Shown here in pieces: positions 1 to 64,000 of a stretch of DNA of 64,000 nt; position 1 is the stretch's first letter; each line of letters starts with the position of its first letter. The DNA comes from Flavobacterium sp. CBA20B-1 (GTDB lineage: Bacteria > Bacteroidota > Bacteroidia > Flavobacteriales > Flavobacteriaceae). The stretch lies in contig NZ_CP092370.1 in the NCBI RefSeq assembly GCF_028473145.1, positions 2,480,001 to 2,544,000 of the forward strand, read 5' to 3'. The notes under the pieces are model-generated. The model made no database searches. It was not told the origin of the DNA and saw nothing but the letters and a program-made list of their open reading frames with translations. Position numbers and translations under genes: made by a program.

Positions 1-1294
1 ATCGGGTTTCAGGAAAATATCCATCGTTTACCCCTTGTTCGGTTGCTATTGAAACTACCCGTGGTCCCGAAAATTGTACTAATTTGGTTTGATTAAGGTC
101 TTCCAACCCTTTTCTTATCGAAGTGTTTAATTGGAATCGGTTAAAGAACGCACCAGAAATTTTGTAATCAAAATTATTTACAACGCTTAAATATCGTTTT
201 TTGTTTTGATAACGATCTATTAGAGCAAAGCCACTGTCGGGGTCAACAGTTTCATTGTCTAAACTTAAGTTATAATCTAAATTAGTTTGCCATTTTAATT
301 GATTGTTCGCTAGCTTTAAATTAGCAGTTGAGCGGAGCGATCCCGAGATTCGTTGGTAGTTTTCGTGTTCATTTCTAGGATCGGCTTTTGCATCTAAATA
401 ATCTAAACTGGTATTAAGGCTCCAATTTTTTGCTATTTTAAAGCCTTTTGCTAAGTAGTATAATTTACTGAAACCATCAATTTTTAATCGACTTTGCCAA
501 GCTGTTTCTCCAGTTTTTCTATTAATTAAAACCAATCCCGATGTTAAATCTCCATACGATGCGGTTGGTATGCCTCTGATAATTTCTACATTGTCAATGT
601 CGTTGGTTGATATCGTGCGCATATCAATACCTGTATTATAGGTATTACGAGAAGAAGACGGCATTCCGGTGTTAATTGAATGACTTTCATTGGTGGATAC
701 TTGCATATCTGCATTAGTGTTCATTGGATTGCCATCCATCATAAATTGCACACCTAAAGAACTTGTATTGTATTGGTTGTTTCGGCTTCCAAATTCACGC
801 AGCTTTATAACATTTGTACCTGTTAGGTTTGGGTCTTTTGCGTTTCCACCTGGTAGTAATTCTAATAAATCAGTAAAACTTGATGGTTGCAAATGAGCCA
901 TTGCTTGCCGATCTATTTTTGATGAGGTGGCTAAACCTTTACTTTCTTTTGCGGTGATAACAATTTCTTCTAATTGATTGCCGTCGTAACTAAGTTTTAT
1001 AGATAATGCTGTATTTTTATTTATGCTGATTTGATCTTTGTATTTTTTATAATCAGGATGTGCAATTTCTATAATGTAGCTATTTTTTTCTAACTGGATA
1101 ACTAATTTTCCATAGTTATTGCTACTAAAGTTAAATATTTTTTGTTTAGAATCTGTTAATTTGATTGCAGCATCGCTAACAGGTCTGTTTAAGCTGTCTG
1201 TTAACGATAATTGAACTGAATAACTTTGTGAAAAGCCAAAATTACTTACTAATAGTAAGCATAAAGTGATTAAAAATGAAAAAGTTTTTTGCAT
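1..1294 (-). CDS. TonB-dependent receptor, 5' part (runs off window start)
   Basis: Reading the minus strand from ATG at 1294 gives an open frame to the window edge with no stop. It starts with a signal peptide (MQKTFSFLITLCLLLVSNFG, cleavage near FSQ), then a carboxypeptidase-like regulatory beta domain, then a linker ending in LEEIVITAKES, the usual lead into a TonB plug domain. The plug contains LLELLPGGN and later NVEIIRGIPTASYGDLTSGLVLINRKTG, the typical plug/barrel transition. The start of a beta barrel follows. It should be an outer-membrane receptor importing a ligand with TonB energy. The substrate cannot be told, and no SusD-like lipoprotein lies on this side. A well-formed Bacteroidota promoter sits at 1321-1351. 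Confidence 0.9.
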   Translation of the reverse strand, partial: MQKTFSFLITLCLLLVSNFGFSQSYSVQLSLTDSLNRPVSDAAIKLTDSKQKIFNFSSNNYGKLVIQLEKNSYIIEIAHPDYKKYKDQISINKNTALSIKLSYDGNQLEEIVITAKESKGLATSSKIDRQAMAHLQPSSFTDLLELLPGGNAKDPNLTGTNVIKLREFGSRNNQYNTSSLGVQFMMDGNPMNTNADMQVSTNESHSINTGMPSSSRNTYNTGIDMRTISTNDIDNVEIIRGIPTASYGDLTSGLVLINRKTGETAWQSRLKIDGFSKLYYLAKGFKIAKNWSLNTSLDYLDAKADPRNEHENYQRISGSLRSTANLKLANNQLKWQTNLDYNLSLDNETVDPDSGFALIDRYQNKKRYLSVVNNFDYKISGAFFNRFQLNTSIRKGLEDLNQTKLVQFSGPRVVSIATEQGVNDGYFPETR

Positions 1295-1651
1295 TAGTGG
1301 CAGTTGGCTTTAAAACGTTGCAAAATTATTTAACCAAATTTAAATTTCAAAGCTTATTTAGATTAAATTTTAATAATAATAGCTGCAATGTAATTTAAAG
1401 TAGTGGTATGTCATTTTAATTATTCTATAAACCAGAAAAAAAATTATATTTACAACCAAATACTTTTTATTTCATAATTATTAGAGTAGTTGACTACTGT
1501 GATTTTAAAGAGAGTTAAATTTTTTCAAACTATTGGTATAATTTATGTAATAAAACAGAAACTTTTAGAACCCAAAAGTTTGTAATAATCAATAGAACTA
1601 ACCAAATTCAGGTATTAAAACACTAAAAATACCTGATAATCTATCTATATC
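1295..1651. other. Intergenic region between divergent genes
   Basis: AT-rich spacer between the minus-strand receptor and the plus-strand secreted protein. It holds the receptor promoter (1321-1351). I see no convincing promoter for the plus-strand gene, no RNA gene and no strong repeat. Confidence 0.6.
1315..1351 (-). promoter_or_regulatory. Bacteroidota-type promoter of the TonB receptor
   Basis: On the minus strand TTTG (1348-1351) is followed after exactly 19 nt by TAATTTTG (1321-1328), matching the Bacteroidota consensus TTG-N19-TAnnTTTG. Transcription would start near 1315, about 20 nt before the ATG at 1294. Confidence 0.6.
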
Positions 1652-2209
1652 ATGAAAAATATTTTCCAATTGTTTGCTCTTTTAATGCCCGCGTTTTTTT
1701 ATGCACAACCATTTGAAATCAATGAAAATCCTGAACAATATATGCAGCATATTGTATCGTCTTGGCAGGTGGATCCCCAAAAAATTGTGTATATAACCAA
1801 TGAAACCGATTTAGAAGATTTAGCAACGGTAATGCACAATTCGGTGTTGGCTTTCGTGCAAAAAGAGCAATCAACAAGTGCTGAAATTCTCGATGGAAAG
1901 CGCGAGAAAGATCCCGACGCATGCGGTTTGGCGTTGAATAATTTAGAGTTGCAAAATGTGTATCAACATTTAAAAAATGGAAACGATTACACCTCTATTT
2001 CCTTTAAAAAACTAAAAGATAATGAGCTCTATTTTTTTAGTGATAAACTCACCGCAGTGCTTATTTATTCCAAAAGAATTGATGCATTTATAGCAGACTA
2101 TTTCAAGGTTTTAAAAGATTTTGAGCATAAAAATGTAGATTATGTAATAGTGGTTTTTGATAATGAAATTACGAGTCAAATTCCTGGTGCTATCTCAAAT
2201 GAGCAGTAA
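1652..2209 (+). CDS. Exported protein of unknown function
   Basis: 185 residues. The N-terminus MKNIFQLFALLMPAFFYAQP is a signal peptide with cleavage after FYA. I do not recognise the mature domain. It is a mixed alpha/beta sequence with two hydrophobic strands (KIVYITNE and NVDYVIVVFDNE) framing a more polar middle with one cysteine. It has no lipobox and no membrane segment, so it should be periplasmic or secreted. It is followed by a strong hairpin terminator and is transcribed alone. Its length and closing hydrophobic strand suggest a complete small domain. Confidence 0.75.
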   Translation: MKNIFQLFALLMPAFFYAQPFEINENPEQYMQHIVSSWQVDPQKIVYITNETDLEDLATVMHNSVLAFVQKEQSTSAEILDGKREKDPDACGLALNNLELQNVYQHLKNGNDYTSISFKKLKDNELYFFSDKLTAVLIYSKRIDAFIADYFKVLKDFEHKNVDYVIVVFDNEITSQIPGAISNEQ

Positions 2210-2248
2210 GTTGCTTTAGAAAGAATATAAAAAAACAGCATTAAAAAA

Positions 2249-2280
2249 GCGTGTGAAACAAAATTTCGCACGCTTTTTTT
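2249..2280. terminator. Bidirectional terminator
   Basis: GCGTGTGAAA (2249-2258) pairs with TTTCGCACGC (2264-2273) with one G-U pair and is flanked by A and T runs on both sides. It lies between convergent genes and can serve both. Confidence 0.8.
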
Positions 2281-2298
2281 ATTCATAAGGTATCGTAA

Positions 2299-2574
2299 TT
2301 AGGGCATTGTTCGGTCGGTAGTGGTTTTACCAGAGCCAACAGTGTCAATACCTCGGTTGATTGTATCAGTTTGATGGTTATCGATAGTGCCTCCCGAAAT
2401 ATCTTGCTCATTCAAAGGATCTGCATTGGGGTCATGATAGCGCTCTTGTTCTGATTCTCCGTACAATCCTTGGTCGTCCATATTTCGGTCGTTTCGATCA
2501 CGGCATGATGCAACAACGCTAAATGATAACAGCAAAATGCCAATTAGTCCATATTTGTAACATACATTTTTCAT
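2299..2574 (-). CDS. Small lipoprotein, disordered
   Basis: 91 residues. A signal peptide ends in a lipobox VVAS-C (Cys24), so it should be diacylated by Lgt and anchored to a membrane. The mature part is short, hydrophilic and rich in Asp, Asn, Arg, Gly and Thr, with no predicted fold (for example SGGTIDNHQTDTINRGIDTV). Such short disordered lipoproteins are common in Flavobacteriaceae and lack assigned functions. It lies at the edge of a group of likely stress proteins, which hints at envelope stress but does not prove it. Confidence 0.7.
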   Translation of the reverse strand: MKNVCYKYGLIGILLLSFSVVASCRDRNDRNMDDQGLYGESEQERYHDPNADPLNEQDISGGTIDNHQTDTINRGIDTVGSGKTTTDRTMP

Positions 2575-3176
2575 ACTATTTATTTTTTATTCATTATAAT
2601 AATGAGTGATTACTATAAAATGTGATGAAACGGAAAAGTATCAAAAGTAGAGCAAAAAACATACCGCTTCATTTTGAGTGTTGCAAGAACGCAATCGGTT
2701 TATAAAAAAGATGCATGTTGGGTATTTTATTTACAAATAATGTATTTTTTATACAGTTATCTTTTTAAAAATGAGTGTGTTATGATTTTGTTTTTGATTT
2801 TATTTGATTTGTTTTTTTGTAAATAATTGTGTTTTATTCATTATTTAATTGTTAAAAATGTATGTTTTATTATTTATTTTAAGCTAAAAAACATATTTAA
2901 AGACAGTATTGTTCTATTTGATGTTGATGAATACAGCGCAACACAATTGTTAAAAAACTATCATTGGCTTGTATCATTAGTATTTAAAAAGGATTGGTGT
3001 ATGAAATTGATTTCTTCCAGAGCAATTGCTATCGAATGATATCTGGAACAGTAATTTGGCATTGGTTCACAAATTGATGTATAGAAAGTGGGAACATCCC
3101 AAATAAAATGGAAATGAAATACAGGAAAAGTATCTTTCAAAATTTAATCAACTAATATTTTAACACCTATTTAATT
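2575..3176. other. Gene-poor 600-bp spacer
   Basis: Very AT-rich with T-rich, low-complexity stretches at 2740-2880. A 70-codon frame at 2827-3039 begins in that low-complexity part. Only its second half (about 2900-3130) has more normal composition, and it carries stops in the same frame (for example at 3037-3039). It could be the worn remnant of a gene. The end of the region should hold the promoter of the 3177 gene, but I see no clear consensus. Confidence 0.5.
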
Positions 3177-3485
3177 ATGGAAAATAACAAAATCAACCAG
3201 CAACAAGACGGAACAAACAACCAAAATCAAAAAGGTCAGCAAAATCCGCAAAATCAGAATACTCAAAATCAATTCAACGATCCAAACGAGCAGCAGATTG
3301 ATCCAAACAACAAAGATCCATTTGCACATACACACGAGGAACATCGAACCAATCAAGATGATAAAAGATATGATGGTTCTAAAAACCCTGACGGTATGAA
3401 TACCAATGTTCAAAACAACAAGGATTTTAAAACAAACAAAGTAAATCGCGAAGGTGAAAATAAAGATGAATATTTTCAAGATTAA
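3177..3485 (+). CDS. Gln/Asn-rich hydrophilic disordered protein
   Basis: 102 residues with no signal peptide and no hydrophobic core. The first half is nearly all N, Q, K, D, P and G (runs such as QNQNTQNQFNDPNEQQ), and the second half is charged (KRYDGSKNPDGMNT, VNREGENKDEYFQD). This composition resembles hydrophilins or LEA-like desiccation proteins, which is an inference from composition only. A strong terminator follows at 3507-3536, which supports it being a real transcript. An antisense frame over the same DNA is a compositional shadow. Confidence 0.65.
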   Translation: MENNKINQQQDGTNNQNQKGQQNPQNQNTQNQFNDPNEQQIDPNNKDPFAHTHEEHRTNQDDKRYDGSKNPDGMNTNVQNNKDFKTNKVNREGENKDEYFQD

Positions 3486-3506
3486 TTAATAATCAACTTT
3501 GGTAAG

Positions 3507-3536
3507 CCTCTCTTCTAATTAAGAGAGGTTTTTTTT
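3507..3536 (+). terminator. Rho-independent terminator
   Basis: CCTCTCTT (3507-3514) and AAGAGAGG (3521-3528) form a perfect 8-bp stem with a 6-nt loop, followed by eight T. It ends the Gln/Asn-rich gene. The T run touches the 3' end of the convergent pncC gene. Confidence 0.85.
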
Positions 3537-4032
3537 ATTTTTTTGAGAGATAATCCATAATTACTTCAGCCACTTTTGCTAAAGTTTGTTGTACAATTTG
3601 ATGCGAATTTCCTTCAAAAATTTCTCTTAATTGCACAGATCGATCTTCAAAAATAAAACTCAAAAAAATAGTCCCTACGGGTTTTTCTTCTGTTTCGCTG
3701 CCGCCAGCCTTGGTTAATCCGGTAACGGCAACTATAATATCAGCTTTTTTAAACAGCTTTTTTGTACTTAAAGCCATTTCATAAGTCACCGGGCTTGATT
3801 CCGGCGTAAAGCTGTCAATTAAATCTTTAGGAATTTTTAAAAGCGCTTGCTTTTCGTCTGCATCATAGCACACAATACTGCCCAAGAAAATAGAACCCGC
3901 ATAAGGAGTTAAACCAAAAGCAACAGAAAGTGCCCCAACGGTAGCACTTTCTGCAAAAGCAATTTTTAAGTTTTTTTCGGCTATTAAAGCACTGCATTTT
4001 AAAATGCTTATTTCAGTCATATAATTTTGCAA
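3535..4032 (-). CDS. pncC: CinA C-terminal domain protein, nicotinamide-nucleotide amidase-like
   Basis: 165 residues covering only the CinA C-terminal domain, as in stand-alone PncC, which deamidates nicotinamide mononucleotide in pyridine-nucleotide salvage. The family signature AESCTGG appears as AESATVG, so the Ser and Thr remain but the first Gly of the GG pair is Val. The downstream VTGLTKAGGSETEEKPVGTIFLSF matches the family block VTGiAGPgG...KPVGtv. A second ATG four codons in (4020) is an equally good start. It lies 10 bp after the SDR gene on the same strand and is probably cotranscribed. The family call is firm; activity with the VG variant is inferred. Confidence 0.85.
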   Translation of the reverse strand: MQNYMTEISILKCSALIAEKNLKIAFAESATVGALSVAFGLTPYAGSIFLGSIVCYDADEKQALLKIPKDLIDSFTPESSPVTYEMALSTKKLFKKADIIVAVTGLTKAGGSETEEKPVGTIFLSFIFEDRSVQLREIFEGNSHQIVQQTLAKVAEVIMDYLSKK

Positions 4033-4041
4033 TATAAATTA

Positions 4042-4926
4042 TTAGTAAGCAATTTTACCACCTGTTGCCGGAATAGTAGCACCGCCAATATAAGAAGCTT
4101 CTTTTGTTGCCAAAAACACATAGATTGGAGCAATTTCGCTTGGCTGACCTGGTCTTTTTAGAGCGGTGTCATCACCAAAATCTTTATAATCAATTAGCGT
4201 ACTCGGAATAAGAGGCGTCCAAACAGGTCCGGGCGCCACGGCATTCACGCGTATGTCTTTTTTTTGCTCAATAAGCATTTGGTTTAAATTTGCAGTGTAG
4301 TTCTGTATGGCAGCCTTGGTAGCAGCATAGGGCAAAAGCGTAGGATTTGGTTGGTATGCGTTTACCGATGTGGTGTTGATAATGCTACTGCCTTTGGGCA
4401 TGTGTGGAATACTTAATTGGCATAAATGAAACATTGCCAACACATTGGTGTTGAAGGTTAATTGCCATTCTTCTGTTGAAATGGCATCGATGGTTTCGCG
4501 CCCCATTTGAAAAGCGGCATTGTTAATCAACACATCAATCTTTTTAAATTCTTTTATAGTGACTTCAACAAGCATCTGGCAAATTTCTTTTTTGGTGATA
4601 TCGCCCTTAAACAGCAACGCTTTTCTACCCGCTTTCCGAATCCATTCTGCGGTATCCTTGGCGTCTTCATCTTCCATATCGCTTAGGTAGGAAATCACCA
4701 CATCCGCACCTTCACGGGCAAATGCAATCGCAGTTGCCTTTCCAATTCCAGAGTCGCCACCAGTTATTACCACACATTTATCCTGCATGCGGTTGTATCC
4801 TTCATAAGACTGCTCTCCATGATCGGGTTTCAATTCCATATCTTGTTCCGATGCAGGGGCATTTTGTCTGGGTTCATCAAACGGCGGTTTGGGAAACGAT
4901 CTAAGTTTGTTTTCTTCTTTTTTCAT
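4042..4926 (-). CDS. Short-chain dehydrogenase, general-stress (YhdF/YdaD-like) type
   Basis: 294 residues. The ~40-residue polar N-terminal extension (PKPPFDEPRQNAP, MELKPDHGEQSYEGYN) is typical of the Bacillus general-stress SDR group. All hallmarks are intact: nucleotide-binding TGGDSGIG (55-62), GDI at 108-110, NNAA (135-138), Asn161, Ser187, and Tyr200-x3-Lys204. It should be an active NAD(P)-dependent oxidoreductase in the cytoplasm; the substrate is unknown. It is 11 bp downstream of a diverged copy of itself and 10 bp upstream of pncC, so the three genes likely form one operon. Confidence 0.92.
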   Translation of the reverse strand: MKKEENKLRSFPKPPFDEPRQNAPASEQDMELKPDHGEQSYEGYNRMQDKCVVITGGDSGIGKATAIAFAREGADVVISYLSDMEDEDAKDTAEWIRKAGRKALLFKGDITKKEICQMLVEVTIKEFKKIDVLINNAAFQMGRETIDAISTEEWQLTFNTNVLAMFHLCQLSIPHMPKGSSIINTTSVNAYQPNPTLLPYAATKAAIQNYTANLNQMLIEQKKDIRVNAVAPGPVWTPLIPSTLIDYKDFGDDTALKRPGQPSEIAPIYVFLATKEASYIGGATIPATGGKIAY

Positions 4927-4937
4927 GCGATTCTATT

Positions 4938-5795
4938 TTAAAGTTTATACATTTTTCCACCGGCATCCAATGTTTCACCTGCAATTGGATGAGAAGCTGC
5001 TGAAGCTACAAAAACATATAGTGGAGCAACTTCATAAGGATGCATCGGCGTTACAGAGTGAATATTAGACGGTAAGTTGTTGTATGATGGCAAAACATTG
5101 GGCAGTGATTCTGACCATATAAAACCAGTTGTAATTCCATTAATGCGCAATTTTTTTTGTGCCACCGAAAACATTCTGTTCATTTCGTGTGTATAGGTTT
5201 TTATGGCTGCTTTTAAAGCCGCATAAAAGATAAGTTGATCCGGCTGTGCATAGGCACACAAAGTGGCAGAGTTTATAATGACACCATCTTTTGCCATAAA
5301 ATCGGGTGCAATTTTTCCTAAAGTAAAAAGCGATTGAATTTTTAAGGTATCGTTTTTTCGTAATAAATAATGACCACCTTCCGTATCGTTTTTATTGGAT
5401 ATAGAAAAAGTGTTTACCAGGATATCAATGTTTTTTACTTTTTTAGATATGTTTTCAAACAAGCGTTTGCATTTATATTCATCAAATGTAAACGCTTTAA
5501 AAAGCCATACCTTTCTTCCCATTTTTTCAATGAGCTTTACTACACTTTTCAGCTCTTTTTCGTATTGCTGGTGGTTGTAAATAAGTGCCACATCTGCACC
5601 TTCTTTTGCAAAAGCAATTGCAACAGCCTTGCCCACACCATTGCAGCTGGCGGTTACTACTGCACATTTGTTAAGTAATTTTTCGGTTCCATTATAGGAT
5701 TCAGTGGTATATTTTGGGGTAATCTTCATAAATGAATTCATTTCATTTAGAGATGTTGTTGATGAATGATGATTGTTTTGTAACTCGTTTTTCAT
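4938..5795 (-). CDS. Diverged SDR paralogue, possible pseudoenzyme
   Basis: 285 residues, alignable end to end with the SDR encoded just downstream, including the SYNGTEK-L N-terminal extension and the C-terminal IAGETLDAGGKM. The cofactor loop is TASCNGVG instead of TGGDSGIG, the GDI aspartate region is KAFTFD, NNAA has become VNTF, the region of the active-site Asn is shortened, and the catalytic Ser is Thr178. Tyr191 and Lys195 of YxxxK remain. The frame is intact over its full length, so it is maintained as a protein. A non-catalytic partner of the neighbouring enzyme is one reading; a changed specificity is another. Confidence 0.88.
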   Translation of the reverse strand: MKNELQNNHHSSTTSLNEMNSFMKITPKYTTESYNGTEKLLNKCAVVTASCNGVGKAVAIAFAKEGADVALIYNHQQYEKELKSVVKLIEKMGRKVWLFKAFTFDEYKCKRLFENISKKVKNIDILVNTFSISNKNDTEGGHYLLRKNDTLKIQSLFTLGKIAPDFMAKDGVIINSATLCAYAQPDQLIFYAALKAAIKTYTHEMNRMFSVAQKKLRINGITTGFIWSESLPNVLPSYNNLPSNIHSVTPMHPYEVAPLYVFVASAASHPIAGETLDAGGKMYKL

Positions 5796-6442
5796 GGTGA
5801 GATATTTAATTTGTATTTTATTTCTAATTAGACAAATTCTATACTACATTTTCAGTAATCGCTCACAAGCAAATTATTTTTAACCCTTATTGGTGTAACA
5901 CATTGTTAACAAACAATTCTTTTAAAAGTCACAATCTTATCAAAAGCAAAAGTGGTGTTACAATAAAATGGTTTTATTTGGTGAAGTTGTGGAAATTTCC
6001 CCCTTTTTGTGTAGATAGTATTCAAAAATAACAACATTAATAGCATGAATATGCTATATGATTTTTAATTTTTCGATCATTATTAAATTTGTTTTTATTC
6101 TTTTTATTGGCTTTTATTTTGAAATAGTTTACGTTTTTTTCGATTTTTTTGCTATTTGTTTTTAATAAATTATATATTATGTTATTCATATAGTGGATTT
6201 GCTATACAATAAAATTTTGAATACAATCAATCAGTACCCACAAGCGGTAAATTAGATCAAAATGTTAAAATATTTAAAAGAACTCCCAAGAGCAACCCTG
6301 CTTGAAATCTCCGTGAAAACAGTCCCATTTTAAAAGGTACACAAATAATTACCGTATAAAAAATTAGGAATATCTATTGTTTGATAATTAGTACAAGTAT
6401 GCCGGCACTTGTAAAATGTATTAACTTTTTATACCAATAATT
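5796..6442. other. 647-bp AT-rich divergent intergenic region
   Basis: It separates the minus-strand SDR/pncC operon from the plus-strand KGG-protein gene and must hold the promoters of both. Composition is strongly AT-rich around 6060-6200. I find no open frame, tRNA or clear riboswitch. Such a long space in front of stress-type genes suggests several regulatory sites, but I cannot assign any. Confidence 0.5.
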
Positions 6443-7147
6443 ATGAATTCAAGATATAACAGACGAAGAGGAAGTTCTTCACGCAATTCTCATGACACAC
6501 ATGATAATATGAGTGCAATTCACGAAGAAATTTATCAATTAGGCTACGAACACGGCTATGAAGATGGCTCAGAAGACGAAGACTACGATGATGATTTTTC
6601 AGATTATGAAGATGATTTCAATCAAGGACAAATGAATGATTGGGATGATGATGATTATGACGATGAAGATTACGACGATGAGGATTATGACGACGATGAC
6701 TACGACGACGATGACTACTTCGAAGAAGAACATCCAAGAGATTCTCAAGGACGATTTTCATCAAAAGGAAGATCAAGCAATCGATCAAGCAGTGGGCGAG
6801 GAAGCTCAAGAAGCGGTCGTGGATCTTCTTCTAACCGAGGAAATAGCTCGTCGAACTCAAGACGTTCAAGTTCTAACTCACGCTCAGGAAGTGGTAGTTC
6901 TAACAGAAGTTCTTCATCTAATTCAGGACGCGGTAGTTCCAATTCAAGTCGAAGCAATTCAGGATCAAGCCGTGGAAGTTCATCTAACAGAAGCAACTCG
7001 GGTCGTGGATCAAATAACAGCTCAGGCGATACTTCGAAACGCGGATTTGCATCAATGAGCAAAGCACAGCGATCAAGAATTGCGCGTATGGGTGGAAAAG
7101 CCTCTGGAAGAAGCCGTTCAGGATTTGGCGGACGCAGAAATAATTAA
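6443..7147 (+). CDS. Acidic/Ser-Arg-rich low-complexity protein with C-terminal KGG motif
   Basis: 234 residues in four blocks. A basic head (1-20) is followed by a Tyr/Asp/Glu block (29-97), nearly pure DDDYDDED from 66 to 92. Residues 101-197 are almost only Ser, Arg, Gly and Asn. The C-terminal part holds KRGFASMSKAQRSRIARMGG (199-218) and continues KASGR, matching the KGG stress-protein motif (RGFASMdpekqReiAskGGkAs) of the YciG family. Asp, Ser, Tyr and Arg codons are mixed, so the blocks are kept at protein level rather than from recent DNA slippage. It has no signal peptide. It lies 59 bp before a DUF892 gene. Its role is unknown; a stress-related or condensate-forming role is inferred. 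Confidence 0.85.
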   Translation: MNSRYNRRRGSSSRNSHDTHDNMSAIHEEIYQLGYEHGYEDGSEDEDYDDDFSDYEDDFNQGQMNDWDDDDYDDEDYDDEDYDDDDYDDDDYFEEEHPRDSQGRFSSKGRSSNRSSSGRGSSRSGRGSSSNRGNSSSNSRRSSSNSRSGSGSSNRSSSSNSGRGSSNSSRSNSGSSRGSSSNRSNSGRGSNNSSGDTSKRGFASMSKAQRSRIARMGGKASGRSRSGFGGRRNN

Positions 7148-7155
7148 TTAAAAGC

Positions 7156-7185
7156 GAGGGAGCGTAAAAAACTCCCTCTCTTTAT
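7156..7185 (+). terminator. Hairpin between KGG and DUF892 genes
   Basis: GAGGGAG (7156-7162) pairs with CTCCCTC (7172-7178) with a 9-nt loop, followed by an interrupted T-rich stretch. The weak T tract suggests partial termination, so some transcripts could read into the DUF892 gene. Confidence 0.55.
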
Positions 7186-7206
7186 CACTTTTTAAATAGA
7201 AAAATT

Positions 7207-7893
7207 ATGAGTCAGAAAGATCTAAAAGAAAAAACTATTGATAAATCTGCACCTTCAAAAAGTGAAGATTCTAAAACAATACCTGTTGAAGAACCAAAGA
7301 ACACCTCAAAATCTGCCGAAAAATCTACAAACGATACGACAGATTCAAAGGATACCGACAATAACACTAAAAAAAATCAATCAATGGAAGATAAAAATAG
7401 CAACTCGGAACTTAAAACTTTTTTTGTTGAAGCTTTGCAGGATATCTATTATGCCGAAGCAGCTATTGAGCAGTCGCTTGCAAAAATAAAAAATAAGGCA
7501 ACCTGCGAAGAACTTCAAGAAGCTTTAGAAGACCATGAATTGGTAACTAAAAAGCAAATTCTGCGTTTGGAAAAAGTATTTAAACTTTTGGGAAAAGAAG
7601 CCAAAAAGAAAAAATGCGACGCAATTGATGGTATTTTGAAAGAAGTGGATGAAATGGTGAAAAATACCGAAGACGGTTCCATGACACGCGATGTAGCAAT
7701 TATTATTGGTGCTCAAAAAGTAGAGCATTATGAAATTGCAACTTACGGTGGTTTGGCGCAAATAGCCATAACTTTAGGATATGAAAAAGTAGCCGATTTA
7801 CTGGAAGCAACTTTGGATGAAGAAGAGGATACCGATTATTTACTGACCGAAATTGCTGAAGAACACGTGAATTTCGAAGCAGCGGAAGAGTAA
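7207..7893 (+). CDS. DUF892 (YciE/YciF) ferritin-like protein with disordered N-terminal extension
   Basis: 228 residues. Residues 1-60 are a Lys/Ser/Thr/Asp/Asn-rich tail absent from most family members; an internal ATG at 7384 would remove it. From about residue 66 comes the DUF892 four-helix bundle: LKTFFVEALQDIYYAEAAIE, then EDHELVTKKQ, QKVEHYEIATYG and EEHVNFEA, giving the Glu and His residues expected to bind a di-metal centre. YciF-type proteins are stress-induced ferritin-like proteins. The gene directly follows a KGG-motif gene, the same pairing as yciG-yciF in enterobacteria. Confidence 0.9.
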   Translation: MSQKDLKEKTIDKSAPSKSEDSKTIPVEEPKNTSKSAEKSTNDTTDSKDTDNNTKKNQSMEDKNSNSELKTFFVEALQDIYYAEAAIEQSLAKIKNKATCEELQEALEDHELVTKKQILRLEKVFKLLGKEAKKKKCDAIDGILKEVDEMVKNTEDGSMTRDVAIIIGAQKVEHYEIATYGGLAQIAITLGYEKVADLLEATLDEEEDTDYLLTEIAEEHVNFEAAEE

Positions 7894-7906
7894 ATATAAA
7901 CCCATC

Positions 7907-7921
7907 TTAACCTTAGGTTAA
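7907..7921. repeat. Short inverted repeat between convergent genes
   Basis: TTAACCT-T-AGGTTAA is a 7-bp dyad with a 1-nt centre, 14 bp after the DUF892 stop codon. It might bind protein or be chance in AT-rich DNA. Confidence 0.3.
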
Positions 7922-7992
7922 TCTATATAAAGTAGTTTTGTAACCAATCATTTGGTTGGATACTTTGCTACCAAAAAATTGCTATGAAGAAT

Positions 7993-8040
7993 AAAACTGT
8001 TTCTGTTTTCAGATAATTATTTGAAAAGGAAACAGTTTTT
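7993..8040. terminator. Bidirectional terminator
   Basis: AAAACTGTTTC (7993-8003) pairs with GAAACAGTTTT (8029-8039), with an inner TTTTC/GAAAA pair (8006-8010 and 8023-8027). It lies between the convergent DUF892 and response-regulator genes. Confidence 0.75.
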
Positions 8041-8052
8041 TGTATATAACCA

Positions 8053-8700
8053 TTAAATCAACCGATTTTTCTTCGCCATTTCCACCGCTTCCATTTTAGA
8101 ATGAACCTGCAATTTCTGGTAGATGTTTTCGGTGTGCCTTCTTACTGTGGCCGGCGAAATGAATAAATTTTCGGCAATGGCTGTGTAAGGCAATCCTTTG
8201 GAAAGCTGCTCCAATACTTCGGTTTCGCGTGCAGTCAGCGTAATCTCCTCTTGATTTTCGGGTAGCGTAATTAGTGGATTTCGTAGCAACTTCAAAGTCT
8301 TCATTGCAATGGACGGCGTCATTACCGCACCGCCTTCCAAAGTTTGCACAATGGCATCGTAGAGTTCTTTTGGTGGTGTTTCTTTTAGCAAATAACCATC
8401 GGCTCCGGCTTGTATGGCATTGAAAATATTTTCGTCATCGTCAAAAACCGTCAGCATAATGATTTTGATCTGAGGATATTTTTGTTTGACCAAGGCTGTA
8501 GTTTCAATACCGTTTTTACGAGGCATTTCGATATCCATCAGAATGAGGTCGGTGCGTTTATCGGTCTGCAATTTTTCCATACATTGCACGCCGTCATTTG
8601 CAGTGAAGGAAAGTTGTATATCTTCAAAAAGTGACAATTTATCTTTCACGCTTTTGATAAGAAAATTATTGTCTTCGATGATGGCAATTCTTGTCTTCAT
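8053..8700 (-). CDS. NarL/LuxR-family response regulator
   Basis: Receiver plus LuxR-type HTH, 216 residues from MKTRIAIIED. Glu9 and Asp10 form the acidic pocket, Asp56 (LILMDIEMP) is the phosphorylation site, and Thr (IIMLTVFDD) and Lys (LLKETPP) complete the switch set. The C-terminal HTH reads TARETEVLEQLSKG...ISPATVRRHTENIYQKL. An in-frame ATG at 8724 would overlap the kinase gene. I prefer 8700, which lies 7 bp after the kinase stop codon and gives the standard receiver N-terminus. It is translated together with the sensor kinase just upstream, its obvious partner. Probable targets are the two operons preceded by the shared 16-bp box. Confidence 0.93.
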   Translation of the reverse strand: MKTRIAIIEDNNFLIKSVKDKLSLFEDIQLSFTANDGVQCMEKLQTDKRTDLILMDIEMPRKNGIETTALVKQKYPQIKIIMLTVFDDDENIFNAIQAGADGYLLKETPPKELYDAIVQTLEGGAVMTPSIAMKTLKLLRNPLITLPENQEEITLTARETEVLEQLSKGLPYTAIAENLFISPATVRRHTENIYQKLQVHSKMEAVEMAKKNRLI

Positions 8701-8707
8701 ACATTTC

Positions 8708-10528
8708 TTAATTATTATGAACATTAAACCACACCTTCGTTCCTTTCCCCATTTCCGATTGCAGTTGCAATTCGCTGTTTAATTCCAAAGCTCTTTTTCG
8801 CATATTCAGTAATCCATTTCCGGGTTCAATTTCACTTTCTTCAAATCCTTTTCCGTCATCTTTTACCTGAAATTGGAGAACGGAATTTTCTTTGGAAATG
8901 AGGATTTGAATTTGGCTTGCTTCGGCATATTTAAACGCATTGTTGGTAGCTTCCTGAATAATCCTGAAAATATTCAAGCCTTGAATACCCGTAAAAACTT
9001 CTTCTTCCGACACATCGTCTGTTATCTGTAAGCTAACCTGGATATGGCTTTGCGACTGTTTCGCTTTTTCGATGAAATTAGCAATCCGGCTTTCTAAATC
9101 TTTGATGGTAATGCCTTGTTTGTTCATTGCCCAAATGGTATCCCGCAGTTCCTGAATGGTTTCTTTGGCAAAGGAACCGATGTTGCTCAACCTGTTGATG
9201 AGGTTTTCGTCTTTGTCCTTCACATAATATTTAATGGTGTCGATAGCCGAAATGATGAAGCTCAATTGCGCACCGATATTGTCGTGTAAGTCCCGAGAAA
9301 TCGACAAACGCTGCTCCTGCAATTTGTTTTGATTTTCGATTTTCTGAAGTGCCAATTTCATTTCGTTTTCTTGCTTTTGACGAAGGTTTTTCAGCACTTG
9401 TTGTTTATAAAACAAAAACCCCATCAAACCGATGATCACAACCAATGCAGCCAAACCAAAAATCCAGAAATTACGGTTGGTCAATTTTGCCTGTTGTTGC
9501 AGGATTTGATTTTCTTTTTCTGCCGTTTCGTATTTGGTAGAAATTTCTTCAACATCTTTCAGTTTTTGGGCCGTGTACAAACTATCATTCAGCACGTTAA
9601 ACGATTTTAAACTTTCAAAAGCTTTTTGATAATTGCCCAGCGCTTCGTAATTGCCAGTAATCTGCTCGTAATTGTATTTTTGAATGTCGGTAAATTTAAT
9701 TTTTCGGGCAACTGCATTACTTTGTTCAAAATATTCATTCGAAAGTTGATGCTGTTTGGTTTCTTTATAAAATTCGCCCAAAGCCGTATAGTTGAGCATT
9801 AAGGCAAAATCATCGTCCAGATTTTTACGAATTTCCAATGCTTGTTTCAGATAGCTTTCCGATTTTTTATAGTCTTTAATCAACAGTTGATTATAGCCTA
9901 AAAACTCCAAGGAATAGCCAATTCCCACGCTATCATTTCGCTGTTGCTGAATGCGCAATGACTTTTCGTAACGTCTATTGGCTTCCGCATAATCTTTAAA
10001 ATCATCCCTAAAAACAGAACCGCTTTCGTTGTTGATGCGGGCAATGCCTTCCAAATTATTTTCATCTTCGTACAATTTCAAAGCTTTATTGTAAAATTCC
10101 AACGCTCTTTTAGGTTGTTTTAATTTGCGATACATTCTCGCCATATCATCGTAGAGTAAGCCCAGTTTCTCACTATTTCCAGATTTTTCAAGCAAATTGA
10201 GCGCTTCATAATAATAAACCGAAGCACTGTCCACCTTACCTTTTCTGGCCATCGCCAAACCGATGTACCGCAAAAAATCACCCTGATTCACTTTGTCGTT
10301 TTCGGCTTTTGCCAAATCCAAACCCCATCTCGAAAGCTGAATGGTCGCATCAAAATCTTTTTGGTAAATCTTTTTCAGATGATCCTGCAACACCGAAATT
10401 TTCTTGGGATACGCTTTTTCCTGTGCCACAATTTGCTGAATGCTGTCAACCGTTTTTTGGGTTTGGGCGAATGTTTTATTCAATGAGAAAATAAAAAAGC
10501 ATAATATTAAAAGTAGAATTTGTTTCAT
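8708..10528 (-). CDS. Sensor histidine kinase with extracytoplasmic TPR domain (HisKA_3)
   Basis: 606 residues. Signal peptide (1-21, ending TFAQ), a periplasmic array of TPR helices (about 45-320), a coiled segment, one membrane segment (353-375), a cytoplasmic coiled coil, then the HisKA_3 box SRDLHDNIGAQLS with His415 as phosphorylation site. The HATPase domain carries IIQEATNNAFKYA (N box) and VKDDGKGF (G1), and ends near GTKVWFNV. The TPR array outside the membrane suggests it senses a protein or peptide partner rather than a small ion. It is followed by its response regulator with a 7-bp gap. It lies 79 bp after the gene at 10608, so it may belong to the same long transcript. Confidence 0.93.
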   Translation of the reverse strand: MKQILLLILCFFIFSLNKTFAQTQKTVDSIQQIVAQEKAYPKKISVLQDHLKKIYQKDFDATIQLSRWGLDLAKAENDKVNQGDFLRYIGLAMARKGKVDSASVYYYEALNLLEKSGNSEKLGLLYDDMARMYRKLKQPKRALEFYNKALKLYEDENNLEGIARINNESGSVFRDDFKDYAEANRRYEKSLRIQQQRNDSVGIGYSLEFLGYNQLLIKDYKKSESYLKQALEIRKNLDDDFALMLNYTALGEFYKETKQHQLSNEYFEQSNAVARKIKFTDIQKYNYEQITGNYEALGNYQKAFESLKSFNVLNDSLYTAQKLKDVEEISTKYETAEKENQILQQQAKLTNRNFWIFGLAALVVIIGLMGFLFYKQQVLKNLRQKQENEMKLALQKIENQNKLQEQRLSISRDLHDNIGAQLSFIISAIDTIKYYVKDKDENLINRLSNIGSFAKETIQELRDTIWAMNKQGITIKDLESRIANFIEKAKQSQSHIQVSLQITDDVSEEEVFTGIQGLNIFRIIQEATNNAFKYAEASQIQILISKENSVLQFQVKDDGKGFEESEIEPGNGLLNMRKRALELNSELQLQSEMGKGTKVWFNVHNN

Positions 10529-10607
10529 ATTGCGAAAGCTTAATTAAGAATTGAATTGCTCATCAAATTCACTCCTTTCATTATAAGCTGTTAAATTAAT
10601 AAAAAAA

Positions 10608-10925
10608 TCAAGTAGAACTTTCTTCGGATTTGAAAATTTTCAGGATGGATTGCAAATAAATCGAAAGCGATTGCAGTATTTCTACTGAATTCGGCTGAAT
10701 GGAAGTCGGGTTTTCTAAGTGGGTAAAAAGTTCGTCCAGTTCTTGCCAACGTTGTTCTACCGATTGGTTCATCGCTTGTTGAAGCGGGTTTGGTTTTTTT
10801 TCTGTAAATTTTTCTGAACGACTTTCCAGCGTAAGCGCATAATCGTTTAAAACCTTTTTCAATAAAGGAATGAGCAACAATATCAACCCAATGATAACGA
10901 TAAAAAACAAAACCAATGCCACCAT
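10608..10925 (-). CDS. Small single-pass membrane protein, unknown
   Basis: 105 residues. One strong membrane helix at residues 2-22 (VALVLFFIVIIGLILLLIPL) is followed by a polar amphipathic region with a likely coiled segment (AMNQSVEQRWQELDELFTHLE) and a second amphipathic helix near the end. I do not recognise the family. It starts 1 bp after the stop codon of the upstream gene, which makes translational coupling with that membrane-anchored protein likely. Confidence 0.75.
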   Translation of the reverse strand: MVALVLFFIVIIGLILLLIPLLKKVLNDYALTLESRSEKFTEKKPNPLQQAMNQSVEQRWQELDELFTHLENPTSIQPNSVEILQSLSIYLQSILKIFKSEESST

Positions 10926-10926
10926 T

Positions 10927-11988
10927 TTATTGTTCTTTTTGCTTTTTTATTTTCCGCCATTTAACAAATCCCCAAATTAAAACGCCTACAAGCAATACTA
11001 CGATAAGAATGGGCGCCACAATCATAAAGATCGTCAGCAAACCTGGCAAAGCCCCGCCAATAGTGCTTTTTACTTCGTATGGATTGCCTAATTCTGCTTC
11101 GGTGTAAGTAAGTTCATCGAACGATATTCGGCTGAATTCATCAATGTTATTGAATAGTTTCTCTGACTGAGCGGTATGTTTTGCAAATTCGAAATTCTCT
11201 ATTTTTTCGTAATAAGATGCCACGAGATTATCTGCGGGTGTTGGCGAAAAGTTCGTTTTAGTTCCGGCGAATAAGTGATATTTTTCATTGAATTTAAATT
11301 TAAATCCACCCGACAAACCTTGTAGATGTTCCAGTGTTAATCCGTCTTTCAATTGCACATAAAAATTTCCTTTTTCGATGGGTTGCTGCCAAACGCTGCC
11401 GCTTTCTAAAAGATAGATAAACGCATTTCGGTTTTCCAAATTATAGCCTTTGCGCACCTGAGCATCGTTGGTATTTACGATGAAATAAACCTCTACTGTC
11501 TGAATTTCATTCGGTGCAAAAGCCATTTGCCAAACCATCCAATTGTCGCTGAACGGATTTACATTTCGGTCGCTGTGATTGAGTTCCGGATGATTTTCTT
11601 TGATTAAATCTAACCAATGTTCTTTGGCTTTGATTTTAAATTGACTTAAACTGTCGAGGGTAATTTGGTTGAGATCCGTTTCGCCTCCAGAGTAAATACC
11701 GTTTACCGGATAACCCATTTTAAATTGGAGGTTTTCATTGCTAATATTTTTAAAAATATAGCTTCCTTTCACAACCGCAAAACCTTTATAAAGCTGAATG
11801 TAAATGCGTTCTTGTTGCATCTGCACTTTCTTAAAACTCAGACTATCTTCGGGATACAACATTGTAAAAACCGTTCCACCGGCGTTCCAAATGCCCGGTT
11901 GTGCAGCATTGGCAAAAGTTTTCTGTGCCGAAAAAATGCTGATAAAAAGGAGTAATAAGTTGAGGTATTTTTGTAAAATATTTTTCAT
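10927..11988 (-). CDS. Exported protein with C-terminal membrane anchor, unknown
   Basis: 353 residues. Signal peptide (ending KTFANA), a large beta-rich extracytoplasmic part (about 28-305) and a C-terminal helix LLTIFMIVAPILIVVLLVGV followed by a basic tail (KWRKIKKQKEQ). Topology is therefore type I, with the bulk outside the cytoplasmic membrane. The opening GGTVFTMLYPEDSLSF...VQMQQERIYIQLY and the FKMGYPVNG motif recall DUF4424-like proteins, but I am not sure. It is the sixth gene of the operon starting at 16988 and is coupled to the small membrane protein that follows. Confidence 0.8.
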   Translation of the reverse strand: MKNILQKYLNLLLLFISIFSAQKTFANAAQPGIWNAGGTVFTMLYPEDSLSFKKVQMQQERIYIQLYKGFAVVKGSYIFKNISNENLQFKMGYPVNGIYSGGETDLNQITLDSLSQFKIKAKEHWLDLIKENHPELNHSDRNVNPFSDNWMVWQMAFAPNEIQTVEVYFIVNTNDAQVRKGYNLENRNAFIYLLESGSVWQQPIEKGNFYVQLKDGLTLEHLQGLSGGFKFKFNEKYHLFAGTKTNFSPTPADNLVASYYEKIENFEFAKHTAQSEKLFNNIDEFSRISFDELTYTEAELGNPYEVKSTIGGALPGLLTIFMIVAPILIVVLLVGVLIWGFVKWRKIKKQKEQ

Positions 11989-11999
11989 ATCAATGGGAA

Positions 12000-13019
12000 T
12001 TAGGGAAGTTGAGATTTTTCTAACAAGGCTTCAAAAATGTGTAGCTTTTTATGCTGAAAATCGGTATTTCCCGTGACCGTTCCGTCGGCATAAGTGATTT
12101 GAAAAAAGCCAATTCCTGCAATCTTTTTGGATTTTATATCCACTTCTGCTTCGGCAATGATGTTTTTATGTTCGTCATGGAGAAATACCAACATTCGATA
12201 AGGTTTCAATTCTTCAGGATTTTTGGCATACGCCTGCAAAGTCTGTTCAGAATATCCTTGCAAATCAAAAGGTAAATTGTCTTTTGGCGCTTCGGCATCA
12301 AAACGCTGAATGCCTTTCAATAACTTGTTTTGAACGATGCTGTCTTCGATGAGTTTAAATTTGATTTCGATTGCAATCTCATCCATCGCATCTTTCAGAT
12401 ATGCCGTTGCGTAGAAATAACTTTGCGGTGCTACAAAAGACAAAATTTCACAGTCTTCGAGATAAAAATAATTGGTAATAATATCGGTTTCGCCCGGAAC
12501 TTTTTGGCGGTGGATTTCTTTGTATAAATTCCCATTCTGGCTGTAATGTCTTTCTGTGCTGGATTTTACGCCATCAATTTCGGCATTTATAAAATTTAAT
12601 TGATTGTTTTGGTATTGAAAGTCGATATAACTTTTGGCACCATCTTTAAATCGAATTTTTTCTTTGGTTATGCGGTTTTCTTTGTCATATTCGTAGGTAT
12701 AGGTTCGGTTCAGATAGGGATTGCTGTGTTCCCAAATTTCCTGTTGCAGACGACCTTTTTTGTAAACTGTTTTTGATTTCGCCCAGCTTTCGTCCAGAAA
12801 ACTTTGGTTTTCGTAGCTTTCCAGATTTCCATCAGCATTGAAAACACGGATTAGTTGTTCGACCTTTTCTACGTTTTCGCCGTCAAAGCTGTAATAGATT
12901 TGTTCTACTTTTTTCACCTGCTTTTTGTAGCCGTAATCCCGGTAGCTGATTTCGGGCAGGGATTGAGCGAAAGCATTTGTCAAAAAGAAAAGTAAACAGA
13001 CAAAAATTAGGTTTTTCAT
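12000..13019 (-). CDS. Exported YD-like repeat protein, paralogue of the gene at 14179
   Basis: 339 residues with a signal peptide (ending NAFAQ). The N-terminal half has YD-like beta units (IRVFNADGNLESYENQ, YTYEYDKENRITKEK, HYSQNGNLYKEIHRQ). The C-terminal domain ends ITYADGTVTGNTDFQHKKL, matching IKYSDGSQSGSTEFDLIFDQK of the gene at 14179. These two are full-length paralogues. No toxin, peptidase or self-cleavage motif is visible, so it is not a classical Rhs effector. It should be periplasmic or at the surface. Function unknown. Confidence 0.8.
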   Translation of the reverse strand: MKNLIFVCLLFFLTNAFAQSLPEISYRDYGYKKQVKKVEQIYYSFDGENVEKVEQLIRVFNADGNLESYENQSFLDESWAKSKTVYKKGRLQQEIWEHSNPYLNRTYTYEYDKENRITKEKIRFKDGAKSYIDFQYQNNQLNFINAEIDGVKSSTERHYSQNGNLYKEIHRQKVPGETDIITNYFYLEDCEILSFVAPQSYFYATAYLKDAMDEIAIEIKFKLIEDSIVQNKLLKGIQRFDAEAPKDNLPFDLQGYSEQTLQAYAKNPEELKPYRMLVFLHDEHKNIIAEAEVDIKSKKIAGIGFFQITYADGTVTGNTDFQHKKLHIFEALLEKSQLP

Positions 13020-13031
13020 TTGTGATAAGGT

Positions 13032-14159
13032 TTAGTTTATGGTATAAATTCCCGAGTTGATACTCTTTTCATAATCGGTCACGCCGTGTTTTTTATTTTC
13101 CGAACTATTGATGATATAGTATTTGTCATTTTCTTTTTCAATTTTCCATTTCGTTGGTTCGGTTGGTTTTCCGGCTTCAACAAAAACTGGATTTTTATCT
13201 GCAAAATGTACTAAAACTCCTTTTGCCTGACTATTGCTGATAGCGGCTTTGGACAAATCACTCTTAAACAAATAGATTGTATTATCCGATTTAACTTTTA
13301 CCACAGTATAATCTCCTTTGCTTATATACAATTCATATTGTGTCGAATGAAGCGCTTTTCCCTGGTAATTAAATGAAAAGGTTCCGTTTTTTTTATAGAT
13401 ATACAGATAAAACACCCCATTTCTATGCGTTAAAGGATAAAGTTTGTCAGTTGACATATCATTCAAAGAAAAAGCACTGTAATAATCTTTGGTATAGGTT
13501 GTGAAGAGTCGTAGGTTTTTGCCGTCCTCGATGATTTCGTAATGTTGTGGTTGGTTTATTCTACTATTATCCTGATAAAAATAGACAGTGGCATCGTTTA
13601 TCTTTCTAACATATAAACTTAAATTCTCATTATAAGACGCCGTTATCTTGTCTTTTGAATAATCCTTTTCTATGGTTTGACCCGAAGGATTTGAAACTGT
13701 AGTTGTAGTGGTGTTTTTTAATTGGTTATTATTAATATCTAAATAAACGAATACTGCTTTTACAAATAAATCGTTTATAGTGGTATAAAGATTTTCTGCC
13801 GTTTTTCTTACAGCTTCGTCTTTATGGTTTTTATCCATTTTCAATGCACCATATTTATCGTTCAGTACGATTTCATTTATTTTTATCTTTAAGCCATCAT
13901 CTTCAAATAAGTATTCTATTTTAGATTGTAAATTTTCATCTTTTCCTTTAATACTCCAGTTACCAACAAACTGATAATCTGATTTTTTCTCCATTTTCGT
14001 AAAAGTTATTTTTTCTCCGTTTGTGCGGTTGAAAAAGTCATTGGCTTTTTGCAAAGCCGTTTCTTTGGTGTATTTGCCATTGTAAGTACGGGTTTCTGTG
14101 GTTTGACCCAATACGCAAGTACCTACTATTAAAAACAATAATGTGATGATCGCTTTCAT
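13032..14159 (-). CDS. Exported protein, DUF4468-like N-terminal domain
   Basis: 375 residues with a signal peptide (ending CVLGQ). Residues 30-115 (KETALQKANDFFNRT, then a lysine-rich strand pattern and YLFEDDGLKIKINEIVLND) look like the DUF4468 TBP-like fold common in Bacteroidota exported proteins; I place moderate weight on this. The remainder is beta-rich with repeated short strands ending in KWKIEKENDKYYIINSSENKKHG. It has no membrane helix beyond the signal. It is the fifth gene of a seven-gene operon of exported proteins, with 12- and 19-bp gaps to its neighbours. Confidence 0.78.
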   Translation of the reverse strand: MKAIITLLFLIVGTCVLGQTTETRTYNGKYTKETALQKANDFFNRTNGEKITFTKMEKKSDYQFVGNWSIKGKDENLQSKIEYLFEDDGLKIKINEIVLNDKYGALKMDKNHKDEAVRKTAENLYTTINDLFVKAVFVYLDINNNQLKNTTTTTVSNPSGQTIEKDYSKDKITASYNENLSLYVRKINDATVYFYQDNSRINQPQHYEIIEDGKNLRLFTTYTKDYYSAFSLNDMSTDKLYPLTHRNGVFYLYIYKKNGTFSFNYQGKALHSTQYELYISKGDYTVVKVKSDNTIYLFKSDLSKAAISNSQAKGVLVHFADKNPVFVEAGKPTEPTKWKIEKENDKYYIINSSENKKHGVTDYEKSINSGIYTIN

Positions 14160-14178
14160 TTTGTTTGTTTTAAAATCG

Positions 14179-15144
14179 TTATTTAATACGCTTCACTTTC
14201 TGGTCAAAAATCAAATCAAACTCTGTACTTCCGCTTTGGCTGCCATCGCTGTATTTGATTTCTCTGAAAACCATTCTTCGTTGAATACCAAATTCTTTGT
14301 CGATTTGTAATCTTTTCGTCCAGTCGCCGTTTTCATTTTTACTTTCAGCCGGAATGTCGAACACAATCATTGCACTCGATTTCCCACTCAAATCACCTAT
14401 GGTTTGCTGAAATTTTTTGGGATTTTCCTGTTTCATTTTTCGCAAGTTTAATACATAATTCAACGGATCATTTTCTGTAATTTCTATTGTAAAATCAATG
14501 CGACGTTCTTTGTCTTTCAACCAAATTTTATTTTGATTATCTTTTTGAAAAAAAGCCAACACATCATCACCATCATACACAAAAATGGTTTCCGTCACGG
14601 TTCCTTTGGCGCTCGTCTCTTTTTCTGTGACCGTATTTTTCAGGTGGTCGAACAAAGATTCTTTTTTGCTACCGTTTTGGTAGGTTCGTTGAATGGAAAG
14701 AACCATTCCGTTGTTATCATACTGAAAGGTGTCGGTAAAATTGGTATAAACGCCTGAAGCTGTCACTTTTTCTAAAATACCATTTGCATCGTAATGCAGT
14801 TTTTGCTTCGAATTAAAATTTGAAGCGGAAGCAACAGTATTGATGCTGTCCAGAACGCCGTTTGTATAAACATAATTATGAGCGGTTTCGCTGGCATATT
14901 TACCATAAATCCGCATATATTTTTGAATGATAAATCCTTCCTTATTAAACGAAATTACTTCCGCCATCACCGGTTCATATCCTAAACTATCGCTTTTGTA
15001 ATAAGCAATCTTAGCAAAATCGGGTTGCTTTTGAAAACCATACGATTGCCAATAGGTTTTGGGAGGTGAAAGATGTTCGGCTTCTTGTGCTTTTAAGCTG
15101 AAACCAATGATTATAAAAAATAAAGTTGCAAAAAATTTCATCAT
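14179..15144 (-). CDS. Exported YD-like repeat protein, paralogue of the gene at 12000
   Basis: 321 residues, signal peptide ending SLKAQ. YD-like units include VISFNKEGFIIQKYMR, KLHYDANGILEKVTAS and TFQYDNNGMVLSIQRTYQNG. The C-terminal domain with the closing IKYSDGSQSGSTEFDLIF matches the gene at 12000. The two copies have diverged widely outside the motifs, so the duplication is old. It sits 9 bp after the preceding gene. Function unknown. Confidence 0.8.
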   Translation of the reverse strand: MMKFFATLFFIIIGFSLKAQEAEHLSPPKTYWQSYGFQKQPDFAKIAYYKSDSLGYEPVMAEVISFNKEGFIIQKYMRIYGKYASETAHNYVYTNGVLDSINTVASASNFNSKQKLHYDANGILEKVTASGVYTNFTDTFQYDNNGMVLSIQRTYQNGSKKESLFDHLKNTVTEKETSAKGTVTETIFVYDGDDVLAFFQKDNQNKIWLKDKERRIDFTIEITENDPLNYVLNLRKMKQENPKKFQQTIGDLSGKSSAMIVFDIPAESKNENGDWTKRLQIDKEFGIQRRMVFREIKYSDGSQSGSTEFDLIFDQKVKRIK

Positions 15145-15153
15145 TTTAGATTT

Positions 15154-16056
15154 TTAGTTTCGGTATTCAATCGCTCTTTTGGTAATGGTGGAAAATTCCC
15201 ATTTCCCCTTTTTCATTTTGTAGTTTTTGCGTTCTATCCAGTTGCCTCTCGCATCAAACTGATATTCAAAACGTTCTTTATCTTTACCGTCTTCCTGAAT
15301 TTTTTCCAAATCTTTGTAGTCGAATGTATCTCCCGCTACATCCACTTTTCGGGATTTATAATGATATTTGGTAAGGCTGCTAATACCCAAGTTCGTCACT
15401 GTTTTTTCTAATTTATTTCCGGTTTGATCTAATTGCAAACGATCGGTTTGATCTAAAACACCATTCAGATATGTTTTTTTTATGCGAAGTGTGGTAGCAT
15501 CGGCAGCCGATTGGTACCAAAATTCTGTTTTCTTAGCTTCTGAATTTTCAGGTGTGAACACGGTTTCTTTGGTATAATCGTTATCATTTCCTTCGTATTT
15601 TACTTCAAAAACATCGGGTTGCGCAACATTTAATAAATAACGCGTTACTTTTATTTTTTCCACATCAAAAGAACCATAAGCGTATTGCCATTCTTCAATG
15701 GTTTTTAGCGTGTTGGGATTAATAATTTTTACCGATTTCAATTTTTTGGAATACGCATCGGCATACTGAAATTCAATATCAAAATCGGCATAACTGTTGT
15801 TGTAATTCACAAATTGATAATCGGTTAATTGATAAGTATTGTTCCAGCTTAAATAAATTTCTAAAATGGGGAATTCTTCGTTTTCGTCAATGGCAATTTC
15901 CTTGGTAGTTAGATTTTTTACTTGTGAAAAATCAATCAAATCCACGTGGTTTCTGAAATCCCATTCGGTTGGATAATAGGGAATAAAATCTTGGGCAGTT
16001 GCAAAGCTGGCAACCATACAAAGTAAAATGGCACTAATATTTTTTATTGTTTTCAT
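15154..16056 (-). CDS. Exported YD-like repeat protein, unknown
   Basis: 300 residues, signal peptide ending FATAQ. It shows alternating aromatic beta units (WQYAYGSFDVEKIKVTRYL, KYHYKSRKVDV) and the closing unit FEYQFDARGNWIERKNYK...ITKRAIEYRN, the usual form of the last repeat in Bacteroidota RHS-like exported proteins. Its ATG overlaps the stop of the preceding gene in the sequence ATGA, so translation is coupled. No catalytic motif seen. Confidence 0.8.
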   Translation of the reverse strand: MKTIKNISAILLCMVASFATAQDFIPYYPTEWDFRNHVDLIDFSQVKNLTTKEIAIDENEEFPILEIYLSWNNTYQLTDYQFVNYNNSYADFDIEFQYADAYSKKLKSVKIINPNTLKTIEEWQYAYGSFDVEKIKVTRYLLNVAQPDVFEVKYEGNDNDYTKETVFTPENSEAKKTEFWYQSAADATTLRIKKTYLNGVLDQTDRLQLDQTGNKLEKTVTNLGISSLTKYHYKSRKVDVAGDTFDYKDLEKIQEDGKDKERFEYQFDARGNWIERKNYKMKKGKWEFSTITKRAIEYRN

Positions 16057-16988
16057 CTTGATAATTTTAAATATTTTTGATACGTTTCCTGAAAGAAAAC
16101 TTTTAGCTGCTCATCGCTTGGCGCGTTGTATATTTTCTCAGGTGTTTCAAGGGTTCGAATGGTAGCAATTAAATTCTTTTTTTTATTATTGGCAAGACTG
16201 TATTCAATTTGTGCCACCCATACATCGCCATCGTACAAATAAGTATAATGTTTTTGTCTTGATATTTTTTTACCAGAATTTTTCGCCTCGGTTATAAAAT
16301 CCACCACTTGTTTCAGGTCGCCATTTGGGTTATAGTAATACAATGTAAGCACCTTTACTTCCTCATCTTCTCCAGGCAAAACAATGGTTTCGCTCTTCGT
16401 TAATTTTCCGTTGCTATCGTTCACGTAGGTGATATCTGTCATCAATTTTTCGTCGAAATATTTTTTAAGGCGGTAACCTTCCTTTCCGTTATATTCTATT
16501 TGTTCGGTGCGTTTCCCGTGTACATTGTAAAACGATTTGCCTCGCAATTCGCCCGCTTCGTTGTAAAACAAAATCGTTTTGTCTGTTTCTTCTGTAGGAT
16601 AAGTTCTATAAAATGTGGTTTTGTAGTCCTGTTTTTCTGTACGGTAAGTGTTGATTTTGCGTTCCGTTCCCGCATTGGAATTTTGAAGGGTTTCTTTACT
16701 TTTCAAGTAATCGTTTTCGTATTGATAATTTACCGTTGTTTTTACCATCGAGGCAGTGTCTTCATATTGTAAACAGACGATTTTATCATTTTTAAAAGTA
16801 TAGACAGTATAACTTGGTCGTACAGAAAACTGTTGCTGCGGAATAGAAAAATCGGTATAACGAACAACTGCTTTCACCGTGTTTTTCGGTAAATCGAAAT
16901 TTTCTGGTGTAATGCTTTCTTGTGCCTTGGCTACGAAGCCGAAGATAAGAAGCAAAATTATTGCGGTATATGTAACTGTTGTATTCAT
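16053..16988 (-). CDS. Exported YD-like repeat protein, first gene of its operon
   Basis: 311 residues, signal peptide ending FVAKAQ. It has YD-like units (TILFYNEAGELRGKSFYNVH, TYVNDSNGKLTKSETIV, LYYYNPNGDLKQVVDF) and a C-terminal helix (DEQLKVFFQETYQKYLKLSR). It is preceded by 131 bp that contain the shared regulatory box and a promoter, and it starts a seven-gene set ending at 10608. Function unknown. Confidence 0.8.
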   Translation of the reverse strand: MNTTVTYTAIILLLIFGFVAKAQESITPENFDLPKNTVKAVVRYTDFSIPQQQFSVRPSYTVYTFKNDKIVCLQYEDTASMVKTTVNYQYENDYLKSKETLQNSNAGTERKINTYRTEKQDYKTTFYRTYPTEETDKTILFYNEAGELRGKSFYNVHGKRTEQIEYNGKEGYRLKKYFDEKLMTDITYVNDSNGKLTKSETIVLPGEDEEVKVLTLYYYNPNGDLKQVVDFITEAKNSGKKISRQKHYTYLYDGDVWVAQIEYSLANNKKKNLIATIRTLETPEKIYNAPSDEQLKVFFQETYQKYLKLSR

Positions 16989-17008
16989 TTTATTAGACGT
17001 TCAATGAT

Positions 17009-17040
17009 GTAAAGTAAATACAATTGCAACGGTTGTTCAA
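17009..17040 (-). promoter_or_regulatory. Promoter of the 16988-10608 operon
   Basis: On the minus strand TTG (17038-17040) directly follows the shared box and is followed after 21 nt by TACTTTAC (17009-17016), an imperfect TAnnTTTG. A weak -7 next to an upstream box is what one expects of an activator-dependent promoter. The leader to the ATG at 16988 would be about 15 nt. Confidence 0.5.
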
Positions 17041-17054
17041 TAGGGCAAATGCAC
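17039..17054. promoter_or_regulatory. Shared 16-bp box, copy 1
   Basis: AATAGGGCAAATGCAC, identical at all 16 positions to 22267-22282 and followed in both by one variable base and ATTTTT. The core GGGCA-AA-TGCAC is an imperfect dyad, which fits a dimeric NarL/LuxR-type regulator. It abuts the -33 element of the operon promoter. Confidence 0.7.
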
Positions 17055-17119
17055 TATTTTTTCAGAATTTATTGCACTTTATATTTATCAGATTGTTGTT
17101 CTATTTTGAGATTTAAATT

Positions 17120-19030
17120 TTACCATATGGTATTTTTAAAATGATTTTTAGCTTCAAGATTCAATGCATCTACAATTAATGTTCTGCGTACCGTGGCAAA
17201 ATAGCGTAAAAATTTATCGGCAGCTTTAGGTTCTTCAAAAAACACCAATTCATCTACTATACCGGCATACACTTTGGTTTTGGCTTGTTCATTATCGCCG
17301 TATTCGTTTCGCGTTAATTCATCAATTAATTGAATGGTAAAGTTTAAATCTGATGAGGTTTCTGTACACGCTTTGAAAACCATCTGTGTTTTTATGGTCA
17401 TGTAATTTTCTTTTCCGTATAAATTTTGTTTATCCAAACCAGTAAGTGTATGAATTCCATGCTGAGGCAAATCAAACAAAATAGGTTTATAAACGGTTTC
17501 AGTATAAAGATGCTGTATCACACCAGTTCCTTTACAATAGGGGCATTTTTCGGTTTTGTATTGACCGGTAAAATAACCCACTTCTTTTGTTTTATAAACC
17601 GGTGACGAAGTGGAAGTTCTGTACACTTTGGTGTAGCTCCCAAAATTGGTTTCGTATCTCTTTGAAGAATGTTCGTAATAGGCAACATAAGTTTCATGTT
17701 TGGTGTCGTATATAGGTTTTTTTACTTCTTTCTCACATTTTTGATTTGTGCTGAACGAATTCTTTGTTCGATAATAAACCATTTCATTTTTACCGTCTAA
17801 GCATTGCCATTTCTTAATTTTATCCTCGGTATTAAAGTCGCTTCGAATTCTTAAAACGCCATTTTTTTTGTCCACTATGGCTACAAATTCTCTATCAACC
17901 GAAGGTAAATAAATATTGATTTCAGCTGGTAATTCGCTCAATTTTTGAGATTCTGGAAAGGGTGTTTTTCTGTTTTTTTCATACTTAGAATACAAAATGC
18001 CGGGATAATTTGTAGCAGACCAAAAGTCTGTATCTTTAGATTGATTTTGCGCATCTATGGTTCGACCTTGCAACAAGCTGTTTTGTTTGAAATAGCCAAA
18101 CATTGCCGAAACACTTTGCTCAGTAATTTGAATCTTGCGATTATTTCCCATTGTCACCGGGCGAAAGGTGTTGTTGATAGTAGCATAATATCCTAAACCA
18201 TTCAAAACGTTATTTTTAAAATGCCCCACAAACACCTGCACTTCGTCAGCTACTGCAACTTTAGAATTTTGGTTTAAATGCAGTCCGTAACCATTAAAGT
18301 TTGTGGCGTTTTTTGGTGTGATATTTACCATTAATAATTCGTTGATGAATTCATTGGCAACAGGGTTGTTTTTTTCTTTTAGATGCAGCCTTTTCTGGGG
18401 CAATTCTGCAATGATTTTAAAGTTCATATTGAAGGTGCGATGTAATGTTTCCACATCTGGCTTTTCCTCAATATTAGCTGGTATGGTCCAGTCAATGTTT
18501 CCATCAACTATCAATGCCCAAGCACATTTTTTATTTTTTGGATCTTCCATAAATAGTACCGAACCATTGCCAAATTCTTTTAAAGTGGGAAGCATAAATC
18601 CCGTAAAAATCAGTCCATCTTTAGTGTAATACGTTCCTACTTCTAAATAACCGATGTAAAAATCACCATAACCCACAGAAATATGCGAAGGTTTTGTTGA
18701 TAAAGGTGAAATAACTTTGGTAGAAAATCCCGAAGTGGAATAAGTACCATATGTGTCGTCTTTGTTTGTATAAAGGTTGAAATCAGATGTATAAATATCT
18801 TGTAACAAGTCGCCCTTTTTATCGTAAGTAACGGTTCGCGTTAAAGGGCCTTCTTTGGTTGTTACTTGTTTGAGATTGTTTGTTGCGACAAATTCTGGAA
18901 AAGTACGACTTTCCGTGAAATAGTTGTTTTTAATTAATCGGTATTGATTTTGAGCAAATGAATTTGAATCCCAAAGAATCAAAATAATTGGAATGCAAAA
19001 TCGAAATAAATAGGTGCGAAATGTGCTCAT
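17120..19030 (-). CDS. Large exported protein with a CxxCxGxG zinc-knuckle-like motif and MORN-like segments
   Basis: 636 residues with a signal sequence near the N-terminus (ending NSFAQ). It has MORN-like stretches (GDFYIGYLEVGTYYTKDGLI and GHFKNNVLNGLGYYATIN) and, near residue 500, the motif KCPYCKGTGVIQH, resembling one DnaJ-type CxxCxGxG zinc element; no second copy is present. The rest is beta-rich with a helical C-terminus. It is the last gene of the operon that starts at 22210. It is not a DnaJ protein. I do not recognise a family. Confidence 0.78.
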   Translation of the reverse strand: MSTFRTYLFRFCIPIILILWDSNSFAQNQYRLIKNNYFTESRTFPEFVATNNLKQVTTKEGPLTRTVTYDKKGDLLQDIYTSDFNLYTNKDDTYGTYSTSGFSTKVISPLSTKPSHISVGYGDFYIGYLEVGTYYTKDGLIFTGFMLPTLKEFGNGSVLFMEDPKNKKCAWALIVDGNIDWTIPANIEEKPDVETLHRTFNMNFKIIAELPQKRLHLKEKNNPVANEFINELLMVNITPKNATNFNGYGLHLNQNSKVAVADEVQVFVGHFKNNVLNGLGYYATINNTFRPVTMGNNRKIQITEQSVSAMFGYFKQNSLLQGRTIDAQNQSKDTDFWSATNYPGILYSKYEKNRKTPFPESQKLSELPAEINIYLPSVDREFVAIVDKKNGVLRIRSDFNTEDKIKKWQCLDGKNEMVYYRTKNSFSTNQKCEKEVKKPIYDTKHETYVAYYEHSSKRYETNFGSYTKVYRTSTSSPVYKTKEVGYFTGQYKTEKCPYCKGTGVIQHLYTETVYKPILFDLPQHGIHTLTGLDKQNLYGKENYMTIKTQMVFKACTETSSDLNFTIQLIDELTRNEYGDNEQAKTKVYAGIVDELVFFEEPKAADKFLRYFATVRRTLIVDALNLEAKNHFKNTIW

Positions 19031-19050
19031 GTTTACAGATTTTAGTGCTG

Positions 19051-20562
19051 TTAGTTCATTTTTCTAACCAATTGATCGTCTTTAAATTCGCCAATTTCCA
19101 AAGAACCTTGCCCGTTTTTTCTAAAATAACTGTTTCCTGATCCATTCAGTTTACCGTTTTTCCAATACCCTTTTTTGCTAAAGTTTCCTTGTCTTTCTAC
19201 GAGTAAACCAAAGTTTTCTGGCTTACTGTTTTTAAACGTTCCTAAATGAAATGTTTTATTTTGAATGTAATAGAAAATACCTTTACTAGGTTCGCTGTTG
19301 GTAAACTGCCCCATGAATTGATCGCCATTTGGAAATACAAATAATCCAATTCCGTTTTGGCAATCGCCTTTAATACAAGCTGTTTTATTTCCTGTAGGTT
19401 TTGCTTCAGTAAGTAATTTATTATCTTTAAACAAGCCCAGCTGCACGGTATTGGCTTTTTTATCCTGCAAAACTCCAAACCCACTAAAAACGCCTGCCTT
19501 AAATTCGCCGTGATAGGTTTTATTACCATCATCGTAATTAAGTATTCCCATACCAGTAATGGTATTGTTTAAAAATTCACCGTCGTAATTGGCTTTGGCG
19601 CTTGTAAAAGTAAAAAGACCAGGACCGTTCATTTTATTGTCTTTCCAAAATCCCTCGTATGTATCCCCATTTTGATAGTGGAAACTTCCCCAACCGTCTG
19701 TGCAGTTCCCCTGGCAATTACTATCTTGAATAACTAATCCAGCATAAAGTTTTTTGGCATCGGTTAACTGCAGATTTGCGATGGATATTCCCTTTGGAAA
19801 TGCCGCTCCGGTTTTTTGTCCATCGAAATACCAATAAGCAAATCGGTCATTGAGTAAATTGCCTTTAGCATCGGTTTTTATTTTTGTGAAATCAGATGTT
19901 TCACTTTCAAGACCTTGTTTATTATAATAGAAAGCTTGAGTGGTAGCAGCTTTACTAGGCTCTTTCGTGTTTTTAATAGTAACGCTTAGCTTTAGTATAT
20001 CTTTTTGCTGCTGATATGCAAAGTGAAGGTCATAAGCCATTTTTAAGGTACCCCAACTTCGGTCTTTCATATAAACAATTTTGCCAGCCTCATCATATTC
20101 AAACGTTTTGATGGTATCACCTTTATGCTTGGTAATGGCAGATAAAAGTCCTTTGTTATTATAAAGAAAAAGTTGCTTATGATCGTTACCATCCACATAA
20201 TTATTGTCGGAGGTTTGAGTTCCTATAAGCTTACCGTTTTTGTAATGAAATTTAACCAAGTATAAACGCACCTGATCGCCGTATTTTTTGTAAACATACA
20301 ACCCAGTAGGCATATTGTTGGCATCGTACACATATTCCGTCAGGTCTCCGTTTTCAGCTTCTTTTTCCAATAAACCATCTTTGTTAAATTGCTGTACTTT
20401 GTAACCATCGGAAACAAGTGCAACATTTCCTTGATAACCAAAATGATTAGTAGTATAGGCAAACGGTATGGGATTTCGTGGTTTTGTTGCCCAATCTTTT
20501 GTTTGTGCAAACCCATTGATAGCCATGAAAGAAACAAGTATTAGGGTAATAATTTTTTTCAT
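19051..20562 (-). CDS. Exported MORN-repeat protein
   Basis: 503 residues from the ATG at 20562 (MKKIITLILVSFMAINGFAQ, a clean signal peptide). An upstream in-frame ATG at 20595 would overlap the previous gene by 32 bp and put 11 residues before the signal peptide, so I reject it. The first half holds YD-like units (YVYDANNMPTGLYVYKKYG, TFEYDEAGKIVYMKD). The second half has at least five MORN repeats (GDTYEGFWKDNKMNGPGLF, YHGEFKAGVFSGFGVL, GYWKNGKLNGSG). Two CxGxC pairs precede repeats (CQGNCTDGWG and CIKGDCQNGIG). It links the YD-like and MORN families of this locus in one protein. Confidence 0.85.
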   Translation of the reverse strand: MKKIITLILVSFMAINGFAQTKDWATKPRNPIPFAYTTNHFGYQGNVALVSDGYKVQQFNKDGLLEKEAENGDLTEYVYDANNMPTGLYVYKKYGDQVRLYLVKFHYKNGKLIGTQTSDNNYVDGNDHKQLFLYNNKGLLSAITKHKGDTIKTFEYDEAGKIVYMKDRSWGTLKMAYDLHFAYQQQKDILKLSVTIKNTKEPSKAATTQAFYYNKQGLESETSDFTKIKTDAKGNLLNDRFAYWYFDGQKTGAAFPKGISIANLQLTDAKKLYAGLVIQDSNCQGNCTDGWGSFHYQNGDTYEGFWKDNKMNGPGLFTFTSAKANYDGEFLNNTITGMGILNYDDGNKTYHGEFKAGVFSGFGVLQDKKANTVQLGLFKDNKLLTEAKPTGNKTACIKGDCQNGIGLFVFPNGDQFMGQFTNSEPSKGIFYYIQNKTFHLGTFKNSKPENFGLLVERQGNFSKKGYWKNGKLNGSGNSYFRKNGQGSLEIGEFKDDQLVRKMN

Positions 20563-20563
20563 T

Positions 20564-21205
20564 TTAAGGAGCATTTTGTTTGTTAAACTTATCATTGGAA
20601 GCAGTTAGGTATTGCATTCCCATTTTCAGCAGCAGAAACGGAAGCACTATCAATGCAGAACCCCAACGATTTTCGGGCGTGAATATTTCGGGATAATTTC
20701 TCACCACAAAAAACATCACCACACCGCCAACAATAATCGAAATGTGTAAAACAATAGCATTGGGGCTGAAAGCACTTAGATAAATGGGTATGGGCTGTTT
20801 GGCTTTATGCAGCAAAATTCTTTCAACTAAAATAAAAATAAGGTTGCCATTGAAAAACCAATTCTGAAAAAACAAAACTTCCATATTGGTAAAGATGATT
20901 TCGTGATTGCCTGATCCGGCGATGAACCCGAAAAAAACCACAATAAACACCCAGTAAATTCCCATCAAAAACAAACTGCCGAATTCAAATCGTTCATTGT
21001 TTTCGCAAATTGCATTTTCATTTCGATTTCTGAAATAAAAATCTACTGCCAACTGTACCAAAGCATTCCACCAAAAGAAATAAATCAGGTAAAAAACGGT
21101 GGTTTGACCATTAAGCACAGACAGTAAAGTCAGGCTTAGAAAGATGAGAAAATCCCACTTTCTATAGTTTTTTATCTGATTACGAAAGGTAGCTTGCAAT
21201 GACAT
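20564..21205 (-). CDS. Polytopic membrane protein, unknown
   Basis: 213 residues with about five or six hydrophobic segments (for example FLIFLSLTLLSVLNG, FYLIYFFWWNALVQLAVDF, MGIYWVFIVVFFGFIAG, VLHISIIVGGVVMFFVV, ALIVLPFLLLKMGMQYL). No signal peptide or catalytic motif. It may belong to the DUF6498-like membrane families, but I cannot confirm this. Its stop codon lies 1 bp before the next gene, so translation is coupled to the MORN protein. It is the only polytopic protein of the operon and could be its membrane hub. Confidence 0.8.
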   Translation of the reverse strand: MSLQATFRNQIKNYRKWDFLIFLSLTLLSVLNGQTTVFYLIYFFWWNALVQLAVDFYFRNRNENAICENNERFEFGSLFLMGIYWVFIVVFFGFIAGSGNHEIIFTNMEVLFFQNWFFNGNLIFILVERILLHKAKQPIPIYLSAFSPNAIVLHISIIVGGVVMFFVVRNYPEIFTPENRWGSALIVLPFLLLKMGMQYLTASNDKFNKQNAP

Positions 21206-21241
21206 TATGAATAATTTTAACCTAAATTTAAGAAAATAGGT

Positions 21242-22210
21242 TTATTTATTATAATATTTGTTATAAAATTCATCTAAATGATGTTTTAGGAACATATCAA
21301 TCGCCATTTCAACTCCTTTTTCATATTTTTGAGCATCAGCCGGAATTATTGCAGCTTTGGCAGCCGATTTGTTTTTTGCCGAATACAATGTTCCAAAAGC
21401 CGTTTTTGTTCCCCAATTGTCGTAATCAGAAGCTACGTAATTGGTGATTTTTTCTTCCTTAATTACGCCGTCAATATCTAAATCTTTTTTCAGGACACCC
21501 TGATATTCTGCCAAAGGAGAACCTCCGATTTTATTACGACCAACTATGAAATGGGCAATTGTATTGTCTTCCGATAATACCAGATTTGTTTTGGCTACTA
21601 CATTGGCTCCGATACCACTTTTATTGGAAGCTCTGGTGTTTACAAATTCTACGTATAAATCTACACGAACCACAGCAGCATCATTCAGCTCTTTAGAAAG
21701 TTTTGTGGTATTTTCCGTCGAGCCTTTTTCTTTGTAGAAGAAACCTACGTTTTGCGGATGTACAGTAACAGCACCATCCACTTTAGAAGGCGTCATATTT
21801 AAGTTGGTACTGTACTGATACCCTTTATAGAAATCTGTGTTTTTTCCTTCTTCTGCTGCCATTACATTAAAGCCTTTTGATTTTAAGTCGGCAACAAACT
21901 GCGTATAAGCGTCATTCGTAATATTCTGGAGTGTTTCTTCTGAAATATCCAAACCAACCGCCAATGAGGCTTTTGCAGCACCCATCACGGCACCAAATAT
22001 GCCCGAACCGCCTTTCTTGGAAGCAGATTTCTCGCTATATACCTGATAATGCACAGCAAAATCAGCTATATACACATTTTTGTTATCTAATTTTGGTTTT
22101 TCCAGACTTGCAGGACCAGCTTTTCCCGGCTTAAAATCGCCTAAAGTTTGCGCATTAATGCTAGAAATCCCCATTAAAACCGCCATCGAAAGTAGTAATT
22201 TAGTTTTCAT
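21242..22210 (-). CDS. Exported protein of unknown family, operon head
   Basis: 322 residues, signal peptide ending SSINAQ. A Gly/Ala-rich segment (GGSGIFGAVMGAAKASLAVG) is followed by a domain with LQNITNDAYTQFVADLKSKGFNVM, typical of a small alpha/beta unit, and a C-terminal helical part (GVEMAIDMFLKHHLDEFYNKYY). A mid-protein stretch VYIADFAVHYQVYSE recalls proteins with lipoprotein-like TolB-N folds, but only weakly. It is the first gene of a four-gene operon and is preceded by the second copy of the shared box. Function unknown. Confidence 0.8.
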   Translation of the reverse strand: MKTKLLLSMAVLMGISSINAQTLGDFKPGKAGPASLEKPKLDNKNVYIADFAVHYQVYSEKSASKKGGSGIFGAVMGAAKASLAVGLDISEETLQNITNDAYTQFVADLKSKGFNVMAAEEGKNTDFYKGYQYSTNLNMTPSKVDGAVTVHPQNVGFFYKEKGSTENTTKLSKELNDAAVVRVDLYVEFVNTRASNKSGIGANVVAKTNLVLSEDNTIAHFIVGRNKIGGSPLAEYQGVLKKDLDIDGVIKEEKITNYVASDYDNWGTKTAFGTLYSAKNKSAAKAAIIPADAQKYEKGVEMAIDMFLKHHLDEFYNKYYNK

Positions 22211-22237
22211 TGCTGTTTATTTTAAATTGTTACTATG

Positions 22238-22268
22238 CAATATTATTTAAAACAGCATGGCAATAAAA
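22238..22268 (-). promoter_or_regulatory. Promoter of the 22210-17120 operon
   Basis: On the minus strand TTT (22266-22268) next to the shared box is followed after 20 nt by TAATATTG (22238-22245), one mismatch from TAnnTTTG. The geometry is the same as at 17009-17040. The leader to the ATG at 22210 would be about 22 nt. Confidence 0.5.
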
Positions 22269-22282
22269 TAGGGCAAATGCAC
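22267..22282. promoter_or_regulatory. Shared 16-bp box, copy 2
   Basis: AATAGGGCAAATGCAC, identical to 17039-17054, with the same position relative to the -33 element and the same ATTTTT one base further out. I found no third copy by eye in the window. Confidence 0.7.
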
Positions 22283-22523
22283 CATTTTTAAATAGCCATT
22301 CAAGGAACATTTATGAAGGATGAGTAAGGTGCATGAAAACCAACATATCCAGATTCACTTTTTTCTGTGTAAAGATTCTATAAACTGCGTAAGAATTCAT
22401 CATTGAATAGTGTATAATATATGTTTTAGTAACTTTTAATTGGAAAGATAATATAATCAGTTTAATACTAAACCTGCTTACAGATTGTATATTTTCGGTA
22501 ACACCGTGCTGTTTTTTAACTAA

Positions 22524-22556
22524 AAGTACATATTCCTCACCGATCGTAATGTACTT
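22524..22556. repeat. Inverted repeat upstream of the 22610 gene
   Basis: AAGTACAT (22524-22531) and ATGTACTT (22549-22556) form an 8-bp dyad separated by 17 nt, about 55 bp before the ATG. It could be an operator; nothing shows which protein would bind. Confidence 0.35.
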
Positions 22557-22609
22557 AGGCTTATTTATTGTATGTATTGAATAAGTAATTAATATAAAAT
22601 TTAAAAACT

Positions 22610-22885
22610 ATGAAAAAAGATAAAACAAATATTCCTGGTAGTAATAACAATGAAAACACCAGCCCAACTGATATAAAGGGCAAAGATGTGCATGAAGCAA
22701 ATCAAACGAATTCAGGTGCAGGTGGTTCACCTATAAAAGAGGGAAGTAATTTATTGCCCGAAGAAAAAAGGGAGAAGGATGAAGACAAACAGGATGGTAA
22801 AAAAGAAATCGATTCCATGGGAACCGAAGTAATGCAGGAAGAAGCGTATCACAAAAAAAAGTATGGTGAACTTCCTGAGGATTAA
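22610..22885 (+). CDS. Small hydrophilic disordered protein
   Basis: 91 residues without a signal peptide or hydrophobic core, rich in Lys, Glu, Asp, Asn, Gly and Pro (NIPGSNNNENTSPTDIKGKD, EEKREKDEDKQDGKKEID), with a short possible helix at the end (TEVMQEEAYHKKKYGELPED). It is similar in kind to the 3177 protein and may be a hydrophilin or stress protein. It stands alone between a regulatory region with an inverted repeat and a very strong bidirectional terminator. Confidence 0.65.
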   Translation: MKKDKTNIPGSNNNENTSPTDIKGKDVHEANQTNSGAGGSPIKEGSNLLPEEKREKDEDKQDGKKEIDSMGTEVMQEEAYHKKKYGELPED

Positions 22886-22964
22886 GAGAAAGGTAAAAAG
22901 TCTTAATAAAGTGTTGCAATTAAAAAGTAGTGCTATTATCCATATATCTTTACCTTAGTAAATC

Positions 22965-23003
22965 AAAAAGCTCTCTTATAATATTTGTATAAGAGAGCTT
23001 TTT
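22965..23003. terminator. Strong bidirectional terminator
   Basis: AAAAAGCTCTCTTATA (22965-22980) pairs perfectly with TATAAGAGAGCTTTTT (22988-23003), 7-nt loop. It lies between the convergent 22610 gene and the phosphate transporter gene. Confidence 0.88.
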
Positions 23004-23023
23004 CTATTAAAAATGTATCGATT

Positions 23024-24133
23024 TTATATAAATAAATGAACCAAATGATAAATTCCCATCGCAACTAATGCAGACACCGGAATTGTTAAAATCCATGCCC
23101 AAAGCAATGATATTGTAACACCCCAACGCACAGCTGATACCCTTTTTGTGATACCAACTCCAATAATGGAACCTGTAATGGTGTGGGTGGTAGAAACCGG
23201 AATACCTAAATGCTCCGTAATATATAAAGCAACAGCACCCGCAGTTTCAGCAGCAACTCCTTCTAATGGAGTAACTTTGGTGATTTTTGAGCCCATTGTT
23301 TTCACAATTTTCCAACCGCCACTCATGGTTCCTAAACCAATAAAAAAGAACGATGCTAAAGGTACCCAACCCCAATGCGAAACAAAATATTTAAAGCGTT
23401 CTGCATTTTCAATAGCTCCGTAAGGGTTTAATTCATCGGGCAGTCCCATGTGAAAACTTATAACAGCCGCACCAATAATACCCATTACTTTTTGGGCATC
23501 ATTTCCACCGTGCCCCAAGCTGAATAATGCAGAAGATACTAGTTGCAAACGTTTGAACCATTTTTCGGCGCGGTGCGGTTGTGCTTTGCGGCAAATCCAC
23601 ATAATAGCAACGGTTATAAAGTAAGCAAGTATCATTCCTAAAAACGGAGCTCCGAAAATGAATAAAAAAATCGGAACTACTTTAGCATATACAATTACAT
23701 CTTCACCATTTATGTTGATTCCGCCTGCATGCGCAATGGCAGCACCCATAAAACCACCAATCAATGTGTGTGAGGAAGAAGAGGGAATTCCCAACTTCCA
23801 TGTAGCCAAATTCCAGAGTATAGCTGCTATTAGTCCCGCAAAAATCACTTCGAGGGTAATAAATTGTTCGTTGACCGATTTGGCAATAGTGTTACCAATC
23901 TTAAATTCGCCAATGATGTAAAGCGATATAAAATATGCCGCAAAATTAAACGCAGCAGCCCATAAAACCGCCTGAAACGGAGTTAATACACGTGTTGTTA
24001 CAATGGTAGCAATAGAGTTTGCTGCATCGTGAAACCCATTAATATAATCGAAACCTAAAGCTAAAACAATAATTACTAGTAAAAGCCAGGCACCACTTAC
24101 ATTAAGGTTTGATAGTAAGTCAAATAGCTCCAT
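23024..24133 (-). CDS. PiT-family inorganic phosphate transporter
   Basis: 369 residues, polytopic with about ten membrane helices. The two PiT signatures are intact: GFDYINGFHDAANSIATIVT near the N-terminus, and the paired serine-rich loops GIPSSSSHTLIGG and GIPVSTTHTITGSIIG of the two inverted halves. It would take up phosphate by proton or sodium symport at the cytoplasmic membrane. It follows the DUF47 gene by 20 bp, the standard pairing of PiT with its regulator. Confidence 0.95.
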   Translation of the reverse strand: MELFDLLSNLNVSGAWLLLVIIVLALGFDYINGFHDAANSIATIVTTRVLTPFQAVLWAAAFNFAAYFISLYIIGEFKIGNTIAKSVNEQFITLEVIFAGLIAAILWNLATWKLGIPSSSSHTLIGGFMGAAIAHAGGININGEDVIVYAKVVPIFLFIFGAPFLGMILAYFITVAIMWICRKAQPHRAEKWFKRLQLVSSALFSLGHGGNDAQKVMGIIGAAVISFHMGLPDELNPYGAIENAERFKYFVSHWGWVPLASFFFIGLGTMSGGWKIVKTMGSKITKVTPLEGVAAETAGAVALYITEHLGIPVSTTHTITGSIIGVGITKRVSAVRWGVTISLLWAWILTIPVSALVAMGIYHLVHLFI

Positions 24134-24153
24134 AATGATTTAATTGTAAATAA

Positions 24154-24798
24154 TTAGGAATACTTAACAGTAATCGTTTCTAAAACGTTGGCTACTCGGC
24201 GACAACTGTCTGTTGCAGTTTCCAAAGCATCCATCACCTCTTTATACTTAATTATATCAACCACATTGGTTTCATTTTCAAAAATATCGGCAACAGCCTT
24301 GTCAAAAACTTTATCTGCTTTACGTTCCAAGCGTAAAATTACTTTACAACCTTCGGTAATTGCTTTCAGGTTTTTCATGTCTTTAATATGGTAAATACAC
24401 TTCGCAACTTCGTTACAAGCTTCTAAATTCGCTTCAGTAAGTTTGCGCAACGGTTTGGTAACTCTATCAATTTGATACAAACGCATACGAGAGGCAGCAT
24501 CGCTCAAATGATCGGCAATTTCGTCAACCGCAGTCATTAAGTTGTTAATATCTTCTCTATCAAAAGGGGTAATAAAGTTTCTTTCTAATTCAATACGGGT
24601 GGTTTGAACAATTTGTTCAATTTCAGATTTTAAAATCTCTACTTCTTTTAAAAGTTTTTCTCTGTCGTTAGCTGGTAAGTTTACCGCTTCGTGCAATGTT
24701 TCTGATAATAATTTAATTTTATTAGCAGCTTCTTCAAACAAAGGGTAAAACTTTTTATCCTTTGGAACTAAAAATTGAAAAATTGAATTTAAAGTCAT
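24154..24798 (-). CDS. DUF47 (PhoU-like) accessory protein of PiT
   Basis: 214 residues, all helical. It opens MTLNSIFQFLVPKDKKFYPLFEEAA and holds the two PhoU-like acidic motifs: EDINNLMTAVDEIADHLSDAA (E/DxxxD) and a second set around RKADKVFDKAVADIFE...DALETATDSCRRVANVLE. DUF47 proteins partner PiT transporters and are thought to regulate them. It is the first gene of a two-gene operon with the transporter. Confidence 0.93.
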   Translation of the reverse strand: MTLNSIFQFLVPKDKKFYPLFEEAANKIKLLSETLHEAVNLPANDREKLLKEVEILKSEIEQIVQTTRIELERNFITPFDREDINNLMTAVDEIADHLSDAASRMRLYQIDRVTKPLRKLTEANLEACNEVAKCIYHIKDMKNLKAITEGCKVILRLERKADKVFDKAVADIFENETNVVDIIKYKEVMDALETATDSCRRVANVLETITVKYS

Positions 24799-24953
24799 TT
24801 GTGTGTTTATTAATTTTTTCGCACTGCGAAAGTAGTACTCTAATGTTAATTTATCATTAATTTTAAGTTTTAATTTCTTTTTTTTTCAAATTCGTTTTTT
24901 TATATATTGAGGGAATATTCGTATTTTAGCACAATTCATAAAACAAATAAAAA

Positions 24954-26597
24954 ATGGATCTAAACTTCAATAAAAACGAAGATCACAATAAATTACTGTT
25001 ATCAGAATTAAAACACAAATTAGCCAAAGTACACAAAGGCGGAGGCGAAAAAAGAATTGCTAAGTTGCATGAGCAAGGCAAAATGACAGCTCGCGAACGC
25101 ATTGATTATTTATTTGATAAAGATGCAGCATCCATTGAAATTGGTGCTTTTGTGGGTGATGGCATGTATGAAGAGCACGGCGGTTGTCCTTCGGGTGGTG
25201 TCGTAGTGAAAATTGGCTACGTGAATGGCAAGCAAGTGATTGTGGTGGCAAATGATGCTACTGTGAAAGCGGGTGCTTGGTTTCCAATTACAGGTAAAAA
25301 GAATTTACGTGCGCAAGAAATTGCCATTGAAAACCGCTTGCCAATTATTTATTTGGTTGATTCTGCCGGAGTTTATCTGCCTATGCAAGATGAAATTTTT
25401 CCTGATAAAGAAAATTTCGGACGTATTTTTCGCAACAATGCCATTATGTCGTCTATGGGAATCACCCAAATTGCAGCCGTAATGGGAAGTTGTGTTGCTG
25501 GTGGCGCTTATTTGCCAATTATGAGCGATGAAGCTTTGATTGTTGATAAAACCGGATCGATCTTTTTAGCAGGATCTTATTTGGTAAAAGCAGCCATTGG
25601 TGAATCAATCGATAATGAAACCTTAGGCGGAGCCACCACACATACCGAAATTTCGGGTGTTACCGATTATAAAGCCAAAGACGATAAAGATTGTTTGGAT
25701 ACCATCCGAAACATTGTGGGAAAAATGGGCGATTACGATAAAGCAGGGTTTAACAGAGTTGATTCAAAGAAACCGGCTTTAGATCCAAACGAAATTTATG
25801 GAATTTTGCCGAAATCTCGTGGCGAGCAATACGATACCATGGAAATCATTAAACGTTTGGTTGATGATTCTGAATTCGATGAATATAAAGCTGGCTACGG
25901 ACAAACCATTATTACCGGTTATGCGCGCATTGATGGCTGGGCGGTTGGTATTGTTGCCAATCAGCGTAAGGTTGTAAAAACGACCGGAGCTAAAACCAAG
26001 CCGAGCGAAATGCAGTTTGGTGGTGTAATTTATTCCGATTCTGCCGATAAAGCAACTCGTTTTATTGCAAATTGCAATCAAAAGAAAATTCCGTTGGTTT
26101 TCTTGCAAGATGTTACCGGTTTTATGGTGGGATCTAAATCGGAACACGGCGGTATCATTAAAGACGGAGCCAAAATGGTAAACGCAGTAAGTAATTCTGT
26201 TGTGCCTAAATTCACAGTGATTATGGGGAATTCGTACGGAGCAGGAAACTATGCCATGTGTGGTAAAGCCTATGATCCACGTTTCTTCTTGGCTTGGCCA
26301 AGTGCCGAATTAGCGGTAATGGGCGGTGCGCAAGCAGCTAAAGTTTTGTTGCAAATCGAAGCCTCGTCATTAAAAGCAAAAGGTGAGGAGTTAACTCCGG
26401 AAAAAGAAGCAGAATTGTTCGATAAAATCAAAGCGAAATACGATGCTCAAACATCTCCCTATTACGCAGCAGCTCGTTTGTGGACTGATGCCATTATTGA
26501 TCCGTTAGAAACCCGCCAATGGATTTCTATGGGTATTGAAGCTGCTAACCATGCACCGATAGAAAAACAGTTTAATTTAGGTGTGATTCAAGTATAA
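24954..26597 (+). CDS. Acyl-CoA carboxylase carboxyltransferase (beta) subunit
   Basis: 547 residues, the usual length for propionyl-/methylmalonyl-CoA carboxylase beta chains. The N-terminal crotonase-like half has KGGGEKRIAKLHEQGKMTAR, FGRIFRNNAIMSSMGI and AAVMGSCVAGGAYLP, the oxyanion region for acyl-CoA. The C-terminal half has FLQDVTGFMVG, GNSYGAGNYAMCGKAYDPRF and WPSAELAVMGGAQAA. It transfers CO2 from carboxybiotin to an acyl-CoA. No biotin carboxylase or biotin carrier gene is adjacent, so the alpha subunit must lie elsewhere. Terminator at 26621-26646. Confidence 0.92.
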   Translation: MDLNFNKNEDHNKLLLSELKHKLAKVHKGGGEKRIAKLHEQGKMTARERIDYLFDKDAASIEIGAFVGDGMYEEHGGCPSGGVVVKIGYVNGKQVIVVANDATVKAGAWFPITGKKNLRAQEIAIENRLPIIYLVDSAGVYLPMQDEIFPDKENFGRIFRNNAIMSSMGITQIAAVMGSCVAGGAYLPIMSDEALIVDKTGSIFLAGSYLVKAAIGESIDNETLGGATTHTEISGVTDYKAKDDKDCLDTIRNIVGKMGDYDKAGFNRVDSKKPALDPNEIYGILPKSRGEQYDTMEIIKRLVDDSEFDEYKAGYGQTIITGYARIDGWAVGIVANQRKVVKTTGAKTKPSEMQFGGVIYSDSADKATRFIANCNQKKIPLVFLQDVTGFMVGSKSEHGGIIKDGAKMVNAVSNSVVPKFTVIMGNSYGAGNYAMCGKAYDPRFFLAWPSAELAVMGGAQAAKVLLQIEASSLKAKGEELTPEKEAELFDKIKAKYDAQTSPYYAAARLWTDAIIDPLETRQWISMGIEAANHAPIEKQFNLGVIQV

Positions 26598-26620
26598 ATT
26601 AATATTCAATTCATAAAGGA

Positions 26621-26646
26621 AGTCTGCTGAAAAGCAGGCTTTTTTT
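26621..26646 (+). terminator. Rho-independent terminator
   Basis: AGTCTGCT (26621-26628), GAAA loop, AGCAGGCT (26633-26640, one G-U pair), then seven T. Ends the acyl-CoA carboxylase gene. Confidence 0.85.
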
Positions 26647-26716
26647 ATGAAATTATTTAACAAACCATCTTGAACCATCTGAATAAATTTCAAAACCTTA
26701 TTATTCAAAATTTTTT

Positions 26717-26813
26717 TATTACCACAGGTACGCGGATATAATTTTTTATAATTAGCTTGAAGTAATATTTAATAACCTATGCATCTTTGGGAATTTTATA
26801 ATGCACTATGGGT
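26717..26813. repeat. Truncated copy of the CATAGTGCATTAT element
   Basis: The left part (26717-26746) matches 34799-34828, and the right part (26754-26813: TTGAAGTAATAT, GCATCTTTGGGAATT, ATAATGCACTATGGGT) matches 34912-34968. The middle found in the other copy is missing, and so is the left terminal repeat. Confidence 0.6.
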
Positions 26814-26902
26814 TTTTATAGTATTATTCACAAAACAAGTGTCAAAAACATCCATTTCTAAAAAAAGAATAAAATTTTCAGAAAAAAACAATATCTTATC
26901 CC

Positions 26903-26928
26903 AACCTTTCAGGTGTTTGGGTACTCTT
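26903..26928 (+). promoter_or_regulatory. Candidate ECF sigma promoter (autoregulation)
   Basis: AACCTTTC (26903-26910) followed by ACTCTT (26923-26928), 20 bp before the sigma-factor ATG. AAC-type -35 elements are typical of ECF promoters, and ECF genes often drive themselves. One site only, so this is an inference. Confidence 0.35.
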
Positions 26929-26948
26929 TATAAGAAAGATACATTTAT

Positions 26949-27500
26949 ATGGATGAACATTTAATAAACCAATGCAGAAAAATGGATCGCACATCGCAAC
27001 GGAAGGTGTACGAACTGTTGGCTCCCAGATTATATATCGTGTGCAAAAGATATTTAAAGCAAGATATTGAAATAGAGGAAGCTTTGGCAGATGCCTTTTA
27101 CACCATTTTCACAAAGATGGATCAACTAAAAGAAAATGCTGCTTTTGAGGCTTGGGCAAAGAAAATCGTGATTAATCAGTGTTTACTGACCATTCGCAGA
27201 AAAACCGATCGACCAATTTATGTGGATGATATGGCAGTACAGCCTTTCGCGGCTGAAGAAAACGACACCTTGCTGAATGAACAAGATGTATTGAAGCTGC
27301 TCGATTATTTGCCACAAGGTGCAAAAAACATTTTTTGCTTGTTTGCTATCGAAGGCTACTCGCACAAAGAAATTGCCGAACAATTGAATGTTTCAGAAGG
27401 AACATCTAAATCGCAACTCAACGTGGCTCGTACCAAACTCAAAGAATTAATAGAATTGTATTTTAACCAAACACCTGAAAGCTATGGAAAATCAAGATAA
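26949..27500 (+). CDS. ECF-type RNA polymerase sigma-70 factor
   Basis: 183 residues. Region 2 (LAPRLYIVCKRYLKQDIEIEEALADAFYTIFTKMDQL...FEAWAKKIVINQCL) and region 4 (LLDYLPQGAKNIFCLFAIEGYSHKEIAEQLNVSEGTSKSQLNVARTKLKEL) with the standard HTH. Regions 1.1 and 3 are absent, as in ECF factors. The stop codon overlaps the next gene by 17 bp, so both products are made together, which is the normal sigma/anti-sigma arrangement. Confidence 0.93.
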   Translation: MDEHLINQCRKMDRTSQRKVYELLAPRLYIVCKRYLKQDIEIEEALADAFYTIFTKMDQLKENAAFEAWAKKIVINQCLLTIRRKTDRPIYVDDMAVQPFAAEENDTLLNEQDVLKLLDYLPQGAKNIFCLFAIEGYSHKEIAEQLNVSEGTSKSQLNVARTKLKELIELYFNQTPESYGKSR

Positions 27501-30006
27501 AAATATAGATAAGTACTTCCGCAAGCTGTCGGAAGAAAAAGCACCCCAAGCATTCCCGAATATGGATGAGGTTTGGGATAAAATCGAACAGAAATTAGAT
27601 CAAAAAGAAACTAAAAAAGTAATTCCTTATTGGAAATATGCCGGAATTGCAGCGGCTTTGCTGGTTTTTGTTTCGGTAGGTATTCAGTTTATAAAAAACA
27701 ACCCTCAAAAAGAAGATTTACCTGCCGTAAACGAGCAACGCATGGTGATTGATGAATATAAAGGCAAAGAAATTCTCAATGAAGAAAAAACATCACAAAA
27801 AGACATTTACGCTTTTGAAGAGGTTGTAAAAGAGGATGAAACAAATGCTGAACAGAAGAAAAAGGAGTTTCTGCCTAAAAAAGAAGCTGTTTCAAACGCA
27901 TCTAAATCAGTTGCAAACGATATTAAGTTTCAAGAAGTTGAAGCTAAAAGTGATCATAAAGTTAAAAATGAACTAACAAGCCAGAAAGAGTTTAACGAAG
28001 CAACTTTTTCAGGCAGAGAAGCCGATGGGTCTTACGATTCCGTTCGATCAAGAAGTTATCAAACAAGTGTTGCAGATAAAGGCTCTCAAGGAATTACTAG
28101 AAAAAATAATGATGATGAATTAGGAGAGATTGTAGTTGACAGTTACCGTACAACATCTAAAAAAGCAGCAAACACAGCCGTAAGCACCGTAACATCAAAA
28201 ACAATCGAAGGTCGCCCCAATGCATCGATTATTCAAACATTACAAGGACAAGTTCCGGGTTTGAATATTGCTACAGGTTATGGTCAGCCTGATTCAAGTA
28301 ATACTACTGTTGTTTTAAGGGGAATTGGATCTGTAAGTACTGGTGAAGAACCTTTGTATGTGATCGATGGAATGCCTGCAACTTCTGCACAATTCCGCGC
28401 TTTAAATCCGAATGATATCGAAAGTGTAACTGTTTTAAAAGATTCAGGCGCAACGGCTATTTATGGAAATCGTGGTGCAAATGGTGTTATTAAAATTGAC
28501 ACACAGCAAACCGATCAATCCAAAAAAAGAAAAAGCAGAAAACAACGTAAAAAAGAAGCATTGCAGATTCAGGAAGCTTTAAAAACCATTCAACCCATCG
28601 AAGTTGATTCGGAATCCTATGAATCGTATCAGGAAAATCTGTTTGAAAGCAGCCACACAAATCCGGTTTCCACTTTCTCTATTGATGTGGACAATGCGGC
28701 ATACACCAACATCCGCAGATTCATTAACAACGGACAGAAAGTACCGAAAGACGCGGTGCGTGTGGAAGAAATGATCAACTTTTTTAAGTATGATTATTCA
28801 AAACCAACAGACAGTCATCCGTTTTCAATCAACACCGAATACAGCGATTCGCCTTGGAACAAAAATCATAAACTATTAAAAATTGGCTTACAAGGAAAAG
28901 AAATTCCATCAAACGAATTGCCAAAATCTAATTTCGTATTCTTGGTAGATGTTTCCGGTTCGATGGATGATGTAAACAAACTACCGCTTTTAAAGGAATC
29001 AATGAAAGTTTTGTTGAATGAATTGCGCAGTGACGACCGGGTTTCAATTGTGTATTATGCAAGCGGAGTAGGGGTTTTGTTAGAACCAACAAAGGCTTCA
29101 GAAAAAAGCAAAATCATCAATGCAATTGATAATATGCGTGCCGGCGGAGGAACATCGGGTGCTGCAGGTTTGGATTTGGCATACGAAATGGCCGAGAAGC
29201 ATTTTATTAAAGATAGAAACAATCGTATTATTCTAGCAACCGATGGCGATTTTAATATTGGCAAATCATCCGACAAAGAAATGCAAGAATTAATCGAAGA
29301 AAAACGTAAAAGTGGTGTGTTTTTAACCTGTCTAGGTTTTGGAATGGGCAATTATAAAGACAGCAAAATGATAACGCTTTCTAAAAAAGGCAACGGAAAT
29401 TATGCATATATCGATAACATTCAGGAAGCCAACCGATTTTTAGGCAAAGAATTTAAAGGCAGCATGTATGCCATTGCAAAAGACGTGAAAATTCAGATTG
29501 AATTTAATCCAGCACATGTTCAGGCATACCGACTAATTGGTTATGAAATGCGCAAATTGCGAAACGAAGATTTTACCAACGACGCCATTGATGCAGGCGA
29601 ATTAGGAAGCGGACATACGGTTACGGCACTTTACGAAGTAATTCCAACCGGTGTAAAAAGCGATTTTTACCAACAACCAACCGAGTTGAAATATACCGAA
29701 AACAAGGTTTCCGGAACTTATCAAAACGAATTGGCAACAGTGAAATTTCGTTACAAAAATCCCAAAGAAAGCAACAGCATTGAGATGGTCCAACCCATTG
29801 AAAATAAATCAACCGATTTAAAAAATGCGTCTGCCGATTTTAAATTTGCTTCTTCGGTAGCTTGGTTCGGCTTGAAATTGCGCGATTCCAAACTGATAAC
29901 CGATAAAGAAAGTAAACACATTATAGAACTTGCCACACAAGGAATTCATAATGATAAACAAGGATACAAAGCCGAATTTATTCGATTGGTAGAAAGTGTG
30001 AAATAG
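27484..30006 (+). CDS. Anti-sigma-like / SusC-type plug / von Willebrand A fusion protein
   Basis: 840 residues. The cytoplasmic N-terminus (1-48, FPNMDEVWDKIEQKLDQKE) plus a membrane helix (51-70) look like a Bacteroidota anti-sigma factor. A polar linker follows (71-210). Residues 214-340 are a TonB/SusC plug: LGEIVVDSYRTTSKK, ALQ-like VLRGIGSVSTGEEPLYVIDG, IESVTVLKDSGATAIYGNRG and ANGVIKI. A basic linker (346-360) leads to a YfbK-like vWA part (about 380-840) with an intact MIDAS: DVSGS (489-493), the GGGTSG threonine, and ATDGDFN. No beta barrel is present. With its sigma factor it probably forms an envelope signalling unit, with the vWA and plug in the periplasm. Confidence 0.88.
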   Translation: MENQDKNIDKYFRKLSEEKAPQAFPNMDEVWDKIEQKLDQKETKKVIPYWKYAGIAAALLVFVSVGIQFIKNNPQKEDLPAVNEQRMVIDEYKGKEILNEEKTSQKDIYAFEEVVKEDETNAEQKKKEFLPKKEAVSNASKSVANDIKFQEVEAKSDHKVKNELTSQKEFNEATFSGREADGSYDSVRSRSYQTSVADKGSQGITRKNNDDELGEIVVDSYRTTSKKAANTAVSTVTSKTIEGRPNASIIQTLQGQVPGLNIATGYGQPDSSNTTVVLRGIGSVSTGEEPLYVIDGMPATSAQFRALNPNDIESVTVLKDSGATAIYGNRGANGVIKIDTQQTDQSKKRKSRKQRKKEALQIQEALKTIQPIEVDSESYESYQENLFESSHTNPVSTFSIDVDNAAYTNIRRFINNGQKVPKDAVRVEEMINFFKYDYSKPTDSHPFSINTEYSDSPWNKNHKLLKIGLQGKEIPSNELPKSNFVFLVDVSGSMDDVNKLPLLKESMKVLLNELRSDDRVSIVYYASGVGVLLEPTKASEKSKIINAIDNMRAGGGTSGAAGLDLAYEMAEKHFIKDRNNRIILATDGDFNIGKSSDKEMQELIEEKRKSGVFLTCLGFGMGNYKDSKMITLSKKGNGNYAYIDNIQEANRFLGKEFKGSMYAIAKDVKIQIEFNPAHVQAYRLIGYEMRKLRNEDFTNDAIDAGELGSGHTVTALYEVIPTGVKSDFYQQPTELKYTENKVSGTYQNELATVKFRYKNPKESNSIEMVQPIENKSTDLKNASADFKFASSVAWFGLKLRDSKLITDKESKHIIELATQGIHNDKQGYKAEFIRLVESVK

Positions 30007-30050
30007 TTTGTAAAAAGTTATAATTATATAGTAACTTTGAGATGCTTTAA

Positions 30051-30082
30051 AATCAGAACGAAAACTTTTTCGTTCTGATTTA
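30051..30082. terminator. Terminator after the vWA fusion gene
   Basis: AATCAGAACGAAAA (30051-30064) pairs perfectly with TTTTCGTTCTGATT (30067-30080), with the central bases opening as the loop. Confidence 0.75.
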
Positions 30083-30128
30083 TTTATATGTGAGAACCAA
30101 AAACTACCAAAAAACGAAGACTGTTAGC

Positions 30129-31523
30129 ATGATCAAAGAAAACCCATCGCCTTACGAAAAATATTTGCCCTTGGTTGCAGCCGTAGCCATGTTTATGCAG
30201 TCGTTAGACGGTACCATACTCAACACCTCTTTGCCAAGCATCGCTGCCGATATGAATTATTCGCCTTTAGAAATGCAATCGGTAATTGTGAGTTATACGC
30301 TCACGTTGGCTTTGTTTATACCGCTTTCGGGCTGGCTTTCTGATAAATTCGGAACTAAACGAATGTTTATGTTTGCCGTATTTTTGTTTACGTTGGGATC
30401 TTTCTTTTGTGCGATAGCTGTTGATCTACTTACATTGAACCTATCGCGAATTCTTCAGGCTATCGGCGGATCTATGATGGTTCCCATTGCCCGTTTGGCG
30501 ATTTTGTATCAGTATCCGCGAAATCAATTACTGAAAATAATGAACTACATCACCATTCCGGGATTGTTAGGTTTAGTTGTTGGTCCGAGTTTAGGCGGAT
30601 TTTTATCGGATAACTTCTCATGGCATTGGATTTTTTTAGTGAATTTACCTGTGGGTGCTTTGGGTATGTTTTTAGCCTTTAAAATCATGCCGAATTTTAA
30701 AAACACGGTGGGCAAGTTTGATGTTTTAGGATTGATTTATTTCAGCACCGCATTGGTATTGGTAACTTTTGCATTGGAAGTAAGCAGTGTAGGTATCAAT
30801 CACTATTCATTGGTTTTAGGCTTGGTTGCAGCAGCTGCTTTGTTGTTTGTGCTTTATTACAAACATTTCAAAAAAACACCTAAACCCATTATCGATTTGA
30901 ACCTTTTTAAAATTCGAACCTTGCGAATTGGTTTATTGGGCAGTTTAATAACCCGATTCGGAATCAGCGGATTACCCTTTTTATTACCCTTAATGATGCA
31001 GGTTGGCTTTGGCTTTTCCGCGTCAAAAGCAGGAATGATGCTGTTGCCATCGGCATTAACAACCATTGCCGTAAAACCATGGATTGTACCTTTAGTAAAA
31101 CGTTTTGGATACCGAAATATTTTAATAAGCAACACTTTGTTTTTGGCGGGAATTATCTTTGTTTTTAGTTTTATGCAAAAAGATACACCGCTACTATATT
31201 ATATTTTGCTGATGATTGCTTACGGAGCCTTTACATCGATACAAATGACCGCGATGAACACCATTTCGCTAGCCGATTTAAACGATGATCATGCAAGTGG
31301 CGGTAACAGTTTGTTGGCAATTATGCAGCAATTATCAATAAGTTTCGGAATATCTATTGCCGCATTGGTTTTAGCTTTCTATAAAGATAAAATGGATTTT
31401 TACCACGGCGATTTAGTTACTGCTTTTCATTTAACCTTAATAACCTTGGCGGTTTTAACAGCATTATCAAGTTTAACGTTTACCAAACTTAAAAAAGGTG
31501 ATGGGCAGAAAATGTCGGGGTAA
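30129..31523 (+). CDS. MFS transporter, DHA2 (14-helix) drug-efflux type
   Basis: 464 residues from the ATG at 30129. An upstream GTG at 30090 would fall just behind the terminator, so I reject it. Multiple membrane helices with DHA2 motifs: LDGTILNTSLPSIA in helix 1, GWLSDKFGTKRMF (motif A), SRILQAIGGSMMVPIARL and GPSLGGFLSDNFSWHWIFLVNLPVG (motif C and its DHA2 extension). It is a proton-driven exporter of drugs or metabolites in the cytoplasmic membrane; the substrate cannot be told. Confidence 0.92.
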   Translation: MIKENPSPYEKYLPLVAAVAMFMQSLDGTILNTSLPSIAADMNYSPLEMQSVIVSYTLTLALFIPLSGWLSDKFGTKRMFMFAVFLFTLGSFFCAIAVDLLTLNLSRILQAIGGSMMVPIARLAILYQYPRNQLLKIMNYITIPGLLGLVVGPSLGGFLSDNFSWHWIFLVNLPVGALGMFLAFKIMPNFKNTVGKFDVLGLIYFSTALVLVTFALEVSSVGINHYSLVLGLVAAAALLFVLYYKHFKKTPKPIIDLNLFKIRTLRIGLLGSLITRFGISGLPFLLPLMMQVGFGFSASKAGMMLLPSALTTIAVKPWIVPLVKRFGYRNILISNTLFLAGIIFVFSFMQKDTPLLYYILLMIAYGAFTSIQMTAMNTISLADLNDDHASGGNSLLAIMQQLSISFGISIAALVLAFYKDKMDFYHGDLVTAFHLTLITLAVLTALSSLTFTKLKKGDGQKMSG

Positions 31524-31584
31524 TAAAATTTTGAAATATATATCTTAAACCATCTGAATTTAGTTTACCGTAATAGTTTTAAAC

Positions 31585-31617
31585 AACTCTGCCAAAGTTT
31601 AAAACTTTGGCAGAGTT
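31585..31617. repeat. REP-like perfect palindrome
   Basis: AACTCTGCCAAAGTTT (31585-31600) and AAACTTTGGCAGAGTT (31602-31617) are exact reverse complements about one central base. It is not followed by a T tract, so it is not a normal terminator. Palindromes of this type occur between genes in flavobacterial genomes. Confidence 0.7.
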
Positions 31618-31723
31618 AGTAGTATATTAAACTAAAAGCCCAACCTAAAGTTGAGCTTTCATTATAAATTTAGATAAAATGTAAGTCTTTCATCTTTCAA
31701 CTATTATCTCTTATCTAAAAAAA

Positions 31724-32233
31724 TTACTTCTTAAAAAATCCGCTTAAAATATCGCCAAGATTACCGTTTTGAACTGCACTAATAGCGTCGTCTATTCCTA
31801 ATTTACCGTCGCCGTTTTGGTCTAACATGGCAGTTGCGTTTCCACTAGTTAGCGATCCTAAAATATCGCTAATGTTGAAATCGCCGCTCTTAGCTTTACC
31901 CATAATCATGCTTAAAATTTGAGGTATAATACTGCTTGCAAAACTACCCGATGTGCCTGCGTCTAAACCAACATTTGCACCTAATTTCGATGTTAACGAA
32001 TCGATAATGCTTTTTACAATTGGGTTGCTTGTTAACGAATTGGTGTCGCTGTTGCCAAACATATTCATTAACTCGCCCATATTACCGCCCGAAACGGCAT
32101 TTTGCAATCCTTCCATTAATGAATTGCCAGTTTCTTTTGCCACATCTCCTGCTAAATTGTCAGAAATGTTGTTGCTGCCCGATACTTCTTTCTGTGTAAG
32201 CTGATTTACAATCTGCTGAATTTGATCCATCAT
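31724..32233 (-). CDS. DUF937-type protein with an EF-hand-like loop
   Basis: 169 residues, no signal peptide. Low-complexity helices rich in Gly, Asn, Ser and Leu (NSLMEGLQNAVSGGNMGELMNMF) and repeated SSIIPQILSMIMGKAKSG agree with DUF937. Near the C-terminus DQNGDGKLGIDDAISAV is a good 12-residue EF-hand/dockerin calcium loop (D-x-N-x-D-x-K...D). Function unknown; calcium binding is inferred from the loop. Confidence 0.8.
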   Translation of the reverse strand: MMDQIQQIVNQLTQKEVSGSNNISDNLAGDVAKETGNSLMEGLQNAVSGGNMGELMNMFGNSDTNSLTSNPIVKSIIDSLTSKLGANVGLDAGTSGSFASSIIPQILSMIMGKAKSGDFNISDILGSLTSGNATAMLDQNGDGKLGIDDAISAVQNGNLGDILSGFFKK

Positions 32234-32249
32234 TTTTTTATTAAATTTT

Positions 32250-33308
32250 TTATAAAGATAACAAAAATTTCATTGTATCCACATTATCTGCATAATCCCA
32301 AAGTTGTGGGGTTTGTGTGGTTCCAAATGCAATACTGTTTTCAACTAAATTATTTGATACAATGCATTGAATTTTTTCCTTATCGGTATTTAATCGTTTT
32401 TTAACCTCGTTTATATCATCATAAAACTCATAAAAAACCGATGAAATAGGAGAGGTGTATCCTGTGTCTTCTTTAATTGTCATAAAACCGTTGTCTAGCA
32501 AATTAAAATTGCTCATTAAAAAAACAGCTTTGTTATAATCGTAATTATTGGCGTATTTATCGTCATCGATTATATCTTTTTGAGAGAACATTCCTTCGAA
32601 AAAGTTGTCAAAATTATAATCTTTTGGCACAAAAAGTTTCGATACATTTCTGCAGCCCAAACCGTAATACCTGAAAATATCTTCGCTTAAAGCAATTAAA
32701 TCTTCTTTTGATTCATTGCCGTTTAAAACTGCAACCGAATTTCGGTTTTTACGGATAATGTTCGGATATTTTCCAAAATAATAATCAAAATAACGTGCCG
32801 TATTATCGCTTCCTGTGGCAATTACTGCATCAAAATTTTCCAGTTTATCTTTTGTAATTTCATATCGATTTTTAAGCTCGGGTTCAACTGTTTCAAGGTA
32901 TTTCAACAAAACAGGAATCAACAACGCATCGTTTGAAGATAATTTGATTAATGCCTTATTGCCCGATAGCAACACTGATAAAATGTCGTGAAAACCCACC
33001 ATTGGAATGTTTCCAGCTAACACCAATCCTATTGTTTTTAAAGGTTCTTCCTGAAAATCATATGCAGCGAGCCATTTGGTTAAATTATCGTTTGTTAACG
33101 CATCGCTCCACGATTTGAATGCAAATTCCAGTTGTTCGCGTTTAAACCAGCTGTTGCTGTAGTGTAATTGGTTAATTAGACCAATAAACGGCTCAAAAAA
33201 CAATTCGTTGCACAACACTTCTGGGTTTTGTTGGTAGGGTGTCGTAGCAAATTGTTTTAAAAAGTGCCCCAATTGTATAAAAGCCTTTTTTTTATCTTCT
33301 AAAATCAT
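32250..33308 (-). CDS. Acyl-CoA reductase (LuxC-like)
   Basis: 352 residues in the aldehyde-dehydrogenase superfamily. It has AGNIPMVGFHDILSVLLSGNKALIKLSSND, VIATGSDNTARYFDYYFG, RKNRNSVAVLNG and YGLGCRNVSKLFVPKDY with the catalytic Cys in GLGCRNVS. LuxC-like enzymes reduce acyl-CoA or acyl esters to aldehydes with NADPH. It starts 72 bp from a divergently read ferredoxin gene. Its natural substrate in non-luminous flavobacteria is not known to me. Confidence 0.88.
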   Translation of the reverse strand: MILEDKKKAFIQLGHFLKQFATTPYQQNPEVLCNELFFEPFIGLINQLHYSNSWFKREQLEFAFKSWSDALTNDNLTKWLAAYDFQEEPLKTIGLVLAGNIPMVGFHDILSVLLSGNKALIKLSSNDALLIPVLLKYLETVEPELKNRYEITKDKLENFDAVIATGSDNTARYFDYYFGKYPNIIRKNRNSVAVLNGNESKEDLIALSEDIFRYYGLGCRNVSKLFVPKDYNFDNFFEGMFSQKDIIDDDKYANNYDYNKAVFLMSNFNLLDNGFMTIKEDTGYTSPISSVFYEFYDDINEVKKRLNTDKEKIQCIVSNNLVENSIAFGTTQTPQLWDYADNVDTMKFLLSL

Positions 33309-33313
33309 ATAGA

Positions 33314-33345
33314 TTTGTTTGTAAATTGTTTATGCAGTACTTTTG
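33314..33345 (+). promoter_or_regulatory. Bacteroidota-type promoter of the ferredoxin gene
   Basis: TTTG (33314-33317), 20 nt, TACTTTTG (33338-33345): a full match to TTG-N19-21-TAnnTTTG. The ATG at 33380 would follow a leader of about 28 nt. Confidence 0.65.
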
Positions 33346-33379
33346 TGCAAAGTTACATTAATTAAATAAAATCCTTGCT

Positions 33380-33730
33380 ATGGCAATTATAATAACCGAT
33401 GAATGTATAAATTGTGGTGCCTGCGAGCCAGAGTGCCCAAATACAGCAATATATGAAGGTGCCGACGATTGGCGTTGGAAAGATGGTACAAAATTAAGCG
33501 GAAAAGTGATTTTACCAGACGGTTCGGAAGTAGATGCAGAAGATGCACAAACACCAATTTCTGACGATATTTATTACATTGTTCCTGGAAAATGTACCGA
33601 GTGTAAAGGTTTTCACGAAGAGCCGCAATGTGCAGCTGTTTGCCCAGTTGATTGTTGTGTGCCCGATGAAAACCATGTGGAAAGTGAAGAAGTGTTACTT
33701 GAAAGACAAGCTTTTTTACATAACGAATAG
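33380..33730 (+). CDS. 4Fe-4S dicluster ferredoxin
   Basis: 116 residues with two cluster motifs: [12 protein letters not shown] near the start, and [18 protein letters not shown] later, where the spacing between the second and third Cys is widened as in Azotobacter/Chromatium-type bacterial ferredoxins. A ~45-residue insertion ([19 protein letters not shown] and following) separates them. It is a small soluble electron carrier. It is divergent from the acyl-CoA reductase and has its own promoter and terminator. Confidence 0.93.
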
Positions 33731-33732
33731 TT

Positions 33733-33760
33733 AAAAGCTTCGCATTTTGCGGAGCTTTTT
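33733..33760 (+). terminator. Rho-independent terminator
   Basis: AAAAGCTTCGCA (33733-33744) pairs with TGCGGAGCTTTT (33748-33759) with one C/G-rich wobble, followed by T-rich DNA. Ends the ferredoxin gene. Confidence 0.8.
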
Positions 33761-33786
33761 TTATTTTTATCAAAATTAAAATAAAT

Positions 33787-34542
33787 ATGAAAAAAGTTTT
33801 TGTGTTTTTAACGCTAGCAAGCCTTATTGTATCTTGTGCGGTTAAAAAAGAGATTAAAGAAGATCAATCGGTTTTAAATGGAAATTGGGAACTTGCCAGT
33901 GCGAGTTTTAGTAAAGATTTAGCGAAAGATTTTAAAGAAGGATTGCCCACTTTGACTTTTGAAAGTGCTGAAAATTTATCAGTTTACGGATACGATGGTT
34001 GCAACAGAATTAACGGAAAAGCGACTTTGAAGAAAAACCAAGAAATTAGTTTTCCTGCTGATTTTATTTCGACCATGATGGCGTGTGAAAAAGTGAAAAG
34101 TGATGACTACAGAAAAGCTTTGTCGCAAGCTACTTCGTATGAATTAAAACATAATGTGTTGATTTTAAAATCAGACAGTGGCGAAATGAAATTCCACAAA
34201 GTAACGTTGAACGGAAACTGGTATTTAGATAAAATTTATGTCGGAAAAATTAAAGCAGCCGATTTGTATCCCTACAAAAAACCTTTTATTAAGATTGATA
34301 TCAACCAACCGGTTTTTTCAGGAAACACAGCTTGCAATGCAATCAATGGGCAGTTGTTAATGTATCAAAACACTATGAAATTTAACCATATCACATCAAC
34401 TAAAATGTTTTGCGATGGTGTAAACGAAAAGGTTTTTACTGATGCTTTAGAAAAAGTCACGCATTATAAATTAGAAGGAACGCGCCTGATTTTATTAGAA
34501 AAAGAAAAGAAAATAATGGAACTGGTGCAGCAGTATGAATAA
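33787..34542 (+). CDS. Lipoprotein with two META (HslJ-like) domains
   Basis: 251 residues. Lipobox LIVS-C at Cys17. Two META units follow: the first LNGNWELASASF...YGYDGCNRINGKAT...ISTMMACE, the second LNGNWYLDKIYV...FSGNTACNAINGQLL...STKMFCDG. Each has the paired Cys of the family (GCNRI with MACE, ACNAI with MFCD), probably disulfide-bonded. META domains are envelope proteins linked to stress and antibiotic tolerance in HslJ. The last 18 codons and the first part of the terminator are repeated downstream at 34650-34724. Confidence 0.88.
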   Translation: MKKVFVFLTLASLIVSCAVKKEIKEDQSVLNGNWELASASFSKDLAKDFKEGLPTLTFESAENLSVYGYDGCNRINGKATLKKNQEISFPADFISTMMACEKVKSDDYRKALSQATSYELKHNVLILKSDSGEMKFHKVTLNGNWYLDKIYVGKIKAADLYPYKKPFIKIDINQPVFSGNTACNAINGQLLMYQNTMKFNHITSTKMFCDGVNEKVFTDALEKVTHYKLEGTRLILLEKEKKIMELVQQYE

Positions 34543-34565
34543 GTAAAGTCGCTTTTTTGAAAAGT

Positions 34566-34643
34566 GTCATTCTGAACGAAATGAAATGTAGTGAAGAATC
34601 TTTACTATTTATTGTTAAGATTCCTCCTTCATCGGAATGACAG
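34566..34643. repeat. 78-bp imperfect palindromic intergenic element
   Basis: Starts TGTCATTCTGA (34566-34576) and ends TCGGAATGACA (34633-34643), inverted with one mismatch. Inside, GAAGAATCTT and AAGATTCCTCC form a second pair. Elements with these ends are widespread between genes in Bacteroidota, as I recall. Confidence 0.7.
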
Positions 34644-34649
34644 CTAAAC

Positions 34650-34705
34650 TGATTTCGTTAGAAAAAGATAAGAAAATCATGGAATTGGTGCAACAGTATG
34701 AATAA
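34650..34705 (+). pseudogene. Remnant of a second META-domain gene (C-terminal tail only)
   Basis: In frame it reads LISLEKDKKIMELVQQYE then TAA, against LILLEKEKKIMELVQQYE then TAA at the end of the intact gene. The DNA similarity continues into the terminator (34711-34729). Nothing of the rest of the gene remains. Confidence 0.65.
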
Positions 34706-34710
34706 TTAAA

Positions 34711-34735
34711 GTCGCTTTTTTGAAGCGACTTTTTT
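34711..34735 (+). terminator. Terminator of the META locus
   Basis: GTCGCTT (34711-34717) pairs with AAGCGAC (34723-34729), then six T. The equivalent site after the intact gene keeps only the left arm. Confidence 0.8.
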
Positions 34736-34742
34736 ACTATAT

Positions 34743-34970
34743 TAACTCATAGTGCATTATTAAATAAACTATAACACACTGATATGTAAATATTTGTTTT
34801 TGTTACCATAGATACACAGATGTAATTTTACAAAATTAATGCTACTATTTATTAATTTTCACAGATATTGAATGCATCGCATTCAATAAAGATGCGTCAT
34901 TTTTATGATTTGCTTAAAGTAATATAAAAATCTGTGCATCTGTGGGAATTCTATAATGCACTACGGGTTA
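34743..34970. mobile_element. 228-bp MITE-like element with 18-bp terminal inverted repeats
   Basis: Left end TAACTCATAGTGCATTAT (34743-34760); right end ATAATGCACTACGGGTTA (34953-34970), the reverse complement with two mismatches. A nested inverted pair lies inside: CCATAGATACACAGAT (from 34805) against ATCTGTGCATCTGTGG (34930-34945). It is flanked by TAT on both sides, a possible 3-bp target duplication. No coding capacity. A truncated copy lies at 26717-26813. Confidence 0.6.
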
Positions 34971-34972
34971 TA

Positions 34973-36097
34973 TTAATTAACCTGTTCCCACCATTTTTCA
35001 AAAACCTGATCTTGCTGGTTTAAATAAATTACTTCACCAATTTTTGGAGTAATTAATTGCGATGCCGTTTGTTTTGCACTTGCAATACTTACGCGTTCCA
35101 AAGGTTCTTTCCACGGATGGTTTGCCAATTTGAATTTAGAACTGTGAACAGGGAAAAAGCGCTTTGCTTGCAAATCGTTGCTTGCTTGCACTACTTCTTC
35201 GGGCATCATGTGAATGTATTTCCATTTTCTGTCGTACTGTCCGTTTTCAAGAATCGCTAAATCAAACGGGCCGTATTTTGTACCAATTTCTTTAAAGTGC
35301 GTATCATAACCGCTATCTCCACCTAAATAGATGTTTAAATTTTTTGTTTGCAGCACATATGAAGCCCATAAAGTGGTATTTCGTTTAAAACTTCTACCCG
35401 AAAAATGACGTGCTGGAGTAGCCGTGATCTTGATAGAATCGGTTAAAGATGCATCTTCATACCAATCTAATTCGGTGATGTTTTCTTTTGGAAATCCCCA
35501 ATATTCTAAATGTGCACCCACACCCAACGGACAAATAATTTTGCTTACTTTGTCTTTAATATTTTTAAACGATGAATAATCTAAGTGGTCGTAATGATCG
35601 TGCGTTAAAATTAAAACATCAATTTTAGGCAATGCCTCACAAGTGAACATGTCGGCACCTGCAAAAGCAGTATTTGTTCCATATAAAGGCGAGGCGTTTT
35701 TGCTTAAAACTGGATCAATCAAAAGCGATTGTCCATCAATTTTCATGTAGTAAGACGAATGCCCGAACCAAACCATGAAATCATCATTTATTGTGTTTTC
35801 TAATAAATTGGTATTTACACAAGGAATACTATCGGTTGGTTTGGTGTGTTCAATTTTTGAAAATAACAGTTCTTTTATCATACCAAAATAAGTAGCATCT
35901 TCTGATAATGCGGGTGTGTTTGATAAGTTTTGAAACTGACCGTTTGTATAATTTTTTGATTGTTGAATACGTTTTAAGCGCTCGCCCGATGGTTGTTTTC
36001 CAAAAAGCGGATGTTGTAAAAAGATCAATGTTCCGGCAATTAAAATTCCGATAACAAGCAGGGTAGTAGTCATTAATTTTTTTCGTTTTATTTTCAT
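34973..36097 (-). CDS. MBL-fold metallo-hydrolase, NAPE-PLD/UlaG-like, membrane-anchored
   Basis: 374 residues from the ATG at 36097; an upstream ATG at 36112 adds five residues. An N-terminal membrane helix (TTTLLVIGILIAGTLIFLQ) precedes a linker and the metallo-beta-lactamase fold: VWFGHSSYYMKIDGQSLLIDPVLS, the metal motif LTHDHYDHLD, GVGAHLEYWGF, PARHFSGR, YLGGDSGYD and FPVHSSKF. This is the family of N-acyl-phosphatidylethanolamine phospholipase D-like enzymes. It is probably exposed to the periplasm; the substrate is not established. Confidence 0.9.
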   Translation of the reverse strand: MKIKRKKLMTTTLLVIGILIAGTLIFLQHPLFGKQPSGERLKRIQQSKNYTNGQFQNLSNTPALSEDATYFGMIKELLFSKIEHTKPTDSIPCVNTNLLENTINDDFMVWFGHSSYYMKIDGQSLLIDPVLSKNASPLYGTNTAFAGADMFTCEALPKIDVLILTHDHYDHLDYSSFKNIKDKVSKIICPLGVGAHLEYWGFPKENITELDWYEDASLTDSIKITATPARHFSGRSFKRNTTLWASYVLQTKNLNIYLGGDSGYDTHFKEIGTKYGPFDLAILENGQYDRKWKYIHMMPEEVVQASNDLQAKRFFPVHSSKFKLANHPWKEPLERVSIASAKQTASQLITPKIGEVIYLNQQDQVFEKWWEQVN

Positions 36098-36145
36098 GCA
36101 ACGAATGTGCAAAAATTAAATGAAACGAAATGTTAATAAAAACAA

Positions 36146-36181
36146 AAAAAGCCTTAGATAGAAAACTATTCAAGGCTTTTT
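36146..36181 (-). terminator. Terminator upstream of the MBL gene, downstream of lgt
   Basis: AAAAAGCCTT (36146-36155) pairs with AAGGCTTTTT (36172-36181). On the minus strand it ends the yidD-lgt transcript. Confidence 0.75.
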
Positions 36182-36199
36182 ATAATTAATTGTCTCTTT

Positions 36200-37117
36200 T
36201 TAGTGTGATACAGGTCGGTTTTTGGCAGTTGCCCAAATATAAATTCCTGCAATGATGAACGGAATACTTAACCACTGACCTGTTGATAATAATCCTAACG
36301 AAGATTCAAATCCGCCCTGGCTTTCTTTAACGTATTCCACCACAAATCGAATCAACCATAAGAATACCAAAAATACTCCGAAGATTTTTCCTAAATAGTT
36401 TCGTGCATCGGTTTTCCAGTACATAAACATTAAAACGATGAACAAAATTACGTATCCAAATGCTTCATATAATTGGGTAGGGTGACGAAACGGAATGGCT
36501 TCTAAAATGGTTGAAAATCTAGGGTCGGTTTCTATTAGTTTATAAGCTTCGTTTTTATTGGCAGCCTGCGTAATTCCCATTAAATTGTTTGCTCGCCAAA
36601 ACTCTTCCTCTCGAATAAATTTTATTCCAAAAGGAAATGATTTTTCGGTGATATGACCGTAAATTTCAGAGTTGAAAAAGTTACCCAATCGAACAAAAAC
36701 ACCACCAATCGTGATTGATAAAACCACACGGTCTAAAATCCACAACAACGGTTTTTTAATAATTCGGCTGTAAAAAAACATTGCCAAAATAATACCAATT
36801 GCTGCTCCATGGCTTGCTAATCCTGCAAATCCGGTAAATTCAAATGGATCAAATCTAAATGGCAACAATATTTCTGATAAATGATGCTGGTAATAATCCC
36901 AATCGTAAAAGAATACATGCCCCAAACGCGCACCCAATAAAGTGGCTATAAACGTGTAGAAAAAAAGTTTGTCTAACTCATCTTGTGAGCGATTTTCGCG
37001 GTGATATACTTTGCTCATAATGTAATAGCCCAAACCAAAAGCCACTACAAACATTAAACTATAAAAGCGCAGGGTGAAACCTGCAATGGTAATTCCTTCA
37101 GACGGATTCCAAATCAT
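36200..37117 (-). CDS. lgt: Prolipoprotein diacylglyceryl transferase
   Basis: 305 residues, seven membrane helices. Family landmarks: FTLRFYSLMFVVAFGLGYYI, GARLGHVFFYDWDYY, HGAAIGIILAMFFY, and the signature RLGNFFNSEIYGHITEKSFPFG (GNFxNxEiyG). PTQLYEAFGYVILF carries the late conserved block. It transfers diacylglycerol from phosphatidylglycerol to the lipobox Cys, the first step for the lipoproteins at 2299 and 33787. It lies 22 bp after yidD. Confidence 0.96.
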   Translation of the reverse strand: MIWNPSEGITIAGFTLRFYSLMFVVAFGLGYYIMSKVYHRENRSQDELDKLFFYTFIATLLGARLGHVFFYDWDYYQHHLSEILLPFRFDPFEFTGFAGLASHGAAIGIILAMFFYSRIIKKPLLWILDRVVLSITIGGVFVRLGNFFNSEIYGHITEKSFPFGIKFIREEEFWRANNLMGITQAANKNEAYKLIETDPRFSTILEAIPFRHPTQLYEAFGYVILFIVLMFMYWKTDARNYLGKIFGVFLVFLWLIRFVVEYVKESQGGFESSLGLLSTGQWLSIPFIIAGIYIWATAKNRPVSH

Positions 37118-37139
37118 AATAACTATTTTTTAATTGTTT

Positions 37140-37379
37140 TTATGGAACAGGATCATACCCCGATTTTCCCCAAGGATGGCATTTTGCAATACGTTTGACA
37201 CCTAACCAACTCCCTTTGAACAAACCATGTTTTCTTAGGGCTTCTAAGGTATAATGCGAACATGTAGGCGTGAACCTGCACGAGGGCGGCGTTAAGGGCG
37301 AAATCACCAATTGGTAAAAACGTATCAGCACAACAAAAGGAAAAATGAGTATTTTTTTGAGTTGTTCCATAAGTATCAA
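37140..37379 (-). CDS. yidD: Membrane protein insertion efficiency factor YidD
   Basis: 79 residues. Family core [33 protein letters not shown]...[20 protein letters not shown] with the three conserved Cys. An internal ATG (37370, MEQLKKI) is an equally likely start. Small amphipathic protein that assists YidC-dependent insertion. It is followed by lgt, and it is upstream-bounded by the cysS terminator. Confidence 0.95.
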
Positions 37380-37389
37380 AGATAAAAAA

Positions 37390-37415
37390 AGCTACCGTTT
37401 AAGTAGCTCTTTTTT
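37390..37415 (-). terminator. Terminator of folE-cysS
   Basis: AGCTAC (37390-37395) pairs with GTAGCT (37403-37408), flanked by A and T runs, directly behind the cysS stop codon on the minus strand. Confidence 0.75.
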
Positions 37416-37423
37416 TGTAAAAT

Positions 37424-38890
37424 TTATAATGTAAAAGTTGTGCCTTCTTTTCCGTCTTTTAGCTCGATACCGATTGCTGCCAATTGATTGCGGATTAAAT
37501 CAGATTGTGCAAAATCTTTGTTGGCACGTGCCAAGTTGCGCATGTTGATTAAAAGGTTTACAACTTCTTCTAATTTTTGGTTGTTGTTTGCTGTTTCTGC
37601 GTGATACAATCCCAACACATCAAAGACCAAAGCGTTTAATGTTTCTTTCAAAAGATCTAAATCGGCTGCCGAAATGGTAGCTTTGTTTTCTTTAACCGAA
37701 TTAATGAATTTCACTGCTTCAAAAATAGTTGCAATCAAAACCGGGCTATTGAAATCATCTAATAATGCATCCAAACATTTCTGTTTCCATTCTGATACAT
37801 TAAAGGTAGATGTTGCCGAAGTGTTTAAATCGGCAAGCGATTTTATGGCATCCATCAATCGGTCAAAACCTTTTTCAGATGCCAACATAGCTTCGTTCGA
37901 TATATCTAAAACGCTGCGGTAATGTGCTTGTAAAAAACAGAAACGCAATACGCCGGGTGTAAAAGGTTTTTCAAAGAAATCATTTTCGCCCGTGATTAAC
38001 TGCATTGGTAAAATATAGTTTCCGGTAGATTTACTCATGCGTTGTCCGTTCATGGTCAGCATATTGGCGTGCATCCAATAACGAACAGGCGAGTTGCCGT
38101 TGCACGCTTTTCCTTGTGCAATTTCGCATTCGTGATGAGGGAATTTTAAATCCATTCCGCCGCCGTGAATATCAAATTCATCGCCCAAATACTTCGTGCT
38201 CATTGCAGTACATTCCAAATGCCAACCCGGAAAACCATCGCCCCAAGGAGACGACCAACGCATGATATGTTGCGGAGAAGCTTTTTTCCACAAGGCAAAA
38301 TCCTGTGGATTTTTCTTCTCGTTTTGTCCGTCCAAATCACGAGTATTTTCAAACAATTCTTCGATGTTTCTGCGCGAAAGTTCCCCGTAATTCAAACCGC
38401 GTTTATTGTATTCCAGCACATCAAAATAAACCGAACCGTTACTTTCGTAAGCAAAACCTTTATCGATCAATTTTTGAGTAAGTTCTAATTGTTCGATAAT
38501 ATGCCCAGTCGCAGTTGGTTCGATAGTAGGAGGAAGCAGGTTGAACAACTTTAATACGTTATGAAAATCAACCGTATATTTCTGAACAATTTCCATTGGT
38601 TCCAACTTCTCCAAACGCGATTGTTTCACAAAGCGGTCGTTGTTCACATCGCCGTCATCGGTTAAATGGCCGGCATCGGTAATATTTCGCACATAACGAA
38701 CTTTGAATCCCAAATATTGAAGGCTTCGGAAGATAAAATCAAACGAAAGAAAAGTACGTACATTTCCCAAATGCACATTGCTGTAAACAGTAGGTCCACA
38801 AACATACATACCCACTTTATCTTCGTGCAAAGGTTTAAAAAGTTCTTTTTCTCCAGTAATTGAATTGTATATTTTTAGGTTTTCTTTCAT
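37424..38890 (-). CDS. cysS: Cysteinyl-tRNA synthetase
   Basis: 488 residues from the ATG at 38890 ([20 protein letters not shown]). A start nine codons further up would add a non-family leader (MLIRNCAKI), so I reject it. Class I synthetase: [20 protein letters not shown] (Cys zinc ligand and HxGH-type motif HLGN), zinc site continuing at ECTAMS and HHECEIAQ, and KMSKS form [10 protein letters not shown]. It charges tRNA-Cys. It lies 39 bp downstream of folE on the same strand. Confidence 0.97.
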
Positions 38891-38929
38891 AATTTTTGCG
38901 CAATTGCGAATTAGCAAATTCGCGTTAAA

Positions 38930-39601
38930 CTAAAACTGCGTATCTAATTTAATATAGTCTAAAAATTCTCTGCGGGTAACATCGTTTTTAAAAGCACCAC
39001 TGAACTCTGCAGTAACAGTTGAACTTTCAATATCGCGAATTCCACGAGAATTTACACATAAATGTTTGGCATCTACCACACAAGCCACATCGTCGGTTCC
39101 CAATACACGTTTTAATTCTTCAACAATCTGAATCGTTAAACGTTCTTGAACCTGCGGACGTTTTGCGTAATAATCTACAATACGGTTCATTTTAGACAAA
39201 CCAACCACTTTTCCGTTTGAAATGTATGCCACATGCGCACGCCCAACGATTGGCAGTAAATGATGCTCGCAGGTTGAATAAACCACAATGTTTTTTTCGA
39301 CCAACATTTCGTTATACTTATATTTATTGTCAAAAGTAGATGAAGAAGGTTTTTTTTCAGGATTCAATCCACCAAAAATTTCCTTCACAAACATTTTAGC
39401 CACACGGTTAGGAGTACCTTTTAAACTATCGTCGGTTAAATCCATACCCAAAGTATTTAAAATATTTTCTACATCTTTCTTGATTCGTTCAATTTTTTCA
39501 TCGTCCGAAATAGAAAAAGCGTCGGCTCTCAAAGGTGTATAGTCGCTTGTTCCAATGTGGTTTTCGCCTATATCATCGTGTAATGCGTCTGATTTACACA
39601 T
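38930..39601 (-). CDS. folE: GTP cyclohydrolase I
   Basis: 223 residues from the ATG at 39601 (MCKSDALHDDIGENHIG). The upstream in-frame extension is hydrophobic, covers the promoter and is rejected. Motifs: VVYSTCEHHLLPIVGRAHVAY (zinc Cys and His), GLSKMNRIVDYYAKRPQVQERLT, and ACVVDAKHLCVNSRGIRD with the second zinc Cys. First step of tetrahydrofolate synthesis (GTP to dihydroneopterin triphosphate), active as a decamer in the cytoplasm. Confidence 0.96.
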   Translation of the reverse strand: MCKSDALHDDIGENHIGTSDYTPLRADAFSISDDEKIERIKKDVENILNTLGMDLTDDSLKGTPNRVAKMFVKEIFGGLNPEKKPSSSTFDNKYKYNEMLVEKNIVVYSTCEHHLLPIVGRAHVAYISNGKVVGLSKMNRIVDYYAKRPQVQERLTIQIVEELKRVLGTDDVACVVDAKHLCVNSRGIRDIESSTVTAEFSGAFKNDVTRREFLDYIKLDTQF

Positions 39602-39639
39602 AATTTTAATAGTATTTATTAGATAAAATATTAAGAATG

Positions 39640-39647
39640 CAAATATA
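39640..39647 (-). promoter_or_regulatory. -7 element (TATATTTG) of folE
   Basis: TATATTTG on the minus strand fits TAnnTTTG, 38 bp before the ATG. The -33 part is not a clear TTG. Confidence 0.45.
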
Positions 39648-39855
39648 GTGAAATGTGCTAAATAAAGTATTGTAGTCAAGAAATATAATACGTGTGATGT
39701 GTTTTTTCGGTAGCTTAAAACTGTTAAATTTTACCTTGTTTAAAACTTTTTCAAAAAAAACCTTAATAGTTTCTTAATTTTATGTAAATTTCGCTTTTAA
39801 AAACAAAGTGTGTTTTTTTGTTTTATTTAACTCATAAATTTTATATTAACTAACT

Positions 39856-42800
39856 ATGAGAAACAAATATTTATTAATACTGTTTTTAGTAACCAGCTTT
39901 TTAGGATTTAGCCAGCAGTACAATTATGTGGCTGTGGACGCTACTTATACGCCCGACGAGCTTGTGAAGGATGTTTTAGTGCGATCTCAATGTGATTTGG
40001 TGTCTAATGTAAGATATCAAAATGGAGATGGATCGCCACAGGCTCAACAGTATTACAATTTGGCGTATTTTAACCAAAACGGTTCAACTTTTCCTTTTGA
40101 GGATGGTGTCGTTTTGTGTACTGATTCACCTGCTGAAATTCCTGGGCCATCACTTAGGCAAACAAGTGGTGTGAACGGTGAACGTTGGGCTGGAGATCAA
40201 ACTTTAAATGATGCTATTAATAATGCAGGGGGAGGGTCGCAGCCTACCTATCGATCTACTCAACTTGAATTTGATTTTATACCGGTCCAAAGTTCAGTTA
40301 CTTTTGATTACTTATTTGCATCAAATAGTTATCATTCCCAGTGTGGAGAGTGGTGTGAAAATGGAGCTATGTTTGCAGCATGGTTAATTGATACAACGAC
40401 AGGAGTAGGACAAAACTTAGCGCTAGTTCCAAATACAACAGACCCAATTTCAATTAATACGGTACGTGATGTAACAAAGTCAGGAGGAACTTGTGCCAAT
40501 GTTAACCCTTTGTATATGGGAAATGTTTATGCAGCCCCGAGCACTACACCAGCTTTGTCTGCACCTATTAATTATATAGGTCATACAGTTCCAATGACAT
40601 CTTTAACGGCTAATGTTATTGTTGGTAGAAAATACACAATTAAATTAGCGGTAATAGATTTCTGTCCAAACAACAGACATAGTAGTGCTGCATTTTTCAA
40701 AGCAGGAAGTTTTGATATTGGTAATTTAGATTTAGGTAACCCTGTTTTAATTGAGAACGGCGAAGGTTTATGTGTGGGAGATAGCTATACGTTACAGTCT
40801 GGTTTAGATCCGAATTTATTTACTTTTGAGTGGTTTAAAGATGGTGTCCAAATTCCAGGTCAAACCGGTCCTAATTTAGTAGTTACAGAAACGGGAGAAT
40901 ACAGTGTAAAAGGTTTTATACCTAACGTAACAGGCTGTATTTTAGAAGCACCGCCCGTTCGAATTGAATTTTTTGATTATGTAACGATTTCTGCGCCACA
41001 AAATATATCATTGTGTCCGAGTTCAGGTTCTTCGACCCGATTTAATTTAGACGATGCCTTGACAGGTGTAACGAGCAATCCAGATATATTATTCAGTTAT
41101 TATTTAACGCAACAAGATGCGGAGAATGATACCAATGCAATTTCTAATTTTTATAATTTACCGAATAGTACTACCGGTTCATTAACGATTTGGGTTCGTG
41201 CATACGAGTTGAATAATCCATGTCCTTATGTAACCTCATTTACAATCAGTTTACTAAATTGTAGTTTAACGTTAAATCCTTTACCGGACTTATCGATATG
41301 TGAGGGAGCGAGCGTACAAACGTTTGATTTAACGGTTCAAACCCCTGTTGTTTACAACAATGCAGCAGGTTATATAGTAACTTACCACTTAAGCAAACCC
41401 GATGCAGATACAGGCATCAATGCGATACCATCGGGAAGTTTAGCAACTTATAACGGAACAAACGGTGAACGTATATGGGTTCGCGTTACCGATAGTAACA
41501 ACTCATTGTCATTTGGAGTAACTTCTTTCTATTTATATAGAAACTTATTGCCGCTAATCCAAACCACGGTTTTACCAATCACAGCATGTGAAAACGGAAA
41601 CACAGGTTTAGCAAATTTCGATTTGAATTTAGCTTATAGCACCGTACCTGTTAGCCCACTAGGTGTGTCTTTAGAGTTTTACAGCACCCAGCAAGATGCA
41701 TTATTAGGCAACACCGCGTTAATGCTGCCTGTAAATTACACCGGAGCAGCGGGAACTATTTATGTGCGTGTACGCAATTTAGACGGCGACTGTTTCACGG
41801 TAGTTCCTTTGCAGTTACAAATCATCAACACTCCAGTAGCTAACAGCATTGCACCATTGACATATTGTGATTTAAACAATGATGGATTTGGAGAATTTAA
41901 CTTAGATGTAACCCGCGTATTAATCGCAGGAAACCCAATGCCGGCTAATTCGGTAGTTACTTTCCACGAAACCCAAGGAGATGCAGATGCCAATGCAAAT
42001 GCCATCTTCAATACCGGCGCTTACATTAATAAAGTAAAAGACCAACAAACGATTTATGTACGCGTAGGGTTTACCAACTCTAGCTGTTATAACACGGTTC
42101 CTTTGGTGTTAATCGTAAACAAAACTCCTGCCATTACCCCAATTCGAGGTCTTCAGGTTTGTGACATTAATAATGATGGAGTAGAAACAGTAAACCTACG
42201 CAGCAAAGAATCAGAAATGTTAACCGGTTTAAACGCTGCCAACTATACAGTAAGCTACCATATAAGTTCAGCCGCAGCAATGGCAAATACGGGAGCAATA
42301 GGCAACCCAACCAATTTTTCAACCAGTGTATCAACAGTAGTTTATGTACGTGTAACCGATAACACCACAGGTTGTTTCGTAGTAAGTCGCATCAATATTG
42401 AATTGGTAGCTATGCCGGTTGTAGCCAACCCGTTACCAACCGTTACAAAATGTGATACCAATGGGGATGGTTTTGAAGTGTTTGATTTAGCAAGTTTAAA
42501 AGCAGGAATCATCGGCACGCAACAAGGCTTAGATGTAAGTTTCCATTATAACAACAGCGATGCGCAAACCGGGTTAAACCCATTGGCAAACCAATACCAA
42601 AACGTATCTGCCAACGTACAAACCATCTATGTTCGCGTATTTAACGCAAGTACGGGATGTTTTGTAGTAAGCACTATGAATTTAGAAGTAAAAGCCAACC
42701 CTGTTATTACTGCACCAAGTACACCTTATGTAATATGTAGCGATTCAGGTTTTGGTACCATTAATATTTACTTATACGGAAAAGCATTGATAGATGCTAC

Positions 42801-45234
42801 GGGTCAAAACTACGGATTCCAGTTTTTCGAAACTGAGTCTGATGCCATGAACAATATAAATAATATATCGAACCCGGTAGCCTATAACAATTTAACGCCA
42901 GGAAATTCAACAATTTGGATCCGCGTAAACGATCCTGTATCCGGTTGTTTCTCTGTATATCCAATCGCATTCCAATTGGTAGTGCCGCCAAAATTACCTG
43001 CGAGTTTACCAAAATTGGTAGAATGTGACGTGTTAGGAAGCACTCAAGATCAATTAACCATATTTGATTTAACCGAGCAAAATGCGGCATTATTAGCAGC
43101 ACAAACAGCTCAAGGGACTTACCAAATCCGTTACTTTACTACCCAAGCATTGGCTAATAGCAATACAAACTGGATTGTAAACCCTACACAGTTTCAAAAT
43201 ACAGTAAACCCACAAACAATCTGGGTTCGTATAGAAGATACATCAAAACCAGGTGGTTGTGCACGTGTGATGAGCTTCCAAATAGAGGTAGCAGCACCGT
43301 TTGTGTTACAACAGCCATTACCAATCGTATTATGTGATACCGATCAAATAAACGATGGATTGCGCGAGTTTGATTTAACCATCCGTGAATATGAATTGTT
43401 TGGCGGTCAGCCACCATTTGGAACGGTAATCAATTATTACCTAACCCAGCAAGCAGCAGAGAACGATTTCAATAAAATCGCAAATCCAAGCCAGTTCTAT
43501 AATACGGTAAACCCACAAACCATTTATATCGGTGTGGAAAACCAATACGGTTGTAGAAGTGTAACTACCTTAACATTACGCGTGTTACCAGTTCCAGAGC
43601 CGAACTATACACCAACACCATTGGAATTGTGTGAAGATACATTTAACTCAGGTATGGCAACCTTTGATTTAAGAGATGCAGAAGCAAGTATCGGTAATTT
43701 TGGTAATTATACCTATACGTATTATGTTTCAGAGATAGGTGCTCATATTGGTCCATCAGACAATAGTTTTATTCCAAACCCAAGCGATTTCTTTAGTGGT
43801 ACATCACAAGTTTATGTACGTGTAGAAAACAGTTTCACAGATACAAACCAACGTTGTTATGTGGTTGTTGTTTTAGATTTGGTGGTACACCCATGGCCAA
43901 CAGTAGGACCAATGACAACTTTGGCAGCATGTATGGATAACCCAACGCGTAGCACAAAGTTCAACCTACGCGATAAAGATGCGCAAGCCTTGGGTACGCA
44001 AGATCCAGCAACGCATATCGTAAGATATTTTGCTACCGAGGAAAATGCAGAAGACAATGTAAACCCATTGCCATATACCTATGAAAACACCACCTTAGAT
44101 CGTCAACAAATCTGGGTTCGTGTAGAAAACAGTGAAACGGGATGTTTTAATATATCTACCTTCTTTATCCAAATCGAGCAAGCAGTATATGCCTTTGCAG
44201 CGACTGATACAGAATTCTGTGAAACGGACTTTGAAAACGATGGTGTGTCGATAGTAGATTTAAGCGGATTAGACGCAGAGATTATTGGCAACCAACCAGC
44301 AGCAGCAGATGTATTTGTACAGTATGAGCGTTGGGATGGCACCATTGTAAACAAAAACAGCGTACAAGTTTTCGACGGCGAAGTAATAAGAGCAGTAGTA
44401 AAATACACTGATACGAATTTGGTATGTAGTGCAAGTGTAACCTTTACAGTTCGATTAAAAGACGCACCGGAAGTTTTACCATTAGAAAACGGAGTAGTAT
44501 GTTACGAATACCGCGACCAATTTGCTCTGATTAGTGGACATTACCTAGAAACAGGAATCCAAGAAAATACGGGTTATACCATTGTTTGGACACGTGATGG
44601 GCAACCTTTAACACCTGCAGTAGCAGATGTGTTAAACGACGGCGGGCGATTATATGTGAAACGCGGTGGTACTTACCAAGTAGTAGTAACTGGTCCAAAC
44701 GGCTGTAGTACAACACGCACGGCAGTAGTAAATGAAGCGCCAAGCGTAACAATCGACGAAGTGAAACTAACAGATAGCTTTGGCGATACCAACGCAATCG
44801 AAGTAATGGCTTATGCAGGTCCAGGCGTACAATTAGAGTACAAATTAGACAACGGTCCATGGCAAGATTCAAATATCTTTTTAGATGTAACGCCAGGAGA
44901 GCACACAGTTTATGTACGTATTCAAGGCGAACCATGTGAGGCAAGTAAAGTAATCAATGTGATGGATTATCCAAAATACTTTACACCAAACAACGACGGA
45001 TACAACGACACTTGGAACATTTGGTCATTAAAGAATCAGCCAAATGCAAAAATATACATCTTTGACCGTTTTGGAAAATTGCTTAAACAATTAAGTGGAG
45101 CAAGCGAAGGCTGGGACGGAACCTTTAACGGAAAACCAATGCCATCAACCGACTACTGGTTTAAAGCAGAGTATGTAGATCCAAAAACAGGATTAACAAA
45201 AGAAGTTACAGGTCACTTCTCGTTGAAACGATAA
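39856..45234 (+). CDS. Very large T9SS cargo adhesin with choice-of-anchor L domain, ~12 repeats and type B sorting domain
   Basis: 1792 residues. Signal peptide (ending FLGFSQ). Residues ~20-295 are a choice-of-anchor L-type domain (YTPDELVKDVLV, FDYLFASNSYHSQCGEWCENGAMFAAWL, GRKYTIKLAVIDFCPNNRHSSAAFF). An Ig-like unit follows (~300-375), then about twelve ~95-residue repeats with pattern CDxNxDG..xFDL...YxxTxxDA...NPxxYxN...QTIYVRVxNxxTGCfxV. A last Ig-like unit precedes the C-terminal T9SS type B (CHU_C) domain: YFTPNNDGYNDTWNI...IYIFDRFGKLL...GWDGTFNGKPMPSTDYWF. It should be exported by the SprA system in this window and held at the surface, perhaps for adhesion or gliding. Confidence 0.93.
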   Translation: MRNKYLLILFLVTSFLGFSQQYNYVAVDATYTPDELVKDVLVRSQCDLVSNVRYQNGDGSPQAQQYYNLAYFNQNGSTFPFEDGVVLCTDSPAEIPGPSLRQTSGVNGERWAGDQTLNDAINNAGGGSQPTYRSTQLEFDFIPVQSSVTFDYLFASNSYHSQCGEWCENGAMFAAWLIDTTTGVGQNLALVPNTTDPISINTVRDVTKSGGTCANVNPLYMGNVYAAPSTTPALSAPINYIGHTVPMTSLTANVIVGRKYTIKLAVIDFCPNNRHSSAAFFKAGSFDIGNLDLGNPVLIENGEGLCVGDSYTLQSGLDPNLFTFEWFKDGVQIPGQTGPNLVVTETGEYSVKGFIPNVTGCILEAPPVRIEFFDYVTISAPQNISLCPSSGSSTRFNLDDALTGVTSNPDILFSYYLTQQDAENDTNAISNFYNLPNSTTGSLTIWVRAYELNNPCPYVTSFTISLLNCSLTLNPLPDLSICEGASVQTFDLTVQTPVVYNNAAGYIVTYHLSKPDADTGINAIPSGSLATYNGTNGERIWVRVTDSNNSLSFGVTSFYLYRNLLPLIQTTVLPITACENGNTGLANFDLNLAYSTVPVSPLGVSLEFYSTQQDALLGNTALMLPVNYTGAAGTIYVRVRNLDGDCFTVVPLQLQIINTPVANSIAPLTYCDLNNDGFGEFNLDVTRVLIAGNPMPANSVVTFHETQGDADANANAIFNTGAYINKVKDQQTIYVRVGFTNSSCYNTVPLVLIVNKTPAITPIRGLQVCDINNDGVETVNLRSKESEMLTGLNAANYTVSYHISSAAAMANTGAIGNPTNFSTSVSTVVYVRVTDNTTGCFVVSRINIELVAMPVVANPLPTVTKCDTNGDGFEVFDLASLKAGIIGTQQGLDVSFHYNNSDAQTGLNPLANQYQNVSANVQTIYVRVFNASTGCFVVSTMNLEVKANPVITAPSTPYVICSDSGFGTINIYLYGKALIDATGQNYGFQFFETESDAMNNINNISNPVAYNNLTPGNSTIWIRVNDPVSGCFSVYPIAFQLVVPPKLPASLPKLVECDVLGSTQDQLTIFDLTEQNAALLAAQTAQGTYQIRYFTTQALANSNTNWIVNPTQFQNTVNPQTIWVRIEDTSKPGGCARVMSFQIEVAAPFVLQQPLPIVLCDTDQINDGLREFDLTIREYELFGGQPPFGTVINYYLTQQAAENDFNKIANPSQFYNTVNPQTIYIGVENQYGCRSVTTLTLRVLPVPEPNYTPTPLELCEDTFNSGMATFDLRDAEASIGNFGNYTYTYYVSEIGAHIGPSDNSFIPNPSDFFSGTSQVYVRVENSFTDTNQRCYVVVVLDLVVHPWPTVGPMTTLAACMDNPTRSTKFNLRDKDAQALGTQDPATHIVRYFATEENAEDNVNPLPYTYENTTLDRQQIWVRVENSETGCFNISTFFIQIEQAVYAFAATDTEFCETDFENDGVSIVDLSGLDAEIIGNQPAAADVFVQYERWDGTIVNKNSVQVFDGEVIRAVVKYTDTNLVCSASVTFTVRLKDAPEVLPLENGVVCYEYRDQFALISGHYLETGIQENTGYTIVWTRDGQPLTPAVADVLNDGGRLYVKRGGTYQVVVTGPNGCSTTRTAVVNEAPSVTIDEVKLTDSFGDTNAIEVMAYAGPGVQLEYKLDNGPWQDSNIFLDVTPGEHTVYVRIQGEPCEASKVINVMDYPKYFTPNNDGYNDTWNIWSLKNQPNAKIYIFDRFGKLLKQLSGASEGWDGTFNGKPMPSTDYWFKAEYVDPKTGLTKEVTGHFSLKR

Positions 45235-45254
45235 CCACTTGTAAATATCAACAA

Positions 45255-45288
45255 AAAAGAGGATGCGAAAGCTTCCTCTTTTTTTTAT
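45255..45288 (+). terminator. Terminator of the adhesin gene
   Basis: AAAAGAGGATGC (45255-45266), GAAA loop, GCTTCCTCTTTT (45271-45282, one mismatch) and a T run. Confidence 0.85.
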
Positions 45289-45323
45289 AAACGAATAATT
45301 TATGTATCACTAACCAACAACCC

Positions 45324-45950
45324 CTAAAATATCCGCTTCCTTAAAACAATCAATTTTTCTGTTAAGGTTACAATATCAAAACCAAAATGTTCCGCAATAT
45401 ATTCAAACGTTTTAAAAGTGTATATAAAAACATGCGTTTGATCTTTGCGGTAATACCAATTTTTAAAATCGGTTTGGTGGTTGTATAAATGCGTTTTTAC
45501 AATCAACAATCCGTTTGGTTTTAATACGCTGTGTAATTTTTTTAGTTCTTCAAACGGATGATAAAAATGTTCAAACACTTCGCAACTAAAAATAAAATCA
45601 TAACGCTTGTTTAAGTACGAAGTATCCGGATAAAAATACGGATCATACAAATCAACTTTAAATCCTTTTTCAATCAACTGTTTACTAATTACCGGACCTT
45701 TTCCACAACCATAATCCAAGCCAAGCATTTCGGTTGAACAATATTCTAAAACAGTATTGGTAACCGGCGCAGTAAAGTTTTGATAGCCCGCATCGTTTAC
45801 ATCATTATTGTGTTGTTCGTAATGATTTTTCTCTTCAGCTTCATTAAAGTATAAATAATCACACTTTAAATAAGCATTGCAATTTGTGCAGATATAATAG
45901 TCGGTATCGGCTTTCTCCATTAAAAAAGTGTCGCACAGTGTACAGTTCAT
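45324..45950 (-). CDS. Class I SAM-dependent methyltransferase with N-terminal zinc ribbon
   Basis: 208 residues. The N-terminus has CTLCDTFL...YYICTNCNAYLK, a four-Cys zinc ribbon. The methyltransferase core begins LGLDYGCGKGPVISKQLIEKG (SAM-binding motif I), then DLYDPYFYPD, YDFIFSCEVFEHFYHPFEELKKLHSVLKPNGLLIVKTHL, the methyltransferase-11/23 pattern. The substrate is unknown; the ribbon suggests a protein or nucleic-acid target, or is structural. It stands alone, convergent with the adhesin gene. Confidence 0.9.
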   Translation of the reverse strand: MNCTLCDTFLMEKADTDYYICTNCNAYLKCDYLYFNEAEEKNHYEQHNNDVNDAGYQNFTAPVTNTVLEYCSTEMLGLDYGCGKGPVISKQLIEKGFKVDLYDPYFYPDTSYLNKRYDFIFSCEVFEHFYHPFEELKKLHSVLKPNGLLIVKTHLYNHQTDFKNWYYRKDQTHVFIYTFKTFEYIAEHFGFDIVTLTEKLIVLRKRIF

Positions 45951-46207
45951 TTTTGTATTTTCATTTGTAATAATCGTTAAATATACAACGAGTTAATTTG
46001 TAACGCATTTTTTATATTCGTAAAACTGAAAATGTAATAGAGCCATATAGATACATAGAATTTTTAAAATGTATTTAGATAGATTTTATTTCGATAAAAC
46101 ATAGATGTGTATTACCAAAGGTAATCAATCTATGAGACTTATAAAATAGCGCTAACTATGAATCTGGCTGGTTTGAAAAGTTTAAATGAGATATATGTAA
46201 AAATACT

Positions 46208-46215
46208 ATCTTTGC
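46208..46215 (+). promoter_or_regulatory. -7 element (TATCTTTG) of ruvB
   Basis: TATCTTTG fits TAnnTTTG but ends only 4 bp before the ATG at 46220, so transcription would begin at or next to the start codon. Confidence 0.45.
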
Positions 46216-46219
46216 ATTT

Positions 46220-47254
46220 ATGAACGAGCATTTAAACCCAAGCAACGAAAATTATTCCAACGAAGAAATCGATGTAGAAAAAAAACTGCGTCCGCTCTCG
46301 TTTGATGATTTTGCAGGTCAAGATCAGGTATTAGAAAATTTAAAAGTGTTTGTAAAGGCAGCCAATTTACGTGGCGAAGCTTTAGACCACACCTTGTTTC
46401 ACGGACCTCCAGGTTTGGGAAAAACAACTTTGTCTAATATTTTGGCAAACGAATTAAATGTAGGCATTAAAATCACCTCTGGCCCTGTGTTGGATAAACC
46501 AGGCGATTTAGCTGGTTTGTTGACCAATTTGGAAGAACGTGATATTTTGTTTATCGATGAAATTCACCGTTTAAGTCCTGTGGTTGAAGAATATCTGTAT
46601 TCGGCAATGGAAGATTTTAAGATTGATATTATGATCGAATCGGGGCCAAATGCACGTTCGGTTCAAATCAACTTGAATCCTTTTACATTGGTTGGGGCAA
46701 CTACACGTTCTGGGTTGTTAACAGCACCAATGCGTGCACGTTTCGGAATTCAAAGTCGTTTGCAGTATTATAACATCGAATTATTGTCAACTATTGTAGA
46801 ACGAAGTGCGACTATTCTTAAAGTGCCTATTGATATGGAAGCGGCTATTGAAATTGCGGGTCGAAGCCGAGGAACACCACGTATTGCCAATGCGTTGTTA
46901 CGACGAGTTCGCGATTTTGCTCAGATTAAAGGCAACGGACGTATCGATATCGAGATTTCGCGTTTTGCATTGAAAGCTTTGAATGTAGATCAATACGGAT
47001 TAGACGAAATGGACAACAAAATTTTATCAACCATTATTGATAAATTCAAAGGTGGTCCGGTTGGATTATCCACATTGGCAACAGCCGTTTCAGAAAATGC
47101 CGAGACCATTGAAGAAGTCTATGAACCCTTTCTTATTCAGGAAGGATTTATATACCGCACGCCGCGCGGACGTGAAGTAACCGAAAAAGCGTATAAACAT
47201 TTAGGAAAACAAAATCTGGGCAAGCAAGGCGGTTTGTTTAACGATCATGAATAA
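46220..47254 (+). CDS. ruvB: Holliday junction branch-migration ATPase RuvB
   Basis: 344 residues. [22 protein letters not shown], Walker [19 protein letters not shown], Walker [27 protein letters not shown], sensor 1 [18 protein letters not shown], arginine finger and sensor 2 [22 protein letters not shown], and a C-terminal winged helix ([14 protein letters not shown]...[20 protein letters not shown]). Hexameric motor working with RuvA, whose gene is 8 kb downstream rather than adjacent. Confidence 0.97.
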
Positions 47255-47276
47255 ATCTTAGTTATTTTTTGTTTTT

Positions 47277-47390
47277 TAACCACAATTGAAAGTATATTTA
47301 TTTACAGATTTATTAGCAGCACTAGAAACAGTAAATACAAAATCTATGTTGTAAAAAAACGAATAATTATTTATCTGTGCATCTGTGGAA
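47277..47390. repeat. Copy of the ATCTGTGCATCTGTGG repeat family
   Basis: ATCTGTGCATCTGTGG at 47374-47389 is identical over 16 bp to 34930-34945. The left part (TAACCACAATTG from 47277) is a weaker match to the other end of the element. It fills the space between ruvB and queG. Confidence 0.5.
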
Positions 47391-47402
47391 AATAGGTAGC
47401 TC

Positions 47403-48326
47403 ATGACTAACAAAGAAAAATATACACAGTTTATAAAACAGAAAGCCCTCGATTTGGGCTTTTCTTATTGTGGAATTTCACAAGCTACTTTTTTAGAAGA
47501 AGAAGCACCGCGTTTAGAAAGTTGGTTAAAAAACAATATGAACGGCGAAATGAAGTACATGGAAAATCATTTTGATAAACGGTTAGATCCACGACTTTTG
47601 GTTCCCGGTGCTAAATCGGTTGTGTCTTTATTGCTGAATTATTTTCCTGCCGAACAACAAAATCCCAATTCCTACAAAATCTCCAAATATGCCTATGGCG
47701 AAGATTATCATTTTGTGATAAAAGATAAATTGAAAGATTTATTGCATTATATTAACGATGAAATAGGCGAAGTCGATGGACGTGTTTTTGTAGATTCAGC
47801 TCCGGTGTTAGATAAAGCTTGGGCAGCAAAAAGCGGCTTGGGTTGGGTTGGCAAAAACAACAATTTAATAAGAAAAACCGAGGGATCGTTCTTTTTTGTA
47901 GCCGAATTGATTATTGATTTAGAATTGCAATACGATACCGCCACCACCAATCATTGCGGTTCGTGTACAGCTTGTATCGATGCCTGCCCCACACAAGCCA
48001 TAGAATCGCCTTATATTGTGAACGGTAGCAAATGTATTTCGTATTTAACGATTGAATTAAAAGATGCCATTCCTGATGAATTTTCCGGCAAGTTAGACGA
48101 TTGGATGTATGGTTGCGATGTGTGCCAAGATGTTTGTCCGTGGAACCGTTTTGCAAAACCGAATACCGAACCCCTTTTTAAACCAAAACCTACCTTGATT
48201 GATTACGACAAACAGCAATGGAACGATTTAACCAACGAAATATTCAACGAAATCTTTAAAAAATCGCCCGTAAAACGTACGAAGTTTTCTGGATTGATGC
48301 GGAATATTGAGTTTTTGAATCATTAA
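47403..48326 (+). CDS. queG: Epoxyqueuosine reductase
   Basis: 307 residues. The N-terminal cobalamin-binding part includes [25 protein letters not shown] and [27 protein letters not shown]. Two 4Fe-4S clusters follow: [16 protein letters not shown] and [11 protein letters not shown]. It reduces epoxyqueuosine to queuosine in tRNA, the last step of queuosine synthesis. The C-terminal HEAT extension of some homologues is absent, as in the short form. Confidence 0.95.
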
Positions 48327-48412
48327 ATATTTATAAAAATACATCGCATTTTTATGTTATTTTAACATAAAAATTTTGCAGATATTATTATTATTATTAT
48401 TATTATCGCATC
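48327..48412 (+). other. Hairpin and ATT trinucleotide tract
   Basis: ATTTTTATGTTA (48348-48359) pairs with TAACATAAAAAT (48363-48374), probably the queG terminator. A run of seven ATT units plus AT (48384-48406) then ends 6 bp before the ATG of the broken gene at 48413. Confidence 0.7.
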
Positions 48413-48707
48413 ATGTTTAACATAAAAATTAAAAAAAACATAAAAAAATTATTTTTTAGTGCAATGGCTTGTGTAGCCTTTGTAGGGAGCAGTTTTGCTT
48501 CTAATGAGATTGTTGTTGATTTTTTGAAAAAAAAATGATGACAAGATTGAGCAAGCAATAGTTACATGTTGGTGGAGAACGGTTTATCATCATTCGGATG
48601 GTTCTAAAACATATGGCCCTTGGATAAAAGGAGAATGTTACGATTCAATTAATCAAAACGGAGACAGACTATTAATACCTATAAGAATGGGGCAATTAGT
48701 TAGATAG
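48413..48707 (+). pseudogene. Small exported protein interrupted by a frameshift in an A9 tract
   Basis: From ATG 48413 the frame reads a clean signal peptide (KKLFFSAMACVAFVGSSFAS) and stops after 41 codons at TGA 48536, immediately after nine A (48527-48535). With eight A the frame continues KNDDKIEQAIVTCWWRTVYH and on through GPWIKGECYD and RLLIPIRMGQLVR to TAG at 48705-48707, about 97 residues with two Cys. The restored frame looks protein-like throughout. It may be a decayed gene, a sequencing error, or slippage-controlled expression. I do not know the family. Confidence 0.65.
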
Positions 48708-48724
48708 ATCTACTATAAAAATTT

Positions 48725-48754
48725 AAACAGTCTAAGCCTTATTTTAGACTGTTT
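48725..48754 (+). terminator. Hairpin before the GLPGLI gene
   Basis: AAACAGTCTA (48725-48734) pairs perfectly with TAGACTGTTT (48745-48754), 10-nt loop. No long T tract follows, and it ends 14 bp before the next ATG, so it could terminate the small gene or affect translation of the GLPGLI gene. Confidence 0.55.
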
Positions 48755-48768
48755 AACAATTTATATCT

Positions 48769-49536
48769 ATGAAAAAAATTATTAACATATTTTTGATTTT
48801 ATTTTCATTAAACTATTCAGCTGCTGCACAAACCACAACTTTTAAAAACAAAGTTACATACAAGCAAACATTGAATTTAGGTAATGGAAATTGGGATGTT
48901 TCGTATGATCTATATTTTAACAAAGACATTTCATTATACCAGCAAGTTTATGGTAAAAAAGACCGTGAGGTAACACATTTGGAAGATGGCACGATATCTA
49001 TAACAGAATTTGCTACAGAAAAAACAGCTAATTATTATTTTTCATATCTAAATTCTACAAAAATTCTTTTTGGCGAACAAATAGCTTATGATTATTATCA
49101 TTTTGAAGAAGATGTGCCCGAAATTAAATGGAAACTGATTAACGAAACAAAAAAAATAGGCGGTTTTACCTGTAAAAAAGCAACAGGGAAATTTAGAGGA
49201 AGAAATTATACCGCTTGGTACACCGAAGAAATACCAGTAAATGCAGGGCCATGGAAATTAAAAGGTTTAACCGGTTTAATTTTAGAAGTTGCAGATGATA
49301 AAGGGGTGTATAAAGCGCAAGCCATAAACATAAGTTTAGGTAAAGATATTGATTTAAGTAAAAAAGTATCTAAAATTGTTTTTCAAAATAAACGCCTTGA
49401 AATAGACCAATATACTAAGAAAAAAAAATCAGAGCAAAGTGAGAGATTAAACTACATAAATTCAAAATTACAACCTGGTGAACCTTTGTATAGAATGGAA
49501 GACCAAACTAAACCCGTTTTTATTGAATTGTTTTAA
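48769..49536 (+). CDS. GLPGLI-family exported protein
   Basis: 255 residues, signal peptide ending SAAAQ. The family pattern is present: beta-rich N-terminal half, then INETKKIGGFTCKKATGKFRGRNYTAWYTEEIPVNAGPWKLKGL and LILEVADDKGVYKAQAI. The eponymous GLPGLI is GLTGLI here. The family is confined to Bacteroidota, of unknown function, and usually next to an outer-membrane barrel protein, as here with a 10-bp gap. Confidence 0.9.
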   Translation: MKKIINIFLILFSLNYSAAAQTTTFKNKVTYKQTLNLGNGNWDVSYDLYFNKDISLYQQVYGKKDREVTHLEDGTISITEFATEKTANYYFSYLNSTKILFGEQIAYDYYHFEEDVPEIKWKLINETKKIGGFTCKKATGKFRGRNYTAWYTEEIPVNAGPWKLKGLTGLILEVADDKGVYKAQAINISLGKDIDLSKKVSKIVFQNKRLEIDQYTKKKKSEQSERLNYINSKLQPGEPLYRMEDQTKPVFIELF

Positions 49537-49546
49537 AATCAGTATC

Positions 49547-52189
49547 TTGAGAAACCTACTAATATTATTAATAGTATTGCTTTTTTGCAATACTATTTTT
49601 GCTCAAAGCATTACCGGTGTTGTAAATAATGAACACGGCACTACATTGGGTAACGCAAGCATTATTATAAAAGATGCCGAAAACAAAACCGTTGCTTACC
49701 AATTTACCAAAGCCAACGGTAGTTTTAGTTTTACCAATTTAGAAGCCAAAGAATACACTTTGCAATGCAATGCATTGGGTTACGAAAAACAGCTTTTAAA
49801 CTTTGATTTATCAACAGAAAAAAATAAAGAGTTAACCATAACGCTACAAGAGAAAGACGAAGAACTCCAGGAAATTGTTATAGACATTCCCACGCCCATA
49901 AAACAAAAAAACGACACGGTTACTTTTAACGTAAAATCGTTTTTAGACGGTACCGAATACACCGTGGAAGATTTGTTGAAAAAACTACCCGGCATACAAG
50001 TTACCGAAAACGGCACGGTAAAAGTGGGCAACCAAGAAATTGAAAAAATAATGGTAGAGGGCGACGATTTTTTTGAAAAAGGCTATAAGATCCTTTCTAA
50101 AAACATGCCTGTAAAACCCTTGAAAGAAGTAGAACTTTTAAAAAACTATTCAAACAACAAACATTTAAAAGGCATTGAAAATAGCGATAAAGTTGCCTTA
50201 AATCTAAAATTAGAAGACGATGCCAAACGCCAATGGTTTGGTAATATTGATGCGGGTTACGGAGTGGTTTCAGAAAACCGTTACACAGTGCGAAGCAACC
50301 TAATGAACTTTGGCAAAAAAAACAAATACTATTTTTTAACCAACTTAAACAATCTGGGGTATGATGCCACAGGCAACATTAGTCATTTAATTCGTTCATC
50401 AAACGATTATGTGGTGGGCGATAATCAGCAAGCACAACAGTTTTTAAGTTTAGCACCGTCAACTGCAGCTTTGCGTGACGACCGAACCAATTTTAACAAT
50501 GCAGAAATGCTTTCATTAAATAGTATTTTTACACTCACCAACAAAACAAAATTAAAAGCAATAGCCTTTTTAAACACCAATGAACAAAATTTTTACCGAA
50601 ACAGTTACGATCAGTTTTCAGACGGCACAACAACCTTTACAAACACCGAAGATTATTATATGCGCCAACGAAAACTGTCGGCATTTGGTAAGATAGATCT
50701 TACACATGATTTTTCTAAAAAAGCCACCCTCGAAATTACTTCGCGTTTTAATTACGCAGATAACAAAGACCGCAGCAATATTAATTTCAACGGAAATAAT
50801 TTGGAAGAATGTTTAGCAACAACAACCAATTTTTTCGATTCTAAAATAGTGTACACCACCAAACCAACCGAAAAAAAAGTTTGGATTATTGCGGGAAGGT
50901 TCATTAACGAAGAAACGCCGCAAAACTATAATGTGAACCAGTTTGTTTACCAAGATTTGTTTAACACTAATGCCAACGTCGTAAAGCAAAAAGCAGCCAA
51001 TAACATGAATTTCTATGGTTTTGAGGCTAAATATTTAAACCGAAAAGCCAACGGTCATTTGTTTGAATTAACTACAGGAGCCGAATTGCGAAACGATGAT
51101 TTAAACACGCGTTTTTATTTAATTGATAATGAAACAGATTCATTGCCAAGTGGTTTTCAAAACAATTTGCAATTTCAAAACCATTCCTATTACACCAATG
51201 CAAGTTATTCGTATCAAATAACCTCGAATTTCAGGATGGTTCCATCGGCAAAAATCAATTTCATCAACCAAAAAATCGTTGAAAACAATAGTTATAAAAA
51301 ATATAGTCCGCTTTTATTTTCCCCAGCATTAAACCTTAATTGGGAAATAAATGCAAAAAACAAACTGCAAGCATCATACAGTTACAATTGGCAAACCAGC
51401 AGTTTGCTTGATATTTATCCAAATTATATTCATTCTGGCTTTAGAAATTTTTCGGTAGGTTATAAAGATTTTACCCAATTTGCAAACCAAAATGCTAATT
51501 TAATGTACACTTTTGGAAATTGGAGCGATCGGTTTTTTATGTCGGCAATGACAGGTTATAGTTTTTCAGATCAATATTTTTCAAGCAGATCCATACTATC
51601 GCAAAACTATTCTGTTTCAGAACCTGTGGTATTGAATAATCGTGAAATGATTTACTTTAACATAAATGCCGATTATTATTTCAAAAAGATTAAATCAAAC
51701 TTTAAATTTACATTTGGAGGAAACACTTCCAACTATCAAAATTTTGTAAACGAATCGGATATTCGCAATATCACGTCCACAACTATAAATTACGGTCTAG
51801 AAGTGCGTTCTGGATTCAACGGAGTTTTTAATTATCATATAGGCACCAAATGGGATTACAATCAATTTAAAACCACTTCCGTTTTTGATTATACCAACAA
51901 TAGAACATTTTTAAACCTAAACTTTAGATTTTCAAAAAAACTATACACCACTTTGCATAACGAACGCTACTATTTTGGCAATTTATCGCAAAACAAGAAA
52001 GATTTCTATTTCTCTGATTTAAACATAGATTATCAATTGAGTGAAAAAATTCGATTAGGGTTCACGCTAAATAATATTTTCAACACCGACACTTTTGTTT
52101 CGTACAGCCTTTCTGACATCAGTGTTTCTGAAACAAGTTATAAGTTAATACCCCGATTTGCTCTTTTAAAAGCAGAATACAGGTTTTAA
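49547..52189 (+). CDS. TonB-receptor-like outer-membrane barrel protein, partner of GLPGLI
   Basis: About 880 residues from TTG at 49547, which gives the clean signal peptide MRNLLILLIVLLFCNTIFAQ. An ATG at 49478 in the same frame would overlap the GLPGLI gene by 59 bp and put 23 residues before the signal peptide. A carboxypeptidase-like regulatory domain (ITGVVNNEHGTTLGNASIII...GYEKQ) is followed by a plug-like region (VEDLLKKLPGIQVTENGTVKVGNQEIEKIMVEGDDFF) and a long beta barrel ending in an aromatic residue (LLKAEYRF). It lacks a TonB box that I can see. Probably cotranscribed with the GLPGLI gene. Confidence 0.87.
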   Translation: MRNLLILLIVLLFCNTIFAQSITGVVNNEHGTTLGNASIIIKDAENKTVAYQFTKANGSFSFTNLEAKEYTLQCNALGYEKQLLNFDLSTEKNKELTITLQEKDEELQEIVIDIPTPIKQKNDTVTFNVKSFLDGTEYTVEDLLKKLPGIQVTENGTVKVGNQEIEKIMVEGDDFFEKGYKILSKNMPVKPLKEVELLKNYSNNKHLKGIENSDKVALNLKLEDDAKRQWFGNIDAGYGVVSENRYTVRSNLMNFGKKNKYYFLTNLNNLGYDATGNISHLIRSSNDYVVGDNQQAQQFLSLAPSTAALRDDRTNFNNAEMLSLNSIFTLTNKTKLKAIAFLNTNEQNFYRNSYDQFSDGTTTFTNTEDYYMRQRKLSAFGKIDLTHDFSKKATLEITSRFNYADNKDRSNINFNGNNLEECLATTTNFFDSKIVYTTKPTEKKVWIIAGRFINEETPQNYNVNQFVYQDLFNTNANVVKQKAANNMNFYGFEAKYLNRKANGHLFELTTGAELRNDDLNTRFYLIDNETDSLPSGFQNNLQFQNHSYYTNASYSYQITSNFRMVPSAKINFINQKIVENNSYKKYSPLLFSPALNLNWEINAKNKLQASYSYNWQTSSLLDIYPNYIHSGFRNFSVGYKDFTQFANQNANLMYTFGNWSDRFFMSAMTGYSFSDQYFSSRSILSQNYSVSEPVVLNNREMIYFNINADYYFKKIKSNFKFTFGGNTSNYQNFVNESDIRNITSTTINYGLEVRSGFNGVFNYHIGTKWDYNQFKTTSVFDYTNNRTFLNLNFRFSKKLYTTLHNERYYFGNLSQNKKDFYFSDLNIDYQLSEKIRLGFTLNNIFNTDTFVSYSLSDISVSETSYKLIPRFALLKAEYRF

Positions 52190-52259
52190 AAGGATTTCTA
52201 TTAATAATCGTTTTTCTTAAAAAAACTTTTTTTCTTTTCTTAAATTCATTCTGCCTTAC

Positions 52260-52267
52260 TATATTTG
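52260..52267 (+). promoter_or_regulatory. -7 element (TATATTTG) of maeB
   Basis: TATATTTG fits TAnnTTTG, 22 bp before the ATG at 52290. The -33 region is T-rich without a clear TTG. Confidence 0.5.
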
Positions 52268-52289
52268 TTACTTATCAAAAAACAAAATC

Positions 52290-54575
52290 ATGCACAAAGA
52301 TTCAAAAAGAAGAGAAGCTTTATTATATCACGCTAAACCAAAACCCGGTAAAATTGCCGTAGTGCCTACAAAAGCAACTAGTACACAACGTGATTTGGCA
52401 TTGGCCTACTCACCAGGTGTTGCAGAACCTTGTTTAGAAATCGAAAAAAATCCTGAAAATGCGTATAAATACACTGCAAAAGGCAACTTAGTAGCGGTAA
52501 TTAGTAACGGAACCGCTGTTTTAGGTTTGGGCGATATTGGCGCGCAAGCTTCAAAACCGGTAATGGAAGGAAAAGGTTTGTTGTTTAAAATTTTTGCCGA
52601 CATCGATGTGTTTGATATCGAAGTAGATACTAAAAACGTTGACGAATTTGTAAATATTGTAAAAGCATTAGAGCCTACTTTCGGAGGCATTAACTTAGAA
52701 GACATCAAAGCGCCGGAATGTTTTGAAATTGAACGCCGTTTAAAAGAAGAAATGAATATCCCTGTGATGCACGATGACCAACACGGTACTGCCATCATTT
52801 CGGGTGCGGCATTAATCAATGCCTGCGAACTGCAAAATAAACAGATCAAAGATGTGAAAATTGTGGTAAATGGTGCCGGTGCTGCTGCCATTTCATGTAC
52901 ACAAATGTATATCTCGGTTGGCGCTTTAAAAGAAAACATTGTCATGCTAGACAGTAAAGGTGTTATTCGTACCGATCGTGAAAACTTAGATCCGTCTAAA
53001 GCTGCTTGGGCAACCAATCGCGACATTCACACGCTGGAAGATGCCATGAAAGATGCCGATGTGTTTATTGGTTTATCAGCTGCAAATGTGGTAACACCAG
53101 AAATGCTAAAAACAATGGCAGCCAACCCAATTGTATTGGCAATGGCAAATCCAAATCCTGAAATTGCTTACGAATTGGCAATGGCAACGCGCGATGATAT
53201 TATCATGGGTACGGGACGTTCTGATTTTCCTAACCAAGTGAACAATGTTTTAGGTTTTCCATTTATTTTCCGTGGGGCGCTAGATGTGCGTGCTACAAAA
53301 ATCAACGAGGAAATGAAATTGGCTGCCGTTTATGCTTTGGCAAAATTGGCAAAAGAATCGGTGCCTGAGCAAGTTAATATTGCCTATGGCGAACGCAAAT
53401 TAAGTTTTGGAAAAGATTATATCATCCCAAAACCATTTGACCCGCGTTTAATGACCGAAATTCCACCAGCTGTGGCAAAAGCAGCAATGGAATCGGGTGT
53501 GGCTACAGAATCGATTACTAATTGGGAAGCATACCGCGATGAATTATCAGACCGTATGGGATCCGACAATAAATTGGTGCGTATGCTGATGAATCGTGCA
53601 AAAATGAACCCTAAAAAAGTGGTTTATACCGAAGCCGATCAATTAAATGTTTTAAAAGCAGCACAAATTGCTTACGAAGAAGGAATTGCAATTCCTATTT
53701 TGTTAGGAAATAAAGATGTGATTTTAGAATTAAAAGAGGAAATTGGTTTTGATGCCGATGTACTGATTATTGACCCTAAAATCAACGAAGAAAGCGAGCG
53801 AAGAAAACGATATACAGAGTTCTTTTGGAAGTCGAGAGAACGCAGAGGAATTACAAAAATTGATGCAGAAAAGCTCATGCGCGACCGCAGCTATTTTGCA
53901 TCGATGATGGTGTTGCAAGGCGAAGCCGATGCTATGCTAACGGGCTATTCAAGAAGTTATCCGTCTGCCTTAAAACCGGTTTTAGATTTAATTCCTCGTG
54001 TAAGTGGTGTGTCAAAAGTGGCATCGACCAATTTAATGCTTACGCGCCGAGGCCCAATGTTTTTGGCTGATACTGCTGTAAACCCCAATCCAACTTCCGA
54101 AGAAATTGCTAAAATTGCATTAATGACCAACCACACTGTGAAAATGTTTGGATTGGATCCGGTAGTGGCAATGATTTCGTATGGAAACTTTGGTTCGTCA
54201 AAAGAAGAAACACCAAGAAAAATGCGTAAAGCGGTTGAAATGTTGCATGAAATTTATCCGGAAATGGTGGTTGATGGCGAAATTCAAATCGATTTTGCAC
54301 TGAATCAAGAAATGTTAAAAGACAAGTTTCCGTTTTCAAAATTAGTCGGTAAAAAGGTAAATACATTGGTTTTTCCAAATTTAGATACGGCAAATACCAC
54401 CTATAAAATGCTAAAAGAATTAAACGGAGCCACATCCATCGGCCCTATTTTGTTAGGGTTGGATGCGCCTGTGCATGTGTTTCAATTGGGTGCTAGCGTA
54501 GATGAAATGGTGAATATGACTGCTGTGGCGGTGATTGATGCCCAACAAAAAAGTTTAAAGAAAAAAAGTGTGTAA
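52290..54575 (+). CDS. maeB: NADP-dependent malic enzyme with phosphotransacetylase-like domain
   Basis: 761 residues, the length of MaeB. Malic domain (about 1-430): LALAYSPGVAEPCLEIEKNP, NGTAVLGLGDIGAQASKPVMEGKG, NLEDIKAPECFEIERRL, VMHDDQHGTAIISGAAL, VVNGAGAAAISC and MGTGRSDFPNQVNNVLGFPFIFRGALDVRA. Phosphotransacetylase-like domain (about 435-761): LLGNKDVILELKEEIGFD, GEADAMLTGYSRSYPSALKP, GPILLGLDAPVHVFQLG. It converts malate to pyruvate and CO2 and makes NADPH. The C-terminal domain is regulatory in this family. Confidence 0.96.
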   Translation: MHKDSKRREALLYHAKPKPGKIAVVPTKATSTQRDLALAYSPGVAEPCLEIEKNPENAYKYTAKGNLVAVISNGTAVLGLGDIGAQASKPVMEGKGLLFKIFADIDVFDIEVDTKNVDEFVNIVKALEPTFGGINLEDIKAPECFEIERRLKEEMNIPVMHDDQHGTAIISGAALINACELQNKQIKDVKIVVNGAGAAAISCTQMYISVGALKENIVMLDSKGVIRTDRENLDPSKAAWATNRDIHTLEDAMKDADVFIGLSAANVVTPEMLKTMAANPIVLAMANPNPEIAYELAMATRDDIIMGTGRSDFPNQVNNVLGFPFIFRGALDVRATKINEEMKLAAVYALAKLAKESVPEQVNIAYGERKLSFGKDYIIPKPFDPRLMTEIPPAVAKAAMESGVATESITNWEAYRDELSDRMGSDNKLVRMLMNRAKMNPKKVVYTEADQLNVLKAAQIAYEEGIAIPILLGNKDVILELKEEIGFDADVLIIDPKINEESERRKRYTEFFWKSRERRGITKIDAEKLMRDRSYFASMMVLQGEADAMLTGYSRSYPSALKPVLDLIPRVSGVSKVASTNLMLTRRGPMFLADTAVNPNPTSEEIAKIALMTNHTVKMFGLDPVVAMISYGNFGSSKEETPRKMRKAVEMLHEIYPEMVVDGEIQIDFALNQEMLKDKFPFSKLVGKKVNTLVFPNLDTANTTYKMLKELNGATSIGPILLGLDAPVHVFQLGASVDEMVNMTAVAVIDAQQKSLKKKSV

Positions 54576-54628
54576 ACGCTTAAAAGTAAACCAAATTGCA
54601 CAAAACGTATTATATTAATTAAATTTTC

Positions 54629-54636
54629 TATTTTTG
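54629..54636 (+). promoter_or_regulatory. -7 element (TATTTTTG) of ruvA
   Basis: TATTTTTG fits TAnnTTTG, 22 bp before the ATG at 54658; no clear -33 TTG. Confidence 0.4.
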
Positions 54637-54657
54637 ATGAAAATTAAATGATAAGAA

Positions 54658-55239
54658 ATGATTGCGTTTTTAAAAGGCAGATTGGTTGAAAAAACTCCTA
54701 CAGATATTATTATAGATTGCAACGGAATTGGCTATCAAGTTCATATTTCGTTGCATTCTTATTCTTTAATAAATGATGCCGAGGCCATTCAGATATATAC
54801 ATACCTGCAAATCAAAGAAGATGCGCATATTTTGTATGGATTTATGGATAAGGTAGAACGCGAGCTTTTTAAGTTATTGCTTTCGGTTTCAGGGATTGGT
54901 GGCAACACCGCTCGAAACATGCTTTCATATGTGGCTCCAAAAGATTTAATCCAAGCAATTGCTTCAAACGATGTGAAAACCATACAATCTATCAAAGGAA
55001 TTGGCTTAAAAACCGCCCAACGCGTTATCATTGATCTACAAGAAAAAGTACAAAAATTATATGGTTTAGAAGATTTATCTGCACCTTTAAACAATACAAA
55101 TGCAGAAGAAGCGTTATCTGCATTAGAAGTACTTGGGTTTGTTCGAAAAGCTACCGAAAAAGTAGTAAAAAACATCGTGCAGCAAAATCCAGAAGTTACT
55201 GTAGAACAAATTATCAAATCAGCATTAAAAAGTTTGTAA
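54658..55239 (+). CDS. ruvA: Holliday junction DNA-binding protein RuvA
   Basis: 193 residues. OB-fold start MIAFLKGRLVEKTPTDIIIDCNGIGYQVHIS, two helix-hairpin-helix motifs (LLSVSGIGGNTARNMLS and IQSIKGIGLKTAQRVIIDL), a flexible linker, and a C-terminal RuvB-binding domain (AEEALSALEVLGFVRKATEKVV). It binds the four-way junction and targets RuvB. sprA follows within 5 bp, a conserved flavobacterial order. Confidence 0.97.
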   Translation: MIAFLKGRLVEKTPTDIIIDCNGIGYQVHISLHSYSLINDAEAIQIYTYLQIKEDAHILYGFMDKVERELFKLLLSVSGIGGNTARNMLSYVAPKDLIQAIASNDVKTIQSIKGIGLKTAQRVIIDLQEKVQKLYGLEDLSAPLNNTNAEEALSALEVLGFVRKATEKVVKNIVQQNPEVTVEQIIKSALKSL

Positions 55240-55243
55240 GATT

Positions 55244-58200
55244 TTGAAAACATCTTCACGTTTATATATTCTTTTAAAGTATTTTTTTCTTATTATCTTA
55301 TTGGGTAATGCTTCACCTGTTTTTGCACAAATCGAAGAAAACGAAGAAGATAAAGTAGTAATTCGCGGAGCTATTACTTTGAAAGATGTAGATTCTATAA
55401 TGAAAATGTATACCTACGACCCAGTTTCAGACAGGTATATGTACACCGTTACCAACAACGATTTCAATTTAGAATATCCCATGGTGCTAACCCGCAAACA
55501 ATATGAAGATATTTTGCTGAAAGCTGCCATGCGCGAGTTTTACGCAAAACGGATTGCAGCAGGTCAAGACCGCTTAAGCGAAGAAGAAAAGAAAGATTTA
55601 TTGCCGGGATATTATGTGAACTCTAAATTATTTGAAACAATTTTTGGAGGAAATACCATCGATGTGAAACCAAGTGGTTCGGTAGAATTAGACTTGGGTC
55701 TGCGCTATTCCAAACAAGACAATCCCATTATTTCCCCTAGAAACCGCCGCACATTTGCGTTAGATTTTAACCAGCGAATCAGTTTAAGTTTACAAGGAAA
55801 AGTAGGAACCCGCTTAAACACCGATATTAACTTCAATAATCAAGCAACCTTAGACTTTCAAAGGCAAATGATGAAGTTGAACTACGAACCCGATGAAGAC
55901 GCTATTTTGCAAGGCTTAGAAGTGGGGAACGTAAGCATGCCGGTAAACAATTCATTGGTGCGTGGTGCGCAGAATTTATTTGGTGTGAAAACCAAATTAC
56001 AGTTTGGTAGAACCACTTTAACGGGTGTTTTCTCTAGACAAACTTCCGAACGAAAAACCATTGTGGCAGAAGGTGGCGGTACTGTTCAAAATTTTGAAAT
56101 GTTTGCTTTGGATTATGAACAAAACCGCAACTTTTTCCTTTCGCAATACTTTAGATATCAATACGATAAAGCATTAATAAATTATCCGTATATAAACAGC
56201 CGTGTGCGCATTACCCGTTTAGAAGTGTGGGTAACCAACCGGCAAAACCGTGTGGCGCAGACAAATAACAACATGCGAAACATCATTGCTTTGCAAGATT
56301 TAGGGGAAGCTCGATTAAGCAATGCTGCAACCGATCGTATTGTGGGGATTGATGTAACGGCAAACCCAACTTTTTTTGGAACTTCTCAAGTCGATGCACC
56401 TGTTGATAACGGCAATAACCAATTCAATCCCGAAGCAATTGGCACAAACTTTTTAAACGCGGGCATTCGTGAAATAAACACAGCCCAAAGTGGATTTAAT
56501 ATTCAAGTTACCGAAGGGCGCGATTATGCCAAGTTAGAAAACGCCCGCAAATTATCCGAAAATGAATATAAATTCCATCCACAATTAGGATACATCACCT
56601 TGCAGCAACCTTTGAACAATGACGAAGTGCTTGGTGTGGCTTTTGAATATACCATTGGCGGAAAAGTGTATAAAGTGGGTGAATTTGGTACCGATGGCGT
56701 AGATGCTACGGTGGTTGGTCAAGATGCCAATAACCAAGACATTCCAACCACTCAAAGTTTAATTGTGAAAATGCTGAAGAGTACGTTGGCGTCGGTAAAC
56801 GAACCGGTTTGGGATTTGATGATGAAAAATATCTATCAAGTGCCCAACACACGTTATTTAGAACGCGATGGTTTTCGCTTGAACATTATGTACACCGACC
56901 CGCAACCGCTCAACTATATTTCTCCTGTTTCGGGTACTACTTTGCCCCAAGGTGTTGCAGATACTCCTTTGTTAAATGTTTTTAACTTAGACCGATTAAA
57001 TGCTACAAATGATCCGCAAAACGGTGGTGATGGTTGGTTCGATTATATTGCTACCAATCCAACAAGCAATCCGGCAAACAGTAACAATCCAAACCAAGGC
57101 GGCGGATATAATAACAACAGCGGGCAACTTCAAAACATGAACAAGTTTGAAGGAATCACCATCGACGAAGAAGGGGGAAGGGTCATTTTTACCACTGTTG
57201 AACCATTTGGAGAACATTTATTCAACAAACTAGCAACCGATCCATCCGAAAACTATGATGTGGATGCCAGCTATAACCCCAACCAAAAGAAATACGTGTA
57301 TAAAAACATGTATCGAAGCACGTATGTAAAAGCCTTACAAGACAGTGAAAAGAATAAGTTTCAGTTAAAAGGTAAAGCAACAAGTTCCTCAGGCGATGGA
57401 ATTCCTATTCCTGGATTTAATATTGCACCAGGTTCTGTTACGGTTACCGCTGGTGGAAGAATGTTGGTAGAAGGGGTAGATTATACCGTAGATTACCAAC
57501 GCGGAATGGTTCAAATACAAGATCCGGGGCTTAGAGAAAGCAACACACCGATTGAAATTTCTGTAGAAGAAAATTCTATGTTCAACCAAACTCGTCGTTC
57601 GTTTTTTGGTGTGCATGTTGATCATCAGGTAAATGATAAATTAATTTTAGGCGCTACCTATTTGCGTTTAACGGAACAGCCTTTAACGGTGAAATCAAAC
57701 TTTGGAGAAGAATCGGTAAACAATACTATTTATGGATTTAACGCCAATTATACAACCGATTTGCCTTTCTTGACCCGCTGGGTGAATAAATTGCCAAATA
57801 TTGATACCGATGTGATGTCGAGTTTAACATTTAGAGGCGAATTTGCATATTTGAAACCTGGGGCATCGCGTTTAGATCAAGTAAATGGGGAAGCAACTTC
57901 TTATATTGAAAATTTTGAAGGAACACAAAGTAATATCGATGTGTTGAATCCAACAATGTGGTTTATGTCTTCGGTTCCTGTTGGCTATGGTGAAAATTTC
58001 ACCGACTTGCAATCTGGGTTCCGCAGAGCAAAAATGTCGTGGTACACAGTAGATCAAATTTTTTATAATCCGTATCGACGTCCTGATAACATATCTGATG
58101 CCATGTTGTCGTCCAACAGAACACGCCGTGTTAATAAAGAAGAGCTGTTCCCAACAATGGATATAGCCAATGGAGAGTTGCTTACTGTGAATCCACTGAA

Positions 58201-61200
58201 TTTAACCTACTATCCAAGAGAACGAGGGCCTTATAACTTCAATCCGCAATATTTAGCAAATAACCAGTTGCCTAATCCAAGTCAAAACTGGGCAGGGATT
58301 ATGCGTTCCATTGCTTCGACCAATTTTGAACAGGCAAACGTAGAGTATATTGAATTTTGGATGATGGATCCTTATACCGGAAATGCGGGCGATACAGCAG
58401 ATGCAGCAAATACAGGGAAATTATTCTTTAACTTGGGATACATTTCTGAGGATATTTTGCAAGACGGAATGAAGCAATACGAAAACGGATTGCCTTCTCC
58501 CGCAAACAACACACCTACGATTAGTTCTATTTGGGGTAAAGTACCTGCTTCTACTGCTTTGATTTATGCATTCGATTCAGACCCTGCTAATCGCGCTTTT
58601 CAAGATGTTGGTTTAGACGGATTAAACGATGAAGAAGAAAAGGCTAAGTTTACACAATTTGCAGGTATGGCCGATCCTGCAGCTGATAATTATGAGTTTT
58701 TCTTAACTGCCCAAGGTGATATTATTTCGCGCTATAAAAACTATAACGGTTTGCAAGGAAATACACCTATACAATTCACTGACACCAACCGCGGAAACAG
58801 CAATTTGCCCGATGTGGAAGATATTGATAATGACAACACCATGAATACGATTAATGCGTATTATCAATATGAGGTAAATGTTACGCCAAACCCAATAATT
58901 GGCCAGAACTATGTGGTGGATGTGCGAACAACTACCGAAAAGTTTTTAAACGGAAACACCACTCCTGTGAAATGGGTACAATACAAAGTGCCCATTATTG
59001 CAAGCCAAGATTATGCCGTAGGAGCTATTTCTGATTTACAATCGGTGCGTTTTATGCGTATGTTCCTAACAGGATTTACCGATGAAGTAACCTTGCGTTT
59101 TGGAACGTTGAATTTGGTTCGAAGCGATTGGCGAAGATATACAGAAAGTTTGGTGGAAGATCCAAATATTGTGGTTCAGGGAACAAATACAGGTTTCGAT
59201 GTAACTACTTTGAATATTTTAAACAACTATTCGCGTACACCAATTCCTTATGTATTGCCACCGGGAATTATTCGTGAACAAATCAATCAAAACAACAGTA
59301 TCATCAACCAAAATGAACAAGCATTGTCATTGCGTGTGTACAAAGCAAATGCAACCACCACACCAAATGGTTTAGAACCTGGAGACTCGCGTGCTGTATT
59401 TAAGAATGTTGGAAATATCGATATGCGTCAGTATAAAAAGCTACGCATGTTTTTACATGCCGAAGCCACAGAAGCACAAACAGATATCACCCGATTGAAA
59501 GATGATGAAATGGTTGCATTTATCCGTTTTGGAAATGATTTTACCAATAACTTTTATCAAGTAGAAATACCGTTAAAAGTAACCGAATGGGGAGCGTCTA
59601 TGGCAGAAGAAGTTTGGCCGCTTGCCAATGAAATTGAATTGCAGTTAGAGCTGCTCACCAAATTAAAATTGATGCGCAACCGCGACAACAACCAAGATCC
59701 TAATTTTATTTATTTTAAAAACGAAGACGAGTTAGCTCCGGAATTGGCATCAAAAATCAATAAATTGCGTATTGGTGTAAAAGGAAATCCAAACTTTGGA
59801 ATGTTGCGAACCATTATGATTGGTATTCGAAACAATACCAATGTGCTGTATGAAAACAGCATTGAACAGCCAAGAGATTTGCGAGGAGAAGTTTGGTTCA
59901 ATGAACTTCGTATGTCTGATATGACCAACAAAGGTGGATGGGCTGCTGTGGCTACAGTTGATGCTAAAATTGCCGATTTTGCAGCTGTAACCGCATCGGT
60001 AAACAAACAAACTATTGGCTTTGGTGCATTGGAACAAGGACCACAAGAACGCAGCAGGGAAGATATTTTTCAGTACAATGTAACTACTGCAGTGAATGCC
60101 CACCAAGTATTGCCAAAAAAATGGAATTTAAACATACCTTTTAGCTATTCGGTTTCCGAAGAAAAGATCACACCAGAATACGATCCAAACGATCCGGATA
60201 TTCGCTTAGAAACTAAAATGGATGATGCCCAGTCTGCAGAAGAACGCAAACTGATTAAAGACCGCGCAATTGAATATACCAAACGCACCAGTATTAATTT
60301 TATTGGTGTAAACAAACAACGTGGACAAAATCAAAAACAGCATTTTTACGATGTGGAAAACTTAACGCTTTCCCATTCATTCAATGAAGTGCAACAACAC
60401 AATTTTGAAATAGACCGTTTGTTAGATCAGCAAGCACGTTCGTCTTTAGTATATGCTTATTCCTTCAAGCCATGGAATATTGAACCGTTCAAAAAAGCAG
60501 AAAATTTCAAGAAAAGCAAATATTTTAAATTGTTAAGCGATTTCAATATAAATTTATTGCCAACCAACGTAACATTCAAGTCGGATGTGTTAAGACAATA
60601 CAACCAACAAAAATACAGAATGATCGATGTAGAAGGTATTGAAATTCAACCCTTGTACCGAAGAAATTATTTCTTTAATTACAACTATGGTGTTAGTTTT
60701 AACCTTACCAAAAGTTTAGTGGTTAATTACACTGCTTCCAACAACAATGTGGTGCGAAATTATATGGATGTCAACCGCAATGTGGATAACTCATTAGATA
60801 TTTGGGACGGTTATTTTGATCCGGGTACGCCAAACTTGCGCATGCAAACTTTTGATGTGAATTATAAATTGCCTTTTGATAAAATTCCGTTTTTATCATT
60901 CATCAACGCAGATTATACATACAAAGGCGATTACAGCTGGCAACGTGCTACTGATGCTTTTTCAAGCATTGATTACAACGGTGTGAATTATGATTTGGGG
61001 AATACCATTCAAAATGCCAATTCCCACAATTTAACCACCACTTTGAGCATGGAAACTCTATATAAATCTGTAGGTTTAGTGTCAAGTAAATCAAAAAAGA
61101 AAACACCACAAGCTTTAACCCAAAAACCAAAACCGGGTGAAAAAGTAGAACGCAATAAAGAATTAACCGAAAAAGAGAAAAAAGAACAAGAAGAAAATGG

Positions 61201-62560
61201 TTCGGCAGCATTAGATGCATTGATAAATGTTGCAACAATGGTTAAAAATGTTCAAGTAGGTTATAATGAATCAAACGGTACGGTGCTTCCGGGATATTTA
61301 GGCGGTTTAGGTTTCTTTGGAACAGCACGCCCAACACTTGGGTATGTTTTTGGTTCACAAGAAGATGTGCGCTATGATGCTGCTCGAAAAGGTTGGTTGA
61401 CATATTATCCAGAGTTCAACCAAGAGTTTAGTCGTATGCACACTGAACGATTGACTTTCTCAGCCGAATTGAAACCTGTTCAAGATTTATTGATTACTTT
61501 AAAAGCCAATAAAGATTATAGCTACAATATGTCGGAGCAATACGATTTAGAAAACGGTGTTTACAACTCGCGTTCGCCTTATGAATTTGGAATGTATCGC
61601 ACATCAAATATCATGATTGGAACAGCTTTTGGCAGAAGCGATGTAAATGGATCGGCTGTTTTTGAGCAATTCAAAGCAAACCGTATCACAGTTGCAAACC
61701 GTTTGGCTGCCGCACGAGGCATTGATTTGTCGGATCCTGCAAATATCGACCAATATGGTTATCCAGTAGGTTATAGCCGCACCAATCAAGAAGTATTGAT
61801 TCCTTCGTTCTTAGCTGCATATTCGGGCAGCGATATTTCGAAGCAAGGAAATGGATTTATGCGTAATATTCCGCTGCCAAACTGGTCGTTGCGCTATACA
61901 GGATTAGCAAAATTGGGGTGGTTTAAAAAGAGTTTGAATCGATTGACTATTAACCATAACTATATTTCAGATTATTCTGTAAACAATTTCCAAACCAATT
62001 ACGAGTTTTTAGAAAATCCGAATGCCTTAAATGCAGGTGGAAACTTTCCGGCAAGAAACGTGGTGAGCAATATCACAATGATGGAAAGTTTTAGCCCACT
62101 AGTTGGTATTGATGTATCAACAAAATCAAACATAGATTTTGGTTTTAAGATAAATAAAGACCGTTTGCTTTCCATGAGTTTTGATAACAATTTGCTAACG
62201 GAAGTGCAAGGGAATGAGTTCAGCGTAAAATTAGGTTTTATCATTAAAGATGTAGGTTTCACCACAAACTTTGAAGGTGTTGCCAACGGTGGAAGAATTG
62301 TTAGTGATTTACGAATTACAAGCGAATTTTCTTGGCGAAGAAACGAAACCATTATTCGCTATTTAGATTATACCAACAACCAAATAGGGGCAGGGCAGGA
62401 TATGACGAATATCAGGTTGAACGCAGAGTACGATTTAAGTAAAAATTTTAGAATGATTTTTTATTACGAACACATGATGCAAAAAGCAGTTGTTTCAACC
62501 ATGTTTCCAATCACCAATATACGTTCGGGCTTTACCTTGCGATATAATTTTGGAAATTAA
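55244..62560 (+). CDS. sprA: Type IX secretion outer-membrane translocon SprA/Sov
   Basis: 2438 residues, the expected size. TTG start at 55244, 4 bp after the ruvA stop codon; no ATG precedes the signal peptide (KYFFLIILLGNASPVFAQ). Family features: GGNTIDVKPSGSVELDLGLRYSKQDNPIISPRNRRT near the N-terminus, LNTDINFNNQATLDFQRQMMKLNYEPDEDAILQGLEVGNVSMPVNNSLVRGAQNLFGVKTKLQFG, and a C-terminal strand ending FTLRYNFGN. In Flavobacterium johnsoniae SprA is the giant single-chain barrel pore of T9SS and is needed for gliding. Its exported clients here include the adhesin at 39856. Confidence 0.97.
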   Translation: MKTSSRLYILLKYFFLIILLGNASPVFAQIEENEEDKVVIRGAITLKDVDSIMKMYTYDPVSDRYMYTVTNNDFNLEYPMVLTRKQYEDILLKAAMREFYAKRIAAGQDRLSEEEKKDLLPGYYVNSKLFETIFGGNTIDVKPSGSVELDLGLRYSKQDNPIISPRNRRTFALDFNQRISLSLQGKVGTRLNTDINFNNQATLDFQRQMMKLNYEPDEDAILQGLEVGNVSMPVNNSLVRGAQNLFGVKTKLQFGRTTLTGVFSRQTSERKTIVAEGGGTVQNFEMFALDYEQNRNFFLSQYFRYQYDKALINYPYINSRVRITRLEVWVTNRQNRVAQTNNNMRNIIALQDLGEARLSNAATDRIVGIDVTANPTFFGTSQVDAPVDNGNNQFNPEAIGTNFLNAGIREINTAQSGFNIQVTEGRDYAKLENARKLSENEYKFHPQLGYITLQQPLNNDEVLGVAFEYTIGGKVYKVGEFGTDGVDATVVGQDANNQDIPTTQSLIVKMLKSTLASVNEPVWDLMMKNIYQVPNTRYLERDGFRLNIMYTDPQPLNYISPVSGTTLPQGVADTPLLNVFNLDRLNATNDPQNGGDGWFDYIATNPTSNPANSNNPNQGGGYNNNSGQLQNMNKFEGITIDEEGGRVIFTTVEPFGEHLFNKLATDPSENYDVDASYNPNQKKYVYKNMYRSTYVKALQDSEKNKFQLKGKATSSSGDGIPIPGFNIAPGSVTVTAGGRMLVEGVDYTVDYQRGMVQIQDPGLRESNTPIEISVEENSMFNQTRRSFFGVHVDHQVNDKLILGATYLRLTEQPLTVKSNFGEESVNNTIYGFNANYTTDLPFLTRWVNKLPNIDTDVMSSLTFRGEFAYLKPGASRLDQVNGEATSYIENFEGTQSNIDVLNPTMWFMSSVPVGYGENFTDLQSGFRRAKMSWYTVDQIFYNPYRRPDNISDAMLSSNRTRRVNKEELFPTMDIANGELLTVNPLNLTYYPRERGPYNFNPQYLANNQLPNPSQNWAGIMRSIASTNFEQANVEYIEFWMMDPYTGNAGDTADAANTGKLFFNLGYISEDILQDGMKQYENGLPSPANNTPTISSIWGKVPASTALIYAFDSDPANRAFQDVGLDGLNDEEEKAKFTQFAGMADPAADNYEFFLTAQGDIISRYKNYNGLQGNTPIQFTDTNRGNSNLPDVEDIDNDNTMNTINAYYQYEVNVTPNPIIGQNYVVDVRTTTEKFLNGNTTPVKWVQYKVPIIASQDYAVGAISDLQSVRFMRMFLTGFTDEVTLRFGTLNLVRSDWRRYTESLVEDPNIVVQGTNTGFDVTTLNILNNYSRTPIPYVLPPGIIREQINQNNSIINQNEQALSLRVYKANATTTPNGLEPGDSRAVFKNVGNIDMRQYKKLRMFLHAEATEAQTDITRLKDDEMVAFIRFGNDFTNNFYQVEIPLKVTEWGASMAEEVWPLANEIELQLELLTKLKLMRNRDNNQDPNFIYFKNEDELAPELASKINKLRIGVKGNPNFGMLRTIMIGIRNNTNVLYENSIEQPRDLRGEVWFNELRMSDMTNKGGWAAVATVDAKIADFAAVTASVNKQTIGFGALEQGPQERSREDIFQYNVTTAVNAHQVLPKKWNLNIPFSYSVSEEKITPEYDPNDPDIRLETKMDDAQSAEERKLIKDRAIEYTKRTSINFIGVNKQRGQNQKQHFYDVENLTLSHSFNEVQQHNFEIDRLLDQQARSSLVYAYSFKPWNIEPFKKAENFKKSKYFKLLSDFNINLLPTNVTFKSDVLRQYNQQKYRMIDVEGIEIQPLYRRNYFFNYNYGVSFNLTKSLVVNYTASNNNVVRNYMDVNRNVDNSLDIWDGYFDPGTPNLRMQTFDVNYKLPFDKIPFLSFINADYTYKGDYSWQRATDAFSSIDYNGVNYDLGNTIQNANSHNLTTTLSMETLYKSVGLVSSKSKKKTPQALTQKPKPGEKVERNKELTEKEKKEQEENGSAALDALINVATMVKNVQVGYNESNGTVLPGYLGGLGFFGTARPTLGYVFGSQEDVRYDAARKGWLTYYPEFNQEFSRMHTERLTFSAELKPVQDLLITLKANKDYSYNMSEQYDLENGVYNSRSPYEFGMYRTSNIMIGTAFGRSDVNGSAVFEQFKANRITVANRLAAARGIDLSDPANIDQYGYPVGYSRTNQEVLIPSFLAAYSGSDISKQGNGFMRNIPLPNWSLRYTGLAKLGWFKKSLNRLTINHNYISDYSVNNFQTNYEFLENPNALNAGGNFPARNVVSNITMMESFSPLVGIDVSTKSNIDFGFKINKDRLLSMSFDNNLLTEVQGNEFSVKLGFIIKDVGFTTNFEGVANGGRIVSDLRITSEFSWRRNETIIRYLDYTNNQIGAGQDMTNIRLNAEYDLSKNFRMIFYYEHMMQKAVVSTMFPITNIRSGFTLRYNFGN

Positions 62561-62593
62561 ACCCTAAAAATTTTTCAATTCTTAATAATGTTA

Positions 62594-62601
62594 TACATTT
62601 G
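62594..62601 (+). promoter_or_regulatory. -7 element (TACATTTG) of gcvH
   Basis: TACATTTG matches TAnnTTTG, 18 bp before the ATG at 62619. A TTTT run lies 19 nt upstream in place of TTG. Confidence 0.5.
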
Positions 62602-62618
62602 CTTAAAATAATAAAACA

Positions 62619-62999
62619 ATGAATATACCAGCTAATTTAAAGTACACAAAAGACCACGAATGGGTTCGTTTAGAAGGCGATGTTGCAACCGTTGGAATCA
62701 CCGATTTTGCACAAAAAGAATTAGGCGATATTGTTTATGTGGAAGTGGAAACACTTGACCAAACTTTAGACCAAGACGAGGTTTTTGGAACAGTAGAAGC
62801 AGTAAAAACAGTTTCAGATTTATTTTTGCCAGTTGCTGGCGAAATCATTGAATTCAACGAAGGTTTAGAAACAGAACCAGAATTGGTAAACACCGATCCG
62901 TATGCAGCAGGTTGGATGATCAAAGTAAAAGTTGCCGATACTGCTCAGTTCGATGCTTTATTAACAGCTGATCAATACAAAGAATTAATTGGTGCATAA
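62619..62999 (+). CDS. gcvH: Glycine cleavage system H protein
   Basis: 126 residues, full length. [36 protein letters not shown], the lipoylation site [21 protein letters not shown] (Lys in VEAVKTVSD), and [24 protein letters not shown]. Lipoyl carrier of the glycine cleavage complex. gcvP and gcvT are not in the window. The 3' end overlaps the vanZ gene start. Confidence 0.97.
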
Positions 63000-63450
63000 G
63001 AAAAAGCTGCTTGCCATAGCGTGGAACGTACTCATCTTAGTTTTTTGTTTAATAAATTTATCAAACATTAATGAAGTTCAAAAAATACGCATTCCACATT
63101 TAGATAAAGTAGTGCATTTTGTTTTTTACACCACTTCGTCTTTCTTATGGTCATGGGCTTTGCTCAACAAAAAATCATCGGCATATCCATTGAATCGTTT
63201 GCTAATAGTTTTAGGATTGATTTTATTTGGGTTGATGATTGAATTTCTGCAAGATGTATTGCCCACTCATCGTTCGTTTGAATGGTTAGATGTGCTTTGC
63301 AACACCGCAGGCGTTTTATTTGGAACCACCATTTATTGGATTTATACAAGATGGAAAGAAGCTGTCCGAAAAGTCGGACAGCTTTTTTTTGTTGTATTTT
63401 TTCTCCAAAATAATTATCTTAGAGTTGCACAAAAAACCAACAATGGCTAA
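62992..63450 (+). CDS. VanZ-family membrane protein
   Basis: About 152 residues from GTG at 62992 (TTG at 62989 is also possible); both overlap the gcvH stop codon, so translation is coupled. Four membrane helices and the VanZ pattern: [62 protein letters not shown]. Function in this family is unknown outside teicoplanin resistance. The frame runs on through a terminator hairpin (63360-63390) and into the transposase start. The normal stop was therefore probably near 63360, and the last ~30 residues are likely not native. Confidence 0.85.
63360..63390 (+). terminator. Terminator lying inside the 3' end of the vanZ frame
   Basis: AGCTGTCCGA (63360-63369), AAAG loop, TCGGACAGCT (63374-63383), then a run of T to 63390. 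Perfect 10-bp stem. Confidence 0.88.
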
Positions 63451-64000
63451 GGTAGTTTTTAAAAATCAAACAGGCAATAGTCCTGAACTTTTTCCGATTA
63501 ATATTTTTGATAAAATCCCTAATAATCACCCTGTTCGATTAATCGAAGAGGTTGTTAACTCGTTGGATATTAGCAATATAATTAAGTTGTACAAAGGAGG
63601 TGGTACCTCTGCATATCATCCAAGAATGATGATTAAAGTGTTGTTTTACAGCTATTTGTCAAACGTTTATTCTTGCCGAAAAATAGCTAAAGCACTCACC
63701 GAAAACATCTATTTCATGTACATTTCGGGCAACTCTACGCCTGATTTCCGAACCATTAACGACTTTCGAGGGAAAATATTAAAAAATCATATTCAACAAC
63801 TATTTGCCGAAGTAGTGAAAATGCTGGTTGAAATGGGCTATGTAAGTCTTGATATTCAGTACATTGATGGAACAAAAATCGAAGCCAAATCGAATCGTTA
63901 TACTTTTGTTTGGAGAGGTTCGATTGAAAAATACAAGGAAAAATTAGAAGTTAAAATCAACACGATTCTTTCAGATATCGAAAGTGCTATTCAGTCTGAT
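63443..64000 (+). mobile_element. IS1182-family transposase, 5' part (runs off window end)
   Basis: The frame from ATG 63443 is open to the window edge. It reads [20 protein letters not shown], then IPNNHPVRLIEEVVNSLDIS, YKGGGTSAYHPRMMIKVLFY, SCRKIAKALTENIYFMYIS, TPDFRTINDFRGKIL and DIQYIDGTKIEAKSNRYTFVW. This is the N-terminal DUF772-like part and first catalytic Asp region (YIDGTKIEA) of IS1182-type DDE transposases. The left terminal inverted repeat should lie between 63391 and 63442, but I cannot identify it without the right end. The ATG overlaps the vanZ frame by 8 bp. Confidence 0.9.

Follow-up and report, generated by a model that had tools for sequence, protein, structure and literature searches.

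Predicted operators of a NarL-type response regulator in an exported-protein gene train of Flavobacterium sp. CBA20B-1

Among NarL-family regulators, DevR/DosR has a GGG...CCC-type palindrome as its box, with a half-site, host and targets other than those described here, and the half-site of Escherichia coli NarL is TACYYMT. The 7-2-7 operators of NarL consist of two inverted 7-base half-sites with 2 bp between them, and a single site beside the -35 region can suffice: yeaR-yoaG is activated from one 7-2-7 site just upstream of -35, and site II of ogt is centred at -44.5 (PMC7419079). In Porphyromonas gingivalis, FimR of the FimS/FimR system binds the mfa1 promoter directly and activates this surface-protein gene; no FimR binding motif or footprint is given in the consulted parts of PMC1974823. 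Flavobacterium sigma-A promoters carry TAnnTTTG at -7 (PMC9723704, PMC6847099). This -7 element is clear, the -33 element is poorly defined, and in F. johnsoniae the -7 letters span T-12 to G-5 (PMC6847099). The consulted parts of the sigma-A studies give sigma motifs without an operator of the kind reported below (PMC9723704, PMC6847099), and those of PMC9723704 contain no mention of a palindrome or of LuxR. The kind of element that we describe, a NarL-type operator, is already known; for this operator family, its rigid geometry and its terminator-operator variant we found no description among the listed titles and abstract openings of open-licence papers.

We analysed a 64,000-nt stretch of the Flavobacterium sp. 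CBA20B-1 genome (the window). All genes from 22210 down to 8053 lie on the minus strand. The original prediction saw two operons here; we find one unidirectional gene train, possibly cotranscribed, which ends in a histidine kinase and a response regulator and has one box at its head in relatives. The head gene (21242-22210) encodes a 322-aa exported protein without a Pfam or NCBIfam family. It is followed by genes for a 213-aa protein, probably membrane-located as judged by eye (20564-21205), and, in the variable part of the train, for a 514-aa exported MORN-repeat protein (19051-20595) and a 636-aa exported protein (17120-19030). Next come a 311-aa exported protein (16053-16988) and six further genes (300, 321, 375, 339, 353 and 105 aa; 10608-16056), mostly with signal-peptide-like starts. 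Such starts, judged by eye, are found in most genes of the train. The exported proteins mostly have no family above cut-off; the exceptions, a MORN and an RHS-repeat match, fall in the same protein.

The train closes with a TPR-type sensor histidine kinase (8708-10528; HisKA_3 and HATPase_c) and a NarL/FixJ-type response regulator (8053-8724), the candidate binder of both boxes. Like E. coli NarL, the regulator combines Response_reg (PF00072) and GerE (PF00196), both above cut-off, which places it in the NarL/FixJ family. By sequence comparison it matches the NarL structure 1a04 over its full length, and DevR of Mycobacterium is among its solved relatives. Among NCBIfam models, FimS gives the kinase its highest score, 116.3 bits, which is far below the cut-off of 600 of NF053520; by this measure, the pair is not a FimS/FimR equivalog. 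Unlike in the FimS/FimR system, no fimbrial genes were found in the train.

The 16-mer AATAGGGCAAATGCAC is present at 17039-17054 and 22267-22282, each time followed by one variable base (T and C, respectively) and ATTTTT, in agreement with the original prediction. With the bases that are kept in relatives, the box comprises 18 bp, 17040-17057 (B1) and 22268-22285 (B2). On the minus strand it reads ATRGTGCA-TT-TGCCCTAT, and the imperfect dyad originally noticed is part of this 18-bp imperfect palindrome. It has the NarL-type 7-2-7 layout, in which one half (TGCCCTA) fits and the other is imperfect. From B2 (ATGGTGCATTTGCCCTAT) it is 57 nt to the ATG of the head gene, and from B1 (ATAGTGCATTTGCCCTAT) 51 nt to that of the 311-aa protein, the first gene behind it. 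Because the flanks of the boxes differ, a recent duplication of the entire B2 promoter was rejected as the origin of B1. As RNA, the boxes fold at -4.7 and -6.1 kcal/mol with a mismatched stem, and no run of at least five T follows on the promoter strand; they do not qualify as intrinsic terminators. The window contains no known RNA family at gathering threshold.

The core sequence is rare in the own genome. The 13-mer AGGGCAAATGCAC has exactly two copies in the 3.04-Mb genome, which are the two boxes. With one mismatch it matches five further places in the genome, and a reversed-pattern control matches none. Of 398 Flavobacterium genomes, 26 (own genome included) contain this 13-mer; the reversed pattern, an unmatched control, is present in three.

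Among the 40 genomes first searched, the head gene is held by the own genome and one congener (G022). Named records with the head gene are Flavobacterium ichthyis, Chryseobacterium echinoideorum, Pedobacter ureilyticus, F. profundi and F. sp. NRK F7. The genes recurring in order are the head gene, the 213-, 300-, 321-, 339-, 353- and 105-aa genes, the histidine kinase and the response regulator, with variable exported genes between them. For the 105-aa gene, F. profundi and NRK F7 have no scored match but a similar short gene at that spot, and in some records the cluster carries other, inserted genes. In all eight genomes with a cluster regulator at least 75% identical to that of the window, B2 is preserved before the head gene as a phylogenetic footprint. 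Of GKGCAWWTGCCCYAT, six relatives have one exact copy apiece, located at the cluster head (the Pedobacter site, which appears on both strands, was taken as one), and the own genome has two, at B1 and B2. The Pedobacter site comes closest to a perfect palindrome. In the eighth genome (G102; regulator 76% identical), ATGGTGCATCTGCCCTAT precedes a homolog of the head gene with 42% identity.

In a set of six divergent promoters, the operator has a mean pairwise identity of 0.91. The flank blocks of the same promoters reach 0.24, 0.33 and 0.44 upstream and 0.48, 0.51, 0.75 (the -7 slot), 0.64 and 0.41 downstream; thus, six of the eight blocks lie at 0.24-0.51. The two central letters of the box vary: they are TT in the window, AA in F. 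profundi and F. sp. NRK F7, and TC in G102. Because of this variation, TTTG inside the box was rejected as a conserved -33 element; the proposal that the TTG/TTT is a promoter element is not supported.

Homologs of the regulator at E <= 1e-65 are encoded in 102 of the 398 Flavobacterium genomes, and we took the DNA around 60 of them, the first 20 by E-value order and the others in approximately that order, with some passed over. Among the final 20 loci are four (G074, G299, G386 and G366) chosen for a palindrome already seen in those genomes. The response regulators of the two G297 loci are identical, those of G040 and G300 are nearly so, and two regulator homologs are present in six of the loci analysed. 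When half-sites flanking a WW centre were counted without bias, CGTCA and CGGCA came out on top by z, with 8 and 7 copies where 0.2 of each were expected; among 6-letter half-sites, TGAAAA has more copies (16, with 1.03 expected). The half-sites of the window do not stand out in this count.

Near the homologs, the motif ATANGNCA-WW-TGNCNTAT describes a wider operator family. In its general form, ATANGNCAWWTGNCNTAT, it was counted 79 times without mismatch in 68 regulator loci (1.17 Mb): 26, 27 and 23 in the three batches and 3 in a paralog locus of F. profundi. They are distributed over 37 of the 68 loci, and 31 have none. For 60 scrambled palindromes, the same loci gave a mean of 0.13 and a maximum of 3 copies. 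The motif was defined on the loci in which it was counted; the register downstream had no part in its definition. In 20 control regions of the same genomes (392 kb), it has no copy, exact or with one mismatch, and eight matches with two mismatches. In whole genomes, it was found at 81 places among 40 regulator-positive genomes, 28 of which have one or more, compared with 7 in 40 regulator-negative ones (hand tally); the reversed pattern was found at two places in each set. Under wider criteria, which give 19 background matches on the reverse strand, 63 of the 68 loci have a site. Some regulator loci are without any site even then.

The family motif, TANGNCA-WW-TGNCNTA, consists of two 7-base halves, inverted and 2 bp apart, as in NarL operators. 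In contrast to E. coli NarL, the half-site is TANGNCA, the sigma factor and promoter type are different, and the genes encode exported proteins rather than nitrate respiration. B1 has one mismatch to the motif, B2 two, the Pedobacter site one, and those of G022 and G102 three each; there is no exact copy in the own genome. The clade of the window has its own operator form, GKGCA-NN-TGCCC. What ties this form to the family is not an exact match but its position, its register, its half-site and the kinship of the regulators. Since two-mismatch matches also arise by chance, B2 rests on conservation and register.

Among the genes behind family sites in relatives are those for DUF6252 lipoproteins, an OmpA-family protein, MORN proteins, TPR kinases and the regulator itself, as well as homologs of the head gene. 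Distant copies also exist; three genomes, for example, have one in register before the gene for a 158-aa exported protein. For 17 distal exact sites of regulator-positive genomes, chosen among the matches listed, TTTG was at +26 in seven, at +25 in four and at neither position in six; none of four distal sites from regulator-negative genomes, likewise chosen among the matches listed, had TTTG at +26.

A fixed distance separates the operator from the -7 element. Of the 75 distinct exact sites, 66 have an exact TTTG at +26, and 74 have it there with at most one mismatch. Of 77 distinct flanks, 66 have TTTG starting at this position when read toward the response regulator gene and 1 in the opposite direction. 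A loose frame, ATA-N12-TAT, gave 144 cases at spacing 26 and 3-8 at each of the spacings 22-25 and 27-31. Both window boxes hold this register. At +22, near matches to the sigma-A -7 element TAnnTTTG were found: TAATATTG for B2 (22238-22245, minus strand) is a -7 candidate in a slot with 75% mean pairwise identity over the six promoters, and TTACTTTA for B1 (17010-17017, minus strand) is a weak one. At +26, B2 has ATTG and B1 TTTA, each with three of the four letters of TTTG. In G102, the -7 candidate TAATATT is one nt off the register. The original prediction had placed a TAnnTT-type -7 element 20-21 nt past the TTG/TTT; counted from the operator, the -7 slot lies 22 nt (to TAnnTTTG) or 26 nt (to its TTTG) downstream. 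With the F. johnsoniae numbering of the -7 letters, and transcription starts placed accordingly in the window, the operator would be centred near -43.5 and end at about -35. This would be a position beside the -35 region, as in single-site activation by NarL, and together with the fixed spacing and the 7-2-7 layout it is consistent with the activator-type position that the original prediction had suggested.

We also compared the recognition helix of the regulators with the operator core, leaving out loci with two response regulators. CA..TG-core operators accounted for 78 of 81 where Ser or Ala precedes T-V/I-R in the helix and for 6 of 40 where Gly does. In a helix-free tree, each trait changed four times, which gives three or four independent pairs, and in most of these the operator was unchanged. 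Coevolution of helix and operator is not established, the independent changes in the tree being too few. The regulators of the window and of G102 share a helix of their own, with RRHT in place of RKHI/V, and sit on a branch that is long and supported, and the boxes of both have the form GTGCA-NN-TGCCC.

Taken together, these comparisons make it probable that the boxes are operators of the NarL-type regulator encoded at 8053-8724, bound by a dimer that activates from near -43.5. The adjacent TPR kinase presumably phosphorylates the regulator. The dimer would then bind the inverted repeat (7-2-7 within the 18 bp), take the place of the poorly defined -33 element and recruit sigma-A RNA polymerase to the TAnnTTTG-type -7 element, and thereby turn on the exported-protein genes. 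Autoregulation is possible, because the kinase and regulator genes close the same train. A regulator that binds the same boxes and represses, or does both, blocking polymerase rather than recruiting it, seems improbable to us: the sequence does not prove the sign of regulation, and a site ending at about -35 allows polymerase contacts, but the spacing to -7 is single and rigid, no -33 element is conserved, and both features fit an activator that touches polymerase. We consider it very improbable that another DNA-binding protein occupies the boxes. Although six analysed loci hold two regulator homologs, the strict palindrome TARGGCAWWTGCCYTA tracks this regulator: it is present in 18 of the 398 genomes (reversed-pattern control, 4), 15 of which are regulator-positive (base rate, 102 of 398), and of the 25 places that carry it, 13 are no more than 15 kb from a regulator homolog (hand tally). 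Moreover, box and regulator stay together in the cluster even where the records bear the names Chryseobacterium and Pedobacter. Thus, the neighbouring NarL-type regulator, which the original prediction named as the natural binder, remains the favoured candidate, with sites of the same architecture clustering around its homologs and absent from the 20 control regions.

The two boxes are not equally backed by relatives. The comparison with related genomes that the original prediction called for upheld B2 at the cluster head and gave no counterpart of B1. The 311-aa gene is present, among the relatives, in G022 and F. ichthyis only, and neither has a box before it. This absence and the weak -7 slot would fit a B1 that is a chance or decayed copy, with B2 alone at work. 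We regard this as unlikely, as B1 is closer to the family motif than B2, keeps the register, lies 51 nt from the ATG and is placed in a gap of 131 nt, compared with 12 nt to the preceding gene in G022 and F. ichthyis. That both boxes are a chance repeat without function is extremely improbable. Repetition of a 16-mer alone is weak support for function, because the window contains 11 exact same-strand 16-mer repeats where first-order Markov copies average 3.55 (2 and 0.1, respectively, for repeats with at least seven G/C letters). The support that counts comes from comparison. Conservation, rarity across the genome and register speak against chance, and for B2 the conservation in eight of eight genomes contradicts it.

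Many family sites in relatives differ from the window boxes in that their transcripts could pair. We examined 117 distinct sites, in which operator and TTTG each had at most one mismatch or the operator was exact. A run of at least five T followed 29 of 51 sites with an RNA-pairing 7-bp stem (G-U allowed) and 3 of 66 with a broken one (Fisher p about 3e-10; as the sites share descent, this and the following p-value overstate independence). Among exact sites alone, the counts were 14 of 29 and 1 of 46. A transcript hairpin tells G-U from A-C, and duplex DNA does not. When stems with a single change were sorted, T-runs were found after 7 of 22 with G-U, 0 of 12 with A-C and 2 of 28 with other mismatches (G-U versus A-C, one-sided p 0.03, subject to the same shared descent). 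All 15 exact T-run sites hold the promoter register when one mismatch is allowed, and an example with a T-run folds at -10.1 kcal/mol. The RNA-pairing sites of relatives, often with a T-run, therefore look like combined terminator-operators, a designation from which the window boxes are excluded. We tentatively propose, as a possibility somewhat short of an even chance, that in related Flavobacterium trains one palindrome serves as RNA as the intrinsic terminator of the preceding unit and as DNA as the activator site of the next. Binding of the regulator could then link the end of a unit with the start of the unit that follows it, and there would be two classes of sites, pure operators as in the window and terminator-operators.

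The box is real and looks functional, and it is best explained, on the comparative sequence evidence, as an operator of the cluster's own regulator in an activator position. The locus provides a base-level operator with a rigid spacing to -7, an adjacent candidate regulator, dozens of natural variants and a self-contained cluster that also occurs in records of other genera. Activation geometry and operator specificity of a Bacteroidota response regulator thus become directly testable, and a candidate regulator is offered for a set of largely unannotated exported proteins.

Distant matches to the family operator (TANGNCA-WW-TGNCNTA) were compared for register, that is, a -7 element whose TTTG starts 26 nt downstream of the operator. 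Long exported proteins in two Flavobacterium genomes, G196 (L179) and G331 (L183), are preceded by distant family operators in register, and those in G196 are two in tandem. The sequence ATATGACAWWTGTCATAT, found at L191 and L194, fits the family motif by its letters but lacks the register. Its neighbors, judged by eye, are a CRP/FNR-type-like regulator gene and a metal-transport-ATPase-like gene, and it is probably an unrelated FNR-type site. The F. profundi genome contains a second regulator (67% identical) at a paralog locus, L090. Three exact family operators belong to this regulator's own locus; one of them, with a T-run, directly follows its stop codon.

The sensor half of the window kinase (8708-10528, minus strand) is only 31% identical (106/341) to that of the kinase from the congener G022 (L040 16460-18394), whereas the membrane-plus-kinase halves are 92% identical (238/259), as though one sensor had been swapped for another. 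The gap that separates the 105-aa gene from the kinase contains a type II restriction-modification-like cassette in F. ichthyis (L095 4853-10019) and a KilA-N gene in Pedobacter (L093 5305-5853), and thus looks like an insertion site.

Two records that carry the names Chryseobacterium echinoideorum and Pedobacter ureilyticus (L011 and L012) also hold the cluster, with 80-93% identity in many of its proteins and 91% in the regulator. These records may be misnamed or contaminated. Taken under their names, the 80-93% protein identity suggests horizontal transfer of the whole cluster between families.
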